From: Oscillospiraceae bacterium
GTDB taxonomy: Bacteria; Bacillota; Clostridia; Oscillospirales; Ruminococcaceae
Direction: 5' to 3'
DNA: 64,000 bases
Assembly (NCBI GenBank): GCA_017848115.1
Contig: JAGAKZ010000028.1
Location: forward strand, 62,001-126,000
Shown here: positions 1 through 64,000 of the stretch, piece by piece
Layout of the letters: each line of letters starts with the position of its first letter
How positions within the stretch are numbered: position 1 is the first letter of the stretch
Translations under genes and position numbers: made by a program
Notes under the pieces: generated by a model
Databases searched by the model: none
Told to the model about the DNA's origin: nothing
The model's input: only the letters and a program-made list of their open reading frames with translations

Positions 1-1710
1 GTGCCACCAGCTTGCATCAAGTACAACACCTCTGTTACTTCCGCTCACTGAAAGTGCCGAAAAATCAAATACCGCACTCTCTCCCGGAACTGAGGCAACT
101 GTTCTGTATGCACCTGATTTTCCGCTCATAGCTTCTGTTATAACTATAGTCTTATCAAAATTATAAACTCCGCCTTTAAGCCAGATCACTCCTCCGTCTT
201 CGAGTTTTGAAAGCGCATTTTCAAAACTTGTCGGATCGTCATATGTTCCGCTACCGTTTGACGATGCTGAAGGTGAACAATATATCTGCATTGTTGCCTT
301 GTTATTGTCATTGTTTTGAGTATTATCCGTACTTGTAACCGGTGGCTGTGTATCCTGAGTATCCTGAATATTTCCGCCGTACATGGAATTCATAACAGAT
401 ATCACATCGTAATTATCGTTTGTTCCTTTTGAAAATACATTTTTGATATTACAATCATTTGCCTGCGAATCGCTTAGCTGTCTTCTGCTGTCATTTACAA
501 CTGCGCCTGCTCCGAATGAATGATATTCAAAAAAACGTGCGTTTTTATATGAGTTACCGCTCATATCGCCGTATCCCTCAGACTTGACACATTCGGACAT
601 ATAGCAGTTTAAAAATGTTGCAGATGCATCAGCTCCCCATGGTCTTGCAAGTCTGTAAGCACCGTCACCTATTCCTTTTTCAGCAGTAAAACGACAGTTA
701 TTGAAAACATAACCATACGCATTTGATGAAGCTGTACGTGGTGCTGTAAAGCAACCGTCTTTTTTATACTGAGTATATCTGCCGACTATATCACAATCTT
801 CAAAGTATGAACGTCCGTCGCCGTATATAAAGTCAACGTTTCCTGTTATATAGCATTTGTAAAAATATTGTCTTGCTATCTTTGAAGAAGATGCATGAGC
901 CAGAAGTGTGTCCTGATATCCGACAAGAGCAACATTTGCAAATACTGCCTTATCACATATTACGCACAGAGCGTCTGCCTGCTCATTTGAACCGTTTGTA
1001 TACGGATAAGTATTTTCAACAGTTATATTTTCAAGAGTGAATCCTGTTGCAGATGATTCTATCTTCATACAGTTTCTTTCACTCATTCCGTTTACATCTT
1101 TTGACGCTATGGAATAATAAACTCTTGTTTTAAGTCTGTCCTGACCTATTATGCTTATACCTTCTTTTTTTACAACTACTCTCTCGTTATAGTCTCCGTT
1201 TTTTACAAATATCACATCACCTGCATTTGTGCTGTCAACAGCTGACTGAAGAGTGGTGTATACCTTACAGCCCGAACTGTCTGCTTTTCCGGATCTGTCA
1301 ACGACTGCATCATATTCTTTAAGATAAACATAGTTAAAGGTTTTTCTTGTTGTTTTACCAGAAGTATCGGTAAAATATATATTTACATCATTTCTTCCTC
1401 TTTTGAGCGTCCCGTTAAAATCAAATGAACCACCTGCCTGTACATCAGAAGAAGCTGTAGTATTTCCGTTTACCTCAAGTTTTATTTTTCCTGCTTTATT
1501 TACAGTACCTGACATATAAAATCCGTTTGATGTAAGTGTATCATCTGACTTTGAAATGATATTTATATCAGCAGAATCATTTCCATATGCAAATGAACTT
1601 ATTGATGTAACCGCCAGAACATCGTGATCGTTTTCAAAGCTCTGACAAACAGAAGAAGCAAGACACAATGCGCATACAAATGCAGTTATTTTTTTGGAAA
1701 TCGTTTTCAT
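1..1710 (-). CDS. Secreted pectinesterase (CE8) fused to a PL9-like pectate lyase domain; 3' end beyond the window
   Basis: The gene reads from an ATG at 1710 off the left edge (570 codons visible, no stop). A GAGG ribosome site precedes the start and residues 1-30 form a signal peptide. The CE8 beta-helix lies at about residues 150-440 and keeps its catalytic signatures: GYQDTLL near 265, DFIYG near 293 and LARPWG near 355, i.e. the Gln/Asp/Asp/Arg set of pectin methylesterases. A short Gly/Thr/Asn linker near 450-470 leads into a second beta-helix start with the pattern SGTYDDP...GGVIWLKGGVYNF, ending in a RGVVLDASWWH-like stretch at the edge, typical of PL9-family pectate lyases. The protein would therefore de-esterify and then cleave homogalacturonan outside the cell. 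Residues 30-140 form an extra beta-rich module. Whether a dockerin follows cannot be seen. It lies 36 bp downstream of maf on the same strand. Confidence 0.85.
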   Translation of the reverse strand, partial: MKTISKKITAFVCALCLASSVCQSFENDHDVLAVTSISSFAYGNDSADINIISKSDDTLTSNGFYMSGTVNKAGKIKLEVNGNTTASSDVQAGGSFDFNGTLKRGRNDVNIYFTDTSGKTTRKTFNYVYLKEYDAVVDRSGKADSSGCKVYTTLQSAVDSTNAGDVIFVKNGDYNERVVVKKEGISIIGQDRLKTRVYYSIASKDVNGMSERNCMKIESSATGFTLENITVENTYPYTNGSNEQADALCVICDKAVFANVALVGYQDTLLAHASSSKIARQYFYKCYITGNVDFIYGDGRSYFEDCDIVGRYTQYKKDGCFTAPRTASSNAYGYVFNNCRFTAEKGIGDGAYRLARPWGADASATFLNCYMSECVKSEGYGDMSGNSYKNARFFEYHSFGAGAVVNDSRRQLSDSQANDCNIKNVFSKGTNDNYDVISVMNSMYGGNIQDTQDTQPPVTSTDNTQNNDNNKATMQIYCSPSASSNGSGTYDDPTSFENALSKLEDGGVIWLKGGVYNFDKTIVITEAMSGKSGAYRTVASVPGESAVFDFSALSVSGSNRGVVLDASWWH

Positions 1711-1746
1711 AAATTATTAAACCTCACACTTCTTTTTTAATTTCTT

Positions 1747-2298
1747 TTAAAAATTTCCTAACACCCTTTTTAACCTTGCAACAGGAAGCCCCATTACAGT
1801 AAAGAAATCCCCTTCTATTCCCTCTACCAGAACACATCCCTCTCCCTGAATACCATAAGCTCCTGCCTTATCCATAGGATCTCCTGTTTTTATGTAGCCA
1901 AGTATCTCACTCTCATCAAGTTCGTAAAATCTGACTTTTGTTTCCTGAGAAAAACTTTCCTTCCTGTCACCTTGTACCAGACAAACGCCTGTAATGACCT
2001 TGTGAACCTTACCCGAAAGTTTTGAAAGCATATCATATGCCTCTTTTTCGTCAGAAGGTTTACCAAGAATCTCATCGCCGACAACTACAACAGTATCACT
2101 GCCTATAACCAGACTGTCAGGATAAATCTTTCCGATATGCTCCGCTTTTTTACACGCAAGATACTGTGCAACATCTGATACATCAATATTTTCCGGAATA
2201 CTTTCGTCAACATCAGCCGGAATCACTTTAAAATCAGGGACTATATATCTTAAAAGCTCCTGTCTCCTCGGTGAAGCAGATGCCAGAATAACATCCAT
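1747..2298 (-). CDS. maf: Maf-family nucleotide pyrophosphatase
   Basis: 183 aa, full family length. The N-terminus MDVILASASPRRQELL is the hallmark Maf motif (ASxSPRR), followed by the conserved D-E-S of the active site near residue 32, GSDTVVVVGDEILGKP near 66-81 and a C-terminal GIQGEG...GDFFTVMGLP block. Maf proteins hydrolyse non-canonical or modified NTPs and have been linked to septum inhibition in Bacillus. The ribosome site AAAGGA lies upstream of the ATG. The pectinesterase gene follows 36 bp downstream without a visible terminator, so read-through is possible, although the two functions are unrelated. Confidence 0.93.
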   Translation of the reverse strand: MDVILASASPRRQELLRYIVPDFKVIPADVDESIPENIDVSDVAQYLACKKAEHIGKIYPDSLVIGSDTVVVVGDEILGKPSDEKEAYDMLSKLSGKVHKVITGVCLVQGDRKESFSQETKVRFYELDESEILGYIKTGDPMDKAGAYGIQGEGCVLVEGIEGDFFTVMGLPVARLKRVLGNF

Positions 2299-2337
2299 AA
2301 AAACATTCCTTTCTTAAAACAAAGTGGTCTTGTAACA

Positions 2338-2366
2338 AGTTTAACATATCTCCATAACTTTTTCAA
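2338..2366 (-). promoter_or_regulatory. Candidate promoter of maf
   Basis: On the minus strand TTGAAA (2366-2361), a 17-bp spacer, then TAAACT (2343-2338), about 40 bp upstream of the maf start. It is a reasonable but not perfect sigma-A match. Confidence 0.4.
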
Positions 2367-2584
2367 GTACATTTTATGCAAAAATTCAATTATTTTTCGA
2401 TTTATATATGTAATACATCACCATCATTTTCATGTAAACTTTAAGTTGCACATACAGGAAAATAAAAATGAAAAAATTTTTCTATGATTTTTTTGCAATG
2501 TATACCTATGGTTGATTGTCATTTATACAGATATGTGATATCATAAATAATGATAAACAGCCGTATCAGAAAGGAGAACAAATC

Positions 2585-3628
2585 ATGTCGTTTGCAAAAA
2601 AACTACAGAAACTTCGTCAGAATCGTGAACTTTCTCAGGAAAATCTTGCTGAGATACTCAATGTATCACGCCAGTCGGTTTCAAAGTGGGAACGTGGCAA
2701 AGGTTATCCCGAAATGGACAAACTTATTTTTTTAAGTGACTACTTTGATGTTTCACTTGACGAACTTCTTAAAGACTCATACCCTGCATCTGAAAGCCGT
2801 ATAGACAGACGTCCTATAAATCTGACAAAACCATCTGAAGAAAATCCAAAAGAAAGCTCATCAATAAGAAAAGCATACCCTGAAACCGTTTCGGAAGAAG
2901 AAATCTATCCCGAAGCCGGTCAACAACGATCCCGAATCATTACTGCACAAAATGTTGATATAGCAAAGTACGGAAACTACAGCTGTGCCCCACAAAGTTC
3001 ATACAGTTCCCAGAGCATCGGAATACCCAAAAAAAGAAGAAAGCTGAAAATGTCAAGGATTTTATTTGCATTGGTAATGCTGATTGGTGCAATTATTATA
3101 AGTCTTATTATAACTATGAGTGCAATGCCCGATCATTTCTTTCCTGAGGAAAATACACCTATATATTATGATCATGATGTAACAAGCGTAAATCTTTCAG
3201 ATTATCCTGAGTATAACATAAAATGTTGCATTGACAAGGCTACGGATATAAGATATATATTCAATGCCGACAGTGATGATGGCATAGCAACAGTTCTGTA
3301 TCAGGAAGAATTTGATACATATATAGAACTTGTTGATGTACTTTCAAATGAACCTGTTTACTGTTATCCGTCATATCCTGACGAAAATATTACGGTTATC
3401 ATAGATGATAATAAGTATGTCATTCCTCCTTATATGACAGAGCATTCTATAACTACATACGAGATTGAAAATTATGTAGTTGCATCTGATGATGACAGTA
3501 ACAAATATTTTATTCCAAAATATATTTTTGAAAAATTTGAATTTTTAACATTTTCAGAAACGCCGGAATCTGAAATATCAGCAGAAGTGATTGAAGTGAC
3601 CGTATTACCTGAGATAATGAATCCTTGA
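2585..3628 (+). CDS. Membrane-anchored XRE-family helix-turn-helix regulator
   Basis: 347 aa from the ATG at 2585, chosen because AAAGGAG lies 8 bp upstream; an in-frame TTG further up (2516) has no ribosome site. Residues 3-60 form a Cro/C1-type helix-turn-helix (LRQNRELSQENLAEILNVS, then SRQSVSKWERGKGYP). A charged low-complexity linker (about 65-155) leads to one transmembrane segment near 162-183 (ILFALVMLIGAIIISLIIT), so the C-terminal 165 residues, rich in Asp/Tyr, should be outside. That layout suggests a sensor-regulator carrying a signal across the membrane, but the ligand and targets are unknown. It is followed by a terminator, so it is monocistronic. Confidence 0.8.
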   Translation: MSFAKKLQKLRQNRELSQENLAEILNVSRQSVSKWERGKGYPEMDKLIFLSDYFDVSLDELLKDSYPASESRIDRRPINLTKPSEENPKESSSIRKAYPETVSEEEIYPEAGQQRSRIITAQNVDIAKYGNYSCAPQSSYSSQSIGIPKKRRKLKMSRILFALVMLIGAIIISLIITMSAMPDHFFPEENTPIYYDHDVTSVNLSDYPEYNIKCCIDKATDIRYIFNADSDDGIATVLYQEEFDTYIELVDVLSNEPVYCYPSYPDENITVIIDDNKYVIPPYMTEHSITTYEIENYVVASDDDSNKYFIPKYIFEKFEFLTFSETPESEISAEVIEVTVLPEIMNP

Positions 3629-3639
3629 TAAGTCAAAAC

Positions 3640-3680
3640 AAGTGTGATATACTATATTTAGCGGTATATCACACTTATTT
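3640..3680 (+). terminator. Hairpin terminator after the XRE regulator
   Basis: Inverted repeat AAGTGTGATATAC (3640-3652) / GTATATCACACTT (3664-3676), perfect 13-bp stem with an 11-nt loop, followed by ATTT. The tail is short of U, so termination may be partial. Confidence 0.6.
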
Positions 3681-3716
3681 AAATTTTAAAGCAGAAACAT
3701 AAAGCGAGGCGATATA

Positions 3717-5390
3717 ATGGGTTTTAAAACTATTCCTATAGGACATGAGAATTTTAAAAGAATTATTGATGAAAATCATTACTATATTGATAAAACACTT
3801 ATGATAAAAGACCTTATTGACAATAATTGTGCTGTCAATCTTTTCACGCGTCCGAGGAGATTCGGAAAAACACTTAATATGAGTATGCTCAGATATTTTT
3901 TTGAAAACACCGATGAAGACAATTCATATCTTTTTAAAAACTTGAATATCTCAAAAGCTGGTGATAAATATCTTAGTCATATGGGACAATATCCGGTTAT
4001 CTCTATATCACTTAAAAGCATGAAGCAAAATAATTATGAAGATGCTTTCAAAATTTTCAAACAAAATATAGCAGACGAATTTGAAAGGCACAGCAAAGTT
4101 TATGAAAAACTTTCTACTTCAAAGCAAAAACAGTTTCTTGATTTTTGTAAGAAAACTGCAGATGATTCGGAATATCTTAACTCTCTGAAAACTCTTTCTC
4201 AACACCTTGAAAGTGCATACGAAAAAAGAGTTATCATTCTCATAGACGAATATGATGTTCCGCTTGAAAGTGCATATTTTAACGGATATTATGATGAAAT
4301 GGTAAATCTTATACGTTCAGTTTTTGAAAGTGCTTTAAAAACAAATGATTCTATTGAATTTGCTGTACTTACAGGTTGTCTGCGTATTTCTAAAGAAAGC
4401 ATTTTTACAGGGCTTAATAATTTTGACGTTTATCCTATTACAGAAAATGCCTTCTCTCAGTATTTTGGGTTTACCGAAGATGAAGTAAAACAAGCTGTTG
4501 AATTTTATAATCTGGAAAAATATTTTCCTAAAATAAAACAATGGTATAACGGTTACAAATTTGGCAGTACAGAGATTTACAATCCATGGAGCGTGCTCAA
4601 ATATCTGCAGTCTGCTCTCAACAATGATACAGCCAGACCCGAACCATACTGGAGCAATACAAGCTCAAATGATATCATTCGCCAGATAATTTTTGAAGGT
4701 GACGAAAATATAAAATACAAAATCGAAGAACTTATAAACGGCGGTCATGTTACAGCTCCGATATATGAAGACATAACATACAGAAATGTAAAAATAAACA
4801 GCGACTATATATGGTCTTTTCTCCTGTTCACAGGATATCTCAAACCTATCGATTTTTTTAAGAACGAGCATCATATCACCTGTTTCAAAGGCGTTATACC
4901 AAACATTGAGATCAGTACTATTTACCGAAGCACTATCATGCAGTGGTTTGAAGAAAAGTTAAATTCCACTCCGAGAAACGAACTCTTTGACGCACTTTTA
5001 AACGAAGATACCGAAACAATAGAAGACACTCTCTCCGACTGGCTTGACGAAACTATAAGTTACTACGACAGCAAAGAAAACTATTATCATGGATTTCTGA
5101 CAGGTATGCTTACAGGTTTCAAAGGCTATACTGTAAAGTCAAACCGTGAAAGCGGTGACGGCAGACCCGATATTCTTATCATGGAAAGAAAAAAACATCT
5201 TGTGGCAATAATTATTGAAATAAAAGTCGCCGACAGATTTCCGCATCTTTCTTCAAAATGCGATGAAGCTCTCTTACAAATCAATGAAAAACGTTATGAT
5301 GCAGAACTTATAGAAGACGGATTTAAGAAAATTATAAAATACGGTATCTCATTTAACGGTAAAGCCTGTATGGTAAAAAAAGAAACTTAA
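3717..5390 (+). CDS. AAA-ATPase-like / PD-(D/E)XK domain protein (DUF1703 type)
   Basis: 557 aa, with a GAGGCGAT ribosome site. The N-terminal AAA-ATPase-like domain (about 1-280) begins with the family signature FKTIPIGHENFKRIID and DKTLMIKDL, then RPRRFGKTLNMSML (Walker A-like, about 42-55) and IILIDEYDVPLESA (Walker B-like, about 172-185). The C-terminal 110 residues hold the PD-(D/E)XK nuclease-like pattern: YHGFLTGML, then SGDGRPDILI (the D) and VAIIIEIKVA (E-x-K). This two-domain family is common and multi-copy in anaerobic Firmicutes and Bacteroidetes; a nucleic-acid function is assumed from the fold, and its biological role is not established. There are no transposon ends nearby. Monocistronic; clpB follows with its own promoter. 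Confidence 0.85.
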   Translation: MGFKTIPIGHENFKRIIDENHYYIDKTLMIKDLIDNNCAVNLFTRPRRFGKTLNMSMLRYFFENTDEDNSYLFKNLNISKAGDKYLSHMGQYPVISISLKSMKQNNYEDAFKIFKQNIADEFERHSKVYEKLSTSKQKQFLDFCKKTADDSEYLNSLKTLSQHLESAYEKRVIILIDEYDVPLESAYFNGYYDEMVNLIRSVFESALKTNDSIEFAVLTGCLRISKESIFTGLNNFDVYPITENAFSQYFGFTEDEVKQAVEFYNLEKYFPKIKQWYNGYKFGSTEIYNPWSVLKYLQSALNNDTARPEPYWSNTSSNDIIRQIIFEGDENIKYKIEELINGGHVTAPIYEDITYRNVKINSDYIWSFLLFTGYLKPIDFFKNEHHITCFKGVIPNIEISTIYRSTIMQWFEEKLNSTPRNELFDALLNEDTETIEDTLSDWLDETISYYDSKENYYHGFLTGMLTGFKGYTVKSNRESGDGRPDILIMERKKHLVAIIIEIKVADRFPHLSSKCDEALLQINEKRYDAELIEDGFKKIIKYGISFNGKACMVKKET

Positions 5391-5446
5391 GGTTTCCGTG
5401 TCAAATTACAGCTCAAATTTTTTCTTTTATTTATGCGTATTTCACC

Positions 5447-5474
5447 TTGACTTTTGAAATCATAATGATATAAT
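5447..5474 (+). promoter_or_regulatory. Sigma-A promoter of clpB
   Basis: TTGACT (5447-5452), 16-bp spacer, TATAAT (5469-5474), about 40 bp upstream of the clpB start; ribosome site GGAG near 5502. No CIRCE element is present here, unlike the hrcA operon at 52.7 kb. Confidence 0.75.
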
Positions 5475-5515
5475 ATATATTAAAAATAAAAAACTAAAAA
5501 CAGGAGACTAAAATT

Positions 5516-8134
5516 ATGAATGCACAAAAGTTCACTCAAAAATCAATTCAGGCAGTGCAGGAAGCACAGAACATCGCTATATCAAACCAAAATATGAATA
5601 TCGAACAGATTCATATTTTTCTTGCTCTTTTAAAGCAGGAAAACGGTCTTATCCCACAGCTTCTCAATAAAATGTCGATAAATCTTTCTTCGATTACTGC
5701 CTCTGCAGAAGGCCTTGTAAAAAATATACCTCAGGTATCAGGTTCGGGAAGACAGCCTGACACGGTATATATTGCCCAGAGTGCAGACAGAGCGCTTATA
5801 GAAGCTGAAAATCAGGCAAAACAGATGGGTGACGAATATGTTTCAGTCGAACACATCATACTCGCCTTTTTTGAAATGCCCGATGATGCAATAACCAGAC
5901 TTTTCAAACAGTATGGCTTTGAGAAAAATACATTTATGACGGCACTTGCCCAGACGAGAGGAAGTTCAAAAGTGACAAATCAAAATCCCGAAGAAACTTA
6001 TGACGTTCTTGTAAAATACGGTCAGGACCTTACCGAACTTGCAAAAAACAACAAACTTGACCCTGTTATCGGACGTGATAATGAAATAAGAAACATCATA
6101 CGCATACTTTCAAGAAAAACAAAAAACAACCCTGTTGTAATAGGTGAACCGGGCGTAGGTAAAACCGCCATTGCTGAAGGACTCGCTCTCAGAATAATAC
6201 GTGGCGACGTTCCGACAAGCTTAAAAGACAAACATATCTTTTCACTTGATATGGGTTCACTCGTAGCAGGTGCAAAATACAGAGGCGAATTTGAAGAAAG
6301 ATTCAAAGCTGTCCTTACAGAGATAAAAAACTCAAACGGAAAAATCATTCTTTTTATTGACGAACTCCATACAATAGTAGGTGCCGGAAAATCTGACGGT
6401 GCAATGGACGCCGGAAATCTCCTCAAACCTATGCTTGCACGAGGCGAAATAGATTGTATAGGTGCTACCACACTCAATGAATACAGAATGTATATTGAAA
6501 AAGACAAGGCTCTCGAAAGAAGATTTCAGCCGGTATATGTAGCTGAACCTACAGTGGAAGATACTATTTCAATTCTCAGAGGTCTCAAAGAACGCTACGA
6601 AGTATTCCACGGTGTAAAAATTCAGGATCAGGCTATTATTTCGGCTGCTGTCTTATCAAACAGATATATCACAGACAGATTTTTACCTGATAAGGCAATA
6701 GACCTTGTTGATGAAGCCTGCGCAATGATAAGAACCGAAATTGATTCAATGCCAACAGAGCTTGATGAGATCTCACGCCATATTATGAGGCTTGAAATAG
6801 AAGAAACTGCTCTCAAAAAAGAAGAAGACAAGCTTTCTGCAGAACAGCTCAGAGAGATCCAGAAAGAACTCGCAGATCTGCGTGAAAAGTTTGATGCTAT
6901 GAAAGCACAGTGGGAAAACGAAAAGAATGCTATAACAGCAGTAAAAAAACTGCGTGAAGAACTTGAAGAAGTAAACGGTCTTATAGAAAAAGCAGAACGT
7001 GAATATGACCTTAACAAAGCTGCCGAATTAAAATACGGAAGACTTCCTGAACTTCAGAAAAAAATAGCCGAAGAAGAAGCAAAAGCCGAAGAAAGCAAAA
7101 GTGAAAATTCACTTCTCAGAAACAAAGTAACCGAAGAAGAAATAGCAAAAATAATCGGCAGATGGACAGGTATTCCTGTTGCAAAGCTTATGGAAAGCGA
7201 ACGTGAAAAACTTATTAATATGGAAGCTACTCTCCACAAACGTGTTATCGGTCAGGACGAAGCCGTAAAGAAAGTTACTGAAGCTATCTTACGTTCAAGA
7301 GCCGGTATACAAAATCCGAACCAGCCACTCGGTTCGTTCCTCTTCCTCGGCCCTACAGGTGTAGGTAAAACAGAACTTGCCAAAGCTCTCGCACAGTGCC
7401 TTTTCGATGACGAACACAACATCGTCAGAATAGACATGAGCGAATATATGGAAAAACACGCTGTAAGCAGACTCATAGGAGCGCCTCCCGGATACGTAGG
7501 TTACGAAGAAGGCGGACAGCTTACGGAAGCTGTAAGAAGAAGACCTTATTCTGTTGTTCTTTTTGACGAAGTAGAAAAGGCTCACCCTGATGTATTCAAC
7601 ACACTTCTCCAGGTACTCGATGACGGTCATATAACAGATTCACAGGGACGTACAGTTGACTTTAAAAATACTATCATCATTCTTACTTCAAATCTCGGTT
7701 CACATTTCATTCTCGATGGAATAAAAGACGGAGAAATAACCGAAAGTGCAAGACAGCAGGTAGACAAACTCTTAAAACAGAGTTTCCGTCCGGAATTTTT
7801 AAACCGACTCGATGAAATAGTATTCTACAAACCGCTCATGAAAGAACAGATAATTCATATCGTTGATCTCATGCTGACAGATGTTCAGAAACGTCTTATG
7901 GACAAACAGCTCATCATAACAGTTACCGACAACGCTAAAAACTTCGTTATAGAAGACGGTTTCGACCCTGAATTCGGTGCAAGACCACTGAAAAGATATA
8001 TTCAGAGAACTATCGAAACACTTATTGCAAAGACTATAATTTCAACCGACCTTGAACCCGGCACCGAACTTGTAGTTGACTATGCAGGTGATGATTTTAT
8101 ATGCAAAGTAAATCCACCGTTTGATAAGAAATAA
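5516..8134 (+). CDS. clpB: ATP-dependent disaggregase ClpB
   Basis: 872 aa, normal length. N-terminal Clp-N repeats (about 1-145; MNAQKFTQKSIQAVQEA). First AAA+ module with Walker A GEPGVGKTAIAEG near 208-220 and Walker B ILFIDELHTIVGAG near 279-292. The long coiled-coil middle domain (about 410-530, rich in EKLREELEE-like heptads) distinguishes ClpB from ClpA/ClpC. Second AAA+ module with GPTGVGKTELAKA near 608-620 and VVLFDEVEKAHPDV. The protein threads aggregated polypeptides together with DnaK/DnaJ/GrpE, all encoded at 52.8-57.6 kb of this window. The gene stands alone between its own promoter and terminator. Confidence 0.97.
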   Translation: MNAQKFTQKSIQAVQEAQNIAISNQNMNIEQIHIFLALLKQENGLIPQLLNKMSINLSSITASAEGLVKNIPQVSGSGRQPDTVYIAQSADRALIEAENQAKQMGDEYVSVEHIILAFFEMPDDAITRLFKQYGFEKNTFMTALAQTRGSSKVTNQNPEETYDVLVKYGQDLTELAKNNKLDPVIGRDNEIRNIIRILSRKTKNNPVVIGEPGVGKTAIAEGLALRIIRGDVPTSLKDKHIFSLDMGSLVAGAKYRGEFEERFKAVLTEIKNSNGKIILFIDELHTIVGAGKSDGAMDAGNLLKPMLARGEIDCIGATTLNEYRMYIEKDKALERRFQPVYVAEPTVEDTISILRGLKERYEVFHGVKIQDQAIISAAVLSNRYITDRFLPDKAIDLVDEACAMIRTEIDSMPTELDEISRHIMRLEIEETALKKEEDKLSAEQLREIQKELADLREKFDAMKAQWENEKNAITAVKKLREELEEVNGLIEKAEREYDLNKAAELKYGRLPELQKKIAEEEAKAEESKSENSLLRNKVTEEEIAKIIGRWTGIPVAKLMESEREKLINMEATLHKRVIGQDEAVKKVTEAILRSRAGIQNPNQPLGSFLFLGPTGVGKTELAKALAQCLFDDEHNIVRIDMSEYMEKHAVSRLIGAPPGYVGYEEGGQLTEAVRRRPYSVVLFDEVEKAHPDVFNTLLQVLDDGHITDSQGRTVDFKNTIIILTSNLGSHFILDGIKDGEITESARQQVDKLLKQSFRPEFLNRLDEIVFYKPLMKEQIIHIVDLMLTDVQKRLMDKQLIITVTDNAKNFVIEDGFDPEFGARPLKRYIQRTIETLIAKTIISTDLEPGTELVVDYAGDDFICKVNPPFDKK

Positions 8135-8140
8135 AAATAT

Positions 8141-8184
8141 AACCGGAACTATCAGAAATTAAATCGGTAGTTCCGGTTTTTTTT
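8141..8184 (+). terminator. Rho-independent terminator of clpB
   Basis: AACCGGAACTA (8141-8151) pairs with TAGTTCCGGTT (8168-8178) and is followed by a run of T. Confidence 0.9.
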
Positions 8185-8252
8185 ATTTGTAATCAAATTT
8201 TTCGATTTCTACAAGCTAATTAAACCATATTGACTATAAATTTTTGTACGGT

Positions 8253-9299
8253 TTACTTTCTTTTCAGTCTCACAGCCTGCCCTTCGTACAACTCTTTATT
8301 AGTATAAACTATCTTATCCTTGCTGTTCAGACCTGAATCAAGAACTGCAGCATAACTATCATTTTGCCTTACAATAGAGATATTACGAATGGCAATATGG
8401 TACTCTGTTCCGAGAAATCCTTCTGATTCCTCTGCAATATAGACAAAGTGCTGATTATTATTTTCAAAAACTGCCTCAAGCGGAATACATTCATATCGTT
8501 CATCTGATACCAATTTTACTGACATCGTACCTATTTCACCAATAGTTACTTCACAAGGTTCAAGAAGTACTTCAACCTCATATGCATCATAAGTGGTTTT
8601 ACTTACAGAGCGTACTTCACAATCCTGTAGCATAATTTCTCCGCAGCGAAAATTTATATTGACTAAATCTCCTGCACAAAGCATTTCGCTCTCTTTTTCT
8701 GTAATTTCAGTTGTGTAGTACAGTTCCTGTGACAAATCTGCAATCATAAAGCCTGCTGTTTCTCCGGTAAAATTGCCGGCTGTCACATTTACACTACAAA
8801 TCTTACCATTTAAAGCACTTGTCATTACTGCACCTAAATCAAGTAAATTTTGATAATATTCAAGTTTCTTTTGTTCATCTTCAATCTGAAATGTAAGGAT
8901 CTTTGCACTGTTCCATGCCTGTGCAGTATAATAATCAGCTCTTGTCAACGTATCAATTTCGATTTGCCTTGATAATTTTTCTATGTACTCCTCAAGATAA
9001 ACAGTATCATATTTTAAAAGAACATCTCCTATACTGACCGTATCTCCATCTCTTACACAAACTTCAGCAACTCTCAGTTCAGGAACTGCGTACAAAGGAA
9101 TTTCCCTGTCTGTATGAACCGTACCGGTTGTTTTTATCATATAATTCAGATTTGTATTTTTCATATTTGTAACAGAAACTCTTGGTAAATAATACGAATA
9201 AATTGCTCTTGAAACAAAAGTCAATATCAGCATTACTGCAAGAAATTTCAGAAAATATCTTAATGCTTTGGTTTTTAGTGTAATTTGTTTCTTATCCAT
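8253..9299 (-). CDS. Efflux-type membrane-fusion adaptor (HlyD/MacA-like) inside a sugar-type ABC operon
   Basis: 348 aa; AAAGGAG lies 7 bp before the ATG. One N-terminal membrane anchor (about 15-34, LKFLAVMLILTFVSRAIY), the rest outside. Residues about 55-100 form the first half of a barrel-sandwich/lipoyl fold (VRDGDTVSIGDVLLKYD), 100-145 a short helical hairpin, 150-200 the second lipoyl half (NGKICSVNVTAGNFTGE), then beta-barrel modules up to the end. This is the layout of periplasmic adaptor subunits of MacAB-like and RND pumps; in Gram-positives such adaptors usually partner an FtsX-type ABC exporter. Here it starts only 4 bp after the stop of a sugar-type permease and is the last gene of a four-gene operon, with no exporter beside it. 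Its role is unknown; it might couple the surface lipoprotein to a pump encoded elsewhere. Confidence 0.75.
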   Translation of the reverse strand: MDKKQITLKTKALRYFLKFLAVMLILTFVSRAIYSYYLPRVSVTNMKNTNLNYMIKTTGTVHTDREIPLYAVPELRVAEVCVRDGDTVSIGDVLLKYDTVYLEEYIEKLSRQIEIDTLTRADYYTAQAWNSAKILTFQIEDEQKKLEYYQNLLDLGAVMTSALNGKICSVNVTAGNFTGETAGFMIADLSQELYYTTEITEKESEMLCAGDLVNINFRCGEIMLQDCEVRSVSKTTYDAYEVEVLLEPCEVTIGEIGTMSVKLVSDERYECIPLEAVFENNNQHFVYIAEESEGFLGTEYHIAIRNISIVRQNDSYAAVLDSGLNSKDKIVYTNKELYEGQAVRLKRK

Positions 9300-9303
9300 G
9301 TTT

Positions 9304-10152
9304 CTACTCCTTTAGTGAAGAAGATATAATACCCTGTTCAAGATAATCCTGTCCTGTTATAAACACAAATACCGCAGGAACAAGCGTTATAACTGATGAT
9401 GTCAGCATCAGTTCAGCATTGCTCATATCCAGCATAGGCAGATACAGCGATAAAGGAAATTTACTTTTATCATTGATAAATGCCAGTGGCTGTTCTACCA
9501 TATTCCAGTAATCCAGAAAACTTAGTACCAGACATGAAAGAATACCATGCTTACCAAGCGGTAAACCTATATACCGCAAAACCTGCCATTCATTTGCTCC
9601 GTCTGTACGTGCCGAATCTGCAATATCACGAGGAATATCTGCAAATCCACGATAAATCAGAAAAACTGAAAATGTTGAGAATATCGCCGGCAGTATAACT
9701 GACCACCTTGTATTCATCAACTGAATCTTATCAAGTACAATGTACTGTGAAAGCATAGTCACCTGAAAAGGCATCAACATAAAAATTACATACATATTGA
9801 ATAATAGTTTCTTACCTTTAAAACGAAAAGAAGCAAATGCCCATGCAGACGGTACTGCCACCAAAAGCTGAAATACAAGAATAATTCCAGTCATCAACAG
9901 TGAATTCCAGAATACAGTATAAAACTCCGGTGTAAAAATGAGCAGATCTATAAAATGACTAAGTGTAGGATACTGAGGAATATAATGAATATCCACATAT
10001 TCACCTGTAAATTGTATCAGCGAAGAAGTCATTTCTGCCAGCTCATCTGAATCCTGCACCGACAGCAGAATAACAAGAATTACAGGATAAACTGTCACAA
10101 AAGAAATCAGCATAAATATAAAATATAAAATAACTGTCCTTAATTTTTTCAT
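9304..10152 (-). CDS. ABC permease, MalG/carbohydrate uptake type
   Basis: 282 aa from the ATG at 10152 (AAGGAGAG ribosome site; an upstream in-frame ATG at 10221 lies inside the preceding gene). Six predicted membrane segments. The EAA loop, DSARTDGANEWQVLRYIGLPLG near 190-211, marks the site that docks the ATPase of a binding-protein-dependent importer. It begins 2 bp after the stop of the partner permease. No ATPase gene is in the operon; Gram-positive sugar importers often share one encoded elsewhere (MsmK type). Confidence 0.85.
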   Translation of the reverse strand: MKKLRTVILYFIFMLISFVTVYPVILVILLSVQDSDELAEMTSSLIQFTGEYVDIHYIPQYPTLSHFIDLLIFTPEFYTVFWNSLLMTGIILVFQLLVAVPSAWAFASFRFKGKKLLFNMYVIFMLMPFQVTMLSQYIVLDKIQLMNTRWSVILPAIFSTFSVFLIYRGFADIPRDIADSARTDGANEWQVLRYIGLPLGKHGILSCLVLSFLDYWNMVEQPLAFINDKSKFPLSLYLPMLDMSNAELMLTSSVITLVPAVFVFITGQDYLEQGIISSSLKE

Positions 10153-10154
10153 AT

Positions 10155-11006
10155 TCAGCTCTCCTTGTCCCACACACGCTGCAATAATACGATAGCAAGA
10201 AAAACCACCCCAAATACACATACTGCTGCTGCAGCCATTTTATCAAGTTCCATATTAACAAACCAGTTATTGAACAGATGTTGTAAAAGATATATACTGT
10301 CATGAGGATATGAACCGGCAACAAGATAAGCTTCACGAAACACCTTAAATGAATTCAGAAAAGAAATAATCGTAATAGTATACAGTGTAGGTTTAAGGTT
10401 CGGAAGAATAATGCAAAACAAACATTGCCGTTCATTTGCTCCGTCAACCTTTGCAGCATCTGTCAGTGATACAGAAATATTCATTATCCCTGTCAGCCAC
10501 AAAAGCACCGTATAGCCAAGATTTTTCCAGATATAACTTCCTGTAAGCACCCAGAATGCTGCCATACTATGCAGAAAACTTATTTTTTCACCACCACATC
10601 CGATGATAACAGAGTTAATATATCCCGCATCATCAAAAAGGATATACCACACAAACACAAGTGTCGCTGTAGGTACTGCAAGCGGAAACAGGAGTATTGA
10701 TTTAATAAGCCTGATATATTTTAGTTTGCATAAAGCATAGGAAATAAAAAATGATATTATTATTAATAACGGTAAACATACAACTGTAAACAATACTGTA
10801 TTTTTCACTGCCAGTGTGAAAGCTTCATTTTCAAAAATTATACTGAAATTATGAAATCCTATAAACTCCCCTGTAATTGCTGCACAAAAAGAACGTCTTA
10901 CAGAATCAATAAAAGGTATCAAAATAAAAATCAAAACACCGGCCAGACCGGGCATAAGAAATGGTATATGCTTAAGATTTTGTTTATGTAAAGTAAAATG
11001 TTTCAT
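10155..11006 (-). CDS. ABC permease, MalF/UgpA uptake type
   Basis: 283 aa, six membrane segments beginning FLMPGLAGVLIFILIPF (about 15-31), which is typical of the first permease in carbohydrate importers. EAA loop DAAKVDGANERQCLFCIILP near 189-208. It starts 4 bp after the lipoprotein gene stops; its ribosome site lies inside that gene's end, so the genes are translationally coupled. It should form a heterodimer with the 9304-10152 product. The substrate cannot be read from sequence. Confidence 0.85.
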   Translation of the reverse strand: MKHFTLHKQNLKHIPFLMPGLAGVLIFILIPFIDSVRRSFCAAITGEFIGFHNFSIIFENEAFTLAVKNTVLFTVVCLPLLIIISFFISYALCKLKYIRLIKSILLFPLAVPTATLVFVWYILFDDAGYINSVIIGCGGEKISFLHSMAAFWVLTGSYIWKNLGYTVLLWLTGIMNISVSLTDAAKVDGANERQCLFCIILPNLKPTLYTITIISFLNSFKVFREAYLVAGSYPHDSIYLLQHLFNNWFVNMELDKMAAAAVCVFGVVFLAIVLLQRVWDKES

Positions 11007-11010
11007 TGTG

Positions 11011-13188
11011 TTATTCCTTCATTCTCAGGTCAAGTTGTCTTGTAATCTCCTCAACAGCTTCTTCCGGGGTAAGATGACCTTCAATACATTTTGTTCCGGT
11101 ATCAATGATGATCTGCTTTGTAATCATATCAATATATATCGGTGTGTCAAGGCTTCCAAGCAATTTTTTAAATTCACTTACCTCACTCTCATCCATCCAT
11201 TTACTATAAACTGTCGATCCCCGTGTAACATCAGTGTTCCAATACGAAAAAAAAATTTCTTTATTGTATTTAATTTTGTTTTTTTCATAGAAATTATCAA
11301 GTGTATTACGATTTACCGGAAATCCGTCTCCCAGCTCTGTCTTTTGAACATTATCTGACACGGCACACGCAATAAAATCAAATGCCTCTTCCCTATTCTC
11401 TGTTGAAGCCATTATGCCAAGATTACATACCGGTAAAAATGCAGTACTTCCATTTTTTAAACCAAATCGAAATTCTGTTGAATTTGGATTTTCATAACCA
11501 TCAAATGAAGTTACTATATTTAAGGCATACTCAAATCCATTAACCATACCAATAGTCATACTAACAGATGGATCATACAACGTCATTAACGCATAATCGG
11601 AACAAAAACCAAGATATTTTCGTGGTAAACTAGAACTCATAATAAGTGTTCCTTCAGTACCAAGATCATTATTTTCACATATCCGACAGCATGATTCCAA
11701 AAAAATGGTAAGATATTCTGTATTAATTCCATCATCCGTAAAAATCCGTTCACTCTCACCAATTAAAGCTGTATCCAAAATCCTCCCCATATCAGCCATC
11801 AGAATCGGATATAGTTTTCCTTGTTCCTTTCTGACGCTTTCGGTAAAGTCTGCAATATCTGCTATATTATCTGTATTTGCAAGAATTTCACCGTCACCTA
11901 CTATTCCGAACAATTCAAATTTAGCAGCAACTGAATATAGTTTATCACTTTGACTCCACCTTGCAACATTATCAAGTAAAATATTATCCGGATTCCAACT
12001 GCTTTCATTTTCACTTAGGTCAAGGAGCATATTTTTTTCAATATAACTTTCAATATCAAGTCCATCAAGCAACAGAACATCCGGAGCATCTCCTGAAAGA
12101 ACTGCTGTTGTCAGATTTTTTAGTGCATCATCATAAGTAATTCCTTTTCTCATACCAACTTCATAATCAACACGTACATTCGGATTTTTCATTTTATACT
12201 CCAAAATAATCTGAGATAAAGTATCATTATTATTAAGACTATACACTTTAAGTGTAGATGTAATTTCATTAACAGCATCAGCGTCATAACGATAATGCAT
12301 AATTGTATTGTCATCGTAAGAAACGAAAAAACCGTTATCTGTACTGCAAATTACTGAACAGGCTCTGTATGCAGGATTAGCCATTTTACACGAATAACCA
12401 TCTATAAGCTGTTCAACTATATTTCCTCCCATCACATATCGGTATAAACCTTTATCAGAAAGAATATAAAAAGCCCCTTTCTCTCCACTGCAAATATCCC
12501 TTACAACTTCCCCCTGTTCATTAATAAAATCCTGTATTGCCTCTGGAGTTTCTATAACCATTTCATTTTTATAATCATAGAAAAAAATTTCCTTATCGCT
12601 TATTGCAATAACATAATCTTCGACTACGTCTAATGTCTGTATCAGATTTTCAGAAGAAAAAAGCAAATTTACTTTTTGTCTTTTTGCATCAATTTCATAG
12701 ATACCATAACCTTGAGTTTCATATTTGTAGGCAAATAGACGTCCATCACATGAGTATTCATAATCGTAAAAATAATGATCAAATGAAAGTTTTGAAAACT
12801 GTCCTTCTTCCGTAATCAAAGCGTATTTCATATCATTATAACCCTCTGAATAATCAAAATAACTAATAAAATACTCTCCCATAGGTGAAGACACCATACT
12901 ACTTAATTCAATATTTTCCAAGTTAGAAGAGAGATAATTTATAGGATCACTCACTGTAAATCTATTATTTTCAATGTCTTCTGTATATTTTTCAAAATTT
13001 AATGTATCCAAAAAAACAGGAATATTATTTTCCGTATAAAATTCACTTATATTTCCGTTATGAGATATTTCCTCCTCCACATATCTTCCTTTGTATACAA
13101 TATTTCCTTCATCTTTTGATCCACTGCAACCTGTAATATTAAAAACAACCATAACTGCCATCACTAATGCAATCATTTTCTTACCCAT
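11011..13188 (-). CDS. Large lipoprotein: repeat/propeller-like N-terminal half fused to an extracellular solute-binding domain
   Basis: 725 aa from the ATG at 13188 (AGGAGG ribosome site 8 bp upstream; the in-frame ATG at 13224 lacks one). Signal peptide with lipobox NITGC (Cys21). Residues about 80-305 consist of short repeating beta-strand units with alternating aromatic and acidic residues (YFISYFDYSEGY, LFAYKYETQGYGIYEID, KGAFYILSDKGLYRYV), which suggests a beta-propeller. From about 311 the protein is a family-1-like solute-binding module: TLKVYSLNNNDTLSQIILEY, NPNVRVDYEVG, GDAPDVLLLDG near 378, and a C-terminal EAFDFIACAVSD...GDGFPVNRNTLD. First gene of the operon with two permeases and an efflux adaptor, divergent from the two-component system. 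Two larger paralogues occupy 57.6-63.7 kb. The propeller assignment is inferred; the SBP assignment is firm. Confidence 0.8.
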   Translation of the reverse strand: MGKKMIALVMAVMVVFNITGCSGSKDEGNIVYKGRYVEEEISHNGNISEFYTENNIPVFLDTLNFEKYTEDIENNRFTVSDPINYLSSNLENIELSSMVSSPMGEYFISYFDYSEGYNDMKYALITEEGQFSKLSFDHYFYDYEYSCDGRLFAYKYETQGYGIYEIDAKRQKVNLLFSSENLIQTLDVVEDYVIAISDKEIFFYDYKNEMVIETPEAIQDFINEQGEVVRDICSGEKGAFYILSDKGLYRYVMGGNIVEQLIDGYSCKMANPAYRACSVICSTDNGFFVSYDDNTIMHYRYDADAVNEITSTLKVYSLNNNDTLSQIILEYKMKNPNVRVDYEVGMRKGITYDDALKNLTTAVLSGDAPDVLLLDGLDIESYIEKNMLLDLSENESSWNPDNILLDNVARWSQSDKLYSVAAKFELFGIVGDGEILANTDNIADIADFTESVRKEQGKLYPILMADMGRILDTALIGESERIFTDDGINTEYLTIFLESCCRICENNDLGTEGTLIMSSSLPRKYLGFCSDYALMTLYDPSVSMTIGMVNGFEYALNIVTSFDGYENPNSTEFRFGLKNGSTAFLPVCNLGIMASTENREEAFDFIACAVSDNVQKTELGDGFPVNRNTLDNFYEKNKIKYNKEIFFSYWNTDVTRGSTVYSKWMDESEVSEFKKLLGSLDTPIYIDMITKQIIIDTGTKCIEGHLTPEEAVEEITRQLDLRMKE

Positions 13189-13219
13189 GGCAATATTCCT
13201 CCTTCTTTTATGTGTTCTT

Positions 13220-13225
13220 ATCATA
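13220..13225 (-). promoter_or_regulatory. Candidate -10 box of the lipoprotein/permease/adaptor operon
   Basis: TATGAT on the minus strand, 32 bp before the start codon. The matching -35 slot (13243-13248) has no TTGACA and falls inside the second ATCTCTAAA repeat, as expected for an activator-dependent promoter. Confidence 0.4.
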
Positions 13226-13233
13226 ACACATAA

Positions 13234-13276
13234 ATCTCTAAAGAATCTCTAAAATTATCTCTAATTTATCTCTAAA
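13234..13276. promoter_or_regulatory. Four phased direct repeats, probable response-regulator operator
   Basis: ATCTCTAAA at 13234-13242, ATCTCTAAA at 13245-13253, ATCTCTAAT at 13257-13265 and ATCTCTAAA at 13268-13276: start-to-start spacing 11, 12 and 11 bp, i.e. one helical turn each. Tandem repeats of this spacing are how OmpR/PhoB-family regulators bind. They sit midway between the ABC/adaptor operon and the divergent regulator gene, directly upstream of a TATAAT (13302-13307) on the plus strand and over the -35 slot of the minus-strand promoter. Confidence 0.7.
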
Positions 13277-13301
13277 TCTTCCGCAAAGCTGATTTTCGTG
13301 C

Positions 13302-13307
13302 TATAAT
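13302..13307 (+). promoter_or_regulatory. -10 box of the two-component operon
   Basis: TATAAT 22 bp before the proposed start at 13329. The -35 position (about 13279-13284) is poor, and the phased repeats end just upstream of it, consistent with autoactivation. Confidence 0.5.
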
Positions 13308-13328
13308 AAAAATTGTGAGGTGAGTTTT

Positions 13329-14012
13329 TTGCGAATTTTAATTATAGAAGATGATAAGAAACAATGCTATCTTCTGCAGTTTTGTCTTGAAAAAGAAGGT
13401 TATGCAGTTGATACTTGCTTTGACGGTGCAGAAGCAGGCTACTATCTTGATCAGAATGCATACGACATCGTCCTCCTTGACCGTATGCTTCCGAATAAAG
13501 ATGGTGTCACTATACTTCAGGAAATGCGTACCAAACAGAATATGACACCTGTTATCATGATCACTGCACTCGGAGAACTTTCAGATAAAATCAGTGGACT
13601 TGACAACGGTGCAGATGATTATATTGTAAAACCTTTTGAGTTTGAAGAGCTTATGGCAAGAATCCGCTGTCTGCTTCGTCGTCCGCCAAATCTTGAAAAC
13701 CTTAACCAACTTAAAATCGGTGATGTGATTTACAGTCAGGATACAAATGTACTCACAAGCACCAAAGACAGCTGTACACTTTCCCAGAAAGAAGGAGAAC
13801 TCTTACTTTTGTTTCTGAGAAATCCGAATCAGACTTTACAGAGAAGTACAATTCTTTCAAGAATATGGGGTGCAGACTACGAAATAGAAGACGGAAATCT
13901 TGATAACTATATATATTTTATCCGCAGACGGCTAAAAAACGCAGGAAGCTCATTAAACATCAAAACAATCCGTGGCATTGGTTATCGGTTAGAATCAGAA
14001 AGCGGGAACTAG
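13329..14012 (+). CDS. OmpR/PhoB-family response regulator
   Basis: 227 aa if it starts at TTG 13329, which has GAGGTGAG 6-8 bp upstream; a GTG at 13320 (three codons longer) lacks usable spacing. Receiver domain 1-115 with the acidic pair near residues 7-8 (ILIIEDDKK), phospho-acceptor Asp in DIVLLDRMLP near 51, Thr in MITALG and Lys in YIVKPFEFEEL near 101. C-terminal winged helix about 125-225 (ILSRIWGADYEIEDGNLDNY, RRRL, IRGIGYRLE). Co-transcribed with the kinase 3 bp downstream. It most likely binds the four ATCTCTAAA repeats and controls the divergent lipoprotein/permease/adaptor operon. Confidence 0.93.
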   Translation: MRILIIEDDKKQCYLLQFCLEKEGYAVDTCFDGAEAGYYLDQNAYDIVLLDRMLPNKDGVTILQEMRTKQNMTPVIMITALGELSDKISGLDNGADDYIVKPFEFEELMARIRCLLRRPPNLENLNQLKIGDVIYSQDTNVLTSTKDSCTLSQKEGELLLLFLRNPNQTLQRSTILSRIWGADYEIEDGNLDNYIYFIRRRLKNAGSSLNIKTIRGIGYRLESESGN

Positions 14013-14015
14013 ACT

Positions 14016-15287
14016 ATGTTCAAAAAAGTACATCTTAGGCTGACTATGCTTTTTACTTCTGTCACAACTATGATCATGATTATCATGTCAGCTTTCCACC
14101 TGTACACAAGCCATCGAAGCTTATATAAGAATGCACTTCTGAGTTTTCAGAATGATATCAATACTTTTACAATGAGCTTTGAAAAAAATAATTCTGTATC
14201 TTATGACTGGCTTTTAAATCTGCAAATCAATTATGAATACTTATTTTATATCTATGACAACGGTATCCCATTCAGATTTATGCATGACACTAAAAACCAG
14301 TCCGAACAGAAATTGATCGAAGATATCCGTTATTATTATCATAACAATATCACACCACTTACATCGCCCTATAAGGCTGTACATCAGGAATTTCTCTATA
14401 AGACTGACAGAAATAATTTTCATGTAAGTATTATCACTATTCCCGGTGAAAACAGTATAAGCGAAATATTTGTGGTACACTCTCTCGATATGATAAAAGA
14501 ACAACTACGTATGCTTTATTTGAGATTTGGCATTATAATTATTATAAGCGTTGCTGTTCTGTTTGCATTTTCATGGATATATACAAAAAAACTTTTGATG
14601 CCAATTAAGGAATCACAAGAAAAGCAATCACAATTTATCGCAGCAGCATCACATGAGATCAGAAACCCTGTCAATACAATTCTGTCAGCCCTCGGAGCAA
14701 TGGAAAAAGGCTCTCTGAAACAACAAAAAGAATTTGCCTCCATAGCAGAAAAAGAAGGCAAAAGACTCGCTTGTCTGACAAATGACCTGCTTACACTTGC
14801 AAGAAGTGACAGTCACAATTTTCAGACAACTTTTAGCAGAACAGAACTTGACACCCTTGTACTCGAATGTTATGAAGCCTTTTTGGCTCCTGCAAAAGAA
14901 AGGAAAATCAAACTTTCCATAGAACTTCCGGAAGATAGTATTGTTGCTGATAATGTAGACAGTGAACGTATAAAACAAGTTGTTGCTATACTTCTTGACA
15001 ACGCCATAAGCTATACACAAGAAGGAGGAACTGTAATTATAAGATGTATTCAAACCATAAAATCATATTGTATCGAAGTTGCAGACAACGGAAACGGCAT
15101 TGATGACACATCAAAAAAACAAATTTTTGACCGTTTTTACAGGGCAGATAAATCACGAACGAGTAAATCACATTTCGGACTTGGACTTTCCATTGCAAAA
15201 GAAATTGTAAAACTTCATCATGGAACAATTTCGGTTTCCGATACAAAAGGTGGCGGAGCTACATTCAGCGTAACATTACCCAAATAG
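14016..15287 (+). CDS. VanS-like sensor histidine kinase
   Basis: 423 aa. Two membrane segments (about 8-29 and 168-187) enclose a sensor domain of some 135 residues; a short cytoplasmic linker follows. H-box AASHEIRNPVNTILSALG near 209-226 supplies the phosphorylated His. The ATPase domain has N-box VVAILLDNAISYTQEGG, G1 VADNGNGID, F-box IFDRFYRA and G2 HFGLGLSIAKEI. All catalytic motifs are intact. The gene begins 3 bp after the regulator's stop codon and ends before a terminator. The signal is unknown; the neighbouring efflux adaptor suggests a cell-envelope or antimicrobial-peptide cue, but the solute-binding partner suggests a nutrient. Confidence 0.93.
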   Translation: MFKKVHLRLTMLFTSVTTMIMIIMSAFHLYTSHRSLYKNALLSFQNDINTFTMSFEKNNSVSYDWLLNLQINYEYLFYIYDNGIPFRFMHDTKNQSEQKLIEDIRYYYHNNITPLTSPYKAVHQEFLYKTDRNNFHVSIITIPGENSISEIFVVHSLDMIKEQLRMLYLRFGIIIIISVAVLFAFSWIYTKKLLMPIKESQEKQSQFIAAASHEIRNPVNTILSALGAMEKGSLKQQKEFASIAEKEGKRLACLTNDLLTLARSDSHNFQTTFSRTELDTLVLECYEAFLAPAKERKIKLSIELPEDSIVADNVDSERIKQVVAILLDNAISYTQEGGTVIIRCIQTIKSYCIEVADNGNGIDDTSKKQIFDRFYRADKSRTSKSHFGLGLSIAKEIVKLHHGTISVSDTKGGGATFSVTLPK

Positions 15288-15298
15288 TACATATATTA

Positions 15299-15343
15299 AA
15301 AACCTCGCATCTTTTTATGTAAGATACGAGGTTTTTTATTGTA
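15299..15343. terminator. Bidirectional terminator between the kinase gene and thrS
   Basis: AAAAACCTCGCATCTT / AAGATACGAGGTTTTTT with one mismatch; T-run on the plus strand and A-run (T on the minus strand) on the other side. Confidence 0.8.
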
Positions 15344-15361
15344 AAAATTTATAAAAATATA

Positions 15362-17305
15362 TTATCTAGCCTTCTCAGCTATTTCCTTAAGAAGCTTTGC
15401 AATAAGCTCATCATATGTCATAGTACCGAGGTCGCCGTCTTTTCTTGAACGTACAGCAACTTTTCCGTCATTTACTTCGTTATCACCGAGTACGAGCATA
15501 TAAGGAACTTTTTCAAGCTGTGCCTGTCTTATCTTGTAGCCGACTTTTTCTGCTCTGTCATCAACTGAACATCTTATACCCATAGCACTGAGTTTCTCGC
15601 AAATACCGTTTGTATAGTCAAGATGTCTGTCAGCAATAGGAATAAGTTTTACCTGTTCGGGAGCAAGCCAGAGCGGGAATGCGCCTGCATACTTTTCAAT
15701 GAGGTATGCAAGAGTTCTTTCATAACAGCCGAGTGATGTTCTGTGAATGATGTAAGGTCTGCGTTTTGAACCGTCAACATCTACGTATTCCATATTAAAC
15801 TGTTCTGCAAGAAGCTGGTCAACCTGAATTGTAACGATAGTATCTTCCTTGCCGTATACATTTCTGTACTGAATATCGAGTTTAGGTCCGTAGAATGCTG
15901 CTTCGTCAATACCGATAGTATATTCTACACCGAGATCATCAAGTATCTTACCCATGATGCTCTGTGCTTCTTCCCACTGTTCAGGAGTACCGATATACTT
16001 TTCTGTATTATCAGGATCCCACTGAGAGAAACGGAATGTACAGTCTTCAAGCATACCAACAGTTTCAAGAACATATTTTGCAAGTTCAAGACAGCCCTTG
16101 AATTCTTCTTCAAGCTGTTCAGGTCTTAAAATAAGATGTCCTTCTGAAATAGTGAACTGACGTACACGAATAAGTCCGTGCATTTCACCACTGTCTTCAT
16201 TTCTGAACAAAGTTGAAGTTTCACCAAGACGCATAGGAAGATCTCTGTATGAACGCTGTCTGTTAAGAAACACCTGATACTGGAAAGGGCAAGTCATAGG
16301 ACGAAGAGCAAAACATTCCTTTGTTTCATCCTTAGGATCGCCGAGAACAAACATACCATCAAGATAGTGATCCCAGTGACCTGAGATCTTGTAGAGATCT
16401 GACTTTGCCATAAGAGGTGTCTTTGTAAGGAGATAACCGCGTTTCTGTTCTTCATCTTCGATCCAGCGCTGGAGAAGCTGAACAACTCTTGCTCCCTTAG
16501 GAAGAAGTACAGGAAGTCCCTGACCGATAACATCAACTGTTGTGAAAAGTTCAAGTTCACGTCCGAGCTTATTGTGGTCACGAAGTTTAGCTTCTTCACG
16601 CTGTTTTATATCAGCCTCAAGGTCAGCAGCCTTAGGATATGCTGTTGCATATATACGTGAAAGCATCTTGTTTTTCTCTGAACCTCTCCAGTAAGCACCT
16701 GTACATGAAAGAAGCTTGAATGCCTTTACGCCTGATGTAGAGAGAAGATGAGGACCTGCACAGAGATCTGTAAATTCACCCTGTCTGTAGAATGAGATAG
16801 GTTCTCCGTTTTCTGCGTGTTCTTCACAGAGTTCTACCTTGTAAGGTTCATTCTGTTCTTTGAGATAAGCGATAGCTTCCTGTGGTGACATCTCAAACTG
16901 TTCAAGTTTTATGCCTTCCTTAACTATCTTCTTCATTTCCGCTTCTATCTTTAAAAGTTCATCTGCTGAAAATGGTTTTTCTATATCAAAATCATAATAA
17001 AAACCATTGTCTATAGCAGGACCGATTGCAAGTTTAACAGACGGATACAGACGCTTTACAGCCTGAGCGAGAATATGCGACGCTGTATGCCAGAATGTTT
17101 TCTTACCCTCGATAGTATCAAAAGTCATTACTTCAAACTCACAGTCGTTATTGATCACGGTTCTGATATCCTTTACCTCACCGTCTACTTTGATACAGCA
17201 AGCTGCTTTCAGAAGTCCTGAACCTATGCCCTTGATTATTTCAACAGCTGAAAGTCCAGCTTCGACTTCTCTTATGCTTCCATCTTTTAATGTAAGCTTA
17301 ATCAT
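15362..17305 (-). CDS. thrS: Threonyl-tRNA synthetase
   Basis: 647 aa from the ATG at 17305; upstream in-frame ATGs lie inside the T-box leader. TGS domain 1-62, second editing domain about 63-225 with HTASHILAQAVKRL (HxxxH) and the later TDLCAGPHL (C-x-x-x-H) zinc-like site, class II catalytic core about 245-535 with motif 2 region RPMTCPFQYQVF, FRNEDSGEMHGL (RVRQFT follows) and motif 3 HRTSLGCYERTLAYLIE, and an anticodon-binding domain (about 540-647, VKLIPIADRHLDYT). It charges tRNA-Thr. Expression is controlled by the T-box immediately upstream, which senses uncharged tRNA-Thr. Codon use (AAG, CTT, GTA) resembles the strongly expressed genes of the window. Confidence 0.97.
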   Translation of the reverse strand: MIKLTLKDGSIREVEAGLSAVEIIKGIGSGLLKAACCIKVDGEVKDIRTVINNDCEFEVMTFDTIEGKKTFWHTASHILAQAVKRLYPSVKLAIGPAIDNGFYYDFDIEKPFSADELLKIEAEMKKIVKEGIKLEQFEMSPQEAIAYLKEQNEPYKVELCEEHAENGEPISFYRQGEFTDLCAGPHLLSTSGVKAFKLLSCTGAYWRGSEKNKMLSRIYATAYPKAADLEADIKQREEAKLRDHNKLGRELELFTTVDVIGQGLPVLLPKGARVVQLLQRWIEDEEQKRGYLLTKTPLMAKSDLYKISGHWDHYLDGMFVLGDPKDETKECFALRPMTCPFQYQVFLNRQRSYRDLPMRLGETSTLFRNEDSGEMHGLIRVRQFTISEGHLILRPEQLEEEFKGCLELAKYVLETVGMLEDCTFRFSQWDPDNTEKYIGTPEQWEEAQSIMGKILDDLGVEYTIGIDEAAFYGPKLDIQYRNVYGKEDTIVTIQVDQLLAEQFNMEYVDVDGSKRRPYIIHRTSLGCYERTLAYLIEKYAGAFPLWLAPEQVKLIPIADRHLDYTNGICEKLSAMGIRCSVDDRAEKVGYKIRQAQLEKVPYMLVLGDNEVNDGKVAVRSRKDGDLGTMTYDELIAKLLKEIAEKAR

Positions 17306-17342
17306 TACATCATATCCTTTCATAAAATAATTTTTATCAATA

Positions 17343-17644
17343 ATAAAAATCCCCCCGCACAACATATAAACGTTGTACGAGGGGCAATAATATTGCGGTT
17401 CCACCCTTGTTTTACAGAATATATCAACAAAATCAAAGTTTTTTCTCCCTGATATATCTTCTGTATCTCATTTGTGTTCAGATAACGGAGAACAACCGGT
17501 GTTTGTTAAACACACTCAGAGGACGGTATTCCTAATGAAAAATTTAAATCTCACTCACAGCCAACGGTAAGATCTCTCTGGATAAATTTTAGTTTCAATA
17601 AGACTTTCCTCATCATAGTATTAATAATATTAAATTTCAGATAT
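17343..17644 (-). ncRNA. T-box riboswitch upstream of thrS (Thr specifier)
   Basis: The minus strand carries the T-box core AAGGGTGGAACCGC (17408-17395). It is followed by a terminator hairpin, CCCCTCGTACAAC (17384-17372) pairing with GTTGTGCGGGG and then a T-run ending near 17343. The core sequence is placed to form the competing antiterminator. Upstream, a Stem I region (about 17610-17500) ends in the usual CTCTGAGTG element, and the triplet just before it, ACC at 17527-17525, reads as a Thr specifier codon. Uncharged tRNA-Thr would bind ACC and the T-box, prevent termination and allow thrS transcription. Confidence 0.92.
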
Positions 17645-17650
17645 AAATAT

Positions 17651-17679
17651 ATTATAATACTTTTTTTAAAATAAATCAA
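17651..17679 (-). promoter_or_regulatory. Promoter of the T-box/thrS transcript
   Basis: TTGATT (17679-17674), 17-bp spacer, TATAAT (17656-17651) on the minus strand, giving a start near 17644 and a leader of about 340 nt. Confidence 0.8.
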
Positions 17680-17702
17680 TGGCAATAAAATGGAAATATT
17701 TT

Positions 17703-19880
17703 TTACTGCTGTATAAGCAATGATTTGAGTCTTACAAGATCAAGTATGTCAACTCTGCCATTTTTGTTCATATCAGCCACTGATACCTGCTGTTCTGAAA
17801 ATGATATCTGACTTGTCATATACTTCATCATACTAACAAGGTCTGTTACTGTAACAGCACCATCAAGGTTTATGTCACCCTTAACTTCAGCAGGAGCACT
17901 GTTTGCAGGCGCACCGTAAAGTTTTATTTCTGCTATATTACAGCAGTATACACTGTCTTTGTTCACTCCGTTATTCGGTTTTCCCGAAGGAACATAGTAT
18001 TTTATATATCTGTATGATTTGTTCTTATCAAAAGAATCAACATAATTAAGACCTGCCGGCGGTTTTGAATCTATTGTATGAAGCGTTGTCCAGTTTGTTC
18101 CGTCTTCCGAACCGGCTATCATAGCATCCACTGCTCTGTATTCATAACCAACACGAGGCGCATATGCTATAGCATCAAGCTTGTACGAGCTTCCCAGATC
18201 GATCTGAACCCAGCCGTCACCTACACCATCGAAGAAAGTTGAATTTTTCCCGTCTACAACCATTGTACAATCATTTGATGTATCGTCCCATGCCTTTGAA
18301 CCTGTAACCATAGAAGCATTCAGAGGTATTTCTTTGAGTGATTCACCGGAATCAGACATAGTAACGTTATCTATAACAAAAGTTGTTACTGAGTTAGGGA
18401 TAAGTGTAACATTAAGTTTCTTTCCGCTGATTCCTGCAGGTTGAAGTTCAGCCCAGTTTTCACCGTTTTTCATATTTCCGCTTGTTCTTATTACCTTAGC
18501 GCTGTTTCCTGTACTTTCAAAAGATGACAGATCAAAGTTATATTTCTGATCTGAGCCGGATGTATTTACTGCAACTATCACAAGCTGATCTTTTTCGTCA
18601 TCATATGCAACAACTGTAGAACCTGATGAATTAAGCATCGTAGCTCCCGGTCTTATATATCTTGAAAACTGACCATATGCATAATATTTTTTGGTAAGTA
18701 TGATCTCGTTTTTATCATGGTCTGCTACTGCAAGTCCCCAGAATCCTTTTGAGGTATCAGGCATTCCGCTGTCTTTTTTACCGTTATATCCATTTTTGGA
18801 AACATGGTTGTCTATAGCCTGCCAGAGAATCCACGCAGAACAGCCAAGACCATTACAATCATCTACTATTCTTTTTGCAAGCCAGAGTGCAGGTCCCATT
18901 TCTCCTGCGTTGCTTCCTGCTGTACTTCCGCCGTCAACTTCACTCATCCAGAGATTTTTACCTGCTGTAAGTGCCTGTTCCTGAAGACCTGCTCTGTTAG
19001 AACCGCCATATGTATGCGTATCTATACGGTCAATAGCGTTTTTGGCTTCTGTTGACAGTGCATCAAAAGCTTTTATCTGTACGTCTATTCCGGTTTCATC
19101 TGTTCCGCTTATCAGAACATCGGACATTCCGCGTTCGTCCATGGCTTTCTGCATTTCAATAATCATTTTTGACTCGCTGTTTCCTATATCAAAGTGACAG
19201 CCTTCCTGTTTTTTGCTGTATGCTCCCCAGTAATCAGTATAAGGTTCGTTCATTGGTTCTACACTCTGTATGTCTACACCCCATTCATTTTCAAAATGGT
19301 AACATACATCAGCCATATAGTCAGCAAAATCATCGTAATAATCATCTTTGAGATTATTTTTGTTTGCATCTTTATTTCCTGTACTGCAACCGCTCTGAGT
19401 CATATAGTACGGCGGAGAATTTGAGAACATCTCTACTATAAGATTATCCCCCGTAGCCTCTATAGCTTTGAAAAGCACATTTCTCTGATTGGCGTCCTTG
19501 CTCCAGTCATAAGTAGCCTTTCCGTTGTTATAAACCGTATAACCCGGCATATTTGAGTCAGTACGTGTAATATGGTCATGCGAAGGGTCATCACCGCCAC
19601 CTATGTTGTAACGTGCGATATTCATTCTAAGACCGCTGTCACCGTAAAAAAGCTCTGCAGCTTTACTTGAGAGTGAATCGGAATAACCTATACGGTTTGC
19701 CCACCAGCACAAAGACGTACCCCAGCCTTCAAATTCACCATCATTTATCTTGTATGTGTTATAAGGTGAAATCTTTACTGTTGTATCTGCACTTACCTCT
19801 GTAACAGCTACAAACATCTGTGATGACGCTATAAGCGATACTGACAGTATAGCACTTATAACTCTCTTAAAAATTTTCAT
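17703..19880 (-). CDS. Secreted GH30 glycoside hydrolase with F5/8-type carbohydrate-binding module and type I dockerin
   Basis: 725 aa from the ATG at 19880 (AGGAGG upstream). Signal peptide 1-32. GH30 catalytic barrel about 35-415 plus a beta-sandwich to about 510; acid/base Glu212 in SVEPMNEPYTDYWG and nucleophile Glu314 in LWMSEVDGG. The GWGTSLCWWANRIG and RYNIGGGDDPSH signatures are closer to the beta-1,6-galactanase/beta-1,6-glycanase branch of GH30 than to glucuronoxylanases, but specificity is inferred. Discoidin-like (F5/8 C, CBM32-type) domain about 525-655 (GWVQIDLGSSYKLDAIAYAP). Dockerin about 667-725 with two calcium-loop repeats, GDINLDGAVTVTDLVSMM and ADMNKNGRVDILDLVRL. It would be docked on a cellulosome scaffoldin outside the cell. 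No cohesin gene is in the window. Confidence 0.9.
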   Translation of the reverse strand: MKIFKRVISAILSVSLIASSQMFVAVTEVSADTTVKISPYNTYKINDGEFEGWGTSLCWWANRIGYSDSLSSKAAELFYGDSGLRMNIARYNIGGGDDPSHDHITRTDSNMPGYTVYNNGKATYDWSKDANQRNVLFKAIEATGDNLIVEMFSNSPPYYMTQSGCSTGNKDANKNNLKDDYYDDFADYMADVCYHFENEWGVDIQSVEPMNEPYTDYWGAYSKKQEGCHFDIGNSESKMIIEMQKAMDERGMSDVLISGTDETGIDVQIKAFDALSTEAKNAIDRIDTHTYGGSNRAGLQEQALTAGKNLWMSEVDGGSTAGSNAGEMGPALWLAKRIVDDCNGLGCSAWILWQAIDNHVSKNGYNGKKDSGMPDTSKGFWGLAVADHDKNEIILTKKYYAYGQFSRYIRPGATMLNSSGSTVVAYDDEKDQLVIVAVNTSGSDQKYNFDLSSFESTGNSAKVIRTSGNMKNGENWAELQPAGISGKKLNVTLIPNSVTTFVIDNVTMSDSGESLKEIPLNASMVTGSKAWDDTSNDCTMVVDGKNSTFFDGVGDGWVQIDLGSSYKLDAIAYAPRVGYEYRAVDAMIAGSEDGTNWTTLHTIDSKPPAGLNYVDSFDKNKSYRYIKYYVPSGKPNNGVNKDSVYCCNIAEIKLYGAPANSAPAEVKGDINLDGAVTVTDLVSMMKYMTSQISFSEQQVSVADMNKNGRVDILDLVRLKSLLIQQ

Positions 19881-19939
19881 AAAACTTCCTCCTAAGAAAA
19901 AATACAATCCTTTCTTAACATAACAATTCACTATATATT

Positions 19940-19968
19940 AGTATACTAAAAAAGCAAAAAAACGTCAA
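19940..19968 (-). promoter_or_regulatory. Promoter of the GH30 gene
   Basis: TTGACG (19968-19963), 17-bp spacer, TATACT (19945-19940) on the minus strand, 60 bp before the start codon. Confidence 0.75.
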
Positions 19969-20102
19969 CGCAATTTTTGTATAATCAAATAAAATTTACA
20001 TCTGCCACAAAAACTTTTTTAATTATTTTATATATATTTGTATTATTGACTCAAAACCTAAAACTTTATTTTAGATACATCATCAAAAAAGCAATAAGCA
20101 TC

Positions 20103-20131
20103 TTGACATTTGCCCTAAAAAGATATAAAAT
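20103..20131 (+). promoter_or_regulatory. Promoter upstream of the rny leader
   Basis: TTGACA (20103-20108), then TAAAAT (20126-20131, 17-bp spacer) or TATAAA (20124-20129, 15-bp). The start would be near 20138, about 305 nt before rny. Confidence 0.7.
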
Positions 20132-20137
20132 AGAAGT

Positions 20138-20443
20138 ATTGCATTTATTTATTTTTTATGCAATTGTTTTTGATAAGTAGGACATTGATTGTACTTATTA
20201 AACAGTGTCTTCTGACACGTGAAATAAAACGCATTTACCGGTTTTAAAAGGACTTTTATAAATAAATTATTTTTTAATCTCTCAATTTACATAATTAGCT
20301 CATATACGATATTTAATTTAACAAATAAATAATCACGGAGAATTATTTTCTTGAAGTTTAAAAATTTAATAATTTTATGAACGTTTCACGGGTATGCGTT
20401 TAACATTACTAATTTTACCAGTGAAGGGAGGAAAATATTTTCC
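20138..20443 (+). promoter_or_regulatory. Long structured 5' leader of rny
   Basis: A gene-free stretch of about 300 nt with several hairpins: ATTGCAT/ATGCAAT (20138-20164), ATAAGTA/TACTTAT (about 20172-20199) and GTGTC-TTCT-GACAC (20205-20218). CGTGAAA (20218-20224) is complementary to TTTCACG (20384-20390), and AAACGCAT (20227-20234) to ATGCGTTT (20394-20401); the two pairings cross, as in a pseudoknot or as alternatives. The ribosome site AAGGGAGG (20424-20431) runs into the perfect palindrome GGAAAATATTTTCC (20430-20443) that abuts the ATG and could mask it. I recognise no known riboswitch class. Confidence 0.45.
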
Positions 20444-22009
20444 ATGTCACCTATCGTAGTAGCGATAATTTGTTTGCTCGCACTCATAATTGGTGCTGTT
20501 GTTTCCGGATACATTTTCTTTAACAAGGGTATTGCTTTCAGAAAAAACCAGGAAGCCGAAACAATCGGTACCGCAGAACAGAGAGCAGATCAGATTATTA
20601 ACGATGCAAAAAACGAAATTGAAAATCAGAAAAAAACCGCTCTTGTTGAAGCAAAAGATGAAATTTACAAGTTAAAATCAGAAGCTGACAAAGAAATCAA
20701 GGACAGACGCAGTGAAATATCAAGACAGGAAAGAAGAATTCAGCAAAAAGAAGAAAATCTTGATAAGAAAAACGACAACCTTGAACGTAAAGAAGAAGTT
20801 CTTCAGAACAAGATAAAGTCTGCTGATGAAAAACTGAATGAAGCTGAAACAATAAAGAAAAATCAGCTCGATATACTTGAAAAAATTTCAGAATTTACAA
20901 GAGAACAAGCCAAAGATTATATCATTTCTCAGCTTGAATCAGAACTTGTACACGAAAAAGCTCTTAAAATATCAGCTTATGAACAACAGGTAAAAGACAG
21001 CTGTGAAGAAAAAGCAAGAAATTATATTTCTCTGGCTATAGCAAAATGTGCAGCTGAACAGGTTTCAGAGTCTTCCGTATCGGTTGTCGCACTCCCGAAC
21101 GATGAAATGAAAGGTCGTATAATAGGTCGTGAAGGTCGAAATATACGAACACTCGAAACTCTTACAGGTGTTGATCTCATTATCGATGACACTCCTGAAG
21201 CTATCACTCTTTCATGCTTTGATCAGGTACGTCGTGAAGTTGCAAGAATAGCTCTTGAAAGACTTATCGCAGACGGACGTATTCACCCTACAAGAATCGA
21301 AGAAATGGTTGATAAAGCAAGAAGAGAAGTTGAACACAAGATCAAACAGGAAGGTGAACGTGCTGTTCTCGAAACAAATGTTCACAATATAAACCATGAA
21401 CTTGTAAAACTTATAGGTCGTCTCAAATTCCGTACAAGTTATCGTCAGAATGTTCTGAACCATTCTATCGAAGTTTCTCAGCTTGCCGGAATACTCGCTT
21501 CTGAACTTGGAGTTGATGCAAATGTTGCAAGACGTGCAGGACTTCTCCATGATATCGGTAAGGCGCTTACTTCTGAAATTGAAGGTTCTCATGTTCAGAT
21601 AGGCGTTGATGTTTGTAAGAAATACAAAGAAAGCGCTGAAGTAATTCACGCTGTTGAAGCTCACCACAATGACGTTGAACCTACAACAGTAATCGCCTGC
21701 ATAGTACAGGCAGCCGACGCTATCTCTGCTGCAAGACCTGCTGCAAGAAGCGAAAACTATGAAAGCTACATCAAACGTCTTGAAAAACTTGAAGAGATAT
21801 GTTCTTCATATGAAGGCGTTGACAAATGTTTTGCTGTTCAGGCAGGACGTGAAGTACGTATCATGGTTACTCCGGAAATTATCAATGACGAAAAGATGGT
21901 TCTTGTTGCAAGAGACATTGTAAAGAGAATCGAAAACGAAATGGATTATCCGGGACAGATAAAGGTACATCTCATTCGAGAGAGCCGTTCAATAGAATAT
22001 GCAAAATAA
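20444..22009 (+). CDS. rny: Ribonuclease Y
   Basis: 521 aa, full length. N-terminal membrane helix (about 4-26, [20 protein letters not shown]), a long charged coiled coil (about 30-185), a KH RNA-binding domain (about 210-270, [17 protein letters not shown]) and an HD phosphohydrolase domain with HD pair in LLHDIGKAL near 369-370 and the RNase Y-typical [11 protein letters not shown] and EAHHNDVEP blocks. The enzyme starts mRNA decay by endonucleolytic cleavage at the membrane. The unusually long leader suggests post-transcriptional, possibly autogenous, control. Confidence 0.97.
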
Positions 22010-22016
22010 TTTTCCT

Positions 22017-22044
22017 GATACCCTACCGCCAAAAGTAGGGTATC
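22017..22044 (+). terminator. Hairpin after rny
   Basis: GATACCCTAC (22017-22026) / GTAGGGTATC (22035-22044), perfect 10-bp stem. It lacks a T-run, so it may be a weak terminator or an mRNA end-protecting hairpin ahead of the next gene. Confidence 0.5.
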
Positions 22045-22085
22045 GTTGTATGTACGCATTTTTTTAAGAAAGGATTGAATTTCTT

Positions 22086-23621
22086 ATGTCAGAAACTCCT
22101 CAGAAACCGCAGAAGTTTCACAAAACCATTTTCAATACCACCGAAAAATCAAACTTTATACTGAATATGACTCATGACCAGTTCAACAAATTTGCAGGAA
22201 CAGCATTAGCTATAGGATTGTTATTTATTTTTGTTTTCAGTGGTATTGCAGAAGTAATAGCGATAAACACAACTTCTATATACTCTACTCCCGATAGCAT
22301 TCAATCAGATGGAATATGGAATGAAAACAACGTAAACGGATTTTTCGGAAGCCTCATATTTGACTGGCGTATACTTCCTGCTATAGGACTTGCTGTTGCC
22401 GGACTTCTGGGAGCGTGTATATTTATTATCGCTGTTATAAAACAGACGCTCACTAAAAAACAGATATTTCCTTGTATCGCAATCGCTGTTATGTTTATAT
22501 TTATGTATATATCATCGCTAAAATCTTTTTCAAATATCCCGAACTATTCGTGGTTTCTTGGTTACCGTTATGGCAGATACGAAGGTTTTCTTACATACAT
22601 GAGTTTTATGTTTGTTTTCCTTGGTGGTATCTCAATAACCGATAAAAAAGCTGTAAAAAAAGTTTTTGATACTGTTATACTTATCGTATTTTTACAATCA
22701 ATATGGTCTTTGGCTCAGATTATCGGTGTAAGTAATTTTTACAACAATATAACATTGTTAGGACTTAATAATCTCAGACTTCCAAGCGGAAGTACCGGAA
22801 GCCCGATATTCCTCGCATTTTTCCTCTCTGTAGGTCTGATCATCGCATGCACCGGTGCTATTTTCGATGAATCTTCAAAAAGAAAAGCAATATACCAGAT
22901 AGCTGTTTTACCAGCAGCATTTTTACTTGTAAAGACTCAGACACTTATGGGATTTGTAAGTGCTGCTATTATACTTATATGCATGATAATTATTGCTGTT
23001 GCAAAAAAGAAAAAATCAGAAAAGTTCTCAGTTACACCTCTTGCACTTCTTCTGATAGGTTTTGTCGGCAGTCTTATTATGATTTTCATAAACGGCTTTA
23101 AACTCTATGACGGCGCTATAATCTGGCAGGAAGGTTCAAAAAGAATAGATGCTTTCGGAATGCTTATCAAAGAGGAATTGAATGTATACAACATATCAGA
23201 AGTATATAATTTCTTATGGAATAAAGTTTCTGTGTTTATAAGCGACTTTCCCGGATTTGGTCTTGGACCTGAAGGAACAGCAATAGTAAATATCAACTTT
23301 CAGTATGATATACAAGAACTTGATATAAAAAAAGATATGACCGTTGACCGTCCGTATAATGATTATATATTCTACATGGCTACATTCGGTATTCCGTTCT
23401 GTATTGCGTTTATTTCAACAATTATATATTCTCTGATAGTTGCAATAAAAAAGGTTGCAAAATTTATATCAGGTAAATGTATCTGGACAAACTTTGCCAC
23501 ATTTACATGCGTTATAGTTTATGTATTTATAAGCTTTATAAATAACAGTGTCGCTTCTGTAGCGCCATTTATCTGGCTTATGCTCGGAATAAGCTGTGCT
23601 TCATATGAAAAAGAAAAATAA
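22086..23621 (+). CDS. Polytopic membrane protein, O-antigen ligase/polymerase (Wzy)-like
   Basis: 511 aa with about ten to eleven predicted membrane segments and one larger extracytoplasmic loop near 340-425. Family-like features are the RYGRYEGFLTYMSFMFVF segment (about 163-180), the Arg-containing RLPSGSTGSPIFLAFF, an HTL-like TLMGFVSAAIIL, and in the large loop FPGFGLGPEG followed by DRPYNDYIFYMATFG, all resembling the Wzy_C/O-antigen ligase superfamily. Such proteins polymerise or ligate lipid-linked glycans at the outer face of the membrane. The neighbouring epimerase gene is convergent, and no glycosyltransferases surround it, so the glycan is unknown. Confidence 0.65.
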   Translation: MSETPQKPQKFHKTIFNTTEKSNFILNMTHDQFNKFAGTALAIGLLFIFVFSGIAEVIAINTTSIYSTPDSIQSDGIWNENNVNGFFGSLIFDWRILPAIGLAVAGLLGACIFIIAVIKQTLTKKQIFPCIAIAVMFIFMYISSLKSFSNIPNYSWFLGYRYGRYEGFLTYMSFMFVFLGGISITDKKAVKKVFDTVILIVFLQSIWSLAQIIGVSNFYNNITLLGLNNLRLPSGSTGSPIFLAFFLSVGLIIACTGAIFDESSKRKAIYQIAVLPAAFLLVKTQTLMGFVSAAIILICMIIIAVAKKKKSEKFSVTPLALLLIGFVGSLIMIFINGFKLYDGAIIWQEGSKRIDAFGMLIKEELNVYNISEVYNFLWNKVSVFISDFPGFGLGPEGTAIVNINFQYDIQELDIKKDMTVDRPYNDYIFYMATFGIPFCIAFISTIIYSLIVAIKKVAKFISGKCIWTNFATFTCVIVYVFISFINNSVASVAPFIWLMLGISCASYEKEK

Positions 23622-23633
23622 TAATACCAAACC

Positions 23634-23666
23634 AAAAAGTCGGTGCATAAAAACACCGACTTTTTT
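23634..23666. terminator. Bidirectional terminator
   Basis: AAAAAGTCGGTG (23634-23645) / CACCGACTTTTTT (23654-23666). It ends the plus-strand Wzy-like gene and, reading the other way, overlaps the stop codon region of the convergent epimerase gene. Confidence 0.9.
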
Positions 23667-24621
23667 ATTTTGTATTATCTATATTCCATTTAAAATTACA
23701 TACTTTTTTCGCTTTAGTACCATCAAGAATATTATTATTAAAAAATGTTTCAAGGTCTATATATCTGTAATTGGTCTTTGCTTCGTTTCTGTTTGTTATC
23801 TTTCCCAGTTTATTCTTCAGCAAATCCATATTTACTTTTCTCTGAAGAACCGGACCAAATGTATTTCTCTCACGCGCATATTTTATTATTTCACGTACTG
23901 AAATCGTATGTTCGTCGCAAATATTATATATACCTGTATATTTTGTACTTTCTGCCACTTTAAGAAAACACAATATAAATTCAACAAGATTGTGAAGACA
24001 ACAAAAATGAAATCCATACTCACCATTGTGATATATAAAAAGGCTCTTTGTGTCAGGATCAATTATTTTACTGAGAAGATTTTCAGAATAATCATTTGTA
24101 TACACAGGAGCAACTCTTAAAGCTGCCGATATCATTGACGTTTTACCATTTATAACAGTTGCGAGTCTTCTTTCCGAATCGTATTTTAACTTAGCATAAT
24201 TTGAATCTATTTTAACTTTATCTGTTTCACGAATCGGTTCTCTTGATTTTGGGAATTCGTACACCTGACTTGTACCTATAAGAATAAATTTACCTACACC
24301 TGATTCAAGCGCCATAGAGTAAAGAAAGTCATCATACATCTGTGACTTTTTCATATCTTCTGATGTTACTATATTACTAAGATCATTATCTACTGTACAA
24401 GCTACATGAATTACCGCATCTATTTTTTCCTGTCTGAAAATTCTTTCGAATATTGCCTTATCAGCATAATCAGCTTTTTCAAATCTATAATTTTCTTTGT
24501 TTTCATTATACTGGCTGGATTTTGAATCAAGAGCGACTACTATATTACCTCTTTCCAAAAGACCTGAGCATATATGTTCTCCAATTAAACCACATGCCCC
24601 TGTAACCAAAACCTTATTCAT
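23665..24621 (-). CDS. NAD-dependent epimerase/dehydratase (extended SDR)
   Basis: 318 aa from the second of two close in-frame ATGs (24621), which has AGGAGG at correct spacing; the first (24627) is too close. N-terminal Rossmann motif VLVTGACGLIGEHIC (GxxGxxG, about 4-18), acidic VVALDSK end of beta2, active-site YxxxK as SNYAKLKYDSE near 145-156, Ser/Thr in LIGTSQVYEFP. Extended SDRs of this type interconvert nucleotide sugars (UDP-glucose/galactose epimerase or dTDP-sugar dehydratase-like); the exact substrate is unclear. It may supply sugars for a surface glycan along with the convergent Wzy-like gene. Confidence 0.85.
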   Translation of the reverse strand: MNKVLVTGACGLIGEHICSGLLERGNIVVALDSKSSQYNENKENYRFEKADYADKAIFERIFRQEKIDAVIHVACTVDNDLSNIVTSEDMKKSQMYDDFLYSMALESGVGKFILIGTSQVYEFPKSREPIRETDKVKIDSNYAKLKYDSERRLATVINGKTSMISAALRVAPVYTNDYSENLLSKIIDPDTKSLFIYHNGEYGFHFCCLHNLVEFILCFLKVAESTKYTGIYNICDEHTISVREIIKYARERNTFGPVLQRKVNMDLLKNKLGKITNRNEAKTNYRYIDLETFFNNNILDGTKAKKVCNFKWNIDNTK

Positions 24622-24660
24622 TTTCATTCCTCCTTTTTACCCGAAAATATCTGTATGATA

Positions 24661-24689
24661 TTGATATAACAACCGTTATGTTGTATAAT
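24661..24689 (+). promoter_or_regulatory. Promoter of the radical SAM gene
   Basis: TTGATA (24661-24666), 17-bp spacer, TATAAT (24684-24689), about 110 bp before the start codon. Confidence 0.7.
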
Positions 24690-24802
24690 AAATATATTAT
24701 ATTATATTCCATACATTCAATTATAAGTATAACATATAAAAAAAATAAAATCAATATGTCAACACTATTAATAACACTTTAACCAAAAAGGAGAATGCTT
24801 TC

Positions 24803-25741
24803 ATGTCTGCTTTTATCAAAAAAAATAGCGGAAAATGTTATCTCACTCAAAATGATTATTTAAAAAACCGATTTGGTCAGAAAGTCGTAAAGCTTTCTGT
24901 AAATGCCGGACTCTCATGTCCTAATCGTGACGGCAAAAAATCTACCGGAGGGTGTACATATTGCTCTGCTTCTCTGAGTGGTGACTTTTCTCAGAGTGCC
25001 GATATAAGTATAACAAATCAGCTTTATATGCAAAAAGAGATCCTTAAAAAAAAGTGGGGAGAATGTCTGTATATCCCCTATTTTCAAGCCGGTTCAAACA
25101 CATATGCACCACTTGAAACTCTTAAAAAGATGTACAGCGAAGCACTCTCCTTTGAAAATACAGTGGGAATTTCAATAGCTACAAGAGCCGACTGCGTAGA
25201 TACAGAAATTGCAGATTATCTGAAAAAACTCTCTGAAAGCACATATCTTACAGTCGAACTCGGACTCCAGAGTATACATGATAAAACCGCCTGCAGTATA
25301 AACAGATGTCATACATATCAGGATTTTCTTGATACCTACCAACTTTTAAAAGAAAGAAATATAAATATCTGTGTACACATAATAAACGGCCTTCCCGGAG
25401 AAAGTACCAAAATGATGATGCAGACTGCAAGAGAAGTTTCAAAACTAAAGCCTCATAGTGTCAAGATACATATGCTACACATAATAAAAAATACCGCTCT
25501 TGCAAAAGAATACGAAGCTTTACCGTTTAATCTTCTTACACTTGAAGAATACATAGCTCTCATATGCGACCAGATAGAAATAATGGACGAAAATATAATA
25601 ATAGAACGTGTAACCGGTGACGGCGATAAAAGAACTCTTATCGCTCCCCTGTGGACTGCAAACAAGAAAGCTGTACTAAACGGCATAGATAAAGAACTGC
25701 GACGTCGCAGAACATATCAGGGAATAAAAAAAGATTTATAA
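24803..25741 (+). CDS. YhcC-type radical SAM protein (TIGR01212 family)
   Basis: 312 aa; AAGGAG upstream. The N-terminal block KLSVNAGLSCPNRDG...GGCTYCSAS carries the cluster cysteines in the spacing typical of this family (C-x(n)-C-x2-C, about residues 35-52); the remainder has IPYFQAGSNTYAP, SIATRADCVD, VELGLQS and VHIINGLPGES, all conserved. The C-terminal RRRTYQG-like end is typical of the elongator-protein-3-related radical SAM group. A precise biochemical activity is not established for this family. Monocistronic between its own promoter and terminator. Confidence 0.9.
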   Translation: MSAFIKKNSGKCYLTQNDYLKNRFGQKVVKLSVNAGLSCPNRDGKKSTGGCTYCSASLSGDFSQSADISITNQLYMQKEILKKKWGECLYIPYFQAGSNTYAPLETLKKMYSEALSFENTVGISIATRADCVDTEIADYLKKLSESTYLTVELGLQSIHDKTACSINRCHTYQDFLDTYQLLKERNINICVHIINGLPGESTKMMMQTAREVSKLKPHSVKIHMLHIIKNTALAKEYEALPFNLLTLEEYIALICDQIEIMDENIIIERVTGDGDKRTLIAPLWTANKKAVLNGIDKELRRRRTYQGIKKDL

Positions 25742-25758
25742 CATTACTAATTTTATAT

Positions 25759-25788
25759 AAAAAAGCTACACATCAGTGCAGCTTTTTT
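25759..25788. terminator. Bidirectional terminator
   Basis: AAAAAAGCT-A-CAC-ATCA-GTG-C-AGCTTTTTT hairpin; serves the radical SAM gene and the convergent solute-binding lipoprotein gene. Confidence 0.85.
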
Positions 25789-25817
25789 CTTTTTATAAAA
25801 TTATAATATAATCAAAA

Positions 25818-27194
25818 TCAGGTTATACCATTGTTTGCATCATTTATCAGTGCGTCCATAACGCTGTAGCATGCTGCAACAGTTTCTGCCCATGATACAC
25901 CACCCTGAAGTGAAGCACGTATTCCGTATTCACCACTGTCAAGTGTGCTTGCTATATCAGCACTTACACCTGTATATGAATCAATAATAGGATTTGCCAT
26001 AGCCATTTCCTTCATCTTATCCTTCATATCAAGCATTTCCTGATTCCAGCCATGAGCTTCAGCGAGCATCTCATTTCCGATTTTCTGAAGATTTTCATTA
26101 AGAAGTGTAGCTCTCTTACAGTCTGCAAACTTTGCAACACCCTCAGGATTCTTTCCTCCGGATACCATCATGTATCCTTCAAGTGTTGATGGTATATAAT
26201 AAACATCTGACTCCGGATCCTTAGGCATAGGAACAAATGCTACATTTTCTCCGAATGTCTTGCTCCAGTCAGCCTTTGGTTTGTAGAGAGCCCATAAACC
26301 GCATGGGTAGAAGAGTTCTTTTCCTTCACCGATAAATGACGGCATCTCGTTCCAGTCAAACTGTTCTTTATCTATAACACAACCATCTTTATAAAGTTCT
26401 GCCATGAAGTTCTGAACACGTTCAAGAGCAGGGTCTCTGAGGTTATTTACAAGTTTACCGTCCTTGATTCCTATATATGGTACACCTGTAGTTACCGAAA
26501 GAGCTGCTTCTGTCCAGTAACCGTCTATACCATAAAGACCGTTTTCCGGATCAACGAATTCATCAAGAATACTCTTGAATGTATCCCATGTCCATTCACC
26601 TTTTTCAAAAAGTTCTGCAGGGTCATCAAGTCCGTATTCTTCGATAGTATCTTTATTATAAATAACAGCGGTATTGTCACCGTTAAGGTCTGTACATATT
26701 ATGTAATGACTTCCGTCCCACTGCATCATATCATTGAATTTCTTAACGTCTTTCCAGAGGTCAGAATCAAAATCAATATATTCATCAACAGGAACGAACA
26801 TATTTTTTATAGCTCCCTTAGGAAAAGCATCTGCATCACCTGCCGGGAAGAAGTCTATACCTTCATCTCCGTTTATAGATGTTGCAAGTTTTTCATAACG
26901 AGATTCCCACGGAACTATAGTTTCTTCAACTTTTCCGCCGTATCTCTCCTGAAATACAACAAGCTCACTATGACTCTCCGTGCTAAAACCCCAGTTAGCC
27001 ATCCATTTTACTGTCTTGTTCTCAAGTTCACCTGTAAGCCTTGAGTCCTGTGCAGCAATCAGAGCAAGTTCTTCACGTGTAGCCGAATCCAGATTATCTA
27101 CGCTACTTGATTCCTTTTCTTTACCGCATGATGCAAAAGCGGCTGTCATAGAAATAGCAGCAAGCATTATCAATATCTTCTTAATTTTCATCAT
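25818..27194 (-). CDS. Extracellular solute-binding lipoprotein (family 1, sugar type)
   Basis: 458 aa from the ATG at 27194 (AAGGA 8 bp upstream). Signal peptide with lipobox FASC (Cys23). Mature protein shows the family-1 pattern: KTVKWMANWGFSTE early strand, ERYGGKVEETIVPWE, NGDEGIDFFPAGDADAFP, then IIYNKDT-type AVIYNKDTIEEYGLDDPAE and WTWDTFKSILDEF, and a late GGVSWAETVAAC. Stand-alone gene with its own promoter and terminator, downstream of the ArsR gene; the nearest permeases belong to a separate transcript that has its own binding protein. It may be an accessory binding protein feeding the same permeases. Confidence 0.88.
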   Translation of the reverse strand: MMKIKKILIMLAAISMTAAFASCGKEKESSSVDNLDSATREELALIAAQDSRLTGELENKTVKWMANWGFSTESHSELVVFQERYGGKVEETIVPWESRYEKLATSINGDEGIDFFPAGDADAFPKGAIKNMFVPVDEYIDFDSDLWKDVKKFNDMMQWDGSHYIICTDLNGDNTAVIYNKDTIEEYGLDDPAELFEKGEWTWDTFKSILDEFVDPENGLYGIDGYWTEAALSVTTGVPYIGIKDGKLVNNLRDPALERVQNFMAELYKDGCVIDKEQFDWNEMPSFIGEGKELFYPCGLWALYKPKADWSKTFGENVAFVPMPKDPESDVYYIPSTLEGYMMVSGGKNPEGVAKFADCKRATLLNENLQKIGNEMLAEAHGWNQEMLDMKDKMKEMAMANPIIDSYTGVSADIASTLDSGEYGIRASLQGGVSWAETVAACYSVMDALINDANNGIT

Positions 27195-27310
27195 ACAACA
27201 TTCCTTTCCACCTATCATTATAATAAATAAAATATGTTTTATTTATTATCTTACTTAACCATGCTTAACTTTGCAATGAATTTCTATTCTTTTTAATATA
27301 TCCTATATAT

Positions 27311-27340
27311 AGTATAACAAATTACTTTTATAACGGTCAA
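27311..27340 (-). promoter_or_regulatory. Promoter of the solute-binding lipoprotein gene
   Basis: TTGACC (27340-27335), 18-bp spacer, TATACT (27316-27311) on the minus strand; leader of about 110 nt. Confidence 0.7.
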
Positions 27341-27410
27341 TTCATAAACTGCAATATTTTGATTCAAACCATATAGCTATTTTTCACAAAAATTATTACA
27401 GTCATATTAA

Positions 27411-27764
27411 CTATTCAGTAATATGTTCCATACCCTGACTAAGAACAGTCTTTACATGTGCATCGGCAAGCGAATAAAATACAGTCTTTCCTTCTTTACG
27501 AAACTTTACAAGACGGGATTGTTTAAGTACACGAAGCTGATGAGAAATAGCTGATTGCTGCATTCCGAGTATATGAGCTATATCACACACACACATTTCT
27601 TCTTTCAGAAGAACAAATAATATCTTCAATCTCGTTCTGTCACCAAATATTTTGAAAAGTTCTGCAAGGTCAGAAACTATTTCATCTTTTGGCAACTCCC
27701 CTGATACCTTCTCAACAATATTGTCATGTACCTTATTTTCTTCACAAAGCATTTCGTCTTTCAT
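27411..27764 (-). CDS. ArsR/SmtB-family metalloregulator-like repressor
   Basis: 117 aa from the ATG at 27764 (AAGGAAG upstream; the ATG at 27779 overlaps the ribosome site). Winged helix-turn-helix: LAELFKIFGDRTRLKILFVL, EMCVCDIAHILG, MQQSAISHQLRVLKQSRLV, KEGKTVFYSL. The EMCVCD stretch matches the Cys-x-Cys of the alpha3 site (ELCVCD) that binds As(III)/Sb(III) or soft metals in ArsR. Additional Cys12 lies in the N-terminal arm. There is no arsenite pump, P-type metal ATPase or cation diffusion gene beside it; it has its own promoter and sits between sugar-importer genes. Confidence 0.9.
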   Translation of the reverse strand: MKDEMLCEENKVHDNIVEKVSGELPKDEIVSDLAELFKIFGDRTRLKILFVLLKEEMCVCDIAHILGMQQSAISHQLRVLKQSRLVKFRKEGKTVFYSLADAHVKTVLSQGMEHITE

Positions 27765-27824
27765 AAAACTTCCTTCCATAACTAGCAGATCAAACTATTT
27801 ATTTTATACAATAACCTACTTTAT

Positions 27825-27853
27825 ATAATACATTATTATATTATTTTTGTCAA
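27825..27853 (-). promoter_or_regulatory. Promoter of the ArsR gene
   Basis: TTGACA (27853-27848), 17-bp spacer, TATTAT (27830-27825) on the minus strand. Confidence 0.75.
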
Positions 27854-27880
27854 GTTTCAGTGTTATTTTCAAAATTCCAC

Positions 27881-27913
27881 AAAAAACAGCTTCAAAGATG
27901 CGAAGCTGTTTTT
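27881..27913 (-). terminator. Terminator of the SBP-permease-permease operon
   Basis: AAAAAACAGCTTC / GAAGCTGTTTTT hairpin (27881-27893 with 27902-27913). On the minus strand it ends in a T-run, 8 bp after the permease stop. Confidence 0.9.
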
Positions 27914-27920
27914 CTATATA

Positions 27921-28775
27921 TTATTCTTTTACCGCACCTGAAACCATACCGCTGTAGATATATTTCTGAAGCGTTAAAAAGATCGTCAGAGTCGGAATTA
28001 TACAAACTATGATTCCTGCAAATATGATCTCCCACTTTGCTCCGTACGGACCTATAAATCTGTAAAGTGCTGTAGAAACTACGCCGAGTTCTTCGCTTGG
28101 CATATAGAGCTGTGGTGTATAGAAGTTATTGTATATACCAACAAATTTTATGATAAGAACAGTTGCTATAGCCGGTCTTAACAAAGGAAGAATTATCTGA
28201 AAATAAATCTTTATATATGAAGCACCGTCCACTATCGCACTTTCATCAAGAGATACCGATATCTGACTTAAATACTGCATAAATATGTAGATAGAAACTA
28301 TGTCTGTACCAACATACAATATAATATTTGACATCATTGTATCATAGAGATTTAACTTGTTTATTATCTGAAAAACAGTTACCTGCATTGAGATGCTTGG
28401 TAAAAGCATAGCAACAAGAAACGCATTTTTTACTGCTCTTGTCAGAATAGAATTGAAACGCTGTACAACAAATGCTGTCATTGTTCCTGTTACTATAGTA
28501 CCTATACATGAAAATACTATGATTATCAATGTATTTTTTAAACCGAGAAGAACCTTACCATTTACAAATGCCGTCTTGTAATTTTCAAAGTTCATTTTTG
28601 CCGGAAGTGAAAAAACTTCAGTTGTCAGATATTCCTTATGTGTCTTGAATGAACCGAGAAGAACGACAACAAGCGGAAATATTACAAGCAGACAACCAAA
28701 TATCAGAAATGCATATTTGAGTGCATTCCATATCTTAGCCGACAGGCTGTTGTTATATGTAACTTTTTCATTCAT
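27921..28775 (-). CDS. ABC permease, MalG/carbohydrate uptake type
   Basis: 284 aa, six membrane segments (first about 17-39). EAA loop DESAIVDGASYIKIYFQIIL near 180-199. An AAAGGAG site lies upstream of the ATG with slightly long spacing. Last gene of the operon; starts 24 bp after the partner permease. Works with it and the lipoprotein at 29833-31242 as a carbohydrate importer; the ATPase must be encoded elsewhere. Confidence 0.9.
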   Translation of the reverse strand: MNEKVTYNNSLSAKIWNALKYAFLIFGCLLVIFPLVVVLLGSFKTHKEYLTTEVFSLPAKMNFENYKTAFVNGKVLLGLKNTLIIIVFSCIGTIVTGTMTAFVVQRFNSILTRAVKNAFLVAMLLPSISMQVTVFQIINKLNLYDTMMSNIILYVGTDIVSIYIFMQYLSQISVSLDESAIVDGASYIKIYFQIILPLLRPAIATVLIIKFVGIYNNFYTPQLYMPSEELGVVSTALYRFIGPYGAKWEIIFAGIIVCIIPTLTIFLTLQKYIYSGMVSGAVKE

Positions 28776-28799
28776 AAAAAAATCTGCTCCTTTCTGATA

Positions 28800-29735
28800 T
28801 TATGTTTCTTCTTTGAAGACAGTCTTCTGAATTATTGTTACAACGATGGTTATCGACAAAAGAACCATAGCCATAGCAGAAGCAAGACCTATTTTGTCAT
28901 AAGTAAATGCTGTTTCTATTGTCTTTATTACAAAAGTTGTTGTTCCGTTTTTACCGCCTGTTATGATATACGGAGTTTCAAAAACAGATATTGCACCATT
29001 TACTGCAAGTATACACTGAAGTGCTATTATTGATTTTATGCTTGGAAATACTATATATCTGAATCTCTGCCACGAATTTGCACCATCAAGTTCTGCCGCC
29101 TCGTAAACATCTGTATTTATAGACTGAATAGCACCTATATACATAAGAATATCAAAACCGATATATCTCCAGAGAGAAACAAATACAAGACAGAAATTTG
29201 CAGTTTCAGCACCGAGCCATGTATACGGTTCAACACCAAATACTGAAAGAATACTGTTTAATGTACCCTGAGGTGATACAACACCGTCACCGTTTTTGAA
29301 AAAGTTTAAAAATATAAGCGATACTGCAACGCCGTTCATAAGATACGGGAAAAATAAAACCCCTTTAAAAAAGTTTTTACATCTTAATCTTGAGCACAAA
29401 ACCGACGCAACCAGCAATGCAAGCGCCTGCTGAATAAAAGAACCTATCAGGTAGTATATACTGTTTTTAAACGTCATCAGATAACTGCTGTCAGAAAAAA
29501 TAGTTTTGTAGTTATCAAGTCCGACCCATTCTATATCAGTTCCCAGCTGTGAACGTTTCTGAAAACTGTATACTACCATATTTGCAGCCGGTACAAATGT
29601 AAACAGAATAAGAAGTGCCACCGGTATAAGTAAAAACACTATACTTGTTATTGCTTTCTGTCCGTCATAACTCTGTATCCACTGTTTTGCGGTTTTTTTA
29701 CTCTTTTTTCCTGATACAGTAAGTAAATCGTCCAT
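28800..29735 (-). CDS. ABC permease, MalF/UgpA uptake type
   Basis: 311 aa with a cytoplasmic N-terminal extension of about 30 residues (GKKSKKTAKQWIQSYDG) then six membrane segments. EAA loop EAAELDGANSWQRFRYIVFP near 218-237. GGGAGG upstream of the ATG. Separated from the binding-protein gene by a 97-bp spacer containing a hairpin that should reduce read-through. Confidence 0.9.
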   Translation of the reverse strand: MDDLLTVSGKKSKKTAKQWIQSYDGQKAITSIVFLLIPVALLILFTFVPAANMVVYSFQKRSQLGTDIEWVGLDNYKTIFSDSSYLMTFKNSIYYLIGSFIQQALALLVASVLCSRLRCKNFFKGVLFFPYLMNGVAVSLIFLNFFKNGDGVVSPQGTLNSILSVFGVEPYTWLGAETANFCLVFVSLWRYIGFDILMYIGAIQSINTDVYEAAELDGANSWQRFRYIVFPSIKSIIALQCILAVNGAISVFETPYIITGGKNGTTTFVIKTIETAFTYDKIGLASAMAMVLLSITIVVTIIQKTVFKEET

Positions 29736-29776
29736 ACAAATCCTCCCTTTGAAATAAATGATTGCTAATTTTGCTC

Positions 29777-29813
29777 AAAAAAGGAGAGGATACGAAAACC
29801 TCTCCCCTTTTTC
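29777..29813 (-). terminator. Intra-operon attenuator hairpin between binding protein and permease genes
   Basis: On the minus strand GAAAAAGGGGAGAGG pairs with CCTCTCCTTTTTT with a two-base bulge and continues into a T-run. It probably gives partial termination so that the binding protein is made in excess over the permeases. Confidence 0.65.
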
Positions 29814-29832
29814 TTGCTTGTATATTGCTATA

Positions 29833-31242
29833 TTATCCTAAAACTGAATCTCTTGTTGCATTCCATTTTTTATTTATTTCATCAGCGATCTTCTTGAATC
29901 CTTCATCGCCCTCGCCTCTGAATGCAGCTTCGCAGAGTCTTACCTTGAAGTTTGCAGAATCCTGGAGATAGAAACCTACTTCTGATTCCTGATCTATCTG
30001 ATCCCATACACCTACCAGATCTTCAGGAGCAGCATCAGATACAAAAAGTTCTACATTTTCAAAAGCTTCAAGGTATTCAGGCATCTCACTGCCCTTTACT
30101 GTCTGAACATAACCTTCATTGTAAGCTATATTTGAATCTTCAACGTACCATTCAATATAAAGTTTACCAAGATCCTTCTGCTCTGAATGAATATTTATAC
30201 CCATATTGTAGTCAGGAGCACTTTCTGCGTACTGAACACCGTTTACTGAAATAGGGCATGGCATATATCCTATATTTGCAGGGTCATCACCATTGGTTTC
30301 TGCTACCTCCTGGAACTGTGTAACAGCCCATGAACCCATACACATTGTAGCGATAGTGCCACTGCCTATAGCAGCCTTTGAACCTTCCCAGTCAGTAGTG
30401 TTAGGGTCAACTTCTATAAGTGTAGGATCTGAAAATACATCATACATCAGTTTGAATACTTTGTAATGAGCCGAATCCTCTGCAAATACATCTTTCTTTT
30501 CTGCAAGAAGTTCATTTGTATAGTTGGAGTTACCAGATGCAGAATTTACAAGACTGGTCCACTGTGCAAGAGCCCATGTGTCTTTGAAATTTGTATAGTA
30601 AGGAATAGCATCTGTATTGTCTCTGATTTTTTCAAGACATTCTATAAATTCTTCTTCTGTCTTAGGAAGAGTAGTGATCCCAGCTTCTTCCCATGTAGCC
30701 TTGTTGTAGCAAAGTCCGCCTGCTATAGAACCACCAATGGCAACACCGTATACTGTGTCATCGTACATTTTCTGATTTGCCCAGTTGTACTTTGCGTCCA
30801 TTTCTTCATATGTACCGAGCGGTTCAAAATATGTACCAAGGTCTTTTACCTTTACTGTATCGGGAATCATAAGTACGTCGCCGTAGTCATCGGTACTCAT
30901 CATTGTGGAAACATCACTTGCGTAATCTGTAAATCCCTGATACTCTACCTTACAGTTGTACTTTTCTTCAAATTCTTTTGTCACTTCTTTAAGTGAGCCG
31001 TCTTCTATTCTGTCTGTTCTGTGTGTAAGAACTTTGAGAGTAGCACCGCCAAAATCATTACCGTCGGTTTTTTCTTCACTGTTGCCATCATCTTTGGACT
31101 CATCCGCATTTGATGAATTATTGCTTGCCGTTGAAGAAGAACCTGTTTTTTCCTCATCGCCACCACAACTTGTAAATGATGCCATACAACCTGTTACCAT
31201 TGTCAATGCAAAAAGCATAGATACGATTTTCTTAATTTTCAT
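29833..31242 (-). CDS. Extracellular solute-binding lipoprotein of the importer operon
   Basis: 469 aa from the ATG at 31242 (AAAGGTG upstream). Signal peptide; lipobox either VTGC (Cys19) or, more typical, FTSC (Cys26). A Ser/Asn/Glu-rich tether (about 32-66) precedes the family-1 fold: ATLKVLTHRTD, VTKEFEEKYNCKVEYQGF, DVLMIPDTVKVKDL, AGGLCYNKATWEEAG, TIATMCMGSWAVTQF. Probably binds an oligosaccharide. Strong promoter (TTGACA-17-TATAAT) and AAG/GTA-rich codon use suggest high expression. First gene of the operon with the two permeases downstream. Confidence 0.9.
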   Translation of the reverse strand: MKIKKIVSMLFALTMVTGCMASFTSCGGDEEKTGSSSTASNNSSNADESKDDGNSEEKTDGNDFGGATLKVLTHRTDRIEDGSLKEVTKEFEEKYNCKVEYQGFTDYASDVSTMMSTDDYGDVLMIPDTVKVKDLGTYFEPLGTYEEMDAKYNWANQKMYDDTVYGVAIGGSIAGGLCYNKATWEEAGITTLPKTEEEFIECLEKIRDNTDAIPYYTNFKDTWALAQWTSLVNSASGNSNYTNELLAEKKDVFAEDSAHYKVFKLMYDVFSDPTLIEVDPNTTDWEGSKAAIGSGTIATMCMGSWAVTQFQEVAETNGDDPANIGYMPCPISVNGVQYAESAPDYNMGINIHSEQKDLGKLYIEWYVEDSNIAYNEGYVQTVKGSEMPEYLEAFENVELFVSDAAPEDLVGVWDQIDQESEVGFYLQDSANFKVRLCEAAFRGEGDEGFKKIADEINKKWNATRDSVLG

Positions 31243-31306
31243 AACCATTCACCTTTTCAATCTTCTTAAATTTCAGTTTTGTTAAGTATAATTAATTACT
31301 ATATTA

Positions 31307-31335
31307 ATTATAATTTGATTTTATTAACTTGTCAA
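31307..31335 (-). promoter_or_regulatory. Promoter of the importer operon
   Basis: TTGACA (31335-31330), 17-bp spacer, TATAAT (31312-31307) on the minus strand: a full consensus match 65 bp upstream of the start codon. Confidence 0.88.
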
Positions 31336-31480
31336 CTGTTTGTATAATATAAACCGTTTAAAAAAATAAAATTGTTTACTCTGACTGTTTATAATTAAAA
31401 TTATAGTTCATATTAACCATAGAATTTTATCAAATCAAGTATGTTTTATACTATTACGTCAATAAATGTATCAGGTGCGC

Positions 31481-31527
31481 AAAAAAACATCTCACTTAAA
31501 TATTAAAAAATATTTAAGTGAGATGTT
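31481..31527 (-). terminator. Terminator of the OGG-type glycosylase gene
   Basis: Perfect 19-bp inverted repeat (31486-31504 with 31509-31527, AAAA loop) followed on the minus strand by seven T. Confidence 0.92.
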
Positions 31528-31558
31528 CATGAATTCGAAAGTTAAATTAAGTAAAAAA

Positions 31559-32371
31559 TTATTTTTCAAGTAAATGACTGTTGTTTCTTACATAATGGAA
31601 CAGATACTGTTGTGCTATACCCTCATAACCTTTTGTACATTCAGGCATTCCGTCAGGATAAAAGTTCGCCATAACTTTCTTTATCCATACATCGACAGGA
31701 AAAGCTTCTGTCCGATACATTCCAAAAAGCAGTACACAATCTGCAACTTTCGGACCTACACCCTTTATTTTCATAAGTTGTTTTTTAGCTTCCTCATACG
31801 GCATTTTTCTTATGCTGTCAAGGTCAGTTTCACCTGATAAAACTTTTTGTACAGCATCTATTATATATCCTGCCCGAAATCCTGCACGTAAAAAAGCAAG
31901 GCTTTCGGGTGTTTCTTTAGCCAGTGCCTCAGGAGACGGAAATCCATCGTATTTTTCACACATTCTTGATATTATGCCTTTTATTCTCGGTATATTGTTA
32001 TTCTGTGATATTATAAAAGAACACAACGCTTCCCATGAGTCCTGTCTTAAAAGTCTTATCCCACCTGCAAAATCACATGCATTTTTTAATATGTCATCTT
32101 CAGAAAACCTTTTTTTCAGCACGGAATAATCAGTGTCCAGATCAAAATAAACAGACCATATATTCAGAAAATCTTCCTCATTTGTATTTTTAAAAACTAT
32201 AACATTTTCTTTTTTATGATATAGTTCAAGATATCTGTCAAGATAGTAACCGCTCCAGATACCGTTGTCATCACATTTCCATCTGAATGCCTGTCCGCAG
32301 TCAAGAGTCTGTGCCAGGTCAAAATCCTCCTGATAAAGCACTATATCTCCCTGTATCGCTTCATACTTCAT
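31559..32371 (-). CDS. 8-oxoguanine DNA glycosylase, OGG1-like (HhH-GPD)
   Basis: 270 aa, starting MKYEAIQGDIVLYQEDFDLA. The N-terminal beta domain ends in DCGQAFRW, as in OGG1. The helix-hairpin-helix-GPD core has SFIISQNNNIPRIKGII (about 118-134), then KIKGVGPKVADCVLLFGM with the Schiff-base Lys208, and the catalytic Asp227 in AFPVDVWIKK. It removes 8-oxoguanine and cuts the strand as a bifunctional lyase. Own promoter and terminator; no other repair gene beside it. Confidence 0.92.
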   Translation of the reverse strand: MKYEAIQGDIVLYQEDFDLAQTLDCGQAFRWKCDDNGIWSGYYLDRYLELYHKKENVIVFKNTNEEDFLNIWSVYFDLDTDYSVLKKRFSEDDILKNACDFAGGIRLLRQDSWEALCSFIISQNNNIPRIKGIISRMCEKYDGFPSPEALAKETPESLAFLRAGFRAGYIIDAVQKVLSGETDLDSIRKMPYEEAKKQLMKIKGVGPKVADCVLLFGMYRTEAFPVDVWIKKVMANFYPDGMPECTKGYEGIAQQYLFHYVRNNSHLLEK

Positions 32372-32416
32372 AAATCTGTTCCTTTCTGTACATATAATGT
32401 ATAATCATTATTTTTT

Positions 32417-32445
32417 ATTATACCATATAAAATTTTCAACATCAA
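32417..32445 (-). promoter_or_regulatory. Promoter of the OGG-type gene
   Basis: TTGATG (32445-32440), 17-bp spacer, TATAAT (32422-32417). The first TTTTCAACA repeat (32433-32441) lies inside it. Confidence 0.65.
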
Positions 32446-32592
32446 TCTACAAGGAAAAAATAAACATTAAACATTACTAACATTTTAACAACATTGAATT
32501 TTCCACCGTTTCAACATAGTTTTCAACATTCATTTGATAACTTATCAACATTTGAATCAGATTTATTCAACATTTCAACAGACTTTTCAACC
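32433..32592 (+). repeat. Cluster of TTTTCAACA-like 9-mers
   Basis: Within 160 bp, all in one orientation: TTTTCAACA (32433), TTTTCCACC (32499), GTTTCAACA (32508), TTTTCAACA (32520), TTATCAACA (32542), TATTCAACA (32564), ATTTCAACA (32572) and TTTTCAACC (32584), plus looser TAAACATT/TAACATT copies at 32461-32494. Copies at 32520, 32542 and 32564 are exactly 22 bp apart. The stretch fills the 314-bp gap between the divergent OGG-type and small-protein genes. The consensus is one base from DnaA-box forms (TTATCCACA, TTTTCCACA). Confidence 0.6.
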
Positions 32593-32685
32593 GTAACTGT
32601 TCAAAAATATATTATGAAAATCTGAATAAATTTATGCCATATGTCAATAATCTGTTCGTAAAACATTTTTTCAGAGGTGACATTT

Positions 32686-32952
32686 ATGTTAAAAGGTGTA
32701 AACAAAAAGGTTATAGAAGTAAACGATACAGGAAATATGTATTTTGAAAAGGCGATACTCTATGTTCGTCCCAAAATGCTCACACTTCCGCAAAAACATC
32801 TTATGAAAGAAGCAAAGTATTATTTAAACGAAAATCTTCCCATATACGATCACAACGAAGAAAAATTTCTCAGAATAAAACGCTTTGCCGTTACAAGCGC
32901 TCTTTTCTGCGTTATACTCTCTACAATAATAGTCGGACTTATGTGCAGATAA
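32686..32952 (+). CDS. Small single-pass membrane protein, unknown function
   Basis: 88 aa from the ATG at 32686 with GAGGTGA 8 bp upstream. The first 65 residues are charged and soluble (VIEVNDTGNMYFEKAILYVR, LTLPQKHLMKEAKYYL). Residues about 66-87 form one membrane helix (AVTSALFCVILSTIIVGLMC), so it is tail-anchored with the soluble part inside. I do not recognise a characterised family, although the YFEKAILYVRP block looks like conserved small Clostridia proteins. The following gene has its own promoter. Confidence 0.7.
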   Translation: MLKGVNKKVIEVNDTGNMYFEKAILYVRPKMLTLPQKHLMKEAKYYLNENLPIYDHNEEKFLRIKRFAVTSALFCVILSTIIVGLMCR

Positions 32953-33050
32953 AAAATATCTGTGATCAGCTATAAACGACGTATTTACAGTCATAAACAT
33001 TTTTGCCAATAAAATAATTTCAGATTTTTAATTTTTTATCATCAAAACCA

Positions 33051-33079
33051 TTGTTTTTTACGCCACAAAATGATATAAT
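33051..33079 (+). promoter_or_regulatory. Promoter of the rlmB/pseudo-ATPase operon
   Basis: TTGTTT (33051-33056), 17-bp spacer, TATAAT (33074-33079). A start near 33086 makes the GTG at 33092 leaderless, favouring ATG 33146 for translation. Confidence 0.65.
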
Positions 33080-33145
33080 TAAAATTATTATGTGGTATAT
33101 CAGAAAAACAAAAAAATTTTTTTAAAAGTGGGAATCAATTTTAAA

Positions 33146-33913
33146 ATGAATGATAAAAAAAATTATCAGAACAACAATAACGCCGAAGATGACAATATCA
33201 TATTCGGAAAAAATCCTGTGATGGAAGCATTGAAGTCAGGACAACCGATAAACAGTATATATATATCGGGAAGCGGTTCTCTTTTCAGTAAAATTTCATC
33301 TATGGCAAAAGAAAACGGCATTGTAGTAAAAAATGTCGATGACAAAAAACTTCATCAGATGTGTGGTTCTGTAGCACATCAGGGTGTTGTTGCCGCATGC
33401 GCTTGTGCAGAATACTCCACAGTTGAGGATATACTTGAAAACGCAAGAAAAAAAGGCAAAGATCCTTTTATCATAATCTGCGATGAGATAGAAGATCCTC
33501 ACAATCTTGGGGCAATAATAAGAACTGCGGAAGCTGCCGGTGCTGACGGCATAATAATTCCTAAAAGAAGAAGCGCCGCACTCACACCTACTGTTTACAA
33601 AACTTCAGCAGGTGCAGCAAGCTGGATACCGGTTGCTCGTGTGCCAAATCTTGTTTCTTCTATGGAATATCTTAAATCACAGAACATATGGATATACGGG
33701 ACAGACGCTTCGGGGGCGGACTATACCACTACTGATCTCAGAGGCGGTATAGCATTTGTAATAGGGTCTGAGGGATATGGAATGGGAAAACTGGTAAAGG
33801 AAAAGTGCGATTTTCTGGTAAGTCTTCCTATGGCAGGACACGTAAATTCTCTTAACGCTTCAGTTGCCGCAGGCATATTTATGTATGAAGCGGTAAGGCA
33901 AAGAAACAAATAA
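33146..33913 (+). CDS. rlmB: SpoU/TrmH-family rRNA 2'-O-methyltransferase (RlmB-like)
   Basis: 255 aa from ATG 33146 (weak GTGGGA ribosome site; a longer GTG start at 33092 is unlikely). N-terminal substrate-binding domain IIFGKNPVMEALKSG...INSIYISGS (about 15-90). SPOUT knot domain with motif 1 DEIEDPHNLGAIIRTAEAAG, motif 2 IAFVIGSEGYGMG and motif 3 SLPMAGHVNSLNASVAAGI, which together form the S-adenosylmethionine pocket. Members 2'-O-methylate G2251 of 23S rRNA or similar sites. The pseudo-P-type ATPase gene follows 9 bp downstream. Confidence 0.92.
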   Translation: MNDKKNYQNNNNAEDDNIIFGKNPVMEALKSGQPINSIYISGSGSLFSKISSMAKENGIVVKNVDDKKLHQMCGSVAHQGVVAACACAEYSTVEDILENARKKGKDPFIIICDEIEDPHNLGAIIRTAEAAGADGIIIPKRRSAALTPTVYKTSAGAASWIPVARVPNLVSSMEYLKSQNIWIYGTDASGADYTTTDLRGGIAFVIGSEGYGMGKLVKEKCDFLVSLPMAGHVNSLNASVAAGIFMYEAVRQRNK

Positions 33914-33922
33914 GGAGGAGTC

Positions 33923-36457
33923 ATGGCATCTACATCTAAGAATACGTATTCCATTGACGATATATTGAACGAGTATTCTGTTGACAATAAATCCCCTGAA
34001 AAACCTGAACCCAAAGAAATCACAGAAGATATAGATGTTTCAGTCGAAGAAATTTCTGAACCAGTTTCAGAAGATGACAACAATAAAATCGGTCAGGTTT
34101 CCAAAACAAATATTTTTACTATTCCAAAAGAAAAAAATTTTTCTTCAAATAATTCTACCGATACTGAATTTTCCGACGAAACCGACAATGATGAACTATC
34201 TGAAGAAAATGATTTTCCTAATTTAAAGTCAAGTACGGACTTCTCTTACAGAAGTGCAACCCGTATACAAGACAAACCAAATAAGATACTCAAAAATCCG
34301 GAAAACAACATACGATATGTCAAAAAACAAAATGACAATCCAAAAATAGCGAAAAAGAAAGAATTTCGGATATCACAAAATATAAAATCAGAAAAAAAAC
34401 GTCTTGATACAGCTGTATCATCAGCTGAAGAAACAGACAGTATTATGTCTGTAAAAGAAAAAATAAACTTTAACTTTAATCTTACCGAAAAAATAAACAA
34501 GCTCAAATCCGAACTTGTTGGCAAAAAAACAGTTGTCGAAAAAAAATCACAGATAAATGTAAAATCTATTCCTGAAGTAGATTATTTCTCAATAGACGTT
34601 AAAATAAACGAACCTGTTGTTGAAACAGAGAAAAAGAAAAAATCAAGATTCAGCGAATTTATAAGTGATATAAACAATGACTTCAGTCATTCGGTACAGA
34701 ATAATCTTGATGATTACAATTCACCCAAAGATGCATCACTCATCCTGGATGATCTCTATGATCTGAAAACAAATCTCTCGATAAAATTAGGTTTTCAGGT
34801 AGTTGCTCTTGTCGTCAGCATATATTTGTCAGCAGCATCTGTTTACAAATTACCTATTCCCAAAATCATAAGCCCTGAACATTCACCTCATGCTTACAGC
34901 TTTGCAATGTTTCTGGTAGCTGCTGCTGTGTTATTTACATCTTTTCCTGTAATAACGAGTGGTCTGAAAAATCTTTTCAGAAAAAAAGCTGACTGCGACA
35001 GTCTGGTTGCCATATCAATGAGTGTGTGTACCATGGCTGCTGCAATTTCAACCGAAAGCCCCCATCTTATAAAAGGCGGACTTATACATATCTTCACTCC
35101 TGTTGCTATAGCAGGGTTTCTTGCAAATACAATCGGAAAACACCTTATTGTAAATCGTGCAATAAATAATTTTGACATGATTATCTCGGCAAATGAAAAA
35201 TACGCCATGATATATGTTGATGATGAGGCAAAAGCCCAGCAGCTTACAAGGGGAACTATAAATGATTATCCTATACTTTCAGCTGTAAAAAAGACAAACT
35301 TTGCTGCTGATTTTCTAAAATACACATATTCGTCAGATATCTCGGATAAGTTGTGCAGTAAATTCATTACACCTGCCGTTCTGATTTCGCTTCTTCTGAC
35401 GCTGATATCAATGTTTTTTTGTCACAAAAATATTGACACACTCAATATTTCATATATCACTTCAACATTTGCGCTCTTTATTTCAGCATTCAATTGTTTT
35501 GGCATACCGATAATCGTAAATCTTCCGCTTGCAAACGCAGCAGCTGAGGTCGAAGATAACGAAAGTATTCTTCTCGGATATCAGAGTATTGATGATTTTT
35601 ACGATACAAATGCACTCTTGTTAAGTGCTACCGATCTATTCCCGAAACACTCAATAAAACTTTGTGCAATAAAGATTTTTTCAGATACCAAGATAGATAC
35701 AGCAATAGTTGCTGCTGCGAGTCTGGTGTATCACGCAGGAAGTATATTTACCGAAATGTTTGAAAGAATTATTGACGGAGATCACACACTTCTTGAAAAA
35801 GTTGAAAATTATTCGTTCGAAGATTCTATGGGACTTTGCGGATGGATAAATAACAAACGTGCACTTTTTGGCAACAGACAACTTATGATAAATCACAACA
35901 TAGAAGGATTACCTCCAAAGTCAAAAGAAAAAGACCTGATTGGAAAAGGCAAAACTGCAATGTATCTTTCAATCTCAGGAAATCTTGCTGCTATGTTTGT
36001 AGTAAAAATCAAAGCTGATCCAAAAATTTCCGAAAATCTCAGAGATATAACCGACAACGGGACATCTCTTGTTATTAAAAGTATTGATTCTGTAGCTACA
36101 GTAAACAGAATATCAAAACTTTTTGACATTCCTGAAAGTATGATAAAAATCATACCGGCTGAACTGCATGATTATTGTACAATATCAACCGCACCTGTTC
36201 CGCGTACAAGCTCATCTGTAATATGCAACGGAAAACTTTCTTCAGTAGCAAAGGCTCTTTCAAATATAAAACATATCTATCAGAATGTACTTACCGGAAT
36301 AGTTCTCCAGAGTGTATCTGCAATAATAGGAATGTTCATCGTTATAATGTTTATGTTCCTTGGTATAATAAATCAGGTTACACCTTTGATGCTGGTGTTC
36401 TATCACTGTGTGTGGACATTCATAACATTTGTAATTATGAAAGTCAGACCAAGATAA
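33923..36457 (+). CDS. Catalytically degenerate P-type-ATPase-like membrane protein with long disordered N-terminus
   Basis: 844 aa, AGGAGG before the ATG. Residues 1-275 are low-complexity, alternately acidic and Lys-rich, without a fold I recognise. Then comes the outline of a heavy-metal P-type ATPase: membrane pairs about 290-345, 360-405, 480-540 and 785-840, and an actuator-like segment about 415-465. The key residues are gone. The metal site CPC position reads NCFGIPIIVNLPLA (524-537); the phosphorylation motif DKTGTLT reads SATDLFP (568-574) with Ser in place of Asp; TGDN reads IKSIDS (719-724). The nucleotide-domain relic ALFGNRQLMINHNI (647-660) and GKGKTAMYLSISGNLAAMFV remain. It cannot work as a pump, so a structural, scaffolding or regulatory role is more likely. 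Co-transcribed with the rlmB-like gene. Confidence 0.75.
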   Translation: MASTSKNTYSIDDILNEYSVDNKSPEKPEPKEITEDIDVSVEEISEPVSEDDNNKIGQVSKTNIFTIPKEKNFSSNNSTDTEFSDETDNDELSEENDFPNLKSSTDFSYRSATRIQDKPNKILKNPENNIRYVKKQNDNPKIAKKKEFRISQNIKSEKKRLDTAVSSAEETDSIMSVKEKINFNFNLTEKINKLKSELVGKKTVVEKKSQINVKSIPEVDYFSIDVKINEPVVETEKKKKSRFSEFISDINNDFSHSVQNNLDDYNSPKDASLILDDLYDLKTNLSIKLGFQVVALVVSIYLSAASVYKLPIPKIISPEHSPHAYSFAMFLVAAAVLFTSFPVITSGLKNLFRKKADCDSLVAISMSVCTMAAAISTESPHLIKGGLIHIFTPVAIAGFLANTIGKHLIVNRAINNFDMIISANEKYAMIYVDDEAKAQQLTRGTINDYPILSAVKKTNFAADFLKYTYSSDISDKLCSKFITPAVLISLLLTLISMFFCHKNIDTLNISYITSTFALFISAFNCFGIPIIVNLPLANAAAEVEDNESILLGYQSIDDFYDTNALLLSATDLFPKHSIKLCAIKIFSDTKIDTAIVAAASLVYHAGSIFTEMFERIIDGDHTLLEKVENYSFEDSMGLCGWINNKRALFGNRQLMINHNIEGLPPKSKEKDLIGKGKTAMYLSISGNLAAMFVVKIKADPKISENLRDITDNGTSLVIKSIDSVATVNRISKLFDIPESMIKIIPAELHDYCTISTAPVPRTSSSVICNGKLSSVAKALSNIKHIYQNVLTGIVLQSVSAIIGMFIVIMFMFLGIINQVTPLMLVFYHCVWTFITFVIMKVRPR

Positions 36458-36462
36458 TTTTA

Positions 36463-36500
36463 GCCATCAGGATCACTTATGATTCTGATGGCTTTTGATT
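36463..36500 (+). terminator. Terminator after the pseudo-ATPase gene
   Basis: GCCATCAGGATCA (36463-36475) / TGATTCTGATGGC (36480-36492) with one mismatch, then TTTTGATTTTTT. Confidence 0.8.
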
Positions 36501-36520
36501 TTTTAAGGAGAAGATAAAAA

Positions 36521-37603
36521 ATGAAAAAAATAATAGCACTTATAGCCGCTGTACAATTTTTAATATTTTCTTTTTCCGGTTGTTCAAAAGACAAAGAAAA
36601 CAGCTCTTCGGAAAACGTTTCTTCATCACAGACAACTGAGAAACCTGTTATCCCAAACAGCGAATCTGATTTCGCATACAAAGTTGAGGGAGAAGAAGTA
36701 ACGATAATCGGCTACAAAGGTACATCTACTACAGTAAATATTCCTGAAACAATAGAAGGAAAAAAAGTAACCAAAATAAGTGAAAAAGCTTTTGACGGTT
36801 TTGAAAAACCTACTGAAGATGATGGAAAAGCTTATAAAACAAATAACATTAACTCTATAACATCAATACACATTCCTTCATCTGTAAAAATTCTTGAAAC
36901 AGGAGCTTTTACAAACTGCTATTCCCTTACATCGCTTACTCTCAGCGAAGGACTTGAAACAATTTGCGAAGGCGCTTTTGCCTGTTGTGATAAACTTTCG
37001 GCTGTAGCTATTCCTGACAGCGTAAAGAAGATAGACAGTTATGCTTTTTTTGAATGTTACTCACTGCACGAACTTACAATGGGAAAATCAGTTGAAACAA
37101 TAGGCGAATATGCATTTTACAGCTGTTACAATCTCCATAGTATGTCACTCTCTGAATCTCTCAAAGAAATGGGTACAGGTTGCTTTGCAGGCTGTAGCAG
37201 TATAGCCGAAGTAAAAATCCCTTCATCTTTGTCATCTATTCCTGAATCTGCATTTTTCCAGGCATATTCCCTTACAAAGCTTGAACTTCCCGAAAGCCTT
37301 ACAGAAATATGCAACAGTGCATTTTCAGGCTGTTCGGGTCTTACAGATATCACTCTTCCTAAAAAACTTGATTCACTCGGTGACTATGCTTTCTACAACT
37401 GCTCAGGCATATCGGAAATAGCTGTCCCCGAATCAGTAACTAAAATCGGAAAATTTGCTCTCGGATACACTTATACTTCTGATGAAGAAACAGGTGAAGA
37501 AAGCGATGAACTTTTACAGGAAAACTTCAAAATATCCGGAAAATCAGGTTCAGAAGCCGATAAATATGCAAAGGAAAATAAAATTACTTTTGTAGCAAAA
37601 TAA
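36521..37603 (+). CDS. BspA-like leucine-rich-repeat surface lipoprotein
   Basis: 360 aa; AAGGAGA before the ATG. Signal peptide with lipobox FSGC (Cys22), then a Ser/Glu tether to about 50. Residues about 55-330 are tandem 23-residue LRR_5 units with the pattern I-x-x-x-A-F-x-x-C-x-x-L-x-x-I-x-(I/L)-P, e.g. ILETGAFTNCYSLTSLTL, ICEGAFACCDKLSAVAIP and IGEYAFYSCYNLHSMSL; about eight copies. The C-terminus GSEADKYAKENKITFVA is the standard end of this family. Such proteins act in surface adhesion in several anaerobes; the ligand is unknown. Lies between two terminators, so monocistronic; its promoter is not obvious. Confidence 0.9.
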   Translation: MKKIIALIAAVQFLIFSFSGCSKDKENSSSENVSSSQTTEKPVIPNSESDFAYKVEGEEVTIIGYKGTSTTVNIPETIEGKKVTKISEKAFDGFEKPTEDDGKAYKTNNINSITSIHIPSSVKILETGAFTNCYSLTSLTLSEGLETICEGAFACCDKLSAVAIPDSVKKIDSYAFFECYSLHELTMGKSVETIGEYAFYSCYNLHSMSLSESLKEMGTGCFAGCSSIAEVKIPSSLSSIPESAFFQAYSLTKLELPESLTEICNSAFSGCSGLTDITLPKKLDSLGDYAFYNCSGISEIAVPESVTKIGKFALGYTYTSDEETGEESDELLQENFKISGKSGSEADKYAKENKITFVAK

Positions 37604-37650
37604 AACAAATGACATCATAGAACAAAAAATTCTATGGTGTCATTTGTTTT
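37602..37650. terminator. Bidirectional terminator
   Basis: Left arm 37602-37622 (AAAACAAATGACATCATAGAA) read against 37630-37650 pairs over 21 bp with one G-T; serves the LRR gene and the convergent anti-sigma gene. Confidence 0.9.
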
Positions 37651-37657
37651 GTGGTAA

Positions 37658-38995
37658 TTATTCTTCTTTAAGATATTTTTCACATATTATCAGCTGATCT
37701 TCATATGCCATCGCCATCAGATAATTTCCATATGCCGACAATTTTTCGCGTTCTGACAACTCTTTTGTAAATAATTCCGTCAAGGTGTTGGTAACGGCAT
37801 CATATCCTTTAAATGTACGCCCATTAACAAGAATAAAATCGTATCCACCTGCGCCATGAGTAAAACCATCGTACCCACTTCTTGTATACTCATCATATTC
37901 ATTATGACTGACACTAAATTCATTATGACTGAGCATAGTCAATGTATCAGTGTCATATGAATCTATACTATAGACAGCACCGTTATCCACTGATTTCACC
38001 ATGCCTGTTAATATATTTCCAAAACTATCAATATCAATTATTGAATTATAATATTCACCGCTTGCTATTAACTGACTTCCTAAGAATTCACCGCTTGTAA
38101 GTTTTGCTTTGCCAATATAAAAATCATCATTGATTTTATACATACAATACATAATATTATCCTCATCAAAAACAACATCACAAAGGTTAAACTCTTCGTA
38201 TCCGAATATTTCATTTACACTTCTCTCATTTACTAATTCAAGCTCACTGTTAATTTCGCATACATGCGAATTTTCTTTCAGTGGTTCGTGTTCATCTGAG
38301 AAAATTTTAGAGTAAAAATAATATAACTTTCCTTCTTTATCAAACGTGATTTTCTGGAAGTCATTTTCACCGATGCGTTCATCTTCAATTTGGGTATATT
38401 CACTAGTCTTACGATCTACTTCATAAATACGACCTCCGCCATTCAAATGATATGCACCTCTCATGAAGTAGTACATTTTTTCATCTGTAAAGCAAACCTG
38501 ATTATCAAAATAAGCAAAATCAGTTGGCGCTGCATTCTCTAACAGAATACTGTCAGTAACTTCACCGTCCATAGAGAGAAAATTGATATAAGTTCCTCTG
38601 GTTATTGTAAGCTCTTTTTTGGTTACTTCAGTAGTAGATGTTTCAGAAACCTTAGTTTCGGTCTGCGATACCACCGGTTCTGTAACTGTTGTGACTGTCG
38701 AAATCGATGCTGCCGGAGAATCATTATTTATATCAGACGGTTTATTATTCCTAAGATGAATCATCAGCACCAGTGATGCGCATATTCCGCCACATACTGC
38801 AAACCATTTTATAAAATTATTCCTCTTACTATTTTTTACAACAATAACACTCGCTATCTTATCCTCACCGCCTTCTTTGTTTATCTTATCAATAACGTTC
38901 TTCTCTTTTTTATTATCCTGCATTTTCTTTACTTCCGGTATGTATTTTTCATCTGCCTGTCCTATCATATCAAGTATCTTTTCATTCTTTTTCAT
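37658..38995 (-). CDS. Putative membrane anti-sigma factor with extracytoplasmic beta-rich domain
   Basis: 445 aa. About 60 cytoplasmic residues (KKNEKILDMIGQADEKYIPE, charged), one membrane helix about 61-80 (FIKWFAVCGGICASLVLMIH), a Ser/Thr/Val-rich linker (90-130), then an extracytoplasmic domain of repeating YYF/DxxGxxY strands that may be a propeller. Its ATG overlaps the sigma-factor stop (ATGA), so translation is coupled, the usual arrangement for an ECF anti-sigma. I see no zinc-binding HxxxCxxC motif, so it would be a non-ZAS anti-sigma. Function is inferred from context and topology. Confidence 0.65.
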   Translation of the reverse strand: MKKNEKILDMIGQADEKYIPEVKKMQDNKKEKNVIDKINKEGGEDKIASVIVVKNSKRNNFIKWFAVCGGICASLVLMIHLRNNKPSDINNDSPAASISTVTTVTEPVVSQTETKVSETSTTEVTKKELTITRGTYINFLSMDGEVTDSILLENAAPTDFAYFDNQVCFTDEKMYYFMRGAYHLNGGGRIYEVDRKTSEYTQIEDERIGENDFQKITFDKEGKLYYFYSKIFSDEHEPLKENSHVCEINSELELVNERSVNEIFGYEEFNLCDVVFDEDNIMYCMYKINDDFYIGKAKLTSGEFLGSQLIASGEYYNSIIDIDSFGNILTGMVKSVDNGAVYSIDSYDTDTLTMLSHNEFSVSHNEYDEYTRSGYDGFTHGAGGYDFILVNGRTFKGYDAVTNTLTELFTKELSEREKLSAYGNYLMAMAYEDQLIICEKYLKEE

Positions 38996-39543
38996 ATTGT
39001 AATCCCTTCTCTTTCTAAAAAATCTTTTAATGCTTTGCGTGTGCGTTGCAACGACATTTTTACGGCACCCTTAGTCATATCACACTGCCATGCTATCTCA
39101 TCTACGGAGAACATATACCAGTATCTGTACATAAATACCTCTCTGGATGAGTTTTTCAGGCTTCCGAGAAAACGATCGATAATATCCTTCCACACTATAT
39201 CATCGGTAAGATTTTCATCATTACCTGTACACTCTGCCAGTTCATCAAGACAAACGCTAAACTGACCACCGTTATTTTTCAAAGACGTATTTTTTCTGTA
39301 TCTGTCTATTGAAATATTACGTGTTATTTTCCCGAGAAAAACCGATAATTTGCTGGGACGATTATCCGGTATAGAGTTCCACGCTCTCATCCACGTATCG
39401 TTTACACATTCTTCTGCATCTTCTCTTGATCCGAGAATTCCGACGGCTATTGAAGTGCAATATGAATTGTATTTGTTCTGACTTTCTGGGATTGCCCTCT
39501 CGGAACGTTGCCAGAATAGTTCAACTATAGATTTATCATCCAT
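38992..39543 (-). CDS. ECF-type RNA polymerase sigma factor
   Basis: 183 aa from the ATG at 39543 (AGGAGA upstream). Region 2 about 15-85: NKYNSYCTSIAVGILGSRED, AEECVNDTWMRAWNSIP, LGKITRNISIDRYRK. Region 4 about 115-175: SSREVFMYRYWYMFSVDEIA and DMTKGAVKMSLQRTRKALKD. Compact, with no region 1 or 3, as in ECF sigma factors. It should recognise its own upstream promoter (see 39588-39616) and be held by the membrane protein encoded immediately downstream. Confidence 0.92.
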   Translation of the reverse strand: MDDKSIVELFWQRSERAIPESQNKYNSYCTSIAVGILGSREDAEECVNDTWMRAWNSIPDNRPSKLSVFLGKITRNISIDRYRKNTSLKNNGGQFSVCLDELAECTGNDENLTDDIVWKDIIDRFLGSLKNSSREVFMYRYWYMFSVDEIAWQCDMTKGAVKMSLQRTRKALKDFLEREGITI

Positions 39544-39587
39544 GTCATTTCTCCTGTTAATTGTTTTAGAAAAGCTTTTCAATAATA

Positions 39588-39616
39588 TAGACGTAATTTA
39601 GAACTGAAAAGTAACA
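39588..39616 (-). promoter_or_regulatory. Candidate autoregulated ECF promoter
   Basis: TGTTAC (39616-39611), 17-bp spacer, CGTCTA (39593-39588) on the minus strand, 45 bp before the sigma gene. It resembles the TGxAAC-N16/17-CGTC promoters of Bacillus extracytoplasmic sigma factors and not the sigma-A form. A 12-bp palindrome GAAAAGCTTTTC (39569-39580) lies in the leader. The rest of the 319-bp gap (39617-39790) holds nothing else I can identify. Confidence 0.55.
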
Positions 39617-39790
39617 CTTTTTTCGATTAATTATATCATTATTTTGTTCTCAAAGCAATATTCGTACTTTTTACAAGTATACACGAACAATACATTAAAT
39701 TTATAAGTAACCGCTTACACTCTTTCTTTAAACCATAATATAATTTTATCGTCATCTTGCACTATTTATGAATTATTTTTTCGCTCAGTA

Positions 39791-39819
39791 TTGATTTTAC
39801 AATAATTATGATATATAAT
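39791..39819 (+). promoter_or_regulatory. Promoter of the PAS/GGDEF/EAL gene
   Basis: TTGATT (39791-39796), 17-bp spacer, TATAAT (39814-39819), 44 bp before the start codon. Confidence 0.8.
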
Positions 39820-39862
39820 AGACTTATATAGCCAAATATAAAAATATAGGGGGGAATCAACA

Positions 39863-42800
39863 ATGTATTCAAATTCATCAGGTAAAACCAGTAAATTCTA
39901 CAACGATAACGATGATGGATTTTATATAACAGACACGTGCAATGGCAAAACAACTTGTGAGTATAACAGCAAATTTTCTGAAATCACCGGATACGACAAT
40001 CCGTCAGAAATAGCAGGAAAAGATCTGAGCCAGCTTATTCATCCAAACGATCTTGGCAAATTCACAAATGCAAAGAAATCACTTTCAAAACAAAATCCTT
40101 TTGAAAGTTTCAATATACGAATAATAAAGCGTGATCGCTCTGTACTTTATACAAGATGTTCCCTTATCCTTACCTTTACAGATGACGGATATGAAAGGAT
40201 CATTCATGCTTTTACTGATATGAATGAAAGTATGAATATAAAACAGCAAAACGATATATTTCTTTCTATGCCACCCATACTTTTCAAATTTCATCGTGAA
40301 GGACGGTTTCCTTATTACTTTAATAACAGCTTTCTTGATGCTCTCGGATATACACGAGAAGAGATCACCGCTCTTAACATTACCTATAAGGATATAATCG
40401 CACCCGATGATGCACAGCTTATCATACACGCTGTCAGAAATACTATCAATTCAGATACAGTATCTTCATGCATTTTTAAAGTATATGACAAAGAAAAAAA
40501 TATACACTGGATAAATTGTTCCTTTAAAAAACTGTCTTCCCCATCAGGAACACAATATTTTATGGGAATAGGAAATGATATAACCGAGCAGAAAAAAATA
40601 GAGAGTGAACTTGAAGATATCCAGGCACTTCTTAATACGGTAACTTACAATACAAATTATGCTGTACTGGGAATTTCGGTTGAAAATAATAATCTTCCGA
40701 TGATATTTTCAAATGAAAAATTCAGTGAAATGTTTATGTTTTCATCAGAAAAAATAAAACTTTTTTCCGATGACATATGCAGACATATAATCCACCCTGA
40801 TGACTACGAATTTTTTGTAAAATCAGTTCTAAGCGACGATAAAGAAAACTTCCAGTGTCGTGCTGTAAAAAATAGCGGTGAAACTATACTTATAAGTGTA
40901 CAGTGTTCAAAAATCAGAAACATATACCATACAGGTATAGTCTGTACAATATACGATATAAGCCATACAAATGCACTTTCAAATGAACTTGACAAATACG
41001 AATCACTTTATAACGATTTTATAAATCTTCATTCTGCATTTTCTTTTAAAATAGACTTTTCGGAAGATACGGTAATTATCCCTGAAATATTTGCAAAAAG
41101 GCTTAATATAGGCACTGTTATCCCCGGTATTCCTAATTCAATTATTGATGCAGGATTTATTCCGAAAAATTTTGGCGAAGATTTTTGTAAAATGTATTAC
41201 AGCGTAAAAAACGGAGCACCGAAAGGAGCATGTGCTATCAGATTCAACTCCCCTGCCGGACGTTCGTTCTGGGCACAAATTCATATATTTCCTGTATACA
41301 ATGAAGGTATATGTCCGATAAAAGCTATCGGTACAATAGAAGATATCTCGGATAAAATAATGGCCGAAGAACAGCTTATGCACGAAGAATGGTATGAACC
41401 TCTGTTAAATTCCGATACGCTTATGATGTGTATGGTAAATTTAAGTCAGAACAAAATATTATCTTTCCGACATAATAATGACAGTTTCAATATTCTTGAA
41501 CCGCATATGTTTTTTGACAATTGTTTTATTTATGACCTTGTATCGCTTATCCATATAGAAGAAAGACAATTTATCTCAGAACAGATCATTCACAAAAATT
41601 TATGGAAAGCATATCTCGGAGGCAATTACAATATAAACGTAAAATATCGTCTTGAAAATAATGAAGACGAATCACAATGGGTAGAAATGAGCATAAATTT
41701 TATAAAAAATCTGCCTTCAGATGATGTTATATTTGTAATGTACCTGAAAACTGCTTCACAGCTTGGAAAGAATAATGAAAACATTTCAAACAGTACAGAA
41801 GATGTATTCACAAAGATTCCTTTCAAAACAACTGTAAACGAATTTTTCATGAAAAACAAATTCAACGGTTGTCTTCATGCACTGTACATACTTGATTTTG
41901 ACGGTTTCAATAGTATAAACAATATATTTGGATATGATATAGAAAATCGTATCCTACAGGCTACAGCACAAAAGATAAATGCTCTTGAACATACAGTCAC
42001 CATAGGAAGACTTTTCGGAGACAAACTTCTTGTATTTGCCGAAGATATCACCTCTTATGACGATCTTAACATAACAGCCAGAAATCTGTGTGACATCTGC
42101 CTTGCCATTACTATTGCCGGAGTAGATGTAAACAGTCTTTCTGTCAGCGTCGGTGTTGCTTTTGCACCATTGCACGGTATGGATTTTGACACACTTTACT
42201 CAAAAGCCGACAATGCGCTTTACAATGCAAAAAGATTTGGCAAAAACAAATATGCAATATACATTGATGCTTCAGGTGATAAAAAAGAAGCAAGCAACGA
42301 ACATATATATAAAATAACCAAGAACATCAATATAGATGAATTTAAAAAAGAAGCTTCATCTGCTATACTTCGTAAAAATGTCAACTATAAACTTTATAAC
42401 GTTGATATGAAAAATTTCCGCAATATAAATCATTATTTCGGATATGAAACAGGCGATAAGATATTAAAGGAAACTTCCGAAATTCTTCAGAATGCTATGA
42501 AACCCGGAGAATATATGACAAGAATATTTGCGGATAATTATCTGTTGCTCACAATTTACGAAAACGATGAAAAATCAAAAAAGCGTCTTCAGTCTTTGTG
42601 TGACAAAGTTCTCATGATCCCCGAAATCTCCGAACATCTCACCTCATTCTCTATAGGATATATAGAAATCAACGATTCCAATCGTCATATCGAATTTGAA
42701 CATCTGCTTGACTGCGCTATACTTGCCCACAGAAATTCAAAAAAATCGGAACAGACACGAATCGTTAAGTTCTCCTCAGAGATGACAGATGAGTCCATGC

Positions 42801-43588
42801 AACAATATCAGATCATAAGCGAACTTAAAGAAGCAATAAAATGTGGTCAGATATGTTGCTACGTACAGCCACAGTACGATCTTATCAGGCATGAATACGT
42901 AAGTATGGAAGCGCTTGTACGCTGGAACCACCCTATAAAAGGTCTGCTTACTCCTGATAAGTTCATTGATATATGTGAAAAGAACGGCTTTATAAGCAAT
43001 ATAGATTTTTGTGTACTTGAACAGATGTGCATGTACATAAGAAGCCGTATGCTTCAGAATCTGCGTGTTTTGCCTGTAGCTATAAACCAGTCGCAGATAA
43101 CCATACATGAACCTGGATATTTCAAGAGACTTACCGACCTTGTTGAAAAGTATGAAATTCCTCCAAGATATCTTGAACTTGAAGTAACAGAAAGCGCTTA
43201 TGTCAACAACCTCGGTCACACCATCGAAATACTCACAAAACTCAAAGATTATGGTTTCAGTATTTCCATGGACGATTTCGGAACCGGATATTCAAGTCTT
43301 AATCTTCTCAAAGATATTCCTATAGATATCCTCAAACTTGACAGAGGATTTTTAACTGAAGGTCTTACAGAGAAGAAGCCTAAAGAAATAATAAAATCTA
43401 TAACAAATATGGCTCATAACATAAATGTACGTGTCATATGCGAAGGCGTTGAAAATCCTCAGCAGATACCTTTCCTTGAAGAAATAGGCTGTGAACTTGC
43501 ACAGGGATATCTGTTCGGTAAACCTATGCCATACAATGAGATAGAAGATTTCATAAAATCTTCACCTATGCAGGCAGAACCCAAATAG
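39863..43588 (+). CDS. Multi-PAS, double degenerate-GGDEF, intact EAL c-di-GMP phosphodiesterase
   Basis: 1241 aa, no membrane segment; GGGGGAA ribosome site. At least four PAS folds in series (about 18-125, 130-250, 255-370, 380-500; e.g. EITGYDNPSEIAGKDLSQLI and DALGYTREEI...GIGNDITEQKKIE), with a further PAS-like stretch to about 640. First GGDEF domain about 660-815: the GGDEF loop reads FGDKL (near 717). Second GGDEF-like domain about 825-960: loop reads FADNY (near 888). Both lack the cyclase signature. EAL domain about 985-1235 keeps every catalytic motif: MEALVRWNHP, AINQSQ, ELEVTES, MDDFGTGYSSL, ILKLDRGF, CEGVE, QGYLFGKP. It should degrade c-di-GMP in response to PAS inputs, the GGDEF relics acting as regulatory or GTP-binding modules. 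Confidence 0.92.
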   Translation: MYSNSSGKTSKFYNDNDDGFYITDTCNGKTTCEYNSKFSEITGYDNPSEIAGKDLSQLIHPNDLGKFTNAKKSLSKQNPFESFNIRIIKRDRSVLYTRCSLILTFTDDGYERIIHAFTDMNESMNIKQQNDIFLSMPPILFKFHREGRFPYYFNNSFLDALGYTREEITALNITYKDIIAPDDAQLIIHAVRNTINSDTVSSCIFKVYDKEKNIHWINCSFKKLSSPSGTQYFMGIGNDITEQKKIESELEDIQALLNTVTYNTNYAVLGISVENNNLPMIFSNEKFSEMFMFSSEKIKLFSDDICRHIIHPDDYEFFVKSVLSDDKENFQCRAVKNSGETILISVQCSKIRNIYHTGIVCTIYDISHTNALSNELDKYESLYNDFINLHSAFSFKIDFSEDTVIIPEIFAKRLNIGTVIPGIPNSIIDAGFIPKNFGEDFCKMYYSVKNGAPKGACAIRFNSPAGRSFWAQIHIFPVYNEGICPIKAIGTIEDISDKIMAEEQLMHEEWYEPLLNSDTLMMCMVNLSQNKILSFRHNNDSFNILEPHMFFDNCFIYDLVSLIHIEERQFISEQIIHKNLWKAYLGGNYNINVKYRLENNEDESQWVEMSINFIKNLPSDDVIFVMYLKTASQLGKNNENISNSTEDVFTKIPFKTTVNEFFMKNKFNGCLHALYILDFDGFNSINNIFGYDIENRILQATAQKINALEHTVTIGRLFGDKLLVFAEDITSYDDLNITARNLCDICLAITIAGVDVNSLSVSVGVAFAPLHGMDFDTLYSKADNALYNAKRFGKNKYAIYIDASGDKKEASNEHIYKITKNINIDEFKKEASSAILRKNVNYKLYNVDMKNFRNINHYFGYETGDKILKETSEILQNAMKPGEYMTRIFADNYLLLTIYENDEKSKKRLQSLCDKVLMIPEISEHLTSFSIGYIEINDSNRHIEFEHLLDCAILAHRNSKKSEQTRIVKFSSEMTDESMQQYQIISELKEAIKCGQICCYVQPQYDLIRHEYVSMEALVRWNHPIKGLLTPDKFIDICEKNGFISNIDFCVLEQMCMYIRSRMLQNLRVLPVAINQSQITIHEPGYFKRLTDLVEKYEIPPRYLELEVTESAYVNNLGHTIEILTKLKDYGFSISMDDFGTGYSSLNLLKDIPIDILKLDRGFLTEGLTEKKPKEIIKSITNMAHNINVRVICEGVENPQQIPFLEEIGCELAQGYLFGKPMPYNEIEDFIKSSPMQAEPK

Positions 43589-43612
43589 CCAAAACTCATT
43601 TTTATATTTATA

Positions 43613-43650
43613 AAAAATCAGCAGTGAATATTTTTCCTGCTGATTTTTAT
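43613..43650 (+). terminator. Terminator of the EAL gene
   Basis: AAAAATCAGCAG (43613-43624) / CTGCTGATTTTT (43637-43648). Confidence 0.88.
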
Positions 43651-43698
43651 TATAATTTCAGGATTAAAAATTTAATTAATTTAAGTTCATCTGCTTTA

Positions 43699-43727
43699 TT
43701 GCATTATTAAAAATACTATGTTAAAAT
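43699..43727 (+). promoter_or_regulatory. Promoter of the SGNH esterase gene
   Basis: TTGCAT (43699-43704), 17-bp spacer, TAAAAT (43722-43727), 55 bp before the start codon. Confidence 0.6.
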
Positions 43728-43781
43728 AATTATAAAGACAATCTTTATTTGCTTATACAACTAGTTTACGAGGTGTTTTAT

Positions 43782-45113
43782 ATGATTAAATTAAAAAAGT
43801 TTTCTTTAACAATAGCAACTTTTCTTTTTGCTGTCGGAATGATCTCACCACTTTCTTCAAACAATTCGGTCGTTTCTGCTGATATCATTGCAAACCCTGT
43901 TATAAGCCGTAACTGTCCGGCATATTCAAATCACGATCAGGAAATAAAATATGCAAATGATGATGCTTACTTCTCTTTCTGGAATTCGGAAGTATCAACA
44001 TATTTAGCATACGACCTGTCAGCAGTACCGGAAAATGAACGTAAAGAAGTACTTGCAGTATGGTATAACACAACCGGTGCTTTTGATTATACGGTTCTTG
44101 ATTATTCAAGTTCTATTTCCATGCCGACAGATTATACGATAGAAGTAAACTCAGCCCCCGGAGGAACTTATCCCGAAACAGGCTGGAAAACAATCGAAAC
44201 AGTTGAAAATAACACTTGCCATTCAAGACAGCACGCTGTAAATATGGAAGGCTACAACTGGATAAGAATAAATATAACCGGAGCAGACGGCAAAGACTCC
44301 GGACGTGTAAGTATAAATTTTGATATTCACAATACATCTGAAGGCATTTCTGACAGCTGGATATTTTACGGTGATTCAATTACCGCATGCGGAATGCACA
44401 ACTGCTACGGAACAGGATTTGCAACATATGTAAACCGCTTGGACAGCAGATACTTTCCTGCCCAGGAAAATGGCGGTATAGGCGGTATAATGAGTACACA
44501 CGGCGCTAAAAATATCGAACGCTGGTTATCAGTGTTCCCCGGAAAATATGTAAGCGTGGCATATGGTACAAATGACTGCTGGGGAAACCAAACAGGTGCA
44601 GAAAAATATTATGAAAACACTGCATTTATGGTTGAAAAAATAATAGAAAGCGGTAAAGTTCCGATCGTGCCGACAATACCATACTCAACAGAACCCGGAA
44701 TAACACCGCACCTTGACAGCTATAATGAAATGGTTCATAAAATCTATGAAACATACCCTGAAGTAGTAAAAGGTCCTGACTTTGCAACCATATTCAAAGA
44801 AAATCCCGAATATCTCAGTGCTGACGGAGTACACCCGAATGACACAGGTTACGATCGTATGCGTCAGATATGGGCAGAAACAATGTATGAAACTATATAC
44901 AAATCAGAAAGCACTACTCCACCGGCTGACAATCAGACTTTACCCGGTGACATCAACGGTGACTCTGTTGTAAACGCACTTGACCTTCATAAACTTATAA
45001 CATATTTTCTTGGTACTGAGCAGAATATTGAAGTTTCAAATGCAGACATAGATAAAAACAACAGAATAGATATAGCAGACCTTATAAATCTCAAAGCTAT
45101 GCTTCTGATTTAA
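43782..45113 (+). CDS. Secreted SGNH/GDSL carbohydrate esterase with C-terminal dockerin
   Basis: 443 aa from ATG 43782 (GAGGTG upstream; the ATG at 43749 is poorly placed). Signal peptide 1-34. Residues about 35-185 form a beta-sandwich/galactose-binding-like module. The SGNH hydrolase is about 190-375: block I IFYGDSIT with Ser199, block II GGIGG, block III YGTND with Asn264, block V DGVHPND with Asp348 and His351, so the triad is complete. Probably deacetylates xylan or pectin side chains. Dockerin 388-443 with GDINGDSVVNALDLHKL and ADIDKNNRIDIADLINL. The first calcium loop has Ser where Gly is usual (DINGDS), still compatible with calcium binding. Confidence 0.9.
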   Translation: MIKLKKFSLTIATFLFAVGMISPLSSNNSVVSADIIANPVISRNCPAYSNHDQEIKYANDDAYFSFWNSEVSTYLAYDLSAVPENERKEVLAVWYNTTGAFDYTVLDYSSSISMPTDYTIEVNSAPGGTYPETGWKTIETVENNTCHSRQHAVNMEGYNWIRINITGADGKDSGRVSINFDIHNTSEGISDSWIFYGDSITACGMHNCYGTGFATYVNRLDSRYFPAQENGGIGGIMSTHGAKNIERWLSVFPGKYVSVAYGTNDCWGNQTGAEKYYENTAFMVEKIIESGKVPIVPTIPYSTEPGITPHLDSYNEMVHKIYETYPEVVKGPDFATIFKENPEYLSADGVHPNDTGYDRMRQIWAETMYETIYKSESTTPPADNQTLPGDINGDSVVNALDLHKLITYFLGTEQNIEVSNADIDKNNRIDIADLINLKAMLLI

Positions 45114-45122
45114 GAAACCTTT

Positions 45123-45178
45123 TTCACACAAATGCGTCGTCTTATTTTTCAAAACCACGCATTTGTGTGAATTTTATA
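45123..45178 (+). terminator. Hairpin terminator of the SGNH esterase gene
   Basis: TTCACACAAATGCGT (45123-45137) / ACGCATTTGTGTGAA (45157-45171), perfect 15-bp stem with a 19-nt loop, then TTTTATATTTT. Confidence 0.85.
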
Positions 45179-45217
45179 TTTTCCAAAAATTTTTTTAAAA
45201 TTTTTTTAAAAAAAGGG

Positions 45218-45246
45218 TTGACATTTCATTTTTAAAATGCTATAAT
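45218..45246 (+). promoter_or_regulatory. Promoter of the tRNA-Ser pair
   Basis: TTGACA (45218-45223), 17-bp spacer, TATAAT (45241-45246): full consensus 40 bp before the first tRNA. Confidence 0.9.
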
Positions 45247-45285
45247 AATAAAGCTGAATGACACAGCGGAAAACAAAATATAAAT

Positions 45286-45374
<89 letters not shown>

Positions 45375-45429
45375 ATTTTTTTAATAAGGAAATTTTGGAG
45401 AAAACTTAATATTCACCATAATTCAACAT

Positions 45430-45516
45430 GCGGAAATACCCAAGTGGTGAAGGGGCTCCCCTGCTAAGGGAGTAGGTCGGGGAACCGGCGCGAGGGTTCA
45501 AATCCCTCTTTCCGCG
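45430..45516 (+). tRNA. tRNA-Ser (anticodon GCT)
   Basis: Acceptor GCGGAAA (45430-45436) pairs with TTTCCGC (45509-45515), discriminator G at 45516, no encoded CCA. Anticodon stem CTCCC/GGGAG with GCT at 45463-45465; long variable arm; T-loop GTTCAAATC. It lies 55 bp after the first tRNA-Ser, presumably in the same transcript. Confidence 0.96.
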
Positions 45517-45535
45517 TTATTTTTTTACGCATAAA

Positions 45536-45577
45536 AAAACAACGGATGACGTTTTTAATCGTTATCCGTTGTTTTTT
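45536..45577 (+). terminator. Terminator of the tRNA operon
   Basis: AACAACGGATGACG (45538-45551) / CGTTATCCGTTGTT (45560-45573) with one G-T pair, flanked by A-run and T-run. Confidence 0.88.
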
Positions 45578-45613
45578 ATATGTTCACCCATACATTATTA
45601 TACTCAACATATA

Positions 45614-45642
45614 TTGCACAGCAATTGTTTTTTTGTTATAAT
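45614..45642 (+). promoter_or_regulatory. Promoter of the PBP/AraC regulator
   Basis: TTGCAC (45614-45619), 17-bp spacer, TATAAT (45637-45642). Confidence 0.7.
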
Positions 45643-45701
45643 GATTGTGTACAAACCATTTAACAATCCGTGCTTACTTACTCGCAAAGGATTTGATAAC
45701 A

Positions 45702-47447
45702 ATGAATAACAGAAAACTTATAGCCGTTATTTTCTTTAAAATAACACACTCACACCATGAACTTATAAAAGGAATAACCGCCCAGGCTAATAGTTGCAAC
45801 TGTGATATCGCTATATTTTCGATATTTTCTGCAGATGATCAGGAAAATGGAGAAAAATGCATTTTTGATCTTATAAACTTTGAAAAAACAGATGGCATTA
45901 TTTTTATAGATTCGTCATTCTGGGTTGATAAAGTACGTGATTATACAGCCGAACTCATAAAAGAAAAATGCCAAAAACCCGTAATCGTATTAAACTCTCT
46001 TCTGACCGAAAAATATAATTTTTACAATCTAAAAATAAGCGACAAACAATACATCCACGAAATCACTTCACATCTGATAGAAAAACATCATTTTTCAAAA
46101 ATATATTTCCTTACAGGTCCAAAAGGAAATTTCTTAGCCGAAGAAAGAATAAAAGGATACCTTCTGGCAATGAGATCATATAATCTAAACGTAAAAAGCG
46201 AATATATCAGATACGGAAATTTCTGGACTGAATCAGGAGAACTTCTTGCCAATGACATAGCATCAGGAAAAATAGAGAAACCTGAAGCAGTTGTATGTGC
46301 TAACGATATAATGGCAATAGCGCTTGCCAACAAACTTGAATCTCTCGGCTTTGCTGTACCTGACGATATAGCTGTAACAGGATTTGATGCATCATCCGAA
46401 TCAATACTCAACACACCGTCGATCACTACCTATCTGCCTCCTGACAGACTATACGGTTCCCTTCTTGTATGCAAACTCCTGAATCTGATCGAAAAAAAAG
46501 AACTGCACAGTCCTAAACTACATAACGGTAAAATGATAATCAACACCAGCTGTGGTTGTCGCACTTTTGACAATGAGTTTATGAAGACTGTAAAAAATCA
46601 GATAGTTTTCAACGACAAATGCAGAGAGAAAATTGACGCAGGAAATATGCCCGAAAAATTATTATTTGCAGATAATCTTGAAAAATTTATATTTGGTGTA
46701 GACGAACTCACATATCTTATAAACGGATATGACAGATACTTTTTATGTCTTAACAGCGATTTTATAATCGACCATCACTCACCACAATCAAGTTACTCAG
46801 ACGAAATGATCGTAATGCTCGACAAAATAGAATTTGTAAAAGTATCAAGAAACATCCTCTTTCAAAAAACAGATATGCTTCCGGCGCTAAGCGAAGCTTC
46901 AGCCAAACCTCGTGTATTTTATTTTACTCCGCTGTACTTCAATAGCAAATGCTACGGCTTCTCAGCGGTAACATTCAAAGATAATGAAATGGTAATAGAT
47001 TATGCATATCGTACCTGGAACAGAAATATATCAAATGCGCTTCACTTTTTAAGCACCAAAGATACCTCAGAAAAGCTTGATATAACAAGACATATACAAA
47101 AGTCTATGGTTTCTGTTGCACCAAAATGGCTTTATATAGTCCTGAGAGATATGTCACGTCCTGAAAACTTTATACTGGGGCTTCCTCGTATGCTTGATAT
47201 ATCTCATGTATCGCAGGAACACCTTATACGCGTATTCAAAAAATATTTGGGAACTACGCCGACTCACTATATAAATGACTTACGTCTGGAATACGCAGTC
47301 AGTCTCATAGAGGAAAAAAACTATGAAATAACCGATGCCTGTTTTTCATCAGGATTTAATAACATCAGTCACTTTTACCATACATTCAAAAAGAAATACG
47401 GTTGTTCACCAAAAAAATTTATAACACAAAAAAACGCAGAGGGTTAG
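45702..47447 (+). CDS. Transcriptional regulator: LacI-type sugar-sensing domain plus AraC-type DNA-binding domain
   Basis: 581 aa from ATG 45702 (AAAGG 9 bp upstream; an upstream GTG-type start lies within the promoter). Residues about 5-275 form a periplasmic-binding-protein-like ligand fold as in LacI/XylR: EKTDGIIFIDSSF, FLTGPKGNFLAEERIKGYLL, AVVCANDIMAIALANKLESL, VPDDIAVTGFDASSES. A central domain (about 280-470) of unknown fold follows, and a C-terminal AraC HTH (about 475-577): MLDISHVSQEHLIRVFKKYL, YEITDACFSSGFNNISHFYH, KKYGCSPKKF. This is the XylR(E. coli)-like inverse of a normal LacI protein. It probably senses a sugar and controls nearby glycoside-hydrolase genes such as the GH5 downstream. 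Confidence 0.85.
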   Translation: MNNRKLIAVIFFKITHSHHELIKGITAQANSCNCDIAIFSIFSADDQENGEKCIFDLINFEKTDGIIFIDSSFWVDKVRDYTAELIKEKCQKPVIVLNSLLTEKYNFYNLKISDKQYIHEITSHLIEKHHFSKIYFLTGPKGNFLAEERIKGYLLAMRSYNLNVKSEYIRYGNFWTESGELLANDIASGKIEKPEAVVCANDIMAIALANKLESLGFAVPDDIAVTGFDASSESILNTPSITTYLPPDRLYGSLLVCKLLNLIEKKELHSPKLHNGKMIINTSCGCRTFDNEFMKTVKNQIVFNDKCREKIDAGNMPEKLLFADNLEKFIFGVDELTYLINGYDRYFLCLNSDFIIDHHSPQSSYSDEMIVMLDKIEFVKVSRNILFQKTDMLPALSEASAKPRVFYFTPLYFNSKCYGFSAVTFKDNEMVIDYAYRTWNRNISNALHFLSTKDTSEKLDITRHIQKSMVSVAPKWLYIVLRDMSRPENFILGLPRMLDISHVSQEHLIRVFKKYLGTTPTHYINDLRLEYAVSLIEEKNYEITDACFSSGFNNISHFYHTFKKKYGCSPKKFITQKNAEG

Positions 47448-47466
47448 GCTACTCTGCGTTTTTTTG
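47432..47466. terminator. Bidirectional terminator overlapping the regulator's stop
   Basis: ACGCAGAG (47434-47441) / CTCTGCGT (47452-47459) with A-run and T-run on both sides; the left arm is inside the last codons of the regulator gene. Confidence 0.85.
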
Positions 47467-47491
47467 TTTGTGTGTGTATTGTTATAGCATA

Positions 47492-49279
47492 TTAGCTGTT
47501 CAGGCCTTTGAAAAGAGCTTCAAGAACTTCCGGATAAGGAGCTTCAAGTGACTGTCTGTCGATAAGACCAAATCTCTCACCTGTACCCTTAACAAGGTTG
47601 TTATCCCACCATACGCAACGAATGTTAAATGACTTCGCTGTTGCGATATAGTACTCTGCCCACGCTGTTCTTGCCTCTGTATTTTCTTTATTCATTGCAC
47701 CGAATTCGCCGATAATAACAGCAATATCATTTGCAATAAATTTATCATAAAGGAGTTTCATTTCCTGCTTAAGCTGTGCCTTATCAGCATCTGTTCCCCA
47801 CTTATCTGTTGAACCTGCAACATCAGTATTTGCAAGAGCAAAGAAGTATGGCGAATATGCATGAATAGAAACAATCGCTCTAGGATCGTCAGGTACTACA
47901 AAATCATTTAAAGTTGTTGTTGTGCCTGAAGCTGCATATGTAGGAAGCATTACATAACGAAGTGCGTTATTGCCGCCTGATTCTCTTATTGTTTCAAGTG
48001 CTGCAGCGTTAAACTTGTTTATGCAATCTCTTGCTTCAGCATTTCCGCCTGTCCATTCAAGATCTGTACCAACAAGACGCGGTTCGTTCATTGTTTCAAA
48101 TATAAGTTTTTCATCGTAGTTTTTGAAACGTTCTGAAATCTGTGCCCAGAGTGCTGTGAGCTGATCTTCTGCTGCATCATACTTTTCATATGTAGGTACA
48201 AGCCAGTCATTATCATGATGAACATTAAGAATACAGTACATATCGTTGTCAATAACATAGTCAACAACTTCATTTACTCTATCCATCCATTCTGCACTTA
48301 CAGTATAATTTTCATCCATCTTCTGACCCCAGCTTACCGGAACTCTGACAGTATTGAATCCTGCATCTTTAACAGCATCTATCATAGCCTTTGTAGTAAC
48401 AGGATTTCCCCATGCAGTTTCAAACTGAGCCGGTGTAGGATTATCTATCCAGTCACATGTAGATTCAAGTGTGTTACCAAGATTCCAGCCTACTGTAATA
48501 TTCTGTACAAACTCAATTGCAGTCTGTCCGTTATCATCAATATCCGAACCTGCAAGATGCTTTGTAAGTTTGTTCTTCATCATTATAAAATCAACGATAT
48601 TTACATTTCCGTCATCATTGTAATCTGCAACAACATTGTAATAATCACTTGATATTTCACCAACCATGTACTTAGCGAACATAACAAGATCAGGAGCTTT
48701 TATTTTTTTATCACCGTCAAAATCTCCGGCAACAGCACTTCCTGCACCACCTGCAATATTGATTCCGACTCTCTTTACAGTAACTGTATCAACAGTTCCC
48801 CACCAGTGCTGAACAAAAAGCTCTGTATAGTCAACACCATATACCGAACCTGCTTCCTGCGGCATCTGATATTTAAACACCAGACTGTCTCCTGCATCCT
48901 GTCCTGACGCTGAGAACCAGTCATCCTCATTATAGCCTTTCACGTGGCAACCAATAGCAATCATTGCTGTTGCATCTTCCGAACCGGTTGCAACTTCTAC
49001 CATAACTTCTTCTATAACAGAACCTTCCGGTATATCTGATATATCAATTATCAGCTGTTCTTTTGCATCGGGGTCTTCTCCACCGATCACATAATCTTTT
49101 GCATCATATAAAAAATCACAATCATCAATAGTCGTTGATGCTGCACTTACTATATTTTCCGATACAAGTACACCATCCAGTACTCTTGACTGCGGCACTG
49201 CCAACTGTGAAGCGAATATTGCAGAAGCCATAGCTATTCCGGCTACGCTCTTCAAAATATTACTCTTCTTAATTTTCAT
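47492..49279 (-). CDS. Secreted GH5 endoglucanase-type enzyme with internal dockerin
   Basis: 595 aa from ATG 49279 (GGAGG upstream). Signal peptide 1-47. Residues about 50-175 form an aromatic-rich beta-sandwich (FVQHWWGTVDTVTVKRVGIN) that is probably a carbohydrate-binding module; I cannot assign a CBM family. Dockerin about 185-244 with GDFDGDKKIKAPDLVMFAKY and ADYNDDGNVNIVDFIMMK, placed between the binding module and the enzyme instead of at the C-terminus. GH5 barrel about 253-593: ITVGWNLGNTLES, FNTVRVPVSWGQKM, LNVHHDNDW, acid/base Glu399 in FETMNEPRLVG, SIHAYSPYFF, nucleophile Glu525 in VIIGEFGAM. The pattern is that of GH5_4 endo-beta-1,4-glucanase/xyloglucanase. AAG/CTT-rich codon use suggests strong expression. 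Confidence 0.92.
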   Translation of the reverse strand: MKIKKSNILKSVAGIAMASAIFASQLAVPQSRVLDGVLVSENIVSAASTTIDDCDFLYDAKDYVIGGEDPDAKEQLIIDISDIPEGSVIEEVMVEVATGSEDATAMIAIGCHVKGYNEDDWFSASGQDAGDSLVFKYQMPQEAGSVYGVDYTELFVQHWWGTVDTVTVKRVGINIAGGAGSAVAGDFDGDKKIKAPDLVMFAKYMVGEISSDYYNVVADYNDDGNVNIVDFIMMKNKLTKHLAGSDIDDNGQTAIEFVQNITVGWNLGNTLESTCDWIDNPTPAQFETAWGNPVTTKAMIDAVKDAGFNTVRVPVSWGQKMDENYTVSAEWMDRVNEVVDYVIDNDMYCILNVHHDNDWLVPTYEKYDAAEDQLTALWAQISERFKNYDEKLIFETMNEPRLVGTDLEWTGGNAEARDCINKFNAAALETIRESGGNNALRYVMLPTYAASGTTTTLNDFVVPDDPRAIVSIHAYSPYFFALANTDVAGSTDKWGTDADKAQLKQEMKLLYDKFIANDIAVIIGEFGAMNKENTEARTAWAEYYIATAKSFNIRCVWWDNNLVKGTGERFGLIDRQSLEAPYPEVLEALFKGLNS

Positions 49280-49584
49280 CTTAACTATCCTCCATACAAA
49301 ATTACTAAAAACCAATAAACACATGTTTCTTAAAACCCAAAATTACAATCCCGAAAAACTCCCCGATACATACAGAAAATAAACAATTATTTCTCCTTAG
49401 GTATCGTTATCAGCCCCGCTTTACTGTTTTATATATGAAAATAGAACCCTTAAAAGCTGTTATTTTATCTGTTTTACAGCCTTTCTCTTTACTTTTTTTA
49501 TTGTATCACACAAGAATTGATTTTACTTGTTTATAATTGATTGATTATTGTACTATATTGATATGTATTTAAATAACAGTGTAT

Positions 49585-49614
49585 ATTCTACATATTAAAC
49601 ATAAAATATTTCAA
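49585..49614 (-). promoter_or_regulatory. Candidate promoter of the GH5 gene
   Basis: TTGAAA (49614-49609), 18-bp spacer, TAGAAT (49590-49585) on the minus strand, giving a leader of about 300 nt. Other weaker matches exist nearer the gene; the 49280-49580 stretch shows no other feature I can name. Confidence 0.35.
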
Positions 49615-49650
49615 GGGTTTATGCACATCAACATTTTTCTCAAAAATAAT

Positions 49651-49679
49651 TTGACAAATAGATAGATAAGTGCTATAAT
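49651..49679 (+). promoter_or_regulatory. Promoter of the DUF6465-like gene
   Basis: TTGACA (49651-49656), 17-bp spacer, TATAAT (49674-49679): full consensus 36 bp before the start codon. Confidence 0.9.
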
Positions 49680-49714
49680 CAATATAAAATATATTATAAA
49701 GGGGTTATGTTTAC

Positions 49715-50014
49715 ATGGCAAGAAAAAGTACAGCTGCTACTGCAGCAAAGGAAACTGAAAAAGAAGTTAAGGAAGTCAAGGAAAAAGCACCTGCTAAGAA
49801 GTCTTCAGCAAAAGCTGCTGCTATAAAAGAATGCTGCTTTGTTGAATTTAACGGCAAGCAGATCGCTGTATGTGATCTTACAGAAAACGCAAAGAAGCTT
49901 TGGAAAGAAAACAATACAGGTGATATCGCTTCTATTTCTGTATATGTAAAGCCGGAAGAATCAAAGGCATACTATGTAGTAAACGGCTCAGATGAAGGTA
50001 GCTTTGACATCTGA
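49715..50014 (+). CDS. Small DUF6465-like protein with Lys/Ala-rich tail
   Basis: 99 aa. Residues 1-38 are a histone-tail-like Lys/Ala/Glu stretch (TAAKETEKEVKEVKEK, APAKKSSAKAAA). Residues about 40-99 form a compact domain (CCFVEFNGKQIAVCDLTENA, then SISVYVKPEESKAYYVVNG) that matches the DUF6465 family of anaerobic Firmicutes; function unknown. Full-consensus promoter and AAG-rich, dnaK-like codon choice imply an abundant protein. The basic/acidic tail could bind nucleic acid or an acidic partner, but that is only a guess. Confidence 0.8.
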   Translation: MARKSTAATAAKETEKEVKEVKEKAPAKKSSAKAAAIKECCFVEFNGKQIAVCDLTENAKKLWKENNTGDIASISVYVKPEESKAYYVVNGSDEGSFDI

Positions 50015-50047
50015 TAGATCCGGGGATTTTTCAGCAATTAACAAAAT

Positions 50048-50090
50048 ACGGTATCGTAAGATTTGTAAAAACACTTACGATACCGTTTTT
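50048..50090 (+). terminator. Terminator of the DUF6465-like gene
   Basis: ACGGTATCGTAAG (50048-50060) / CTTACGATACCGT (50074-50086), then TTTT. Confidence 0.9.
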
Positions 50091-50107
50091 CTGTTTTACT
50101 AAAAAGC

Positions 50108-50160
50108 AAAAAAATCACAACAGTTTTAATGCTAACAGCATCAAACTATTGTGATTTTTT
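50108..50160 (-). terminator. Terminator of tRNA-Leu
   Basis: AAAAAATCACAA / TTGTGATTTTTT outer stem with inner AGTTT/AAACT and ATGCT/AGCAT helices; U-run on the minus strand directly after the tRNA. Confidence 0.85.
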
Positions 50161-50162
50161 AA

Positions 50163-50244
<82 letters not shown>

Positions 50245-50254
50245 ATACAACTTT

Positions 50255-50283
50255 ATTTTATCACATTAATTTATAATTGTCAA
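50255..50283 (-). promoter_or_regulatory. Promoter of tRNA-Leu
   Basis: TTGACA (50283-50278), 17-bp spacer, TAAAAT (50260-50255) on the minus strand. Confidence 0.8.
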
Positions 50284-50372
50284 TACTTTTATACATTTTT
50301 TTATCACAAAATTTCATTTTCATTAAACCGTATTTTTTATTCAATTTTTTCGCAATGTTTTTGTAAATATTC

Positions 50373-50402
50373 TTGACTAACCGAGGGATTTAGTACTATA
50401 AT
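50373..50402 (+). promoter_or_regulatory. Promoter of ppk
   Basis: TTGACT (50373-50378), 18-bp spacer, TATAAT (50397-50402), 58 bp before the start codon. Confidence 0.75.
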
Positions 50403-50459
50403 TAAAGTATATGTAATTATGATATAAATCTGCACACAATAAACAGGGAGGGAAAAAAT

Positions 50460-52586
50460 ATGCCGTATCAGATATATGACAACAGAGAACTTTCATGGCT
50501 TAAATTTAATCAAAGGGTATTGCAGGAAGCCGTTGACACAGAAGTTCCTCTTATCGAAAGACTTACATTCACATCAATATTCCAGTCAAATCTCGATGAA
50601 TTTTTTATGGTACGTGTGGGGACTTTATTTGACCAGTTGCACATAGACAAAGAAAAACGCGAAAACAAAACAAACATGACCAGCGGTGAACAACTCGATG
50701 CTATATTCAAAAGAGTTCGTAGTCTTGAACCACAAAAAGACAAAGCTTATCATGACATAATTAAAGAACTGAAAAATAACGGGATTGAATGCGTTCTGCC
50801 TGATGAACTTTCAGAAGATGAAGAAAAATATATAGGTAAATATTTTAAACACGAAATATTACCACTCCTCTCTCCGTTCATCATAGATAAAAGACATCCT
50901 CTCCCATTCATCAAAAACAAAGAAATGTATATAACAGTACATCTCGAATCAAAGTCAGGTATAAAGCTCGGTCTTCTTCCGGTAAACGACTCTTTCAGAC
51001 GTATGATCATCCTTGGCAAAAGTCCTCTTCGTTTTGTACTTGTCGAAGATATCATCTTAAAATATGCCTCAGAAGCATTTGAAAATTATAACGTTCTTGA
51101 TAAAGCGATAGTACGCATAACACGAAATGCTGATATAAGTGAAGACGATGACTCATTCCTTGACTGTGACTTTGATTTCAGAGGACTGATGGAAGAACTT
51201 ATTAAAAAAAGAAAAAAACTAGCACCTGTCAGAATGCAGATAAAAGGAAACAAAAACAGCGATAGCATAAAATATCTGTGCGAAAGACTTGAACTTTCAG
51301 AAAAACAAGTCTTTACCACTACTGCACCACTTGATATCTCATTTTCTTTTGCACTAAAAAACAATTTTGAAGGTTCAGCGCTTTGCTATGCACCGTTTAC
51401 ACCACAGAAGTCACCGCAAATTTCAGACAGCATTCCTATCCATTCACAGGTTCAGAAAAAAGATATCCTGCTTCATTATCCATATGAAAGTATAAATCCT
51501 TTTATACGAATGCTTAACGAAGCGTGTTCTGACCCGGATGTCATATCAGTAAAAATAACACTCTATCGTCTTGCCAAAAACAGCAAGGTTATTCAGGCTC
51601 TTATTGATATGGCACAACGTGGAATAGACGTACTTGTACTTGTGGAACTGCGTGCGAGATTTGACGAAGAAAACAATATAGGATGGTCAAGAAAACTTCA
51701 AAACGCCGGATGTACAATTATGTATGGACCAAAAGGACTTAAAGTACACTCAAAACTTCTGCTCATCACAAGAAAAAAAGGTGACAAAGTTGAACACATC
51801 ACACAAATAGGCACAGGAAACTATAATGAAAAAACATCCGAACTATACACAGACCTCTCACTTCTCACTGCTAATCCTGATATTGCCTCAGAAGCTCTTG
51901 AAGTATTTAACGCACTTTCGCTCGGACATCTTGTGGAAGATACCGAACATCTTCTTGTCGCTCCTCTTAGCCTGCAAAACAAGATAATTCAGATGATAGA
52001 TAAAGAAATTTATCACGCTAAACTTAATGAAGAAGCTTTCATAGGAATAAAGATAAACTCACTTTCTGACAGAAAAATAATAGAAAAACTTGCTGAAGCA
52101 TCATGTGCAGGTGTAAAAATAGAATTGATAATTCGTGGTATCAGCTGTCTTATTTCAAAAGTAAAAGGACAAACCGAAAATATACGTATAACCAGCATCG
52201 TCGGAAGATTTCTTGAACATAGCCGTATATATATTTTCGGAACTGAAAGCCGTCGTAAAATTTATATAAGTTCAGCCGATTTTATGACTCGCAACACTAT
52301 AAAACGTGTAGAAGTCGCTGCACCTATATATGACATTGACATCCAGAAAAAAATAATGTCTATTTTTAACACATTACTGAGTGATAATGTAAAAGCAAGA
52401 GTACAGTATTCAAACGGTCTGTACAAGAAAAAAATTTCAAAAGGTGAAAAAGTTAATTCGCAACTTGAATTTATAAACAAAGCTTATGAAAATTCTGTTT
52501 CGTGCAATACTGAACAATCGTCTGCAAATGAAAATAATATCGAATATCAGCCATCAGAATTTTACAAACAATTTCTTATGCAATAA
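50460..52586 (+). CDS. ppk: Polyphosphate kinase 1
   Basis: 708 aa; GGGAGGG ribosome site. N-domain starts with the hallmark YDNRELSWLKFNQRVLQEA and FTSIFQSNLDEFFMVRVG. Phospholipase-D-like core with LHYPYESINPFIRML, SVKITLYRLAKNSKVIQALI and the phospho-accepting His near 428 in GPKGLKVHSKLLLI; second His near 586 in GRFLEHSRIYIFG. GTGNYNEKTSELYTDLSLLT and YISSADFMTRN are also conserved. The enzyme makes polyphosphate from ATP reversibly. A roughly 35-residue C-terminal tail is unconserved. Monocistronic; no exopolyphosphatase adjacent. Confidence 0.95.
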   Translation: MPYQIYDNRELSWLKFNQRVLQEAVDTEVPLIERLTFTSIFQSNLDEFFMVRVGTLFDQLHIDKEKRENKTNMTSGEQLDAIFKRVRSLEPQKDKAYHDIIKELKNNGIECVLPDELSEDEEKYIGKYFKHEILPLLSPFIIDKRHPLPFIKNKEMYITVHLESKSGIKLGLLPVNDSFRRMIILGKSPLRFVLVEDIILKYASEAFENYNVLDKAIVRITRNADISEDDDSFLDCDFDFRGLMEELIKKRKKLAPVRMQIKGNKNSDSIKYLCERLELSEKQVFTTTAPLDISFSFALKNNFEGSALCYAPFTPQKSPQISDSIPIHSQVQKKDILLHYPYESINPFIRMLNEACSDPDVISVKITLYRLAKNSKVIQALIDMAQRGIDVLVLVELRARFDEENNIGWSRKLQNAGCTIMYGPKGLKVHSKLLLITRKKGDKVEHITQIGTGNYNEKTSELYTDLSLLTANPDIASEALEVFNALSLGHLVEDTEHLLVAPLSLQNKIIQMIDKEIYHAKLNEEAFIGIKINSLSDRKIIEKLAEASCAGVKIELIIRGISCLISKVKGQTENIRITSIVGRFLEHSRIYIFGTESRRKIYISSADFMTRNTIKRVEVAAPIYDIDIQKKIMSIFNTLLSDNVKARVQYSNGLYKKKISKGEKVNSQLEFINKAYENSVSCNTEQSSANENNIEYQPSEFYKQFLMQ

Positions 52587-52593
52587 TAATACC

Positions 52594-52642
52594 GAAAATC
52601 CATATGCATATAATATTGATATGCGTATGGATTTTCTTTATT
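52594..52642 (+). terminator. Terminator of ppk
   Basis: GAAAATCCATATGCATAT (52594-52611) / ATATGCGTATGGATTTTC (52619-52636), one G-T pair, then TTTATTTT. Confidence 0.88.
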
Positions 52643-52719
52643 TTCATTGTGCAATTATTACATCATATTGATTGTACAGAGCATCATTTTGATATTTTAA
52701 ACAAAAATTAATAAACCTA

Positions 52720-52748
52720 TTGACTTTTGGCTATAATAATGTTAAATT
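52720..52748 (+). promoter_or_regulatory. Promoter of the hrcA operon
   Basis: TTGACT (52720-52725), 17-bp spacer, TAAATT (52743-52748). The CIRCE operator begins 5 bp downstream, over the expected transcription start. A TATAAT at 52732 has no usable -35. Confidence 0.6.
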
Positions 52749-52752
52749 ATAT

Positions 52753-52779
52753 TTAGCACTCAAAGATATCGAGTGCTAA
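52753..52779 (+). promoter_or_regulatory. CIRCE operator (HrcA binding site)
   Basis: Perfect inverted repeat TTAGCACTC (52753-52761), 9-bp spacer, GAGTGCTAA (52771-52779), the full consensus of the HrcA operator. Confidence 0.98.
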
Positions 52780-52817
52780 CACTTACAAATTCATATTGCT
52801 AATTTGGAGGTGAGGCA

Positions 52818-53864
52818 GTGGATGAACGAAAGTTAAAAATACTTGCTGCGGTTGTTGATGAATATATCCTTACAGGAGAACCGGTAGGTTCAAAGGCAAT
52901 AGCCAAGGTTCCGGGTATAAATGTTTCGGCGGCTACCATCAGAAACGATATGTCGATGCTCGAACAGCTGGGATATCTCGAACAGCCTCACACATCAGCA
53001 GGACGAGTTCCGACCTTCAGTGGATACAGACTTTACATTGACAAGCTCATGAAAGTCGAATCACTTTCAGACAGTGAACGTCAGCGACTCGACGATATGC
53101 TTGCTCAGGAAGAACATCTTACTGAAGAATCTATAATACAAAGCGCCGGAAAAGCACTCGCTGAACTTACACAATGTGCTACGGTGGTTGCAAATGCATC
53201 ACCTAAGTTTTCGGTAATAACAAAAGTTGAAGTAGTACCGACAGGTAAAAGGCTTTATCTGATACTCCTTATCACTTCAAACGGAAGCATCAAAAACAAA
53301 GCCTGTCGTCTGGAATTTGATCTTGATGAAGAACAGCTTTCATTTTTCTCACATTATATTGAAGAAAATCTTCAGGGTGTTTCGATAGAATCACTTTCCG
53401 AAGAACGAATGGAAAAACTCATAACAGCGCTCGGAGCGTACATGATAACACTTGCTCCTCTTGTAAAAGGTCTGTGTGAACTTTCAAATGATCTGATGAA
53501 AAATGAACTTATGATAAACGGTGAAGAAAATCTCATTTCCTGCAACGATTTTGACAAACATGATATTGTAAAATTTATTGAACATAAAAATGATTTTGCC
53601 GAACTTCTTAATGAAAGCTTCAGCGGAATACAGGTAATGTTCAGCAAAGAAAATGATGATTTTATCATAGGAAACTCCAGTATGATAGTTTCAAAATATC
53701 AGAAAGGCAGTAAAAATGCCGGTTCACTCGGAATCATAGGTCCTATGAGACTCAATTATTCAAAAATTATACCTTATATAGAATATTTTACGCAGAAGAT
53801 AACCGATGTTCTCACAGAGAACGAAGATGAGGATTTTGCGGGAAAGGACATAAAAGATGAGTAA
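52818..53864 (+). CDS. hrcA: Heat-inducible transcription repressor HrcA
   Basis: 348 aa, GTG start with GGAGGTGAGG 5 bp upstream; no in-frame ATG near. N-terminal winged helix: DERKLKILAAVVDEYILTGE, PVGSKAIAK, SAATIRNDMSMLEQLGYLEQ, PHTSAGRVPTFSGYRLYID. Central GAF-like domain and C-terminal IIGPMRLNYSKIIPYIEYFT are typical. It represses its own operon by binding the CIRCE element 39 bp upstream and is kept active by GroEL in characterised species. First gene of hrcA-grpE-dnaK-dnaJ. Confidence 0.97.
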   Translation: MDERKLKILAAVVDEYILTGEPVGSKAIAKVPGINVSAATIRNDMSMLEQLGYLEQPHTSAGRVPTFSGYRLYIDKLMKVESLSDSERQRLDDMLAQEEHLTEESIIQSAGKALAELTQCATVVANASPKFSVITKVEVVPTGKRLYLILLITSNGSIKNKACRLEFDLDEEQLSFFSHYIEENLQGVSIESLSEERMEKLITALGAYMITLAPLVKGLCELSNDLMKNELMINGEENLISCNDFDKHDIVKFIEHKNDFAELLNESFSGIQVMFSKENDDFIIGNSSMIVSKYQKGSKNAGSLGIIGPMRLNYSKIIPYIEYFTQKITDVLTENEDEDFAGKDIKDE

Positions 53865-54411
53865 GGAAAATACAAAACCTGAAGAACTTGAGACAGAAGA
53901 AACAACTGAGGAAACAACTGAAAATGTTGAAGTTGCTGAAGAAACTTCTGAAACAGCCGGTTCTGAACTCGAAGAAAAAATAAGCAAACTCGAAGAGGAA
54001 TTAAAGAATGAAAAGGATAAGTACATGAGACTTTTCGCTGAATTCGATAATTTCCGCAAGAGAACCAGCAAGGAAAAAACAGAAGCTTACGGAGATGCTA
54101 CAGCAAAGACGATCGGTGAATTATTACCGGCAATCGACAACTTTGACAGAGCACTTGATACACCTTGTACTGACGAAAACTTCAAAAAGGGTGTTGAAAT
54201 GATATTCAACCAGATGAGTGAAATTCTCACAAAGATGGGCGTATCTGAAATAGAAGCTCAGGGCAAACCTTTTGATCCTAATCTTCACAATGCCATTAAA
54301 CAGGCAGAAAGTGATGAACTTGAATCAGATATGGTCTGCGAAGTATTCCAGAAGGGATACAAACTTGGTGACAGAATAATAAGACATTCTATGGTTTCTG
54401 TAACCGTATAA
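53857..54411 (+). CDS. grpE: Nucleotide exchange factor GrpE
   Basis: 184 aa. N-terminal 45 residues are Glu/Thr-rich and disordered; coiled-coil about 45-85 (ELEEKISKLEEELKNEKDKY), then the family core YMRLFAEFDNFRKRTSKEK, GELLPAIDNFDRALD, FKKGVEMIFNQM and C-terminal beta domain GKPFDPNLHNAIKQ, VFQKGYKLGDRIIRHSMV. It drives ADP release from DnaK. Start codon overlaps the end of hrcA by 8 bp, so translation is coupled. Confidence 0.97.
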   Translation: MSKENTKPEELETEETTEETTENVEVAEETSETAGSELEEKISKLEEELKNEKDKYMRLFAEFDNFRKRTSKEKTEAYGDATAKTIGELLPAIDNFDRALDTPCTDENFKKGVEMIFNQMSEILTKMGVSEIEAQGKPFDPNLHNAIKQAESDELESDMVCEVFQKGYKLGDRIIRHSMVSVTV

Positions 54412-54473
54412 AGCTAATACGAAAACAACTTTTATCAATAAATTTTTAGTTTTTTTGAAAGGATGAATTAACA

Positions 54474-56321
54474 ATGGGAAAGATTATAGGTATTGACTTA
54501 GGTACAACAAACTCATGCGTAGCAGTTATGGAAGGCGGTAACGCAGTTGTTATCGCTAACTCAGAAGGTGCAAGAACAACTCCTTCAGTTGTTGCTTTTG
54601 CAAAGACAGGTTCAGGTGAAAGACTTGTTGGTCAGACAGCTAAGCGTCAGGCTATCACAAACCCTGAAAAGACTGTAAGCTCTATCAAGCGTCACATGGG
54701 TTCAGACTATAAAGTAGATATAGACGGAAAGAAATACACACCACAGGAAATTTCCGCAATGATCCTCCAGAAGCTCAAAGCTGATGCCGAAGCTTATCTC
54801 GGAGAAACAGTAACAGAAGCAGTTATCACAGTTCCTGCATACTTCACAGACTCACAGCGTCAGGCTACAAAGGACGCAGGTCAGATCGCAGGTCTTACAG
54901 TAAGAAGAATCATAAACGAACCTACAGCTGCTGCTCTTTCTTACGGCGTTGACAAGGAAGAAGATCAGAAGGTTATGGTTTACGACCTCGGCGGTGGTAC
55001 ATTCGACGTTTCCATCATCGAAATGGGCGACGGTGTAACAGAAGTTCTCGCTACAGCAGGTAACAACCGTCTCGGCGGTGACGACTTCGACCAGAGAATC
55101 ATTGACTGGATGATCGCTGAATTCAAGAAGGTTGAAGGAATTGACCTCGCAAACGACAAGCTCGCTATGCAGAGACTCAAGGAAGCTGCTGAAAAGGCTA
55201 AGATCGAACTTTCATCTACACCTACAACAAACATCAACCTCCCATTTATCTCAGGTGATGCAGCAGGTCCTAAGCACCTCGACCTCACACTTACACAGGC
55301 TAAGTTCAACGAACTCACATCAGACCTCGTTGAAGCTACAATGGGTCCTGTTGATCAGGCTCTCCGTGACAGTGGTCTTTCTGCAAATGATCTTGACAAG
55401 GTTCTCATGGTTGGTGGTTCTTCAAGAATCCCTGCTGTTCAGGAAGCTGTTAAGAAGCGTATAGGCAAGGAACCATTCAAGGGTATCAACCCTGACGAAT
55501 GTGTTGCTCTCGGTGCTGCTTACCAGGGCGGTGTACTCGGTGGCGATGTTAAGGAAGGTCTCCTCCTCCTCGACGTAACACCACTTTCACTCGGTCTTGA
55601 AACAATGGGCGGTGTATGCACAAAGATCATCGAAAGAAACACAACTATCCCTACAAAGAAATCACAGATATTCTCTACAGCTGCTGACAACCAGTCTGCT
55701 GTTGACATCAACATCCTCCAGGGTGAACGTGAATTTGCTAAGGATAACAAACAGCTCGGTATGTTCAGACTCGATGGTATCGCTCCTGCTCCAAGAGGAA
55801 TCCCACAGATCGAAGTTACATTTGATATAGACCAGAACGGTATCGTTCACGTTTCAGCTAAGGACCTCGGTACAGGCAAGGAACAGAACATCTCTATCAC
55901 AGCTTCTACAAATATGTCCAAGGAAGACATCGAAAAGGCTGTTAAGGACGCTGAGGCATTTGCTGAAGAAGACAAGAAGCGTCGTGAAGATGTTGATACA
56001 AAGAACAACGGTGAAAACCTCGTATTCCAGTGTGAAAAGGCACTCGGCGAATTTGGCGACAAGGTAAGCGAAGATGAAAAGGCTCCTATCCAGGCTAAGT
56101 GCAACGAACTCAAGGAAGCTCTCAAGACAGACGATACAGCTTCTATCAAGGCTAAGACAGAAGAACTTCAGAAACTCTTCTACGAGCTTTCTTCAAAGGT
56201 ATACCAGCAGGCAGGCGCTGCAGCTCAGGCTGAAAACGGTACTGCTGATGCAGGTTTTGACGGCGGTGTAAACGACAGCAAGGATGACAATGTTGTTGAC
56301 GCTGACTTTACAGAAGCTTAA
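54474..56321 (+). CDS. dnaK: Chaperone DnaK (Hsp70)
   Basis: 615 aa. [19 protein letters not shown] at 3-21 (phosphate loop 1), [19 protein letters not shown] (phosphate 2), [14 protein letters not shown] (adenosine), substrate domain from about 360 ([19 protein letters not shown]), helical lid to about 590 and acidic tail [10 protein letters not shown]. The ATPase domain lacks the roughly 24-residue insert of Gram-negative DnaK, as usual in Firmicutes. Extreme codon bias (AAG, CTC, GGT, ATC) compared with neighbours shows very high expression. Confidence 0.98.
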
Positions 56322-56351
56322 TCTGAAATTAAAATAAACGAAACTTTCGGG

Positions 56352-56384
56352 GGAAGGGTGGAATTTTATGTCCACCCAACTTCC
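56352..56384 (+). other. Intercistronic hairpin between dnaK and dnaJ
   Basis: GGAAGGGTGGA (56352-56362) pairs with TCCACCC-A-ACTTCC (56371-56384, with a bulge); no T-run follows. It could protect the dnaK end of a processed transcript or reduce dnaJ expression. Confidence 0.55.
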
Positions 56385-56426
56385 ATATAGAAACATATAC
56401 CTATTTTAGCTATGATGGAGGAACAT

Positions 56427-57584
56427 ATGGCTGATAAAAGAGATTATTATGAGGTGCTTGGTCTGCAAAAGGGTGCCTCTGCCGATGAGATAAAAAAATC
56501 TTACCGTTCACTTGCAAGAAAATATCATCCGGACTTACATCCGGACGACAAAGATTGTGCTGAAAAATTCAAAGAAGTAAACGAAGCTTACGAAGTGCTT
56601 TCTGATCCTTCCAAGAAAGAAAGATACGATCAGTTTGGTCATGCAGGCGTAGATCCGAACTACGGTGGTGGTGGATTTGGCGGTGGTGCCGGAGGATTCA
56701 ACCCGTTCGGTGACATGGGTGATATATTTGATAACCTTTTTGGCGGTTCATTCGGTGGCTTCGGTGGTTCAAGAACTTCCCGTGCCAACGCTCCAAGAAG
56801 AGGTCAGGATATTGATATCGCTGTTACCATCTCATTTATGGAAGCCTGCTTTGGTGTAAAACACGAAGTAAAAGTAAATCGTCTGGAAAAATGTACAGAC
56901 TGTGGCGGAAGCGGTGCTGCTTCAGGTTCATCTCCGCAGACTTGTCCGGAATGTAACGGTGTCGGTCAGGTCAAAGTCGGTCAGCGTACACCTTTCGGCG
57001 TTATTTCTTCGCAGAAAACATGTCCTAAGTGTAGTGGTAAAGGTAAGATTGTTACAAATCCATGTACAAAATGTAACGGTAACGGTCGTGTACGCACATC
57101 TAAAAACCTGTCTATCGATATTCCTGCCGGAATTGACAACGGTCAGATGCTTCGTGTAGGCGGTCAGGGTGATGCAGGTATAAACGGCGGTCCAAACGGA
57201 AACGTAAACGTAAATGTACATGTAAAATCACACCCTATATTTGAAAGAGATGAATTTGATATCCATTGCGAGATACCGATAACATATACTCAGGCAGTAA
57301 TGGGTGACGAACTTATAGTTCCTACTATAGACGGTGATGTAAAATATTCTATCGGAGAAGGCACACAAACCGGTACAGTATTCCGCCTCAGAGGCAAGGG
57401 CGTAAAGAAACTCCAGCGTTCCGACAGAGGCGATCAGTACGTTAAGGTTGTAGTAGAAGTTCCGAAAAACCTCGACAAGAATCAGAAAGAACTTCTCAAA
57501 GCTTTTGAAGCATCACTCAATGAAAAAAATTATGAAAAGAAAACAAGTTTCTTTGATAAGATAAAGAAAATGATAAATAAGTAA
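56427..57584 (+). CDS. dnaJ: Co-chaperone DnaJ (Hsp40)
   Basis: 385 aa from ATG 56427 (GGAGG upstream; the ATG at 56412 is before the ribosome site). J domain 1-70 with the HPD triad in [10 protein letters not shown]; Gly/Phe region about 75-125; zinc domain with four CxxCxGxG repeats, [24 protein letters not shown] and CTKCNGNG (about 150-220); C-terminal substrate domains to about 360. It stimulates DnaK ATPase activity and delivers clients. Last gene of the operon. Confidence 0.97.
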
Positions 57585-57616
57585 TTTCCTAAAACTCACC
57601 TTATTTATAGAATTTA

Positions 57617-57662
57617 TAAAAAACACCGCAGTCGTCTTTTGTTGCTGACTGCGGTGTTTTTT
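57617..57662. terminator. Bidirectional terminator after dnaJ
   Basis: AACACCGCAGTC (57622-57633) / GACTGCGGTGTT (57647-57658) with A-run and T-run; also ends the convergent propeller/SBP gene, whose stop codon it touches. Core resembles the terminator at 60709-60752. Confidence 0.92.
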
Positions 57663-60618
57663 AGTATCTCTCATTTATAAATAAGTTCATTTTTGGTTGA
57701 ATGCTCTGTGCTACCTGTTCTTCGGAAATTTCTCCTTCAAAATATCCTATGAGTTCTTCCTCGATTATTTCGCTTATTTCAGAATCTATCTGGGCTGTTC
57801 TGCTTGCATTTCTGATAATTTCATCTACCTGCAAAGCGTATTCACTTCTGTTCATCTGACTTTCTTCAAGTTTGGCTTCATAGGCTGATTTTTTTACAGG
57901 GAAAAATGATAAATATTTGTTTGCAAGAGTATTCTGATATTCATCAGTAAAGAAATATCTTATAAATTCCCAAGCTATATCTTTGTTTTCACACTGTTCT
58001 GTAATACTGAAACATACATTAGGTTTTATCAGGTTTTGTCCGCCTTCAAGGCTCGGATATCCTTTTATAAAATAGGTGTCATTCGCTAATTTTTCCATCC
58101 AGTCCACTGATTCAAAACTGTCAATATTAAATGTCGTTATCTCCAGTCCGCCTTGTGAAATACAATCCATATTATGACCTTTGCTGTATTGTTCATTATC
58201 GCAGTACAACTGTGATTTTACAAACTTCAGAAGATTTTTAAAGACATCATTGTCAAAATCACATTTTCTGTTTTCTATATCTACAAAATCAGAAACATAA
58301 CAATACATAAACTTCATAAAAACCTCTGAACGTAACCAATAATCAAATAACGTCTTATCTCCGCTCTTTTCAGAAAAGTTTAAAAATGAATCGTAATCCC
58401 ACTTCTCACCGCTTAGTTCACTTTTGCCTAATAATGTACTTATCGTGAACTGTGGAAAAATTTTATAAATTTTTTCTTTGCTGTTGTAAGCACAAATAAT
58501 GTTCTGTAAAAAATCATCTTTTGAAAATTCAGGATCATTTTCTATAAGATTTATCATATCTGTAAACAGACCTTTATCAGCATACGAAGATAAGGAATCA
58601 GATGAATCGGATATTATTATATCGGGTATATTTTCAGAAACTATATCAAGGTTAAGGTCACTTTCCTTTTCATAAGTTCTCACCTTTATCTTATAATCTG
58701 TATTTTTTTCATTGAAGGACAGCACATAATCATCCGGGATATTGCTAGCAGAATCTCCTATATATGCAAGTTCTATTATCTGCTTACCTGAATTTTCATT
58801 AGTTGGTGACAATATATATATATCAGAATCGCCTGCTTCACACAGAAGATTTCCATATTCATCTATCGCTTTAACAGATTTTATATTATCTATTTCAAGT
58901 GTTCCGATATCATCTATTATTTTAACCAATAAATCACTTTCTGCATTATATCCGTAATAGCTTCTATCATCTCTTATATATAAATCATAAACACTCTCAC
59001 CATTAATGAATCTCGTGTCCTCTTTAATTTCAATATTATCATTTATAATTGATATTTCCTGCTTGCTGTTATCTTCTGTATTATACAAATATATCTTTTC
59101 TTGTTTTCTGTCAATATAGTATAGATAATATACTCCATCTTTTTTTGTCATGCCAACTATATCCGCAAAACTATCAAACTTAAATTCTGAAATGATTTCT
59201 CCATCCTGTGTACAAATCATATGTGTGATATCATCAAACCATGTACTATCCACTTCAGATAAATGTATAAGTACATCACCGCTACTATCTATATCATTTA
59301 TATCATCTTCTAAGTTAATGTCATTTACTACAAGCTCTCTGATACACATTTTCGGCTTACCGTCATCCCCGACCAAAAGCTTTTCACCATAATCCGCATT
59401 TACTGAATCAATCATTTCGCCTTTATTATCTAATATATAAATAATATTTTTCATTGTCAATCCCGGAGGTAATATTTCATATATTTTTCCCTCGTCAATA
59501 TAAACGCATCTGTATACACTCCATATCGAATCTTCCGAAATATAGCCAAATGAAAAAACAGGTTCTTCTTTTCCAAGAATATATCCTTCAACCCCTATTT
59601 CTGTTTGTATCACATAATCAACATCATGGCAAAGGTTAAAATAAAAATCATTTCCCTCTCGCTCAACTTCATACATCTCATTTATACACAAACTTTCCGG
59701 GTCAACAACATCAAAATACATATATTTATCGTCATTTGAATAAAAAGAAACAAGACCATTTGAAAGTGTAGTCATAAAAAAAGCTCCACCTAAGTCACTA
59801 AGATCATCCTCAGAAAAGCTCTTTATAACTTCAAAGTTATCATCAAATACTACTATGCCATATTCATAGTTTTCACTATCATACACTTCGATATACAAAT
59901 TTCCATTTTTATCAATTTCTATACCATATATCTGATAATTTGAATCAGATTTCAAAGCTGATTTTACTTTATCAGATATATCATATTCGGCTTTAAATTG
60001 AAGTTGAGAATCAAATTCATATAATCTCAGTGAATAATCAACTGCATAGAACTTTTTCTTCTTGTTATCATACGAAAATCCGGTAAATAAATCCTGATCA
60101 TAATAATTAATTTTTTCTATTTTATTTTCTGCTTGATTATATGAAGCGATCATAGCAGATAATTTCCCTTTACCATATTCATCTTTGTAATCAATATGTC
60201 CTGAAATAAAGCAGTAATCTTCACTGATTATAGTATCTGTTATGATCATACTTTCATACTCAAACTGTTCCGGCATATTTATCTTAACATATTCATCTGT
60301 ACTGGTTTGAAAATCATGAACCGCAATATGAAAATCGGTTTCAAATCCCTCTTCTCTACATTCCAGATATATTTTAGAATCATTACATACAATATCATTA
60401 ATTGAACATATCTGTTTATTCAGCTCTATCCTTGAAGCATTATAATCATTTGACAATGATATATACTTTCCCTGTTCCTTGGCGATATCAGATATCTCTG
60501 CTACCTCTCCATTGTCTTTTTTATCAGGAGATACTGCTACTTCTAAATTATTGCATGATGTAAATACAAACGCTGACGCTAATAACAGTGATAAAAATTT
60601 ATTTGTTCTTTTTCTCAT
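57661..60618 (-). CDS. Very large lipoprotein: propeller-like N-terminal two-thirds plus solute-binding domain
   Basis: 985 aa from ATG 60618 (AAAGGA upstream). Signal peptide with lipobox FTSC (Cys22). Residues about 40-600 are Asp/Tyr/Ser-rich repeating strands with units like NLYIEVYDSENYEYGIVVFD and GVYYLYYIDRKQEKIYLYN, suggesting one or two beta-propellers. From about 635 to 985 comes a family-1-like solute-binding module: VLSFNEKNTDYKIKVRTYE, NIPDIIISDSSDSL, KPNVCFSITEQCENKDIAWE, FIRYFFTDEYQN, SFFPVKKSAYEAK. Same architecture as 60755-63655 and 11011-13188. It has its own promoter and lies downstream of its paralogue and of an FtsX-like permease. AT-rich codon use, unlike the neighbouring heat-shock genes. 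The function is unknown. Confidence 0.75.
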   Translation of the reverse strand: MRKRTNKFLSLLLASAFVFTSCNNLEVAVSPDKKDNGEVAEISDIAKEQGKYISLSNDYNASRIELNKQICSINDIVCNDSKIYLECREEGFETDFHIAVHDFQTSTDEYVKINMPEQFEYESMIITDTIISEDYCFISGHIDYKDEYGKGKLSAMIASYNQAENKIEKINYYDQDLFTGFSYDNKKKKFYAVDYSLRLYEFDSQLQFKAEYDISDKVKSALKSDSNYQIYGIEIDKNGNLYIEVYDSENYEYGIVVFDDNFEVIKSFSEDDLSDLGGAFFMTTLSNGLVSFYSNDDKYMYFDVVDPESLCINEMYEVEREGNDFYFNLCHDVDYVIQTEIGVEGYILGKEEPVFSFGYISEDSIWSVYRCVYIDEGKIYEILPPGLTMKNIIYILDNKGEMIDSVNADYGEKLLVGDDGKPKMCIRELVVNDINLEDDINDIDSSGDVLIHLSEVDSTWFDDITHMICTQDGEIISEFKFDSFADIVGMTKKDGVYYLYYIDRKQEKIYLYNTEDNSKQEISIINDNIEIKEDTRFINGESVYDLYIRDDRSYYGYNAESDLLVKIIDDIGTLEIDNIKSVKAIDEYGNLLCEAGDSDIYILSPTNENSGKQIIELAYIGDSASNIPDDYVLSFNEKNTDYKIKVRTYEKESDLNLDIVSENIPDIIISDSSDSLSSYADKGLFTDMINLIENDPEFSKDDFLQNIICAYNSKEKIYKIFPQFTISTLLGKSELSGEKWDYDSFLNFSEKSGDKTLFDYWLRSEVFMKFMYCYVSDFVDIENRKCDFDNDVFKNLLKFVKSQLYCDNEQYSKGHNMDCISQGGLEITTFNIDSFESVDWMEKLANDTYFIKGYPSLEGGQNLIKPNVCFSITEQCENKDIAWEFIRYFFTDEYQNTLANKYLSFFPVKKSAYEAKLEESQMNRSEYALQVDEIIRNASRTAQIDSEISEIIEEELIGYFEGEISEEQVAQSIQPKMNLFINERY

Positions 60619-60678
60619 ATCTTTTTTCCTTTCAAAATAAATTTCATAAAATATAAAAATCTTATAATCAAACAAATA

Positions 60679-60707
60679 ATTATACAATATTTTAAAATAA
60701 TTTTCAA
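60679..60707 (-). promoter_or_regulatory. Promoter of the 985-aa lipoprotein gene
   Basis: TTGAAA (60707-60702), 17-bp spacer, TATAAT (60684-60679) on the minus strand, between the two paralogous genes. Confidence 0.7.
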
Positions 60708-60708
60708 C

Positions 60709-60752
60709 AAAAAACTACGCAGTCAGCTTTTACTTTAGCTAACTGCATAGTT
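60709..60752 (-). terminator. Terminator of the 966-aa lipoprotein gene
   Basis: AAACTACGCAGTCAGC (60713-60728) / GCTAACTGCATAGTTT (60738-60753) with two mismatches; T-run on the minus strand. Confidence 0.85.
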
Positions 60753-60754
60753 TC

Positions 60755-63655
60755 CTAGCTTTCTAAAACATAACGTTTTATATCTGTTATAATTTTCTCT
60801 GTTGCTTTATCTTCTTCAATATTATTAAGACACAACTGTTCTATCGTTTCATCTAAAATATTATTTATATATAAACAACCTTTTGGAATCACTCTTGATT
60901 TTTCCAGAAAAATATTCTTTAAATTCTCTGCAAGTGCAGTATCATACGGTTTATATCCATACTGTAAACATTTTGAACGCTCTATATTTGCTTTCTTTTC
61001 AAATGATGATATTTTTATGGGAAACACTTTCATCTCCTCAACTAAATTACTTTGATACTCTTCGTCTATAAACTGCTTTACTATATTCCAAGCTTCATCT
61101 TTATGCGTTGAACTTTTCATGATAAAAGCACAATTAAATAGATTTATATCAAAATTACCATCACTACCGGGATAAGCAATAATATTTTTACTCGTAGAAA
61201 AGCTAATAAAATCTGATACATCACTAAAATTTATACCTGATTTAAAATTTTCATCAAAATTTTTATAACTTAATTTGATTACAGATAAAATTGATTTTAA
61301 TAAATTATAATCAACATCAAATGTTTCATTATCATAATTAATGCAATCATAAATATAACGATATAGAAGTTTATATGTTATTTCTTCATATGTGTTCATA
61401 ATTACTTTGTTTTCATACTCATTATCAAGTGAAAACATATCTTCATATGACCACTCAGGAGAAATATATTTATCAGTATTATTTATAACGAAACTTATAC
61501 CACAACCAACTGCAATCCTATATATATCACTATTATTGTTTTTCAAAAGATTTGTAAAATAATCTTCTTCACTAAAATCTTTTTTAAAATAATTGCTTAG
61601 GTTTTCTACATAACCTTCTGAAACATATCTTTTTAAATCTATTTCATTATCATCATTATAAAAAACTATATCTGGAATATCACCTTTTCCGATTGCCTCG
61701 TTTAATGCCTGTTCATTCTCAAAGTTTGATACTTGTATGTTATATTTATCAGATTCTCTGTTATATTTTCTTAAGATTAATCTGACACTATCATCTTGCT
61801 GTCCTATTTGTGCAACATTAATGATGAACTTGCTGTCATCAATGCTACTGTTGCTATCTTTTCTTTTTAAAGAAGATATGGTGGTATCTCCGGTTATATA
61901 ATCAACGCCATAATACACTAGTTCATTTTCATTAATTACAATAAAATCTTCAACAGAACAATTTAACTCATATTTACTATAGTCAACAATAGTTTTTATT
62001 TCACCACTCTCAAATATGTATCCATACACACCATCATTGTTACTGAAAACAAAAATCTTACTGTCAAGCGTTATCGATGGATTTACAGTGTTTAACTTTA
62101 AATATTCATTAAGCGGTATCTCTGTTATTTCATAATCAGATATCCTATAAAATGTATTACCATCAAATGTATTTAAATAAATATTTATATTATCTTGACT
62201 GTCAGAATATATTTCATAGAAATTATTTATATTTTCCAGACTTTTTTCATATATACACTCTCCGCAACTATCAAATCCGATTATATAAAATATATTTTCG
62301 TTTCTTTTAACAATAAAAATTTCACCCTTACTATTGACACAAAAATCTATAATAACATCATTTTCATTAAGTTCAAGCTGTATTTCAGATTTTTTTATTC
62401 CATCAGAGGATTTAACTTGTATAACATAATCATCATCTGATTTAAATATACTGTAAATGTCATCATTATATGCTACATATACATCATATAATTTCTGATT
62501 ATCATAATAAAATAATGTTTCTGCAACATTATCATGTAATATCTGTATTTTTTCATCAGGATCTGTATCATTATAATATGTAATTAATTCATTTTGCAAG
62601 GTATTATAATGAGCATTGTAAAAATGATGTAAAAGTTTATCATCTTCTTCAAATGCTAAAATTTCATAAGGCGATTCATCTCCGGAAGTAAAACCATAAA
62701 CACTGTCATCACTAATATGAAAGAAATCATATTCCTCATATCCTTTTATTATTTTTAGTTCAGTGTCTTCTATCGTATAAGAATTTATAACTTTTCCTGT
62801 ATATCTATCATATTCATCTAAAAATGTTACTCCACTCTCATAATCAGGAACTTCAAATAAAAGATTACCACTATTTAATGTATAAGATTTTCTTAATGAT
62901 ATATCTTTTAAATTAATATCAAATGGCAATCTCGAAATATCTTCAAAAAAATCATTAACAGTTACAAAAATTATATCTAATGTATCCTTATTTATACAAC
63001 ACATATCTATAAAAGTATTGGTGACATCTAAAAACATTACATTATAGCCACTCATATCGAATTTATCACATATATTTATATAATGGTTTATTTCGTTAAG
63101 TTCGCTATCATAAATTGTAATATAATCTTCGATATTATTATTTATATTAACGACATCAAATACAACAATTTTATCCTGAAAAAAATATATAAGCGGTTCT
63201 ACAACAACTTTGTTATATTGTGCACTTCTAATTAACTTTCCGGTATCACGATTAATTATTCCAATATAATTATTATAATCTTTCTCATAAATGATAAAAA
63301 TGCTTTTTTCATTGCTACAACTCTCGTAAACATAAGAACAATTAATATCTGTATCTATATAATTTATTTCTAAATTATCCATATCAACAAATCCCAGCTC
63401 AAGCATTTTAGAACTGAAAGTATCATAAGTTGATAAATAAATATTTTTATTTCCAACAAATATATTATTAATATCGTCATTATTCAAAGTCGCTATGTTA
63501 CTCTCATCAAAACTTTGTGGCTCTATTGTTGAAGATATTACAATATCATCATCTCTTACATAACTTTTTCTTACAAAATTTGTATCTTTAGCATTTTTAT
63601 TGCAACCTAAAAAAAACAAAACCATAACTAAAATTAATCCGATAATCTTCTTCAT
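60755..63655 (-). CDS. Very large lipoprotein, paralogue of the 985-aa propeller/SBP protein
   Basis: 966 aa; GGGAGG before the ATG. Signal peptide with lipobox FLGC (Cys18). Residues about 45-620 consist of Asp/Ile/Tyr/Asn-rich strand repeats (NIFVGNKNIYLSTYDTF, KGEIFIVKRNENIFYIIGFD, DNINIYLNTFDGNTFYRISD), probably a propeller. SBP part from about 635: LRKYNRESDKYNIQVSNFEN, GKGDIPDIVFYNDDNEIDL, NLFNCAFIMKSSTHKDEAWN, VKQFIDEEYQSNLVEEMKVF. Its ATG overlaps the stop of the upstream FtsX-like gene (ATGA), so it is translationally coupled to an exporter-type permease instead of to importer permeases. Low-GC, Asn/Ile-rich composition. Confidence 0.75.
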   Translation of the reverse strand: MKKIIGLILVMVLFFLGCNKNAKDTNFVRKSYVRDDDIVISSTIEPQSFDESNIATLNNDDINNIFVGNKNIYLSTYDTFSSKMLELGFVDMDNLEINYIDTDINCSYVYESCSNEKSIFIIYEKDYNNYIGIINRDTGKLIRSAQYNKVVVEPLIYFFQDKIVVFDVVNINNNIEDYITIYDSELNEINHYINICDKFDMSGYNVMFLDVTNTFIDMCCINKDTLDIIFVTVNDFFEDISRLPFDINLKDISLRKSYTLNSGNLLFEVPDYESGVTFLDEYDRYTGKVINSYTIEDTELKIIKGYEEYDFFHISDDSVYGFTSGDESPYEILAFEEDDKLLHHFYNAHYNTLQNELITYYNDTDPDEKIQILHDNVAETLFYYDNQKLYDVYVAYNDDIYSIFKSDDDYVIQVKSSDGIKKSEIQLELNENDVIIDFCVNSKGEIFIVKRNENIFYIIGFDSCGECIYEKSLENINNFYEIYSDSQDNINIYLNTFDGNTFYRISDYEITEIPLNEYLKLNTVNPSITLDSKIFVFSNNDGVYGYIFESGEIKTIVDYSKYELNCSVEDFIVINENELVYYGVDYITGDTTISSLKRKDSNSSIDDSKFIINVAQIGQQDDSVRLILRKYNRESDKYNIQVSNFENEQALNEAIGKGDIPDIVFYNDDNEIDLKRYVSEGYVENLSNYFKKDFSEEDYFTNLLKNNNSDIYRIAVGCGISFVINNTDKYISPEWSYEDMFSLDNEYENKVIMNTYEEITYKLLYRYIYDCINYDNETFDVDYNLLKSILSVIKLSYKNFDENFKSGINFSDVSDFISFSTSKNIIAYPGSDGNFDINLFNCAFIMKSSTHKDEAWNIVKQFIDEEYQSNLVEEMKVFPIKISSFEKKANIERSKCLQYGYKPYDTALAENLKNIFLEKSRVIPKGCLYINNILDETIEQLCLNNIEEDKATEKIITDIKRYVLES

Positions 63656-64000
63656 GCCCTGCCTCCCAGAAGTGATGTAATAGATTTATTCCTTACCCTA
63701 AATATAAATAAAAACGATACAAACAAACTATATATCATCATAACGATTTCCAAAATAAACAGAATGCTAAAATCACAAACTTTAAAAACATCAAAATAAT
63801 CCGATAAAATTACTTTCAAAATCTGTGACAATCCTATTGATATCACAAAACCTATCATAGAAGAAATTGTGGTCACCATAATAAAATTTATAAAAATCAT
63901 GGTTAATATATCTGTTGACTTATATCCAAAGCAAGTCATAAATATGTAATTTGTTTCATCGTTCATAATTTTTTTTACCATAAAAATAAATAATGTAATC
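63652..64000 (-). CDS. FtsX/MacB-like ABC permease, C-terminal fragment (5' end beyond the window)
   Basis: The open frame continues through the right edge without a stop, so an apparent ATG at 63981 is internal. Visible are about 115 residues: the end of one membrane helix (ITLFIFMVKK), the FtsX-typical turn NDETNYIFMTCFGYKSTDIL, a second helix (IFINFIMVTTISSMIGFVIS), a loop (ILSDYFDVFKVC) and the last helix FILEIVMMIYSLFVSFLFIF ending RVRNKSITSLLGGRA. This is the membrane end of a MacB/LolC/FtsX-family permease. Its ATPase and adaptor are presumably encoded just outside the window. Confidence 0.7.
   Translation of the reverse strand, partial: ITLFIFMVKKIMNDETNYIFMTCFGYKSTDILTMIFINFIMVTTISSMIGFVISIGLSQILKVILSDYFDVFKVCDFSILFILEIVMMIYSLFVSFLFIFRVRNKSITSLLGGRA

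Follow-up and report, generated by a model that had tools for sequence, protein, structure and literature searches.

The locus at the end of the window

We begin with two lipoprotein genes that close the window (the whole stretch of 64,000 nucleotides that was analysed, from an Oscillospiraceae bacterium), listed with the other features in Table 1. A first-pass annotation had described two lipoproteins of 985 and 966 aa here, and both reading frames (P0002 and P0003) are indeed present, each with a signal-like stretch closed, as judged by eye, by a lipobox-like cysteine (C22 in P0002, C18 in P0003); with an alternative TTG start, P0002 would be 1008 aa long. The 4-bp overlap of the upstream lipoprotein with the end of an FtsX gene also holds, as the start of P0003 lies within an ATGA (63652-63655) shared with the stop of the reading frame crossing the window edge, and that frame matches PF02687. 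P0002 and P0003 share 25% identity over 405 aa (E 1e-19), and by their sequences they are distant paralogs; a recent duplication is rejected on this identity and on their separate clades in the tree.

Table 1. Features of the window and of the adjoining part of locus L007, with their positions and the evidence for each
Feature	Position	Strand	Evidence or remark
P0002, 985-aa propeller-like + SBP lipoprotein	57661..60618	-	last gene of cluster
P0002 SBP half (approximate, residues ~610-985)	57664..58791	-	Pfam, CbpC
P0002 propeller-like half (approximate, residues ~45-605)	58804..60486	-	profile A4, internal repeats
P0003, 966-aa propeller-like + SBP lipoprotein	60755..63655	-	fourth gene of ATPase-FtsX-small FtsX-lipoprotein unit
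P0003 SBP half (approximate, residues ~607-966)	60758..61837	-	profile A5 vs CbpC
P0003 propeller-like half (approximate, residues ~40-600)	61856..63538	-	profile A5, internal repeats
Small FtsX permease FtsXs, 3' part	63652..64000	-	PF02687, 27.3 bits
FtsX1, ATP1, FtsX2, ATP2	L007 9267-13554, beyond window		in this order after FtsXs
P0004, 725-aa relative, shorter N-half	11011..13188	-	SBP_bac_1, 34.7 bits (cut-off 26)
MalF-type permease adjoining P0004	10155..11006	-	L041 permease 17638-18534, 3e-55
MalG-type permease near P0004	9304..10221	-	L041 16724-17641, 1e-56
HlyD-like protein near P0004	8253..9299	-	L041 14871-16694, 8e-17

Two halves of the lipoproteins

The C-terminal half of P0002 scores 46.7 bits with SBP_bac_8 (curated Pfam cut-off 27), and P0003, taken as a single sequence against the Pfam solute-binding protein (SBP) families, reaches 15.7 bits with SBP_bac_6, under the cut-off of 24.6. 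The nearest solved relative of the SBP half is CbpC of Clostridium thermocellum (PDB 7x0o), followed by 4r6k and YesO; the half of P0002 matches CbpC at 6.7e-7 as a single sequence and at 3.3e-45 with a profile (A4), and the alignment led by P0003 (profile A5) matches it at 6.3e-46. The Pfam scan finds a propeller domain in none of P0002, P0003 and P0004, and in the profile comparison with solved structures the family profiles A4 and A5 match solved propellers. Internal repeats are confined to the N-terminal halves, where the best off-diagonal match has a probability of 97.8% in P0002 and 99.1% in P0003; those listed for the C-terminal half of P0002 are all below 1%. At the level of sequence profiles this supports the two-part architecture proposed at first pass, with a membrane anchor, a propeller-like half and a CbpC-type binding-protein half. 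The same layout had been claimed for P0004, which is only partly borne out: the SBP half is clear from its Pfam match, but the N-terminal half is much shorter. As a whole P0004 matches P0002 at E 3e-8 and P0003 at 0.011.

The SBP half of the P0002/P0003 family aligns with most of CbpC. CbpC itself has 438 aa and no propeller, and PMC9601137 regards the transporter it serves as an ABC transporter of the sugar type. According to the same paper CbpC failed to bind any sugar tried, and its pocket is reported as blocked, although an earlier study cited there has CbpC binding sugars.

The FtsX-type machine

Beyond the window edge FtsXs is completed to 200 aa (L007 8652-9254), and FtsX1 is a permease of 412 aa. 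With PF02687 scores of 27.3, 31.3 and 32.8 bits, FtsXs, FtsX1 and FtsX2 are all above the cut-off of 25.5, and hydropathy predicts four transmembrane segments (TMs) in each, with a first outer loop of about 33 aa in FtsXs and a large one in FtsX1 and FtsX2. On the domain match and this predicted topology we assign all three as FtsX-type permeases; by hydropathy the pair FtsX1/FtsXs is asymmetric. In the second pair, FtsX2/ATP2, the ATPase motifs are degenerate, in both versions of ATPase2 compared.

The first-pass annotation suggested looking past position 64000 for an ATPase, a second permease and an adaptor. The first two are there, the third is not: no MacA-type adaptor is labelled in L007, read to 11 kb past the window. 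Because there is no adaptor, MacAB as such is rejected, and by this test the window system is not MacAB. A MacAB-like exporter could still be imagined with the lipoprotein in the adaptor's place, guiding a peptide or lipoprotein substrate outwards; the permeases are of the FtsX family, HlyD-like and MacB-core proteins occur in the MalF/MalG-type operons of relatives, and ATP1 scores best with the NCBIfam LolD model and second best with the bacteriocin-export model TIGR03608. Both of these scores, however, fall below cut-off (209.7 bits against 307.75 and 190.4 against 254.85), and with the adaptor missing from L007 we regard such an exporter as improbable. No bacteriocin is recognised in the gap between ATP1 and FtsX2, and a small bacteriocin gene there is rejected, the open reading frames being of at most 47 aa; none is recognised either among the small proteins at L008, L010 and L050, one tested per locus.

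Among the closest known counterparts are the FtsX, LolCDE and MacB machines of type VII, whose mechanotransmission is described in PMC5985334 as ATP-powered motion on the outer side with nothing carried through the membrane. The window unit resembles them in its LolD-like ATPase and in the four predicted TMs and large first outer loop of FtsX1 and FtsX2. It differs in lacking an adaptor over the stretch read, in its giant lipoprotein partner, in an ATPase that stays below the LolD cut-off, and in a partner permease nearly devoid of an outer domain.

Recurrence of the four-gene unit

The next question is whether P0003 keeps this company elsewhere. The order ATPase-FtsX-small FtsX-lipoprotein is found at L007, L008, L164 and L201, that is, at all four full matches of the P0003 subtype (4/4), in three genomes. 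L201 is an ortholog of L008 (the small FtsX is 99% identical), so three of the four occurrences are independent. The clade of P0003, P0005 and L164 has a FastTree support of 100, and by hydropathy the first outer loop of the small FtsX is 33 aa at L007 and L164 and 95 aa at L008.

Could the neighbourhood be accidental, with P0002 and perhaps P0003 being surface paralogs that landed by FtsX genes through recombination? The locus is variable by cassettes, in which the window differs from its counterpart in Ruminococcus sp. SIG549 (L057); across this close pair P0002 is 97% identical and the adjacent FtsX2 62%, so P0002 and FtsX2 are not evolving in step. With 20 paralogs in one genome, chance meetings with FtsX genes also become more likely. 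Yet the four-gene order holds in another genome where identity is down to 32-60%, and four FtsX operons adjoin this genome's 20 full-length genes where ~0.15 would be expected (P ~2e-5), a rough, post hoc estimate that takes the genome to have 3000 genes and uses a manual count of 22 FtsX loci. Taken as a whole this account appears quite unlikely to us; chance neighbourhood is unlikely for P0003, while it may apply to P0002.

Relatives beside other machines

We turn our attention to the family at large, of which 20 full-length genes are found in this genome and 171, near copies included, in all the DNA examined; 39 shorter or partial genes stand outside the class counts. Neighbours are MalF/MalG-type permeases for 42 of the 171, ECF sigma factors for 27, FtsX for 10 and DUF1430-like permeases for 4, with labels that derive from small local profiles and distance rules, two such rules being in use (34 or 42 MalF/MalG cases). 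Under the stricter rule, 34 genes lie in MalF/MalG operons and a detached MacB-core protein accompanies 0/137 genes outside them; under the looser distance rule, HlyD-like proteins are found with 39/42 and MacB-core proteins with 24/42 of the MalF/MalG class, and 1/129 elsewhere. Some genes escape the simple gene picker: the small FtsX of L008 had to be entered manually, and the MalF gene of L056 is missing from its output. The script treats L047 as a lipoprotein, with a start that reads like the TM type, and the split genes, L055 and several in congeners, are kept apart.

The tie to exporter parts noticed at first pass does recur, since 31 of the 34 MalF/MalG genes under the stricter rule have an HlyD-like protein in their operon and 30 a MacB-core protein too. 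A general partnership with MacAB-like machinery is not supported: beside the missing adaptor of L007, 88/171 full-length genes lack a labelled neighbour from any of these classes, and in nine congeneric genomes 1/70 is assigned to FtsX (by a small local profile) and 18/70 to ECF sigma factors. Nor are the neighbours random, which would have counted against a functional tie, since the tree explains the class labels in 17 changes, and shuffled labels in 51.0, a difference that partly reflects relatedness; the tree holds 106 genes, after the omission of 48 named genes classed as 'other' or 'sigma' and of 17 near copies. Taken by itself, the FtsX label shows hardly any clustering (5 changes, with 51/500 shuffles as low), L008 being mislabelled 'other' in this tree.

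In the window itself, P0004 has MalF/MalG-type permeases and an HlyD-like protein as neighbours rather than MacAB. The L041 match of the MalG-type permease scores 57.9 bits with BPD_transp_1, and that of the HlyD-like protein carries HlyD_3 and Biotin_lipoyl_2. In Clostridium manihotivorum a relative that lacks the propeller (L125) and matches CbpC at 4.2e-41 likewise sits among MalF/MalG-type, HlyD-like and MacB-core genes. If the system were simply an importer, with an incidental propeller fusion on its binding protein, this would explain the SBP Pfam domain and the rank of MalF/MalG-type permeases as the largest assigned neighbour class under either rule. FtsX permeases, however, have no known role in import, and the CbpC data also speak against uptake. 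The MacB review (PMC5985334) places the work of the machine outside the membrane. The window system is probably not an importer, and we give this alternative very little credence.

Relatives linked to sigma factors have no labelled permease of the classes sought alongside; the sigma factor at L045 scores 74.8 bits (cut-off 42.9). Among the congeneric sigma-linked genes without a lipobox, 10/11 have a TM at about residue 53-89 that follows a short N-terminal segment; the one exception is the second part of a split gene. RsgI-type anti-sigma factors carry outer sensor domains, and the sigma-linked relatives resemble them in their short N-terminal stretch, single TM and module outside. They differ in accompanying ECF sigma factors, and their anti-sigma role, which we infer from the N-terminal stretch, the TM and the gene order, is putative.

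DUF1430-like permeases and ATPases adjoin relatives at L048, L052, L175 and L180, the labels at L048, L055, L175 and L180 resting on a local profile. Of the L052 and L048 permeases compared with Pfam, L052 alone is above cut-off, and barely (29.2 against 28.2 bits); the NCBIfam model TIGR01654 is not passed by the permease of L052, L048 or L055. L052, in the same genome as the window, also encodes a bacteriocin of the mediterrocin family (81.2 bits, cut-off 40), together with AgrB and a LytTR regulator. It is a locus of the Lactococcin 972/mediterrocin kind, in which a DUF1430 permease and an ATPase occur (PMC12345188, PMC11796350), and holds a lipoprotein relative; the window locus has no recognised bacteriocin. 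The word 'lipoprotein' is not found in either paper, nor 'solute-binding' in PMC12345188.

The lipoproteins might instead sense fibre or glycans, reading plant-polysaccharide fragments while the FtsX machine regulates cell-surface enzymes, in the way that FtsEX is described as acting on wall hydrolases. The gene immediately upstream of ATPase2 encodes a CotH-dockerin protein (CotH 138.8 bits, Dockerin 38.5 bits), and the order of solved relatives of the SBP half and the share of family genes assigned to ECF sigma factors would both fit. The CotH neighbour is rejected as a conserved partner, however, the upstream gene at L164 being unrelated, and no tested sugar was bound by CbpC (PMC9601137); we consider this sensing role rather unlikely.

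A model for the window system

Our leading reading, which we hold tentatively, is that P0003 most likely serves as receptor subunit in an asymmetric FtsX-type (type VII) ABC complex of four parts, composed of a LolD-like ATPase dimer, the 412-aa permease with its large outer domain, the 200-aa partner permease and the lipoprotein. The lipoprotein may stand in for the outer domain missing from the 200-aa permease. ATP use inside would be turned into a shape change outside, by mechanotransmission rather than import, and a ligand on the SBP half would signal to the machine the moment or the target of its action. The physical coupling, the mechanotransmission and the receptor role of P0003 are what we infer here; P0002 is placed in the FtsX machine less surely. 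The purpose would be, at a guess, protection from or response to envelope-active competitors.

P0003 and P0002 would then be members of a lineage-expanded extracellular receptor family, reused with different output machines. It is conceivable, with the same reserve, that the module originated in clostridia from the CbpC-type SBP of a hybrid ABC system with MalF/MalG-type, HlyD-like and detached MacB-core parts, and has since become the outer sensor for three or more unrelated kinds of output machine (ECF sigma/anti-sigma switches, FtsX-type ABC and DUF1430-like bacteriocin-type ABC), appearing in the window as a receptor-gated asymmetric type VII ABC complex.

Binding proteins are usually read as marks of uptake. 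In this Ruminococcus-type lineage, with the many full-length copies found in this genome, one kind seems to have left that task and taken on the part of an outer receptor. If this is true, a share of the annotated extracellular solute-binding proteins in these bacteria would be misread, and the four-gene receptor-FtsX unit would be a simple system for the control of a type VII ABC machine by a lipoprotein.

Architecture of the giant lipoproteins

We begin by considering the two giant lipoproteins, P0002 and P0003. Pfam finds the SBP half in P0002 and in P0004, their 725-aa relative, and weakly in P0003, while no Pfam propeller is found in any of the three. In two profiles built for structure comparison from 50 and 27 relatives, the second part matches solved binding proteins, with CbpC of Clostridium thermocellum the best (3.3e-45 and 6.3e-46), and the first part matches designed and natural propellers (Bagel8, Cake10, a PQQ protein and NHL proteins). 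When the sequences are compared with themselves, the N-halves show internal repeats (off-diagonal matches up to a probability of 97.8% and 99.1%). The C-halves show none, every off-diagonal match shown there being below 1%. Judged from sequence, P0002 and P0003 are likely propeller-SBP fusions.

According to the CbpC study (PMC9601137), CbpC, the closest solved relative, binds none of the tested sugars, its pocket is blocked, and growth of a mutant of its transporter is normal with glucose, cellobiose or Avicel. Binding by CbpC had been reported in an older study cited there, and a figure legend includes acrA with the transporter operons without specifying the operon.

The FtsX locus

The first-pass annotation had an FtsX permease gene overlapping the upstream lipoprotein by 4 bp, and this overlap is seen between the small FtsX stop and the P0003 start. 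Past position 64000, where it proposed to look for an ATPase, a second permease and an adaptor, an ATPase and further FtsX permeases do lie upstream; no adaptor turned up in L007, the locus that holds the window edge and 11 kb beyond, where neither an HlyD-like nor a MacB-core protein is labelled. The order given in the table (L007 9001-20000, from P0003 outwards) has a 450-bp gap between ATPase1 and FtsX2; beyond it lie, by eye, two large proteins and a fragment resembling an ATPase.

Genes of the FtsX locus, from P0002 outwards
Feature	Position	Strand	Length	Remark
P0002	57661-60618	-	985 aa	lipobox-like cysteine C22, read by eye
P0003	60755-63655	-	966 aa	lipobox-like cysteine C18, read by eye
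small FtsX			200 aa	FtsX-type permease; spans window edge
FtsX1			412 aa	upstream of small FtsX, beyond window edge
ATPase1			220 aa	upstream of FtsX1, beyond window edge
FtsX2			412 aa	upstream of 450-bp gap, beyond window edge
ATPase2	L007 12850-13554		234 aa	upstream of FtsX2
CotH-dockerin protein			723 aa	upstream of ATPase2

The motifs of ATPase1 are regular. ATPase2 has an altered signature stretch and an asparagine in place of the expected catalytic glutamate; the signature and Walker B residues are degenerate both in this copy and in that of Ruminococcus sp. SIG549 (L057 2339-3043). Elsewhere in the window, a response regulator and a histidine kinase (13320-15287, by eye) diverge from the P0004 operon.

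The unit of ATPase1, FtsX1, small FtsX and P0003 recurs with its order kept in L164, from another genome of the genus, at 60%, 32%, 33% and 32% identity respectively. The same gene order is found in L008 of this genome and its ortholog L201 (small FtsX 99% identical). Among 396 genomes sampled from the family, with at most two candidates scored per genome, the P0003 subtype has four full matches, all with the four-gene order, weaker matches in four more genomes, and none outside the genus at E 1e-40. L010 and L050 are arranged in a related but not identical way, each with a pair of larger FtsX-type permeases.

Comparison with the SIG549 locus (L057) gives flanks about 99.5% identical. Between mid-ATPase2 and the end of FtsX2, 150-base windows are about 61-86% identical, a sharp drop (L007 11568-13300) that begins inside ATPase2. 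The 5.9 kb carrying the four-gene unit is missing from SIG549, and P0002 after this gap is 97.6% identical; P0002 and FtsX2 thus do not change together. The GC content of the unit genes is 24-32%, below the 35% of the window; relatives elsewhere are low as well (28-35%), so this says little on origin. The pattern looks like cassette exchange, which is known from competition loci, though it is no proof of such a locus.

Distribution and neighbours of the family

A five-paralog profile matches 30 stretches in this genome, with 20 full-length genes within the fetched loci. Searching this genome together with 80 relatives gives matches in 18 of the 81, including all 11 of the genus, this genome among them. 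A scan of named genomes gives 72 loci, with titles mostly of Ruminococcus, other Oscillospiraceae and Lachnospiraceae. Genes split into at least two ORFs (L055 7503-10300; L154 and L193 in congeners) are probably broken copies or assembly errors.

Neighbours of 171 full-length genes were assigned by a stricter operon rule (strand and gaps) and a looser one (distance). By the stricter rule, 34 genes lie in MalF/MalG-type operons, 31 of them with an HlyD-like protein and 30 also with a MacB-type core protein, compared with a MacB-core protein beside 0 of the remaining 137. By the looser rule, the HlyD-like protein accompanies 39 of 42 MalFG genes and the MacB-core protein 24 of 42, versus 1 of 129 others. 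The looser classes are FtsX 5 (four operons), sigma 6, DUF1430-like 2, MalFG 2 and other 5 in this genome (n=20); sigma 18, MalFG 8, DUF1430-like 2, FtsX 1 and other 41 in nine congeners (n=70); MalFG 32, sigma 3, FtsX 2 and other 40 in the named loci (n=77); and FtsX 2 and other 2 in G010, the genome holding L201 (n=4). In total 88 of 171 genes have no assigned class, and congeneric and named loci partly overlap (G010 contig C72 and the L057 contig agree in length and layout).

On a tree of 106 genes the class labels require 17 changes, versus 51.0 with labels shuffled. The FtsX label alone (5 changes, equally low in 51 of 500 shuffles) is hardly clustered, in part because L008 is wrongly labelled.

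A hybrid operon at L041 8508-18534 (G000:C102) combines MalF/MalG-type permeases, an HlyD-like protein, a MacB-core protein and a propeller-SBP lipoprotein, a make-up shared by the 30 operon genes of the stricter rule. Its MacB-core protein, the one member examined, has only two predicted TMs. In many congeners the operon includes one more lipoprotein, roughly 630-660 aa long, whose match is confined to the profile's first part.

Permease feeder or receptor

A review (PMC5985334) describes type VII ABC proteins as using ATP hydrolysis to drive movement outside the membrane with no substrate crossing it, and links Gram-positive members to toxin protection, bacitracin sensing and (queried) bacteriocin export. 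To its authors' knowledge, every member has the Porter part in its outer domain. Hydropathy places about 240 residues of FtsX1 outside the membrane; for small FtsX the figure is about 33 in both L007 and L164, and 95 in L008. Given the Porter part reported in all members, a partner with a predicted 33-aa loop would be unusual. The lipoprotein may dock on this lopsided FtsX machine as its receptor. In the literature covered, thinly for subscription journals, we found no paper on a propeller-SBP fusion with FtsX, HlyD/MacB or anti-sigma factors.

Secreted-looking proteins stand directly before propeller-SBP genes at L046 10290-10928 (SH3_3 match, 28.9 bits) and L049 2586-3284 (no match).

We turn to the other contexts. 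L052 (7963-17692 of the locus; on G000:C36, the contig whose positions 62001-126000 make up the window, but outside that stretch) runs through a LytTR regulator, a 422-aa protein, AgrB, a mediterrocin-family bacteriocin, a DUF1430 permease (29.2 bits, cut-off 28.2), an ATPase and a 180-aa protein, with a propeller-SBP lipoprotein about 325 bp past the last. An ECF-type sigma factor lies upstream of a TM-type propeller-SBP protein, one with a short N-terminal segment and a single TM in place of a lipobox, at L042, L045, L047 and L054 and likewise at L134, L141, L149, L150, L155, L156, L158, L159 and L162. Most sigma-linked genes without a lipobox encode such a segment, in which a shared motif is frequent, and then one TM; on these sequence features the TM-type proteins are likely anti-sigma receptors. 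Both the L052 and the sigma-linked contexts, short of proof, favour a receptor over a permease feeder.
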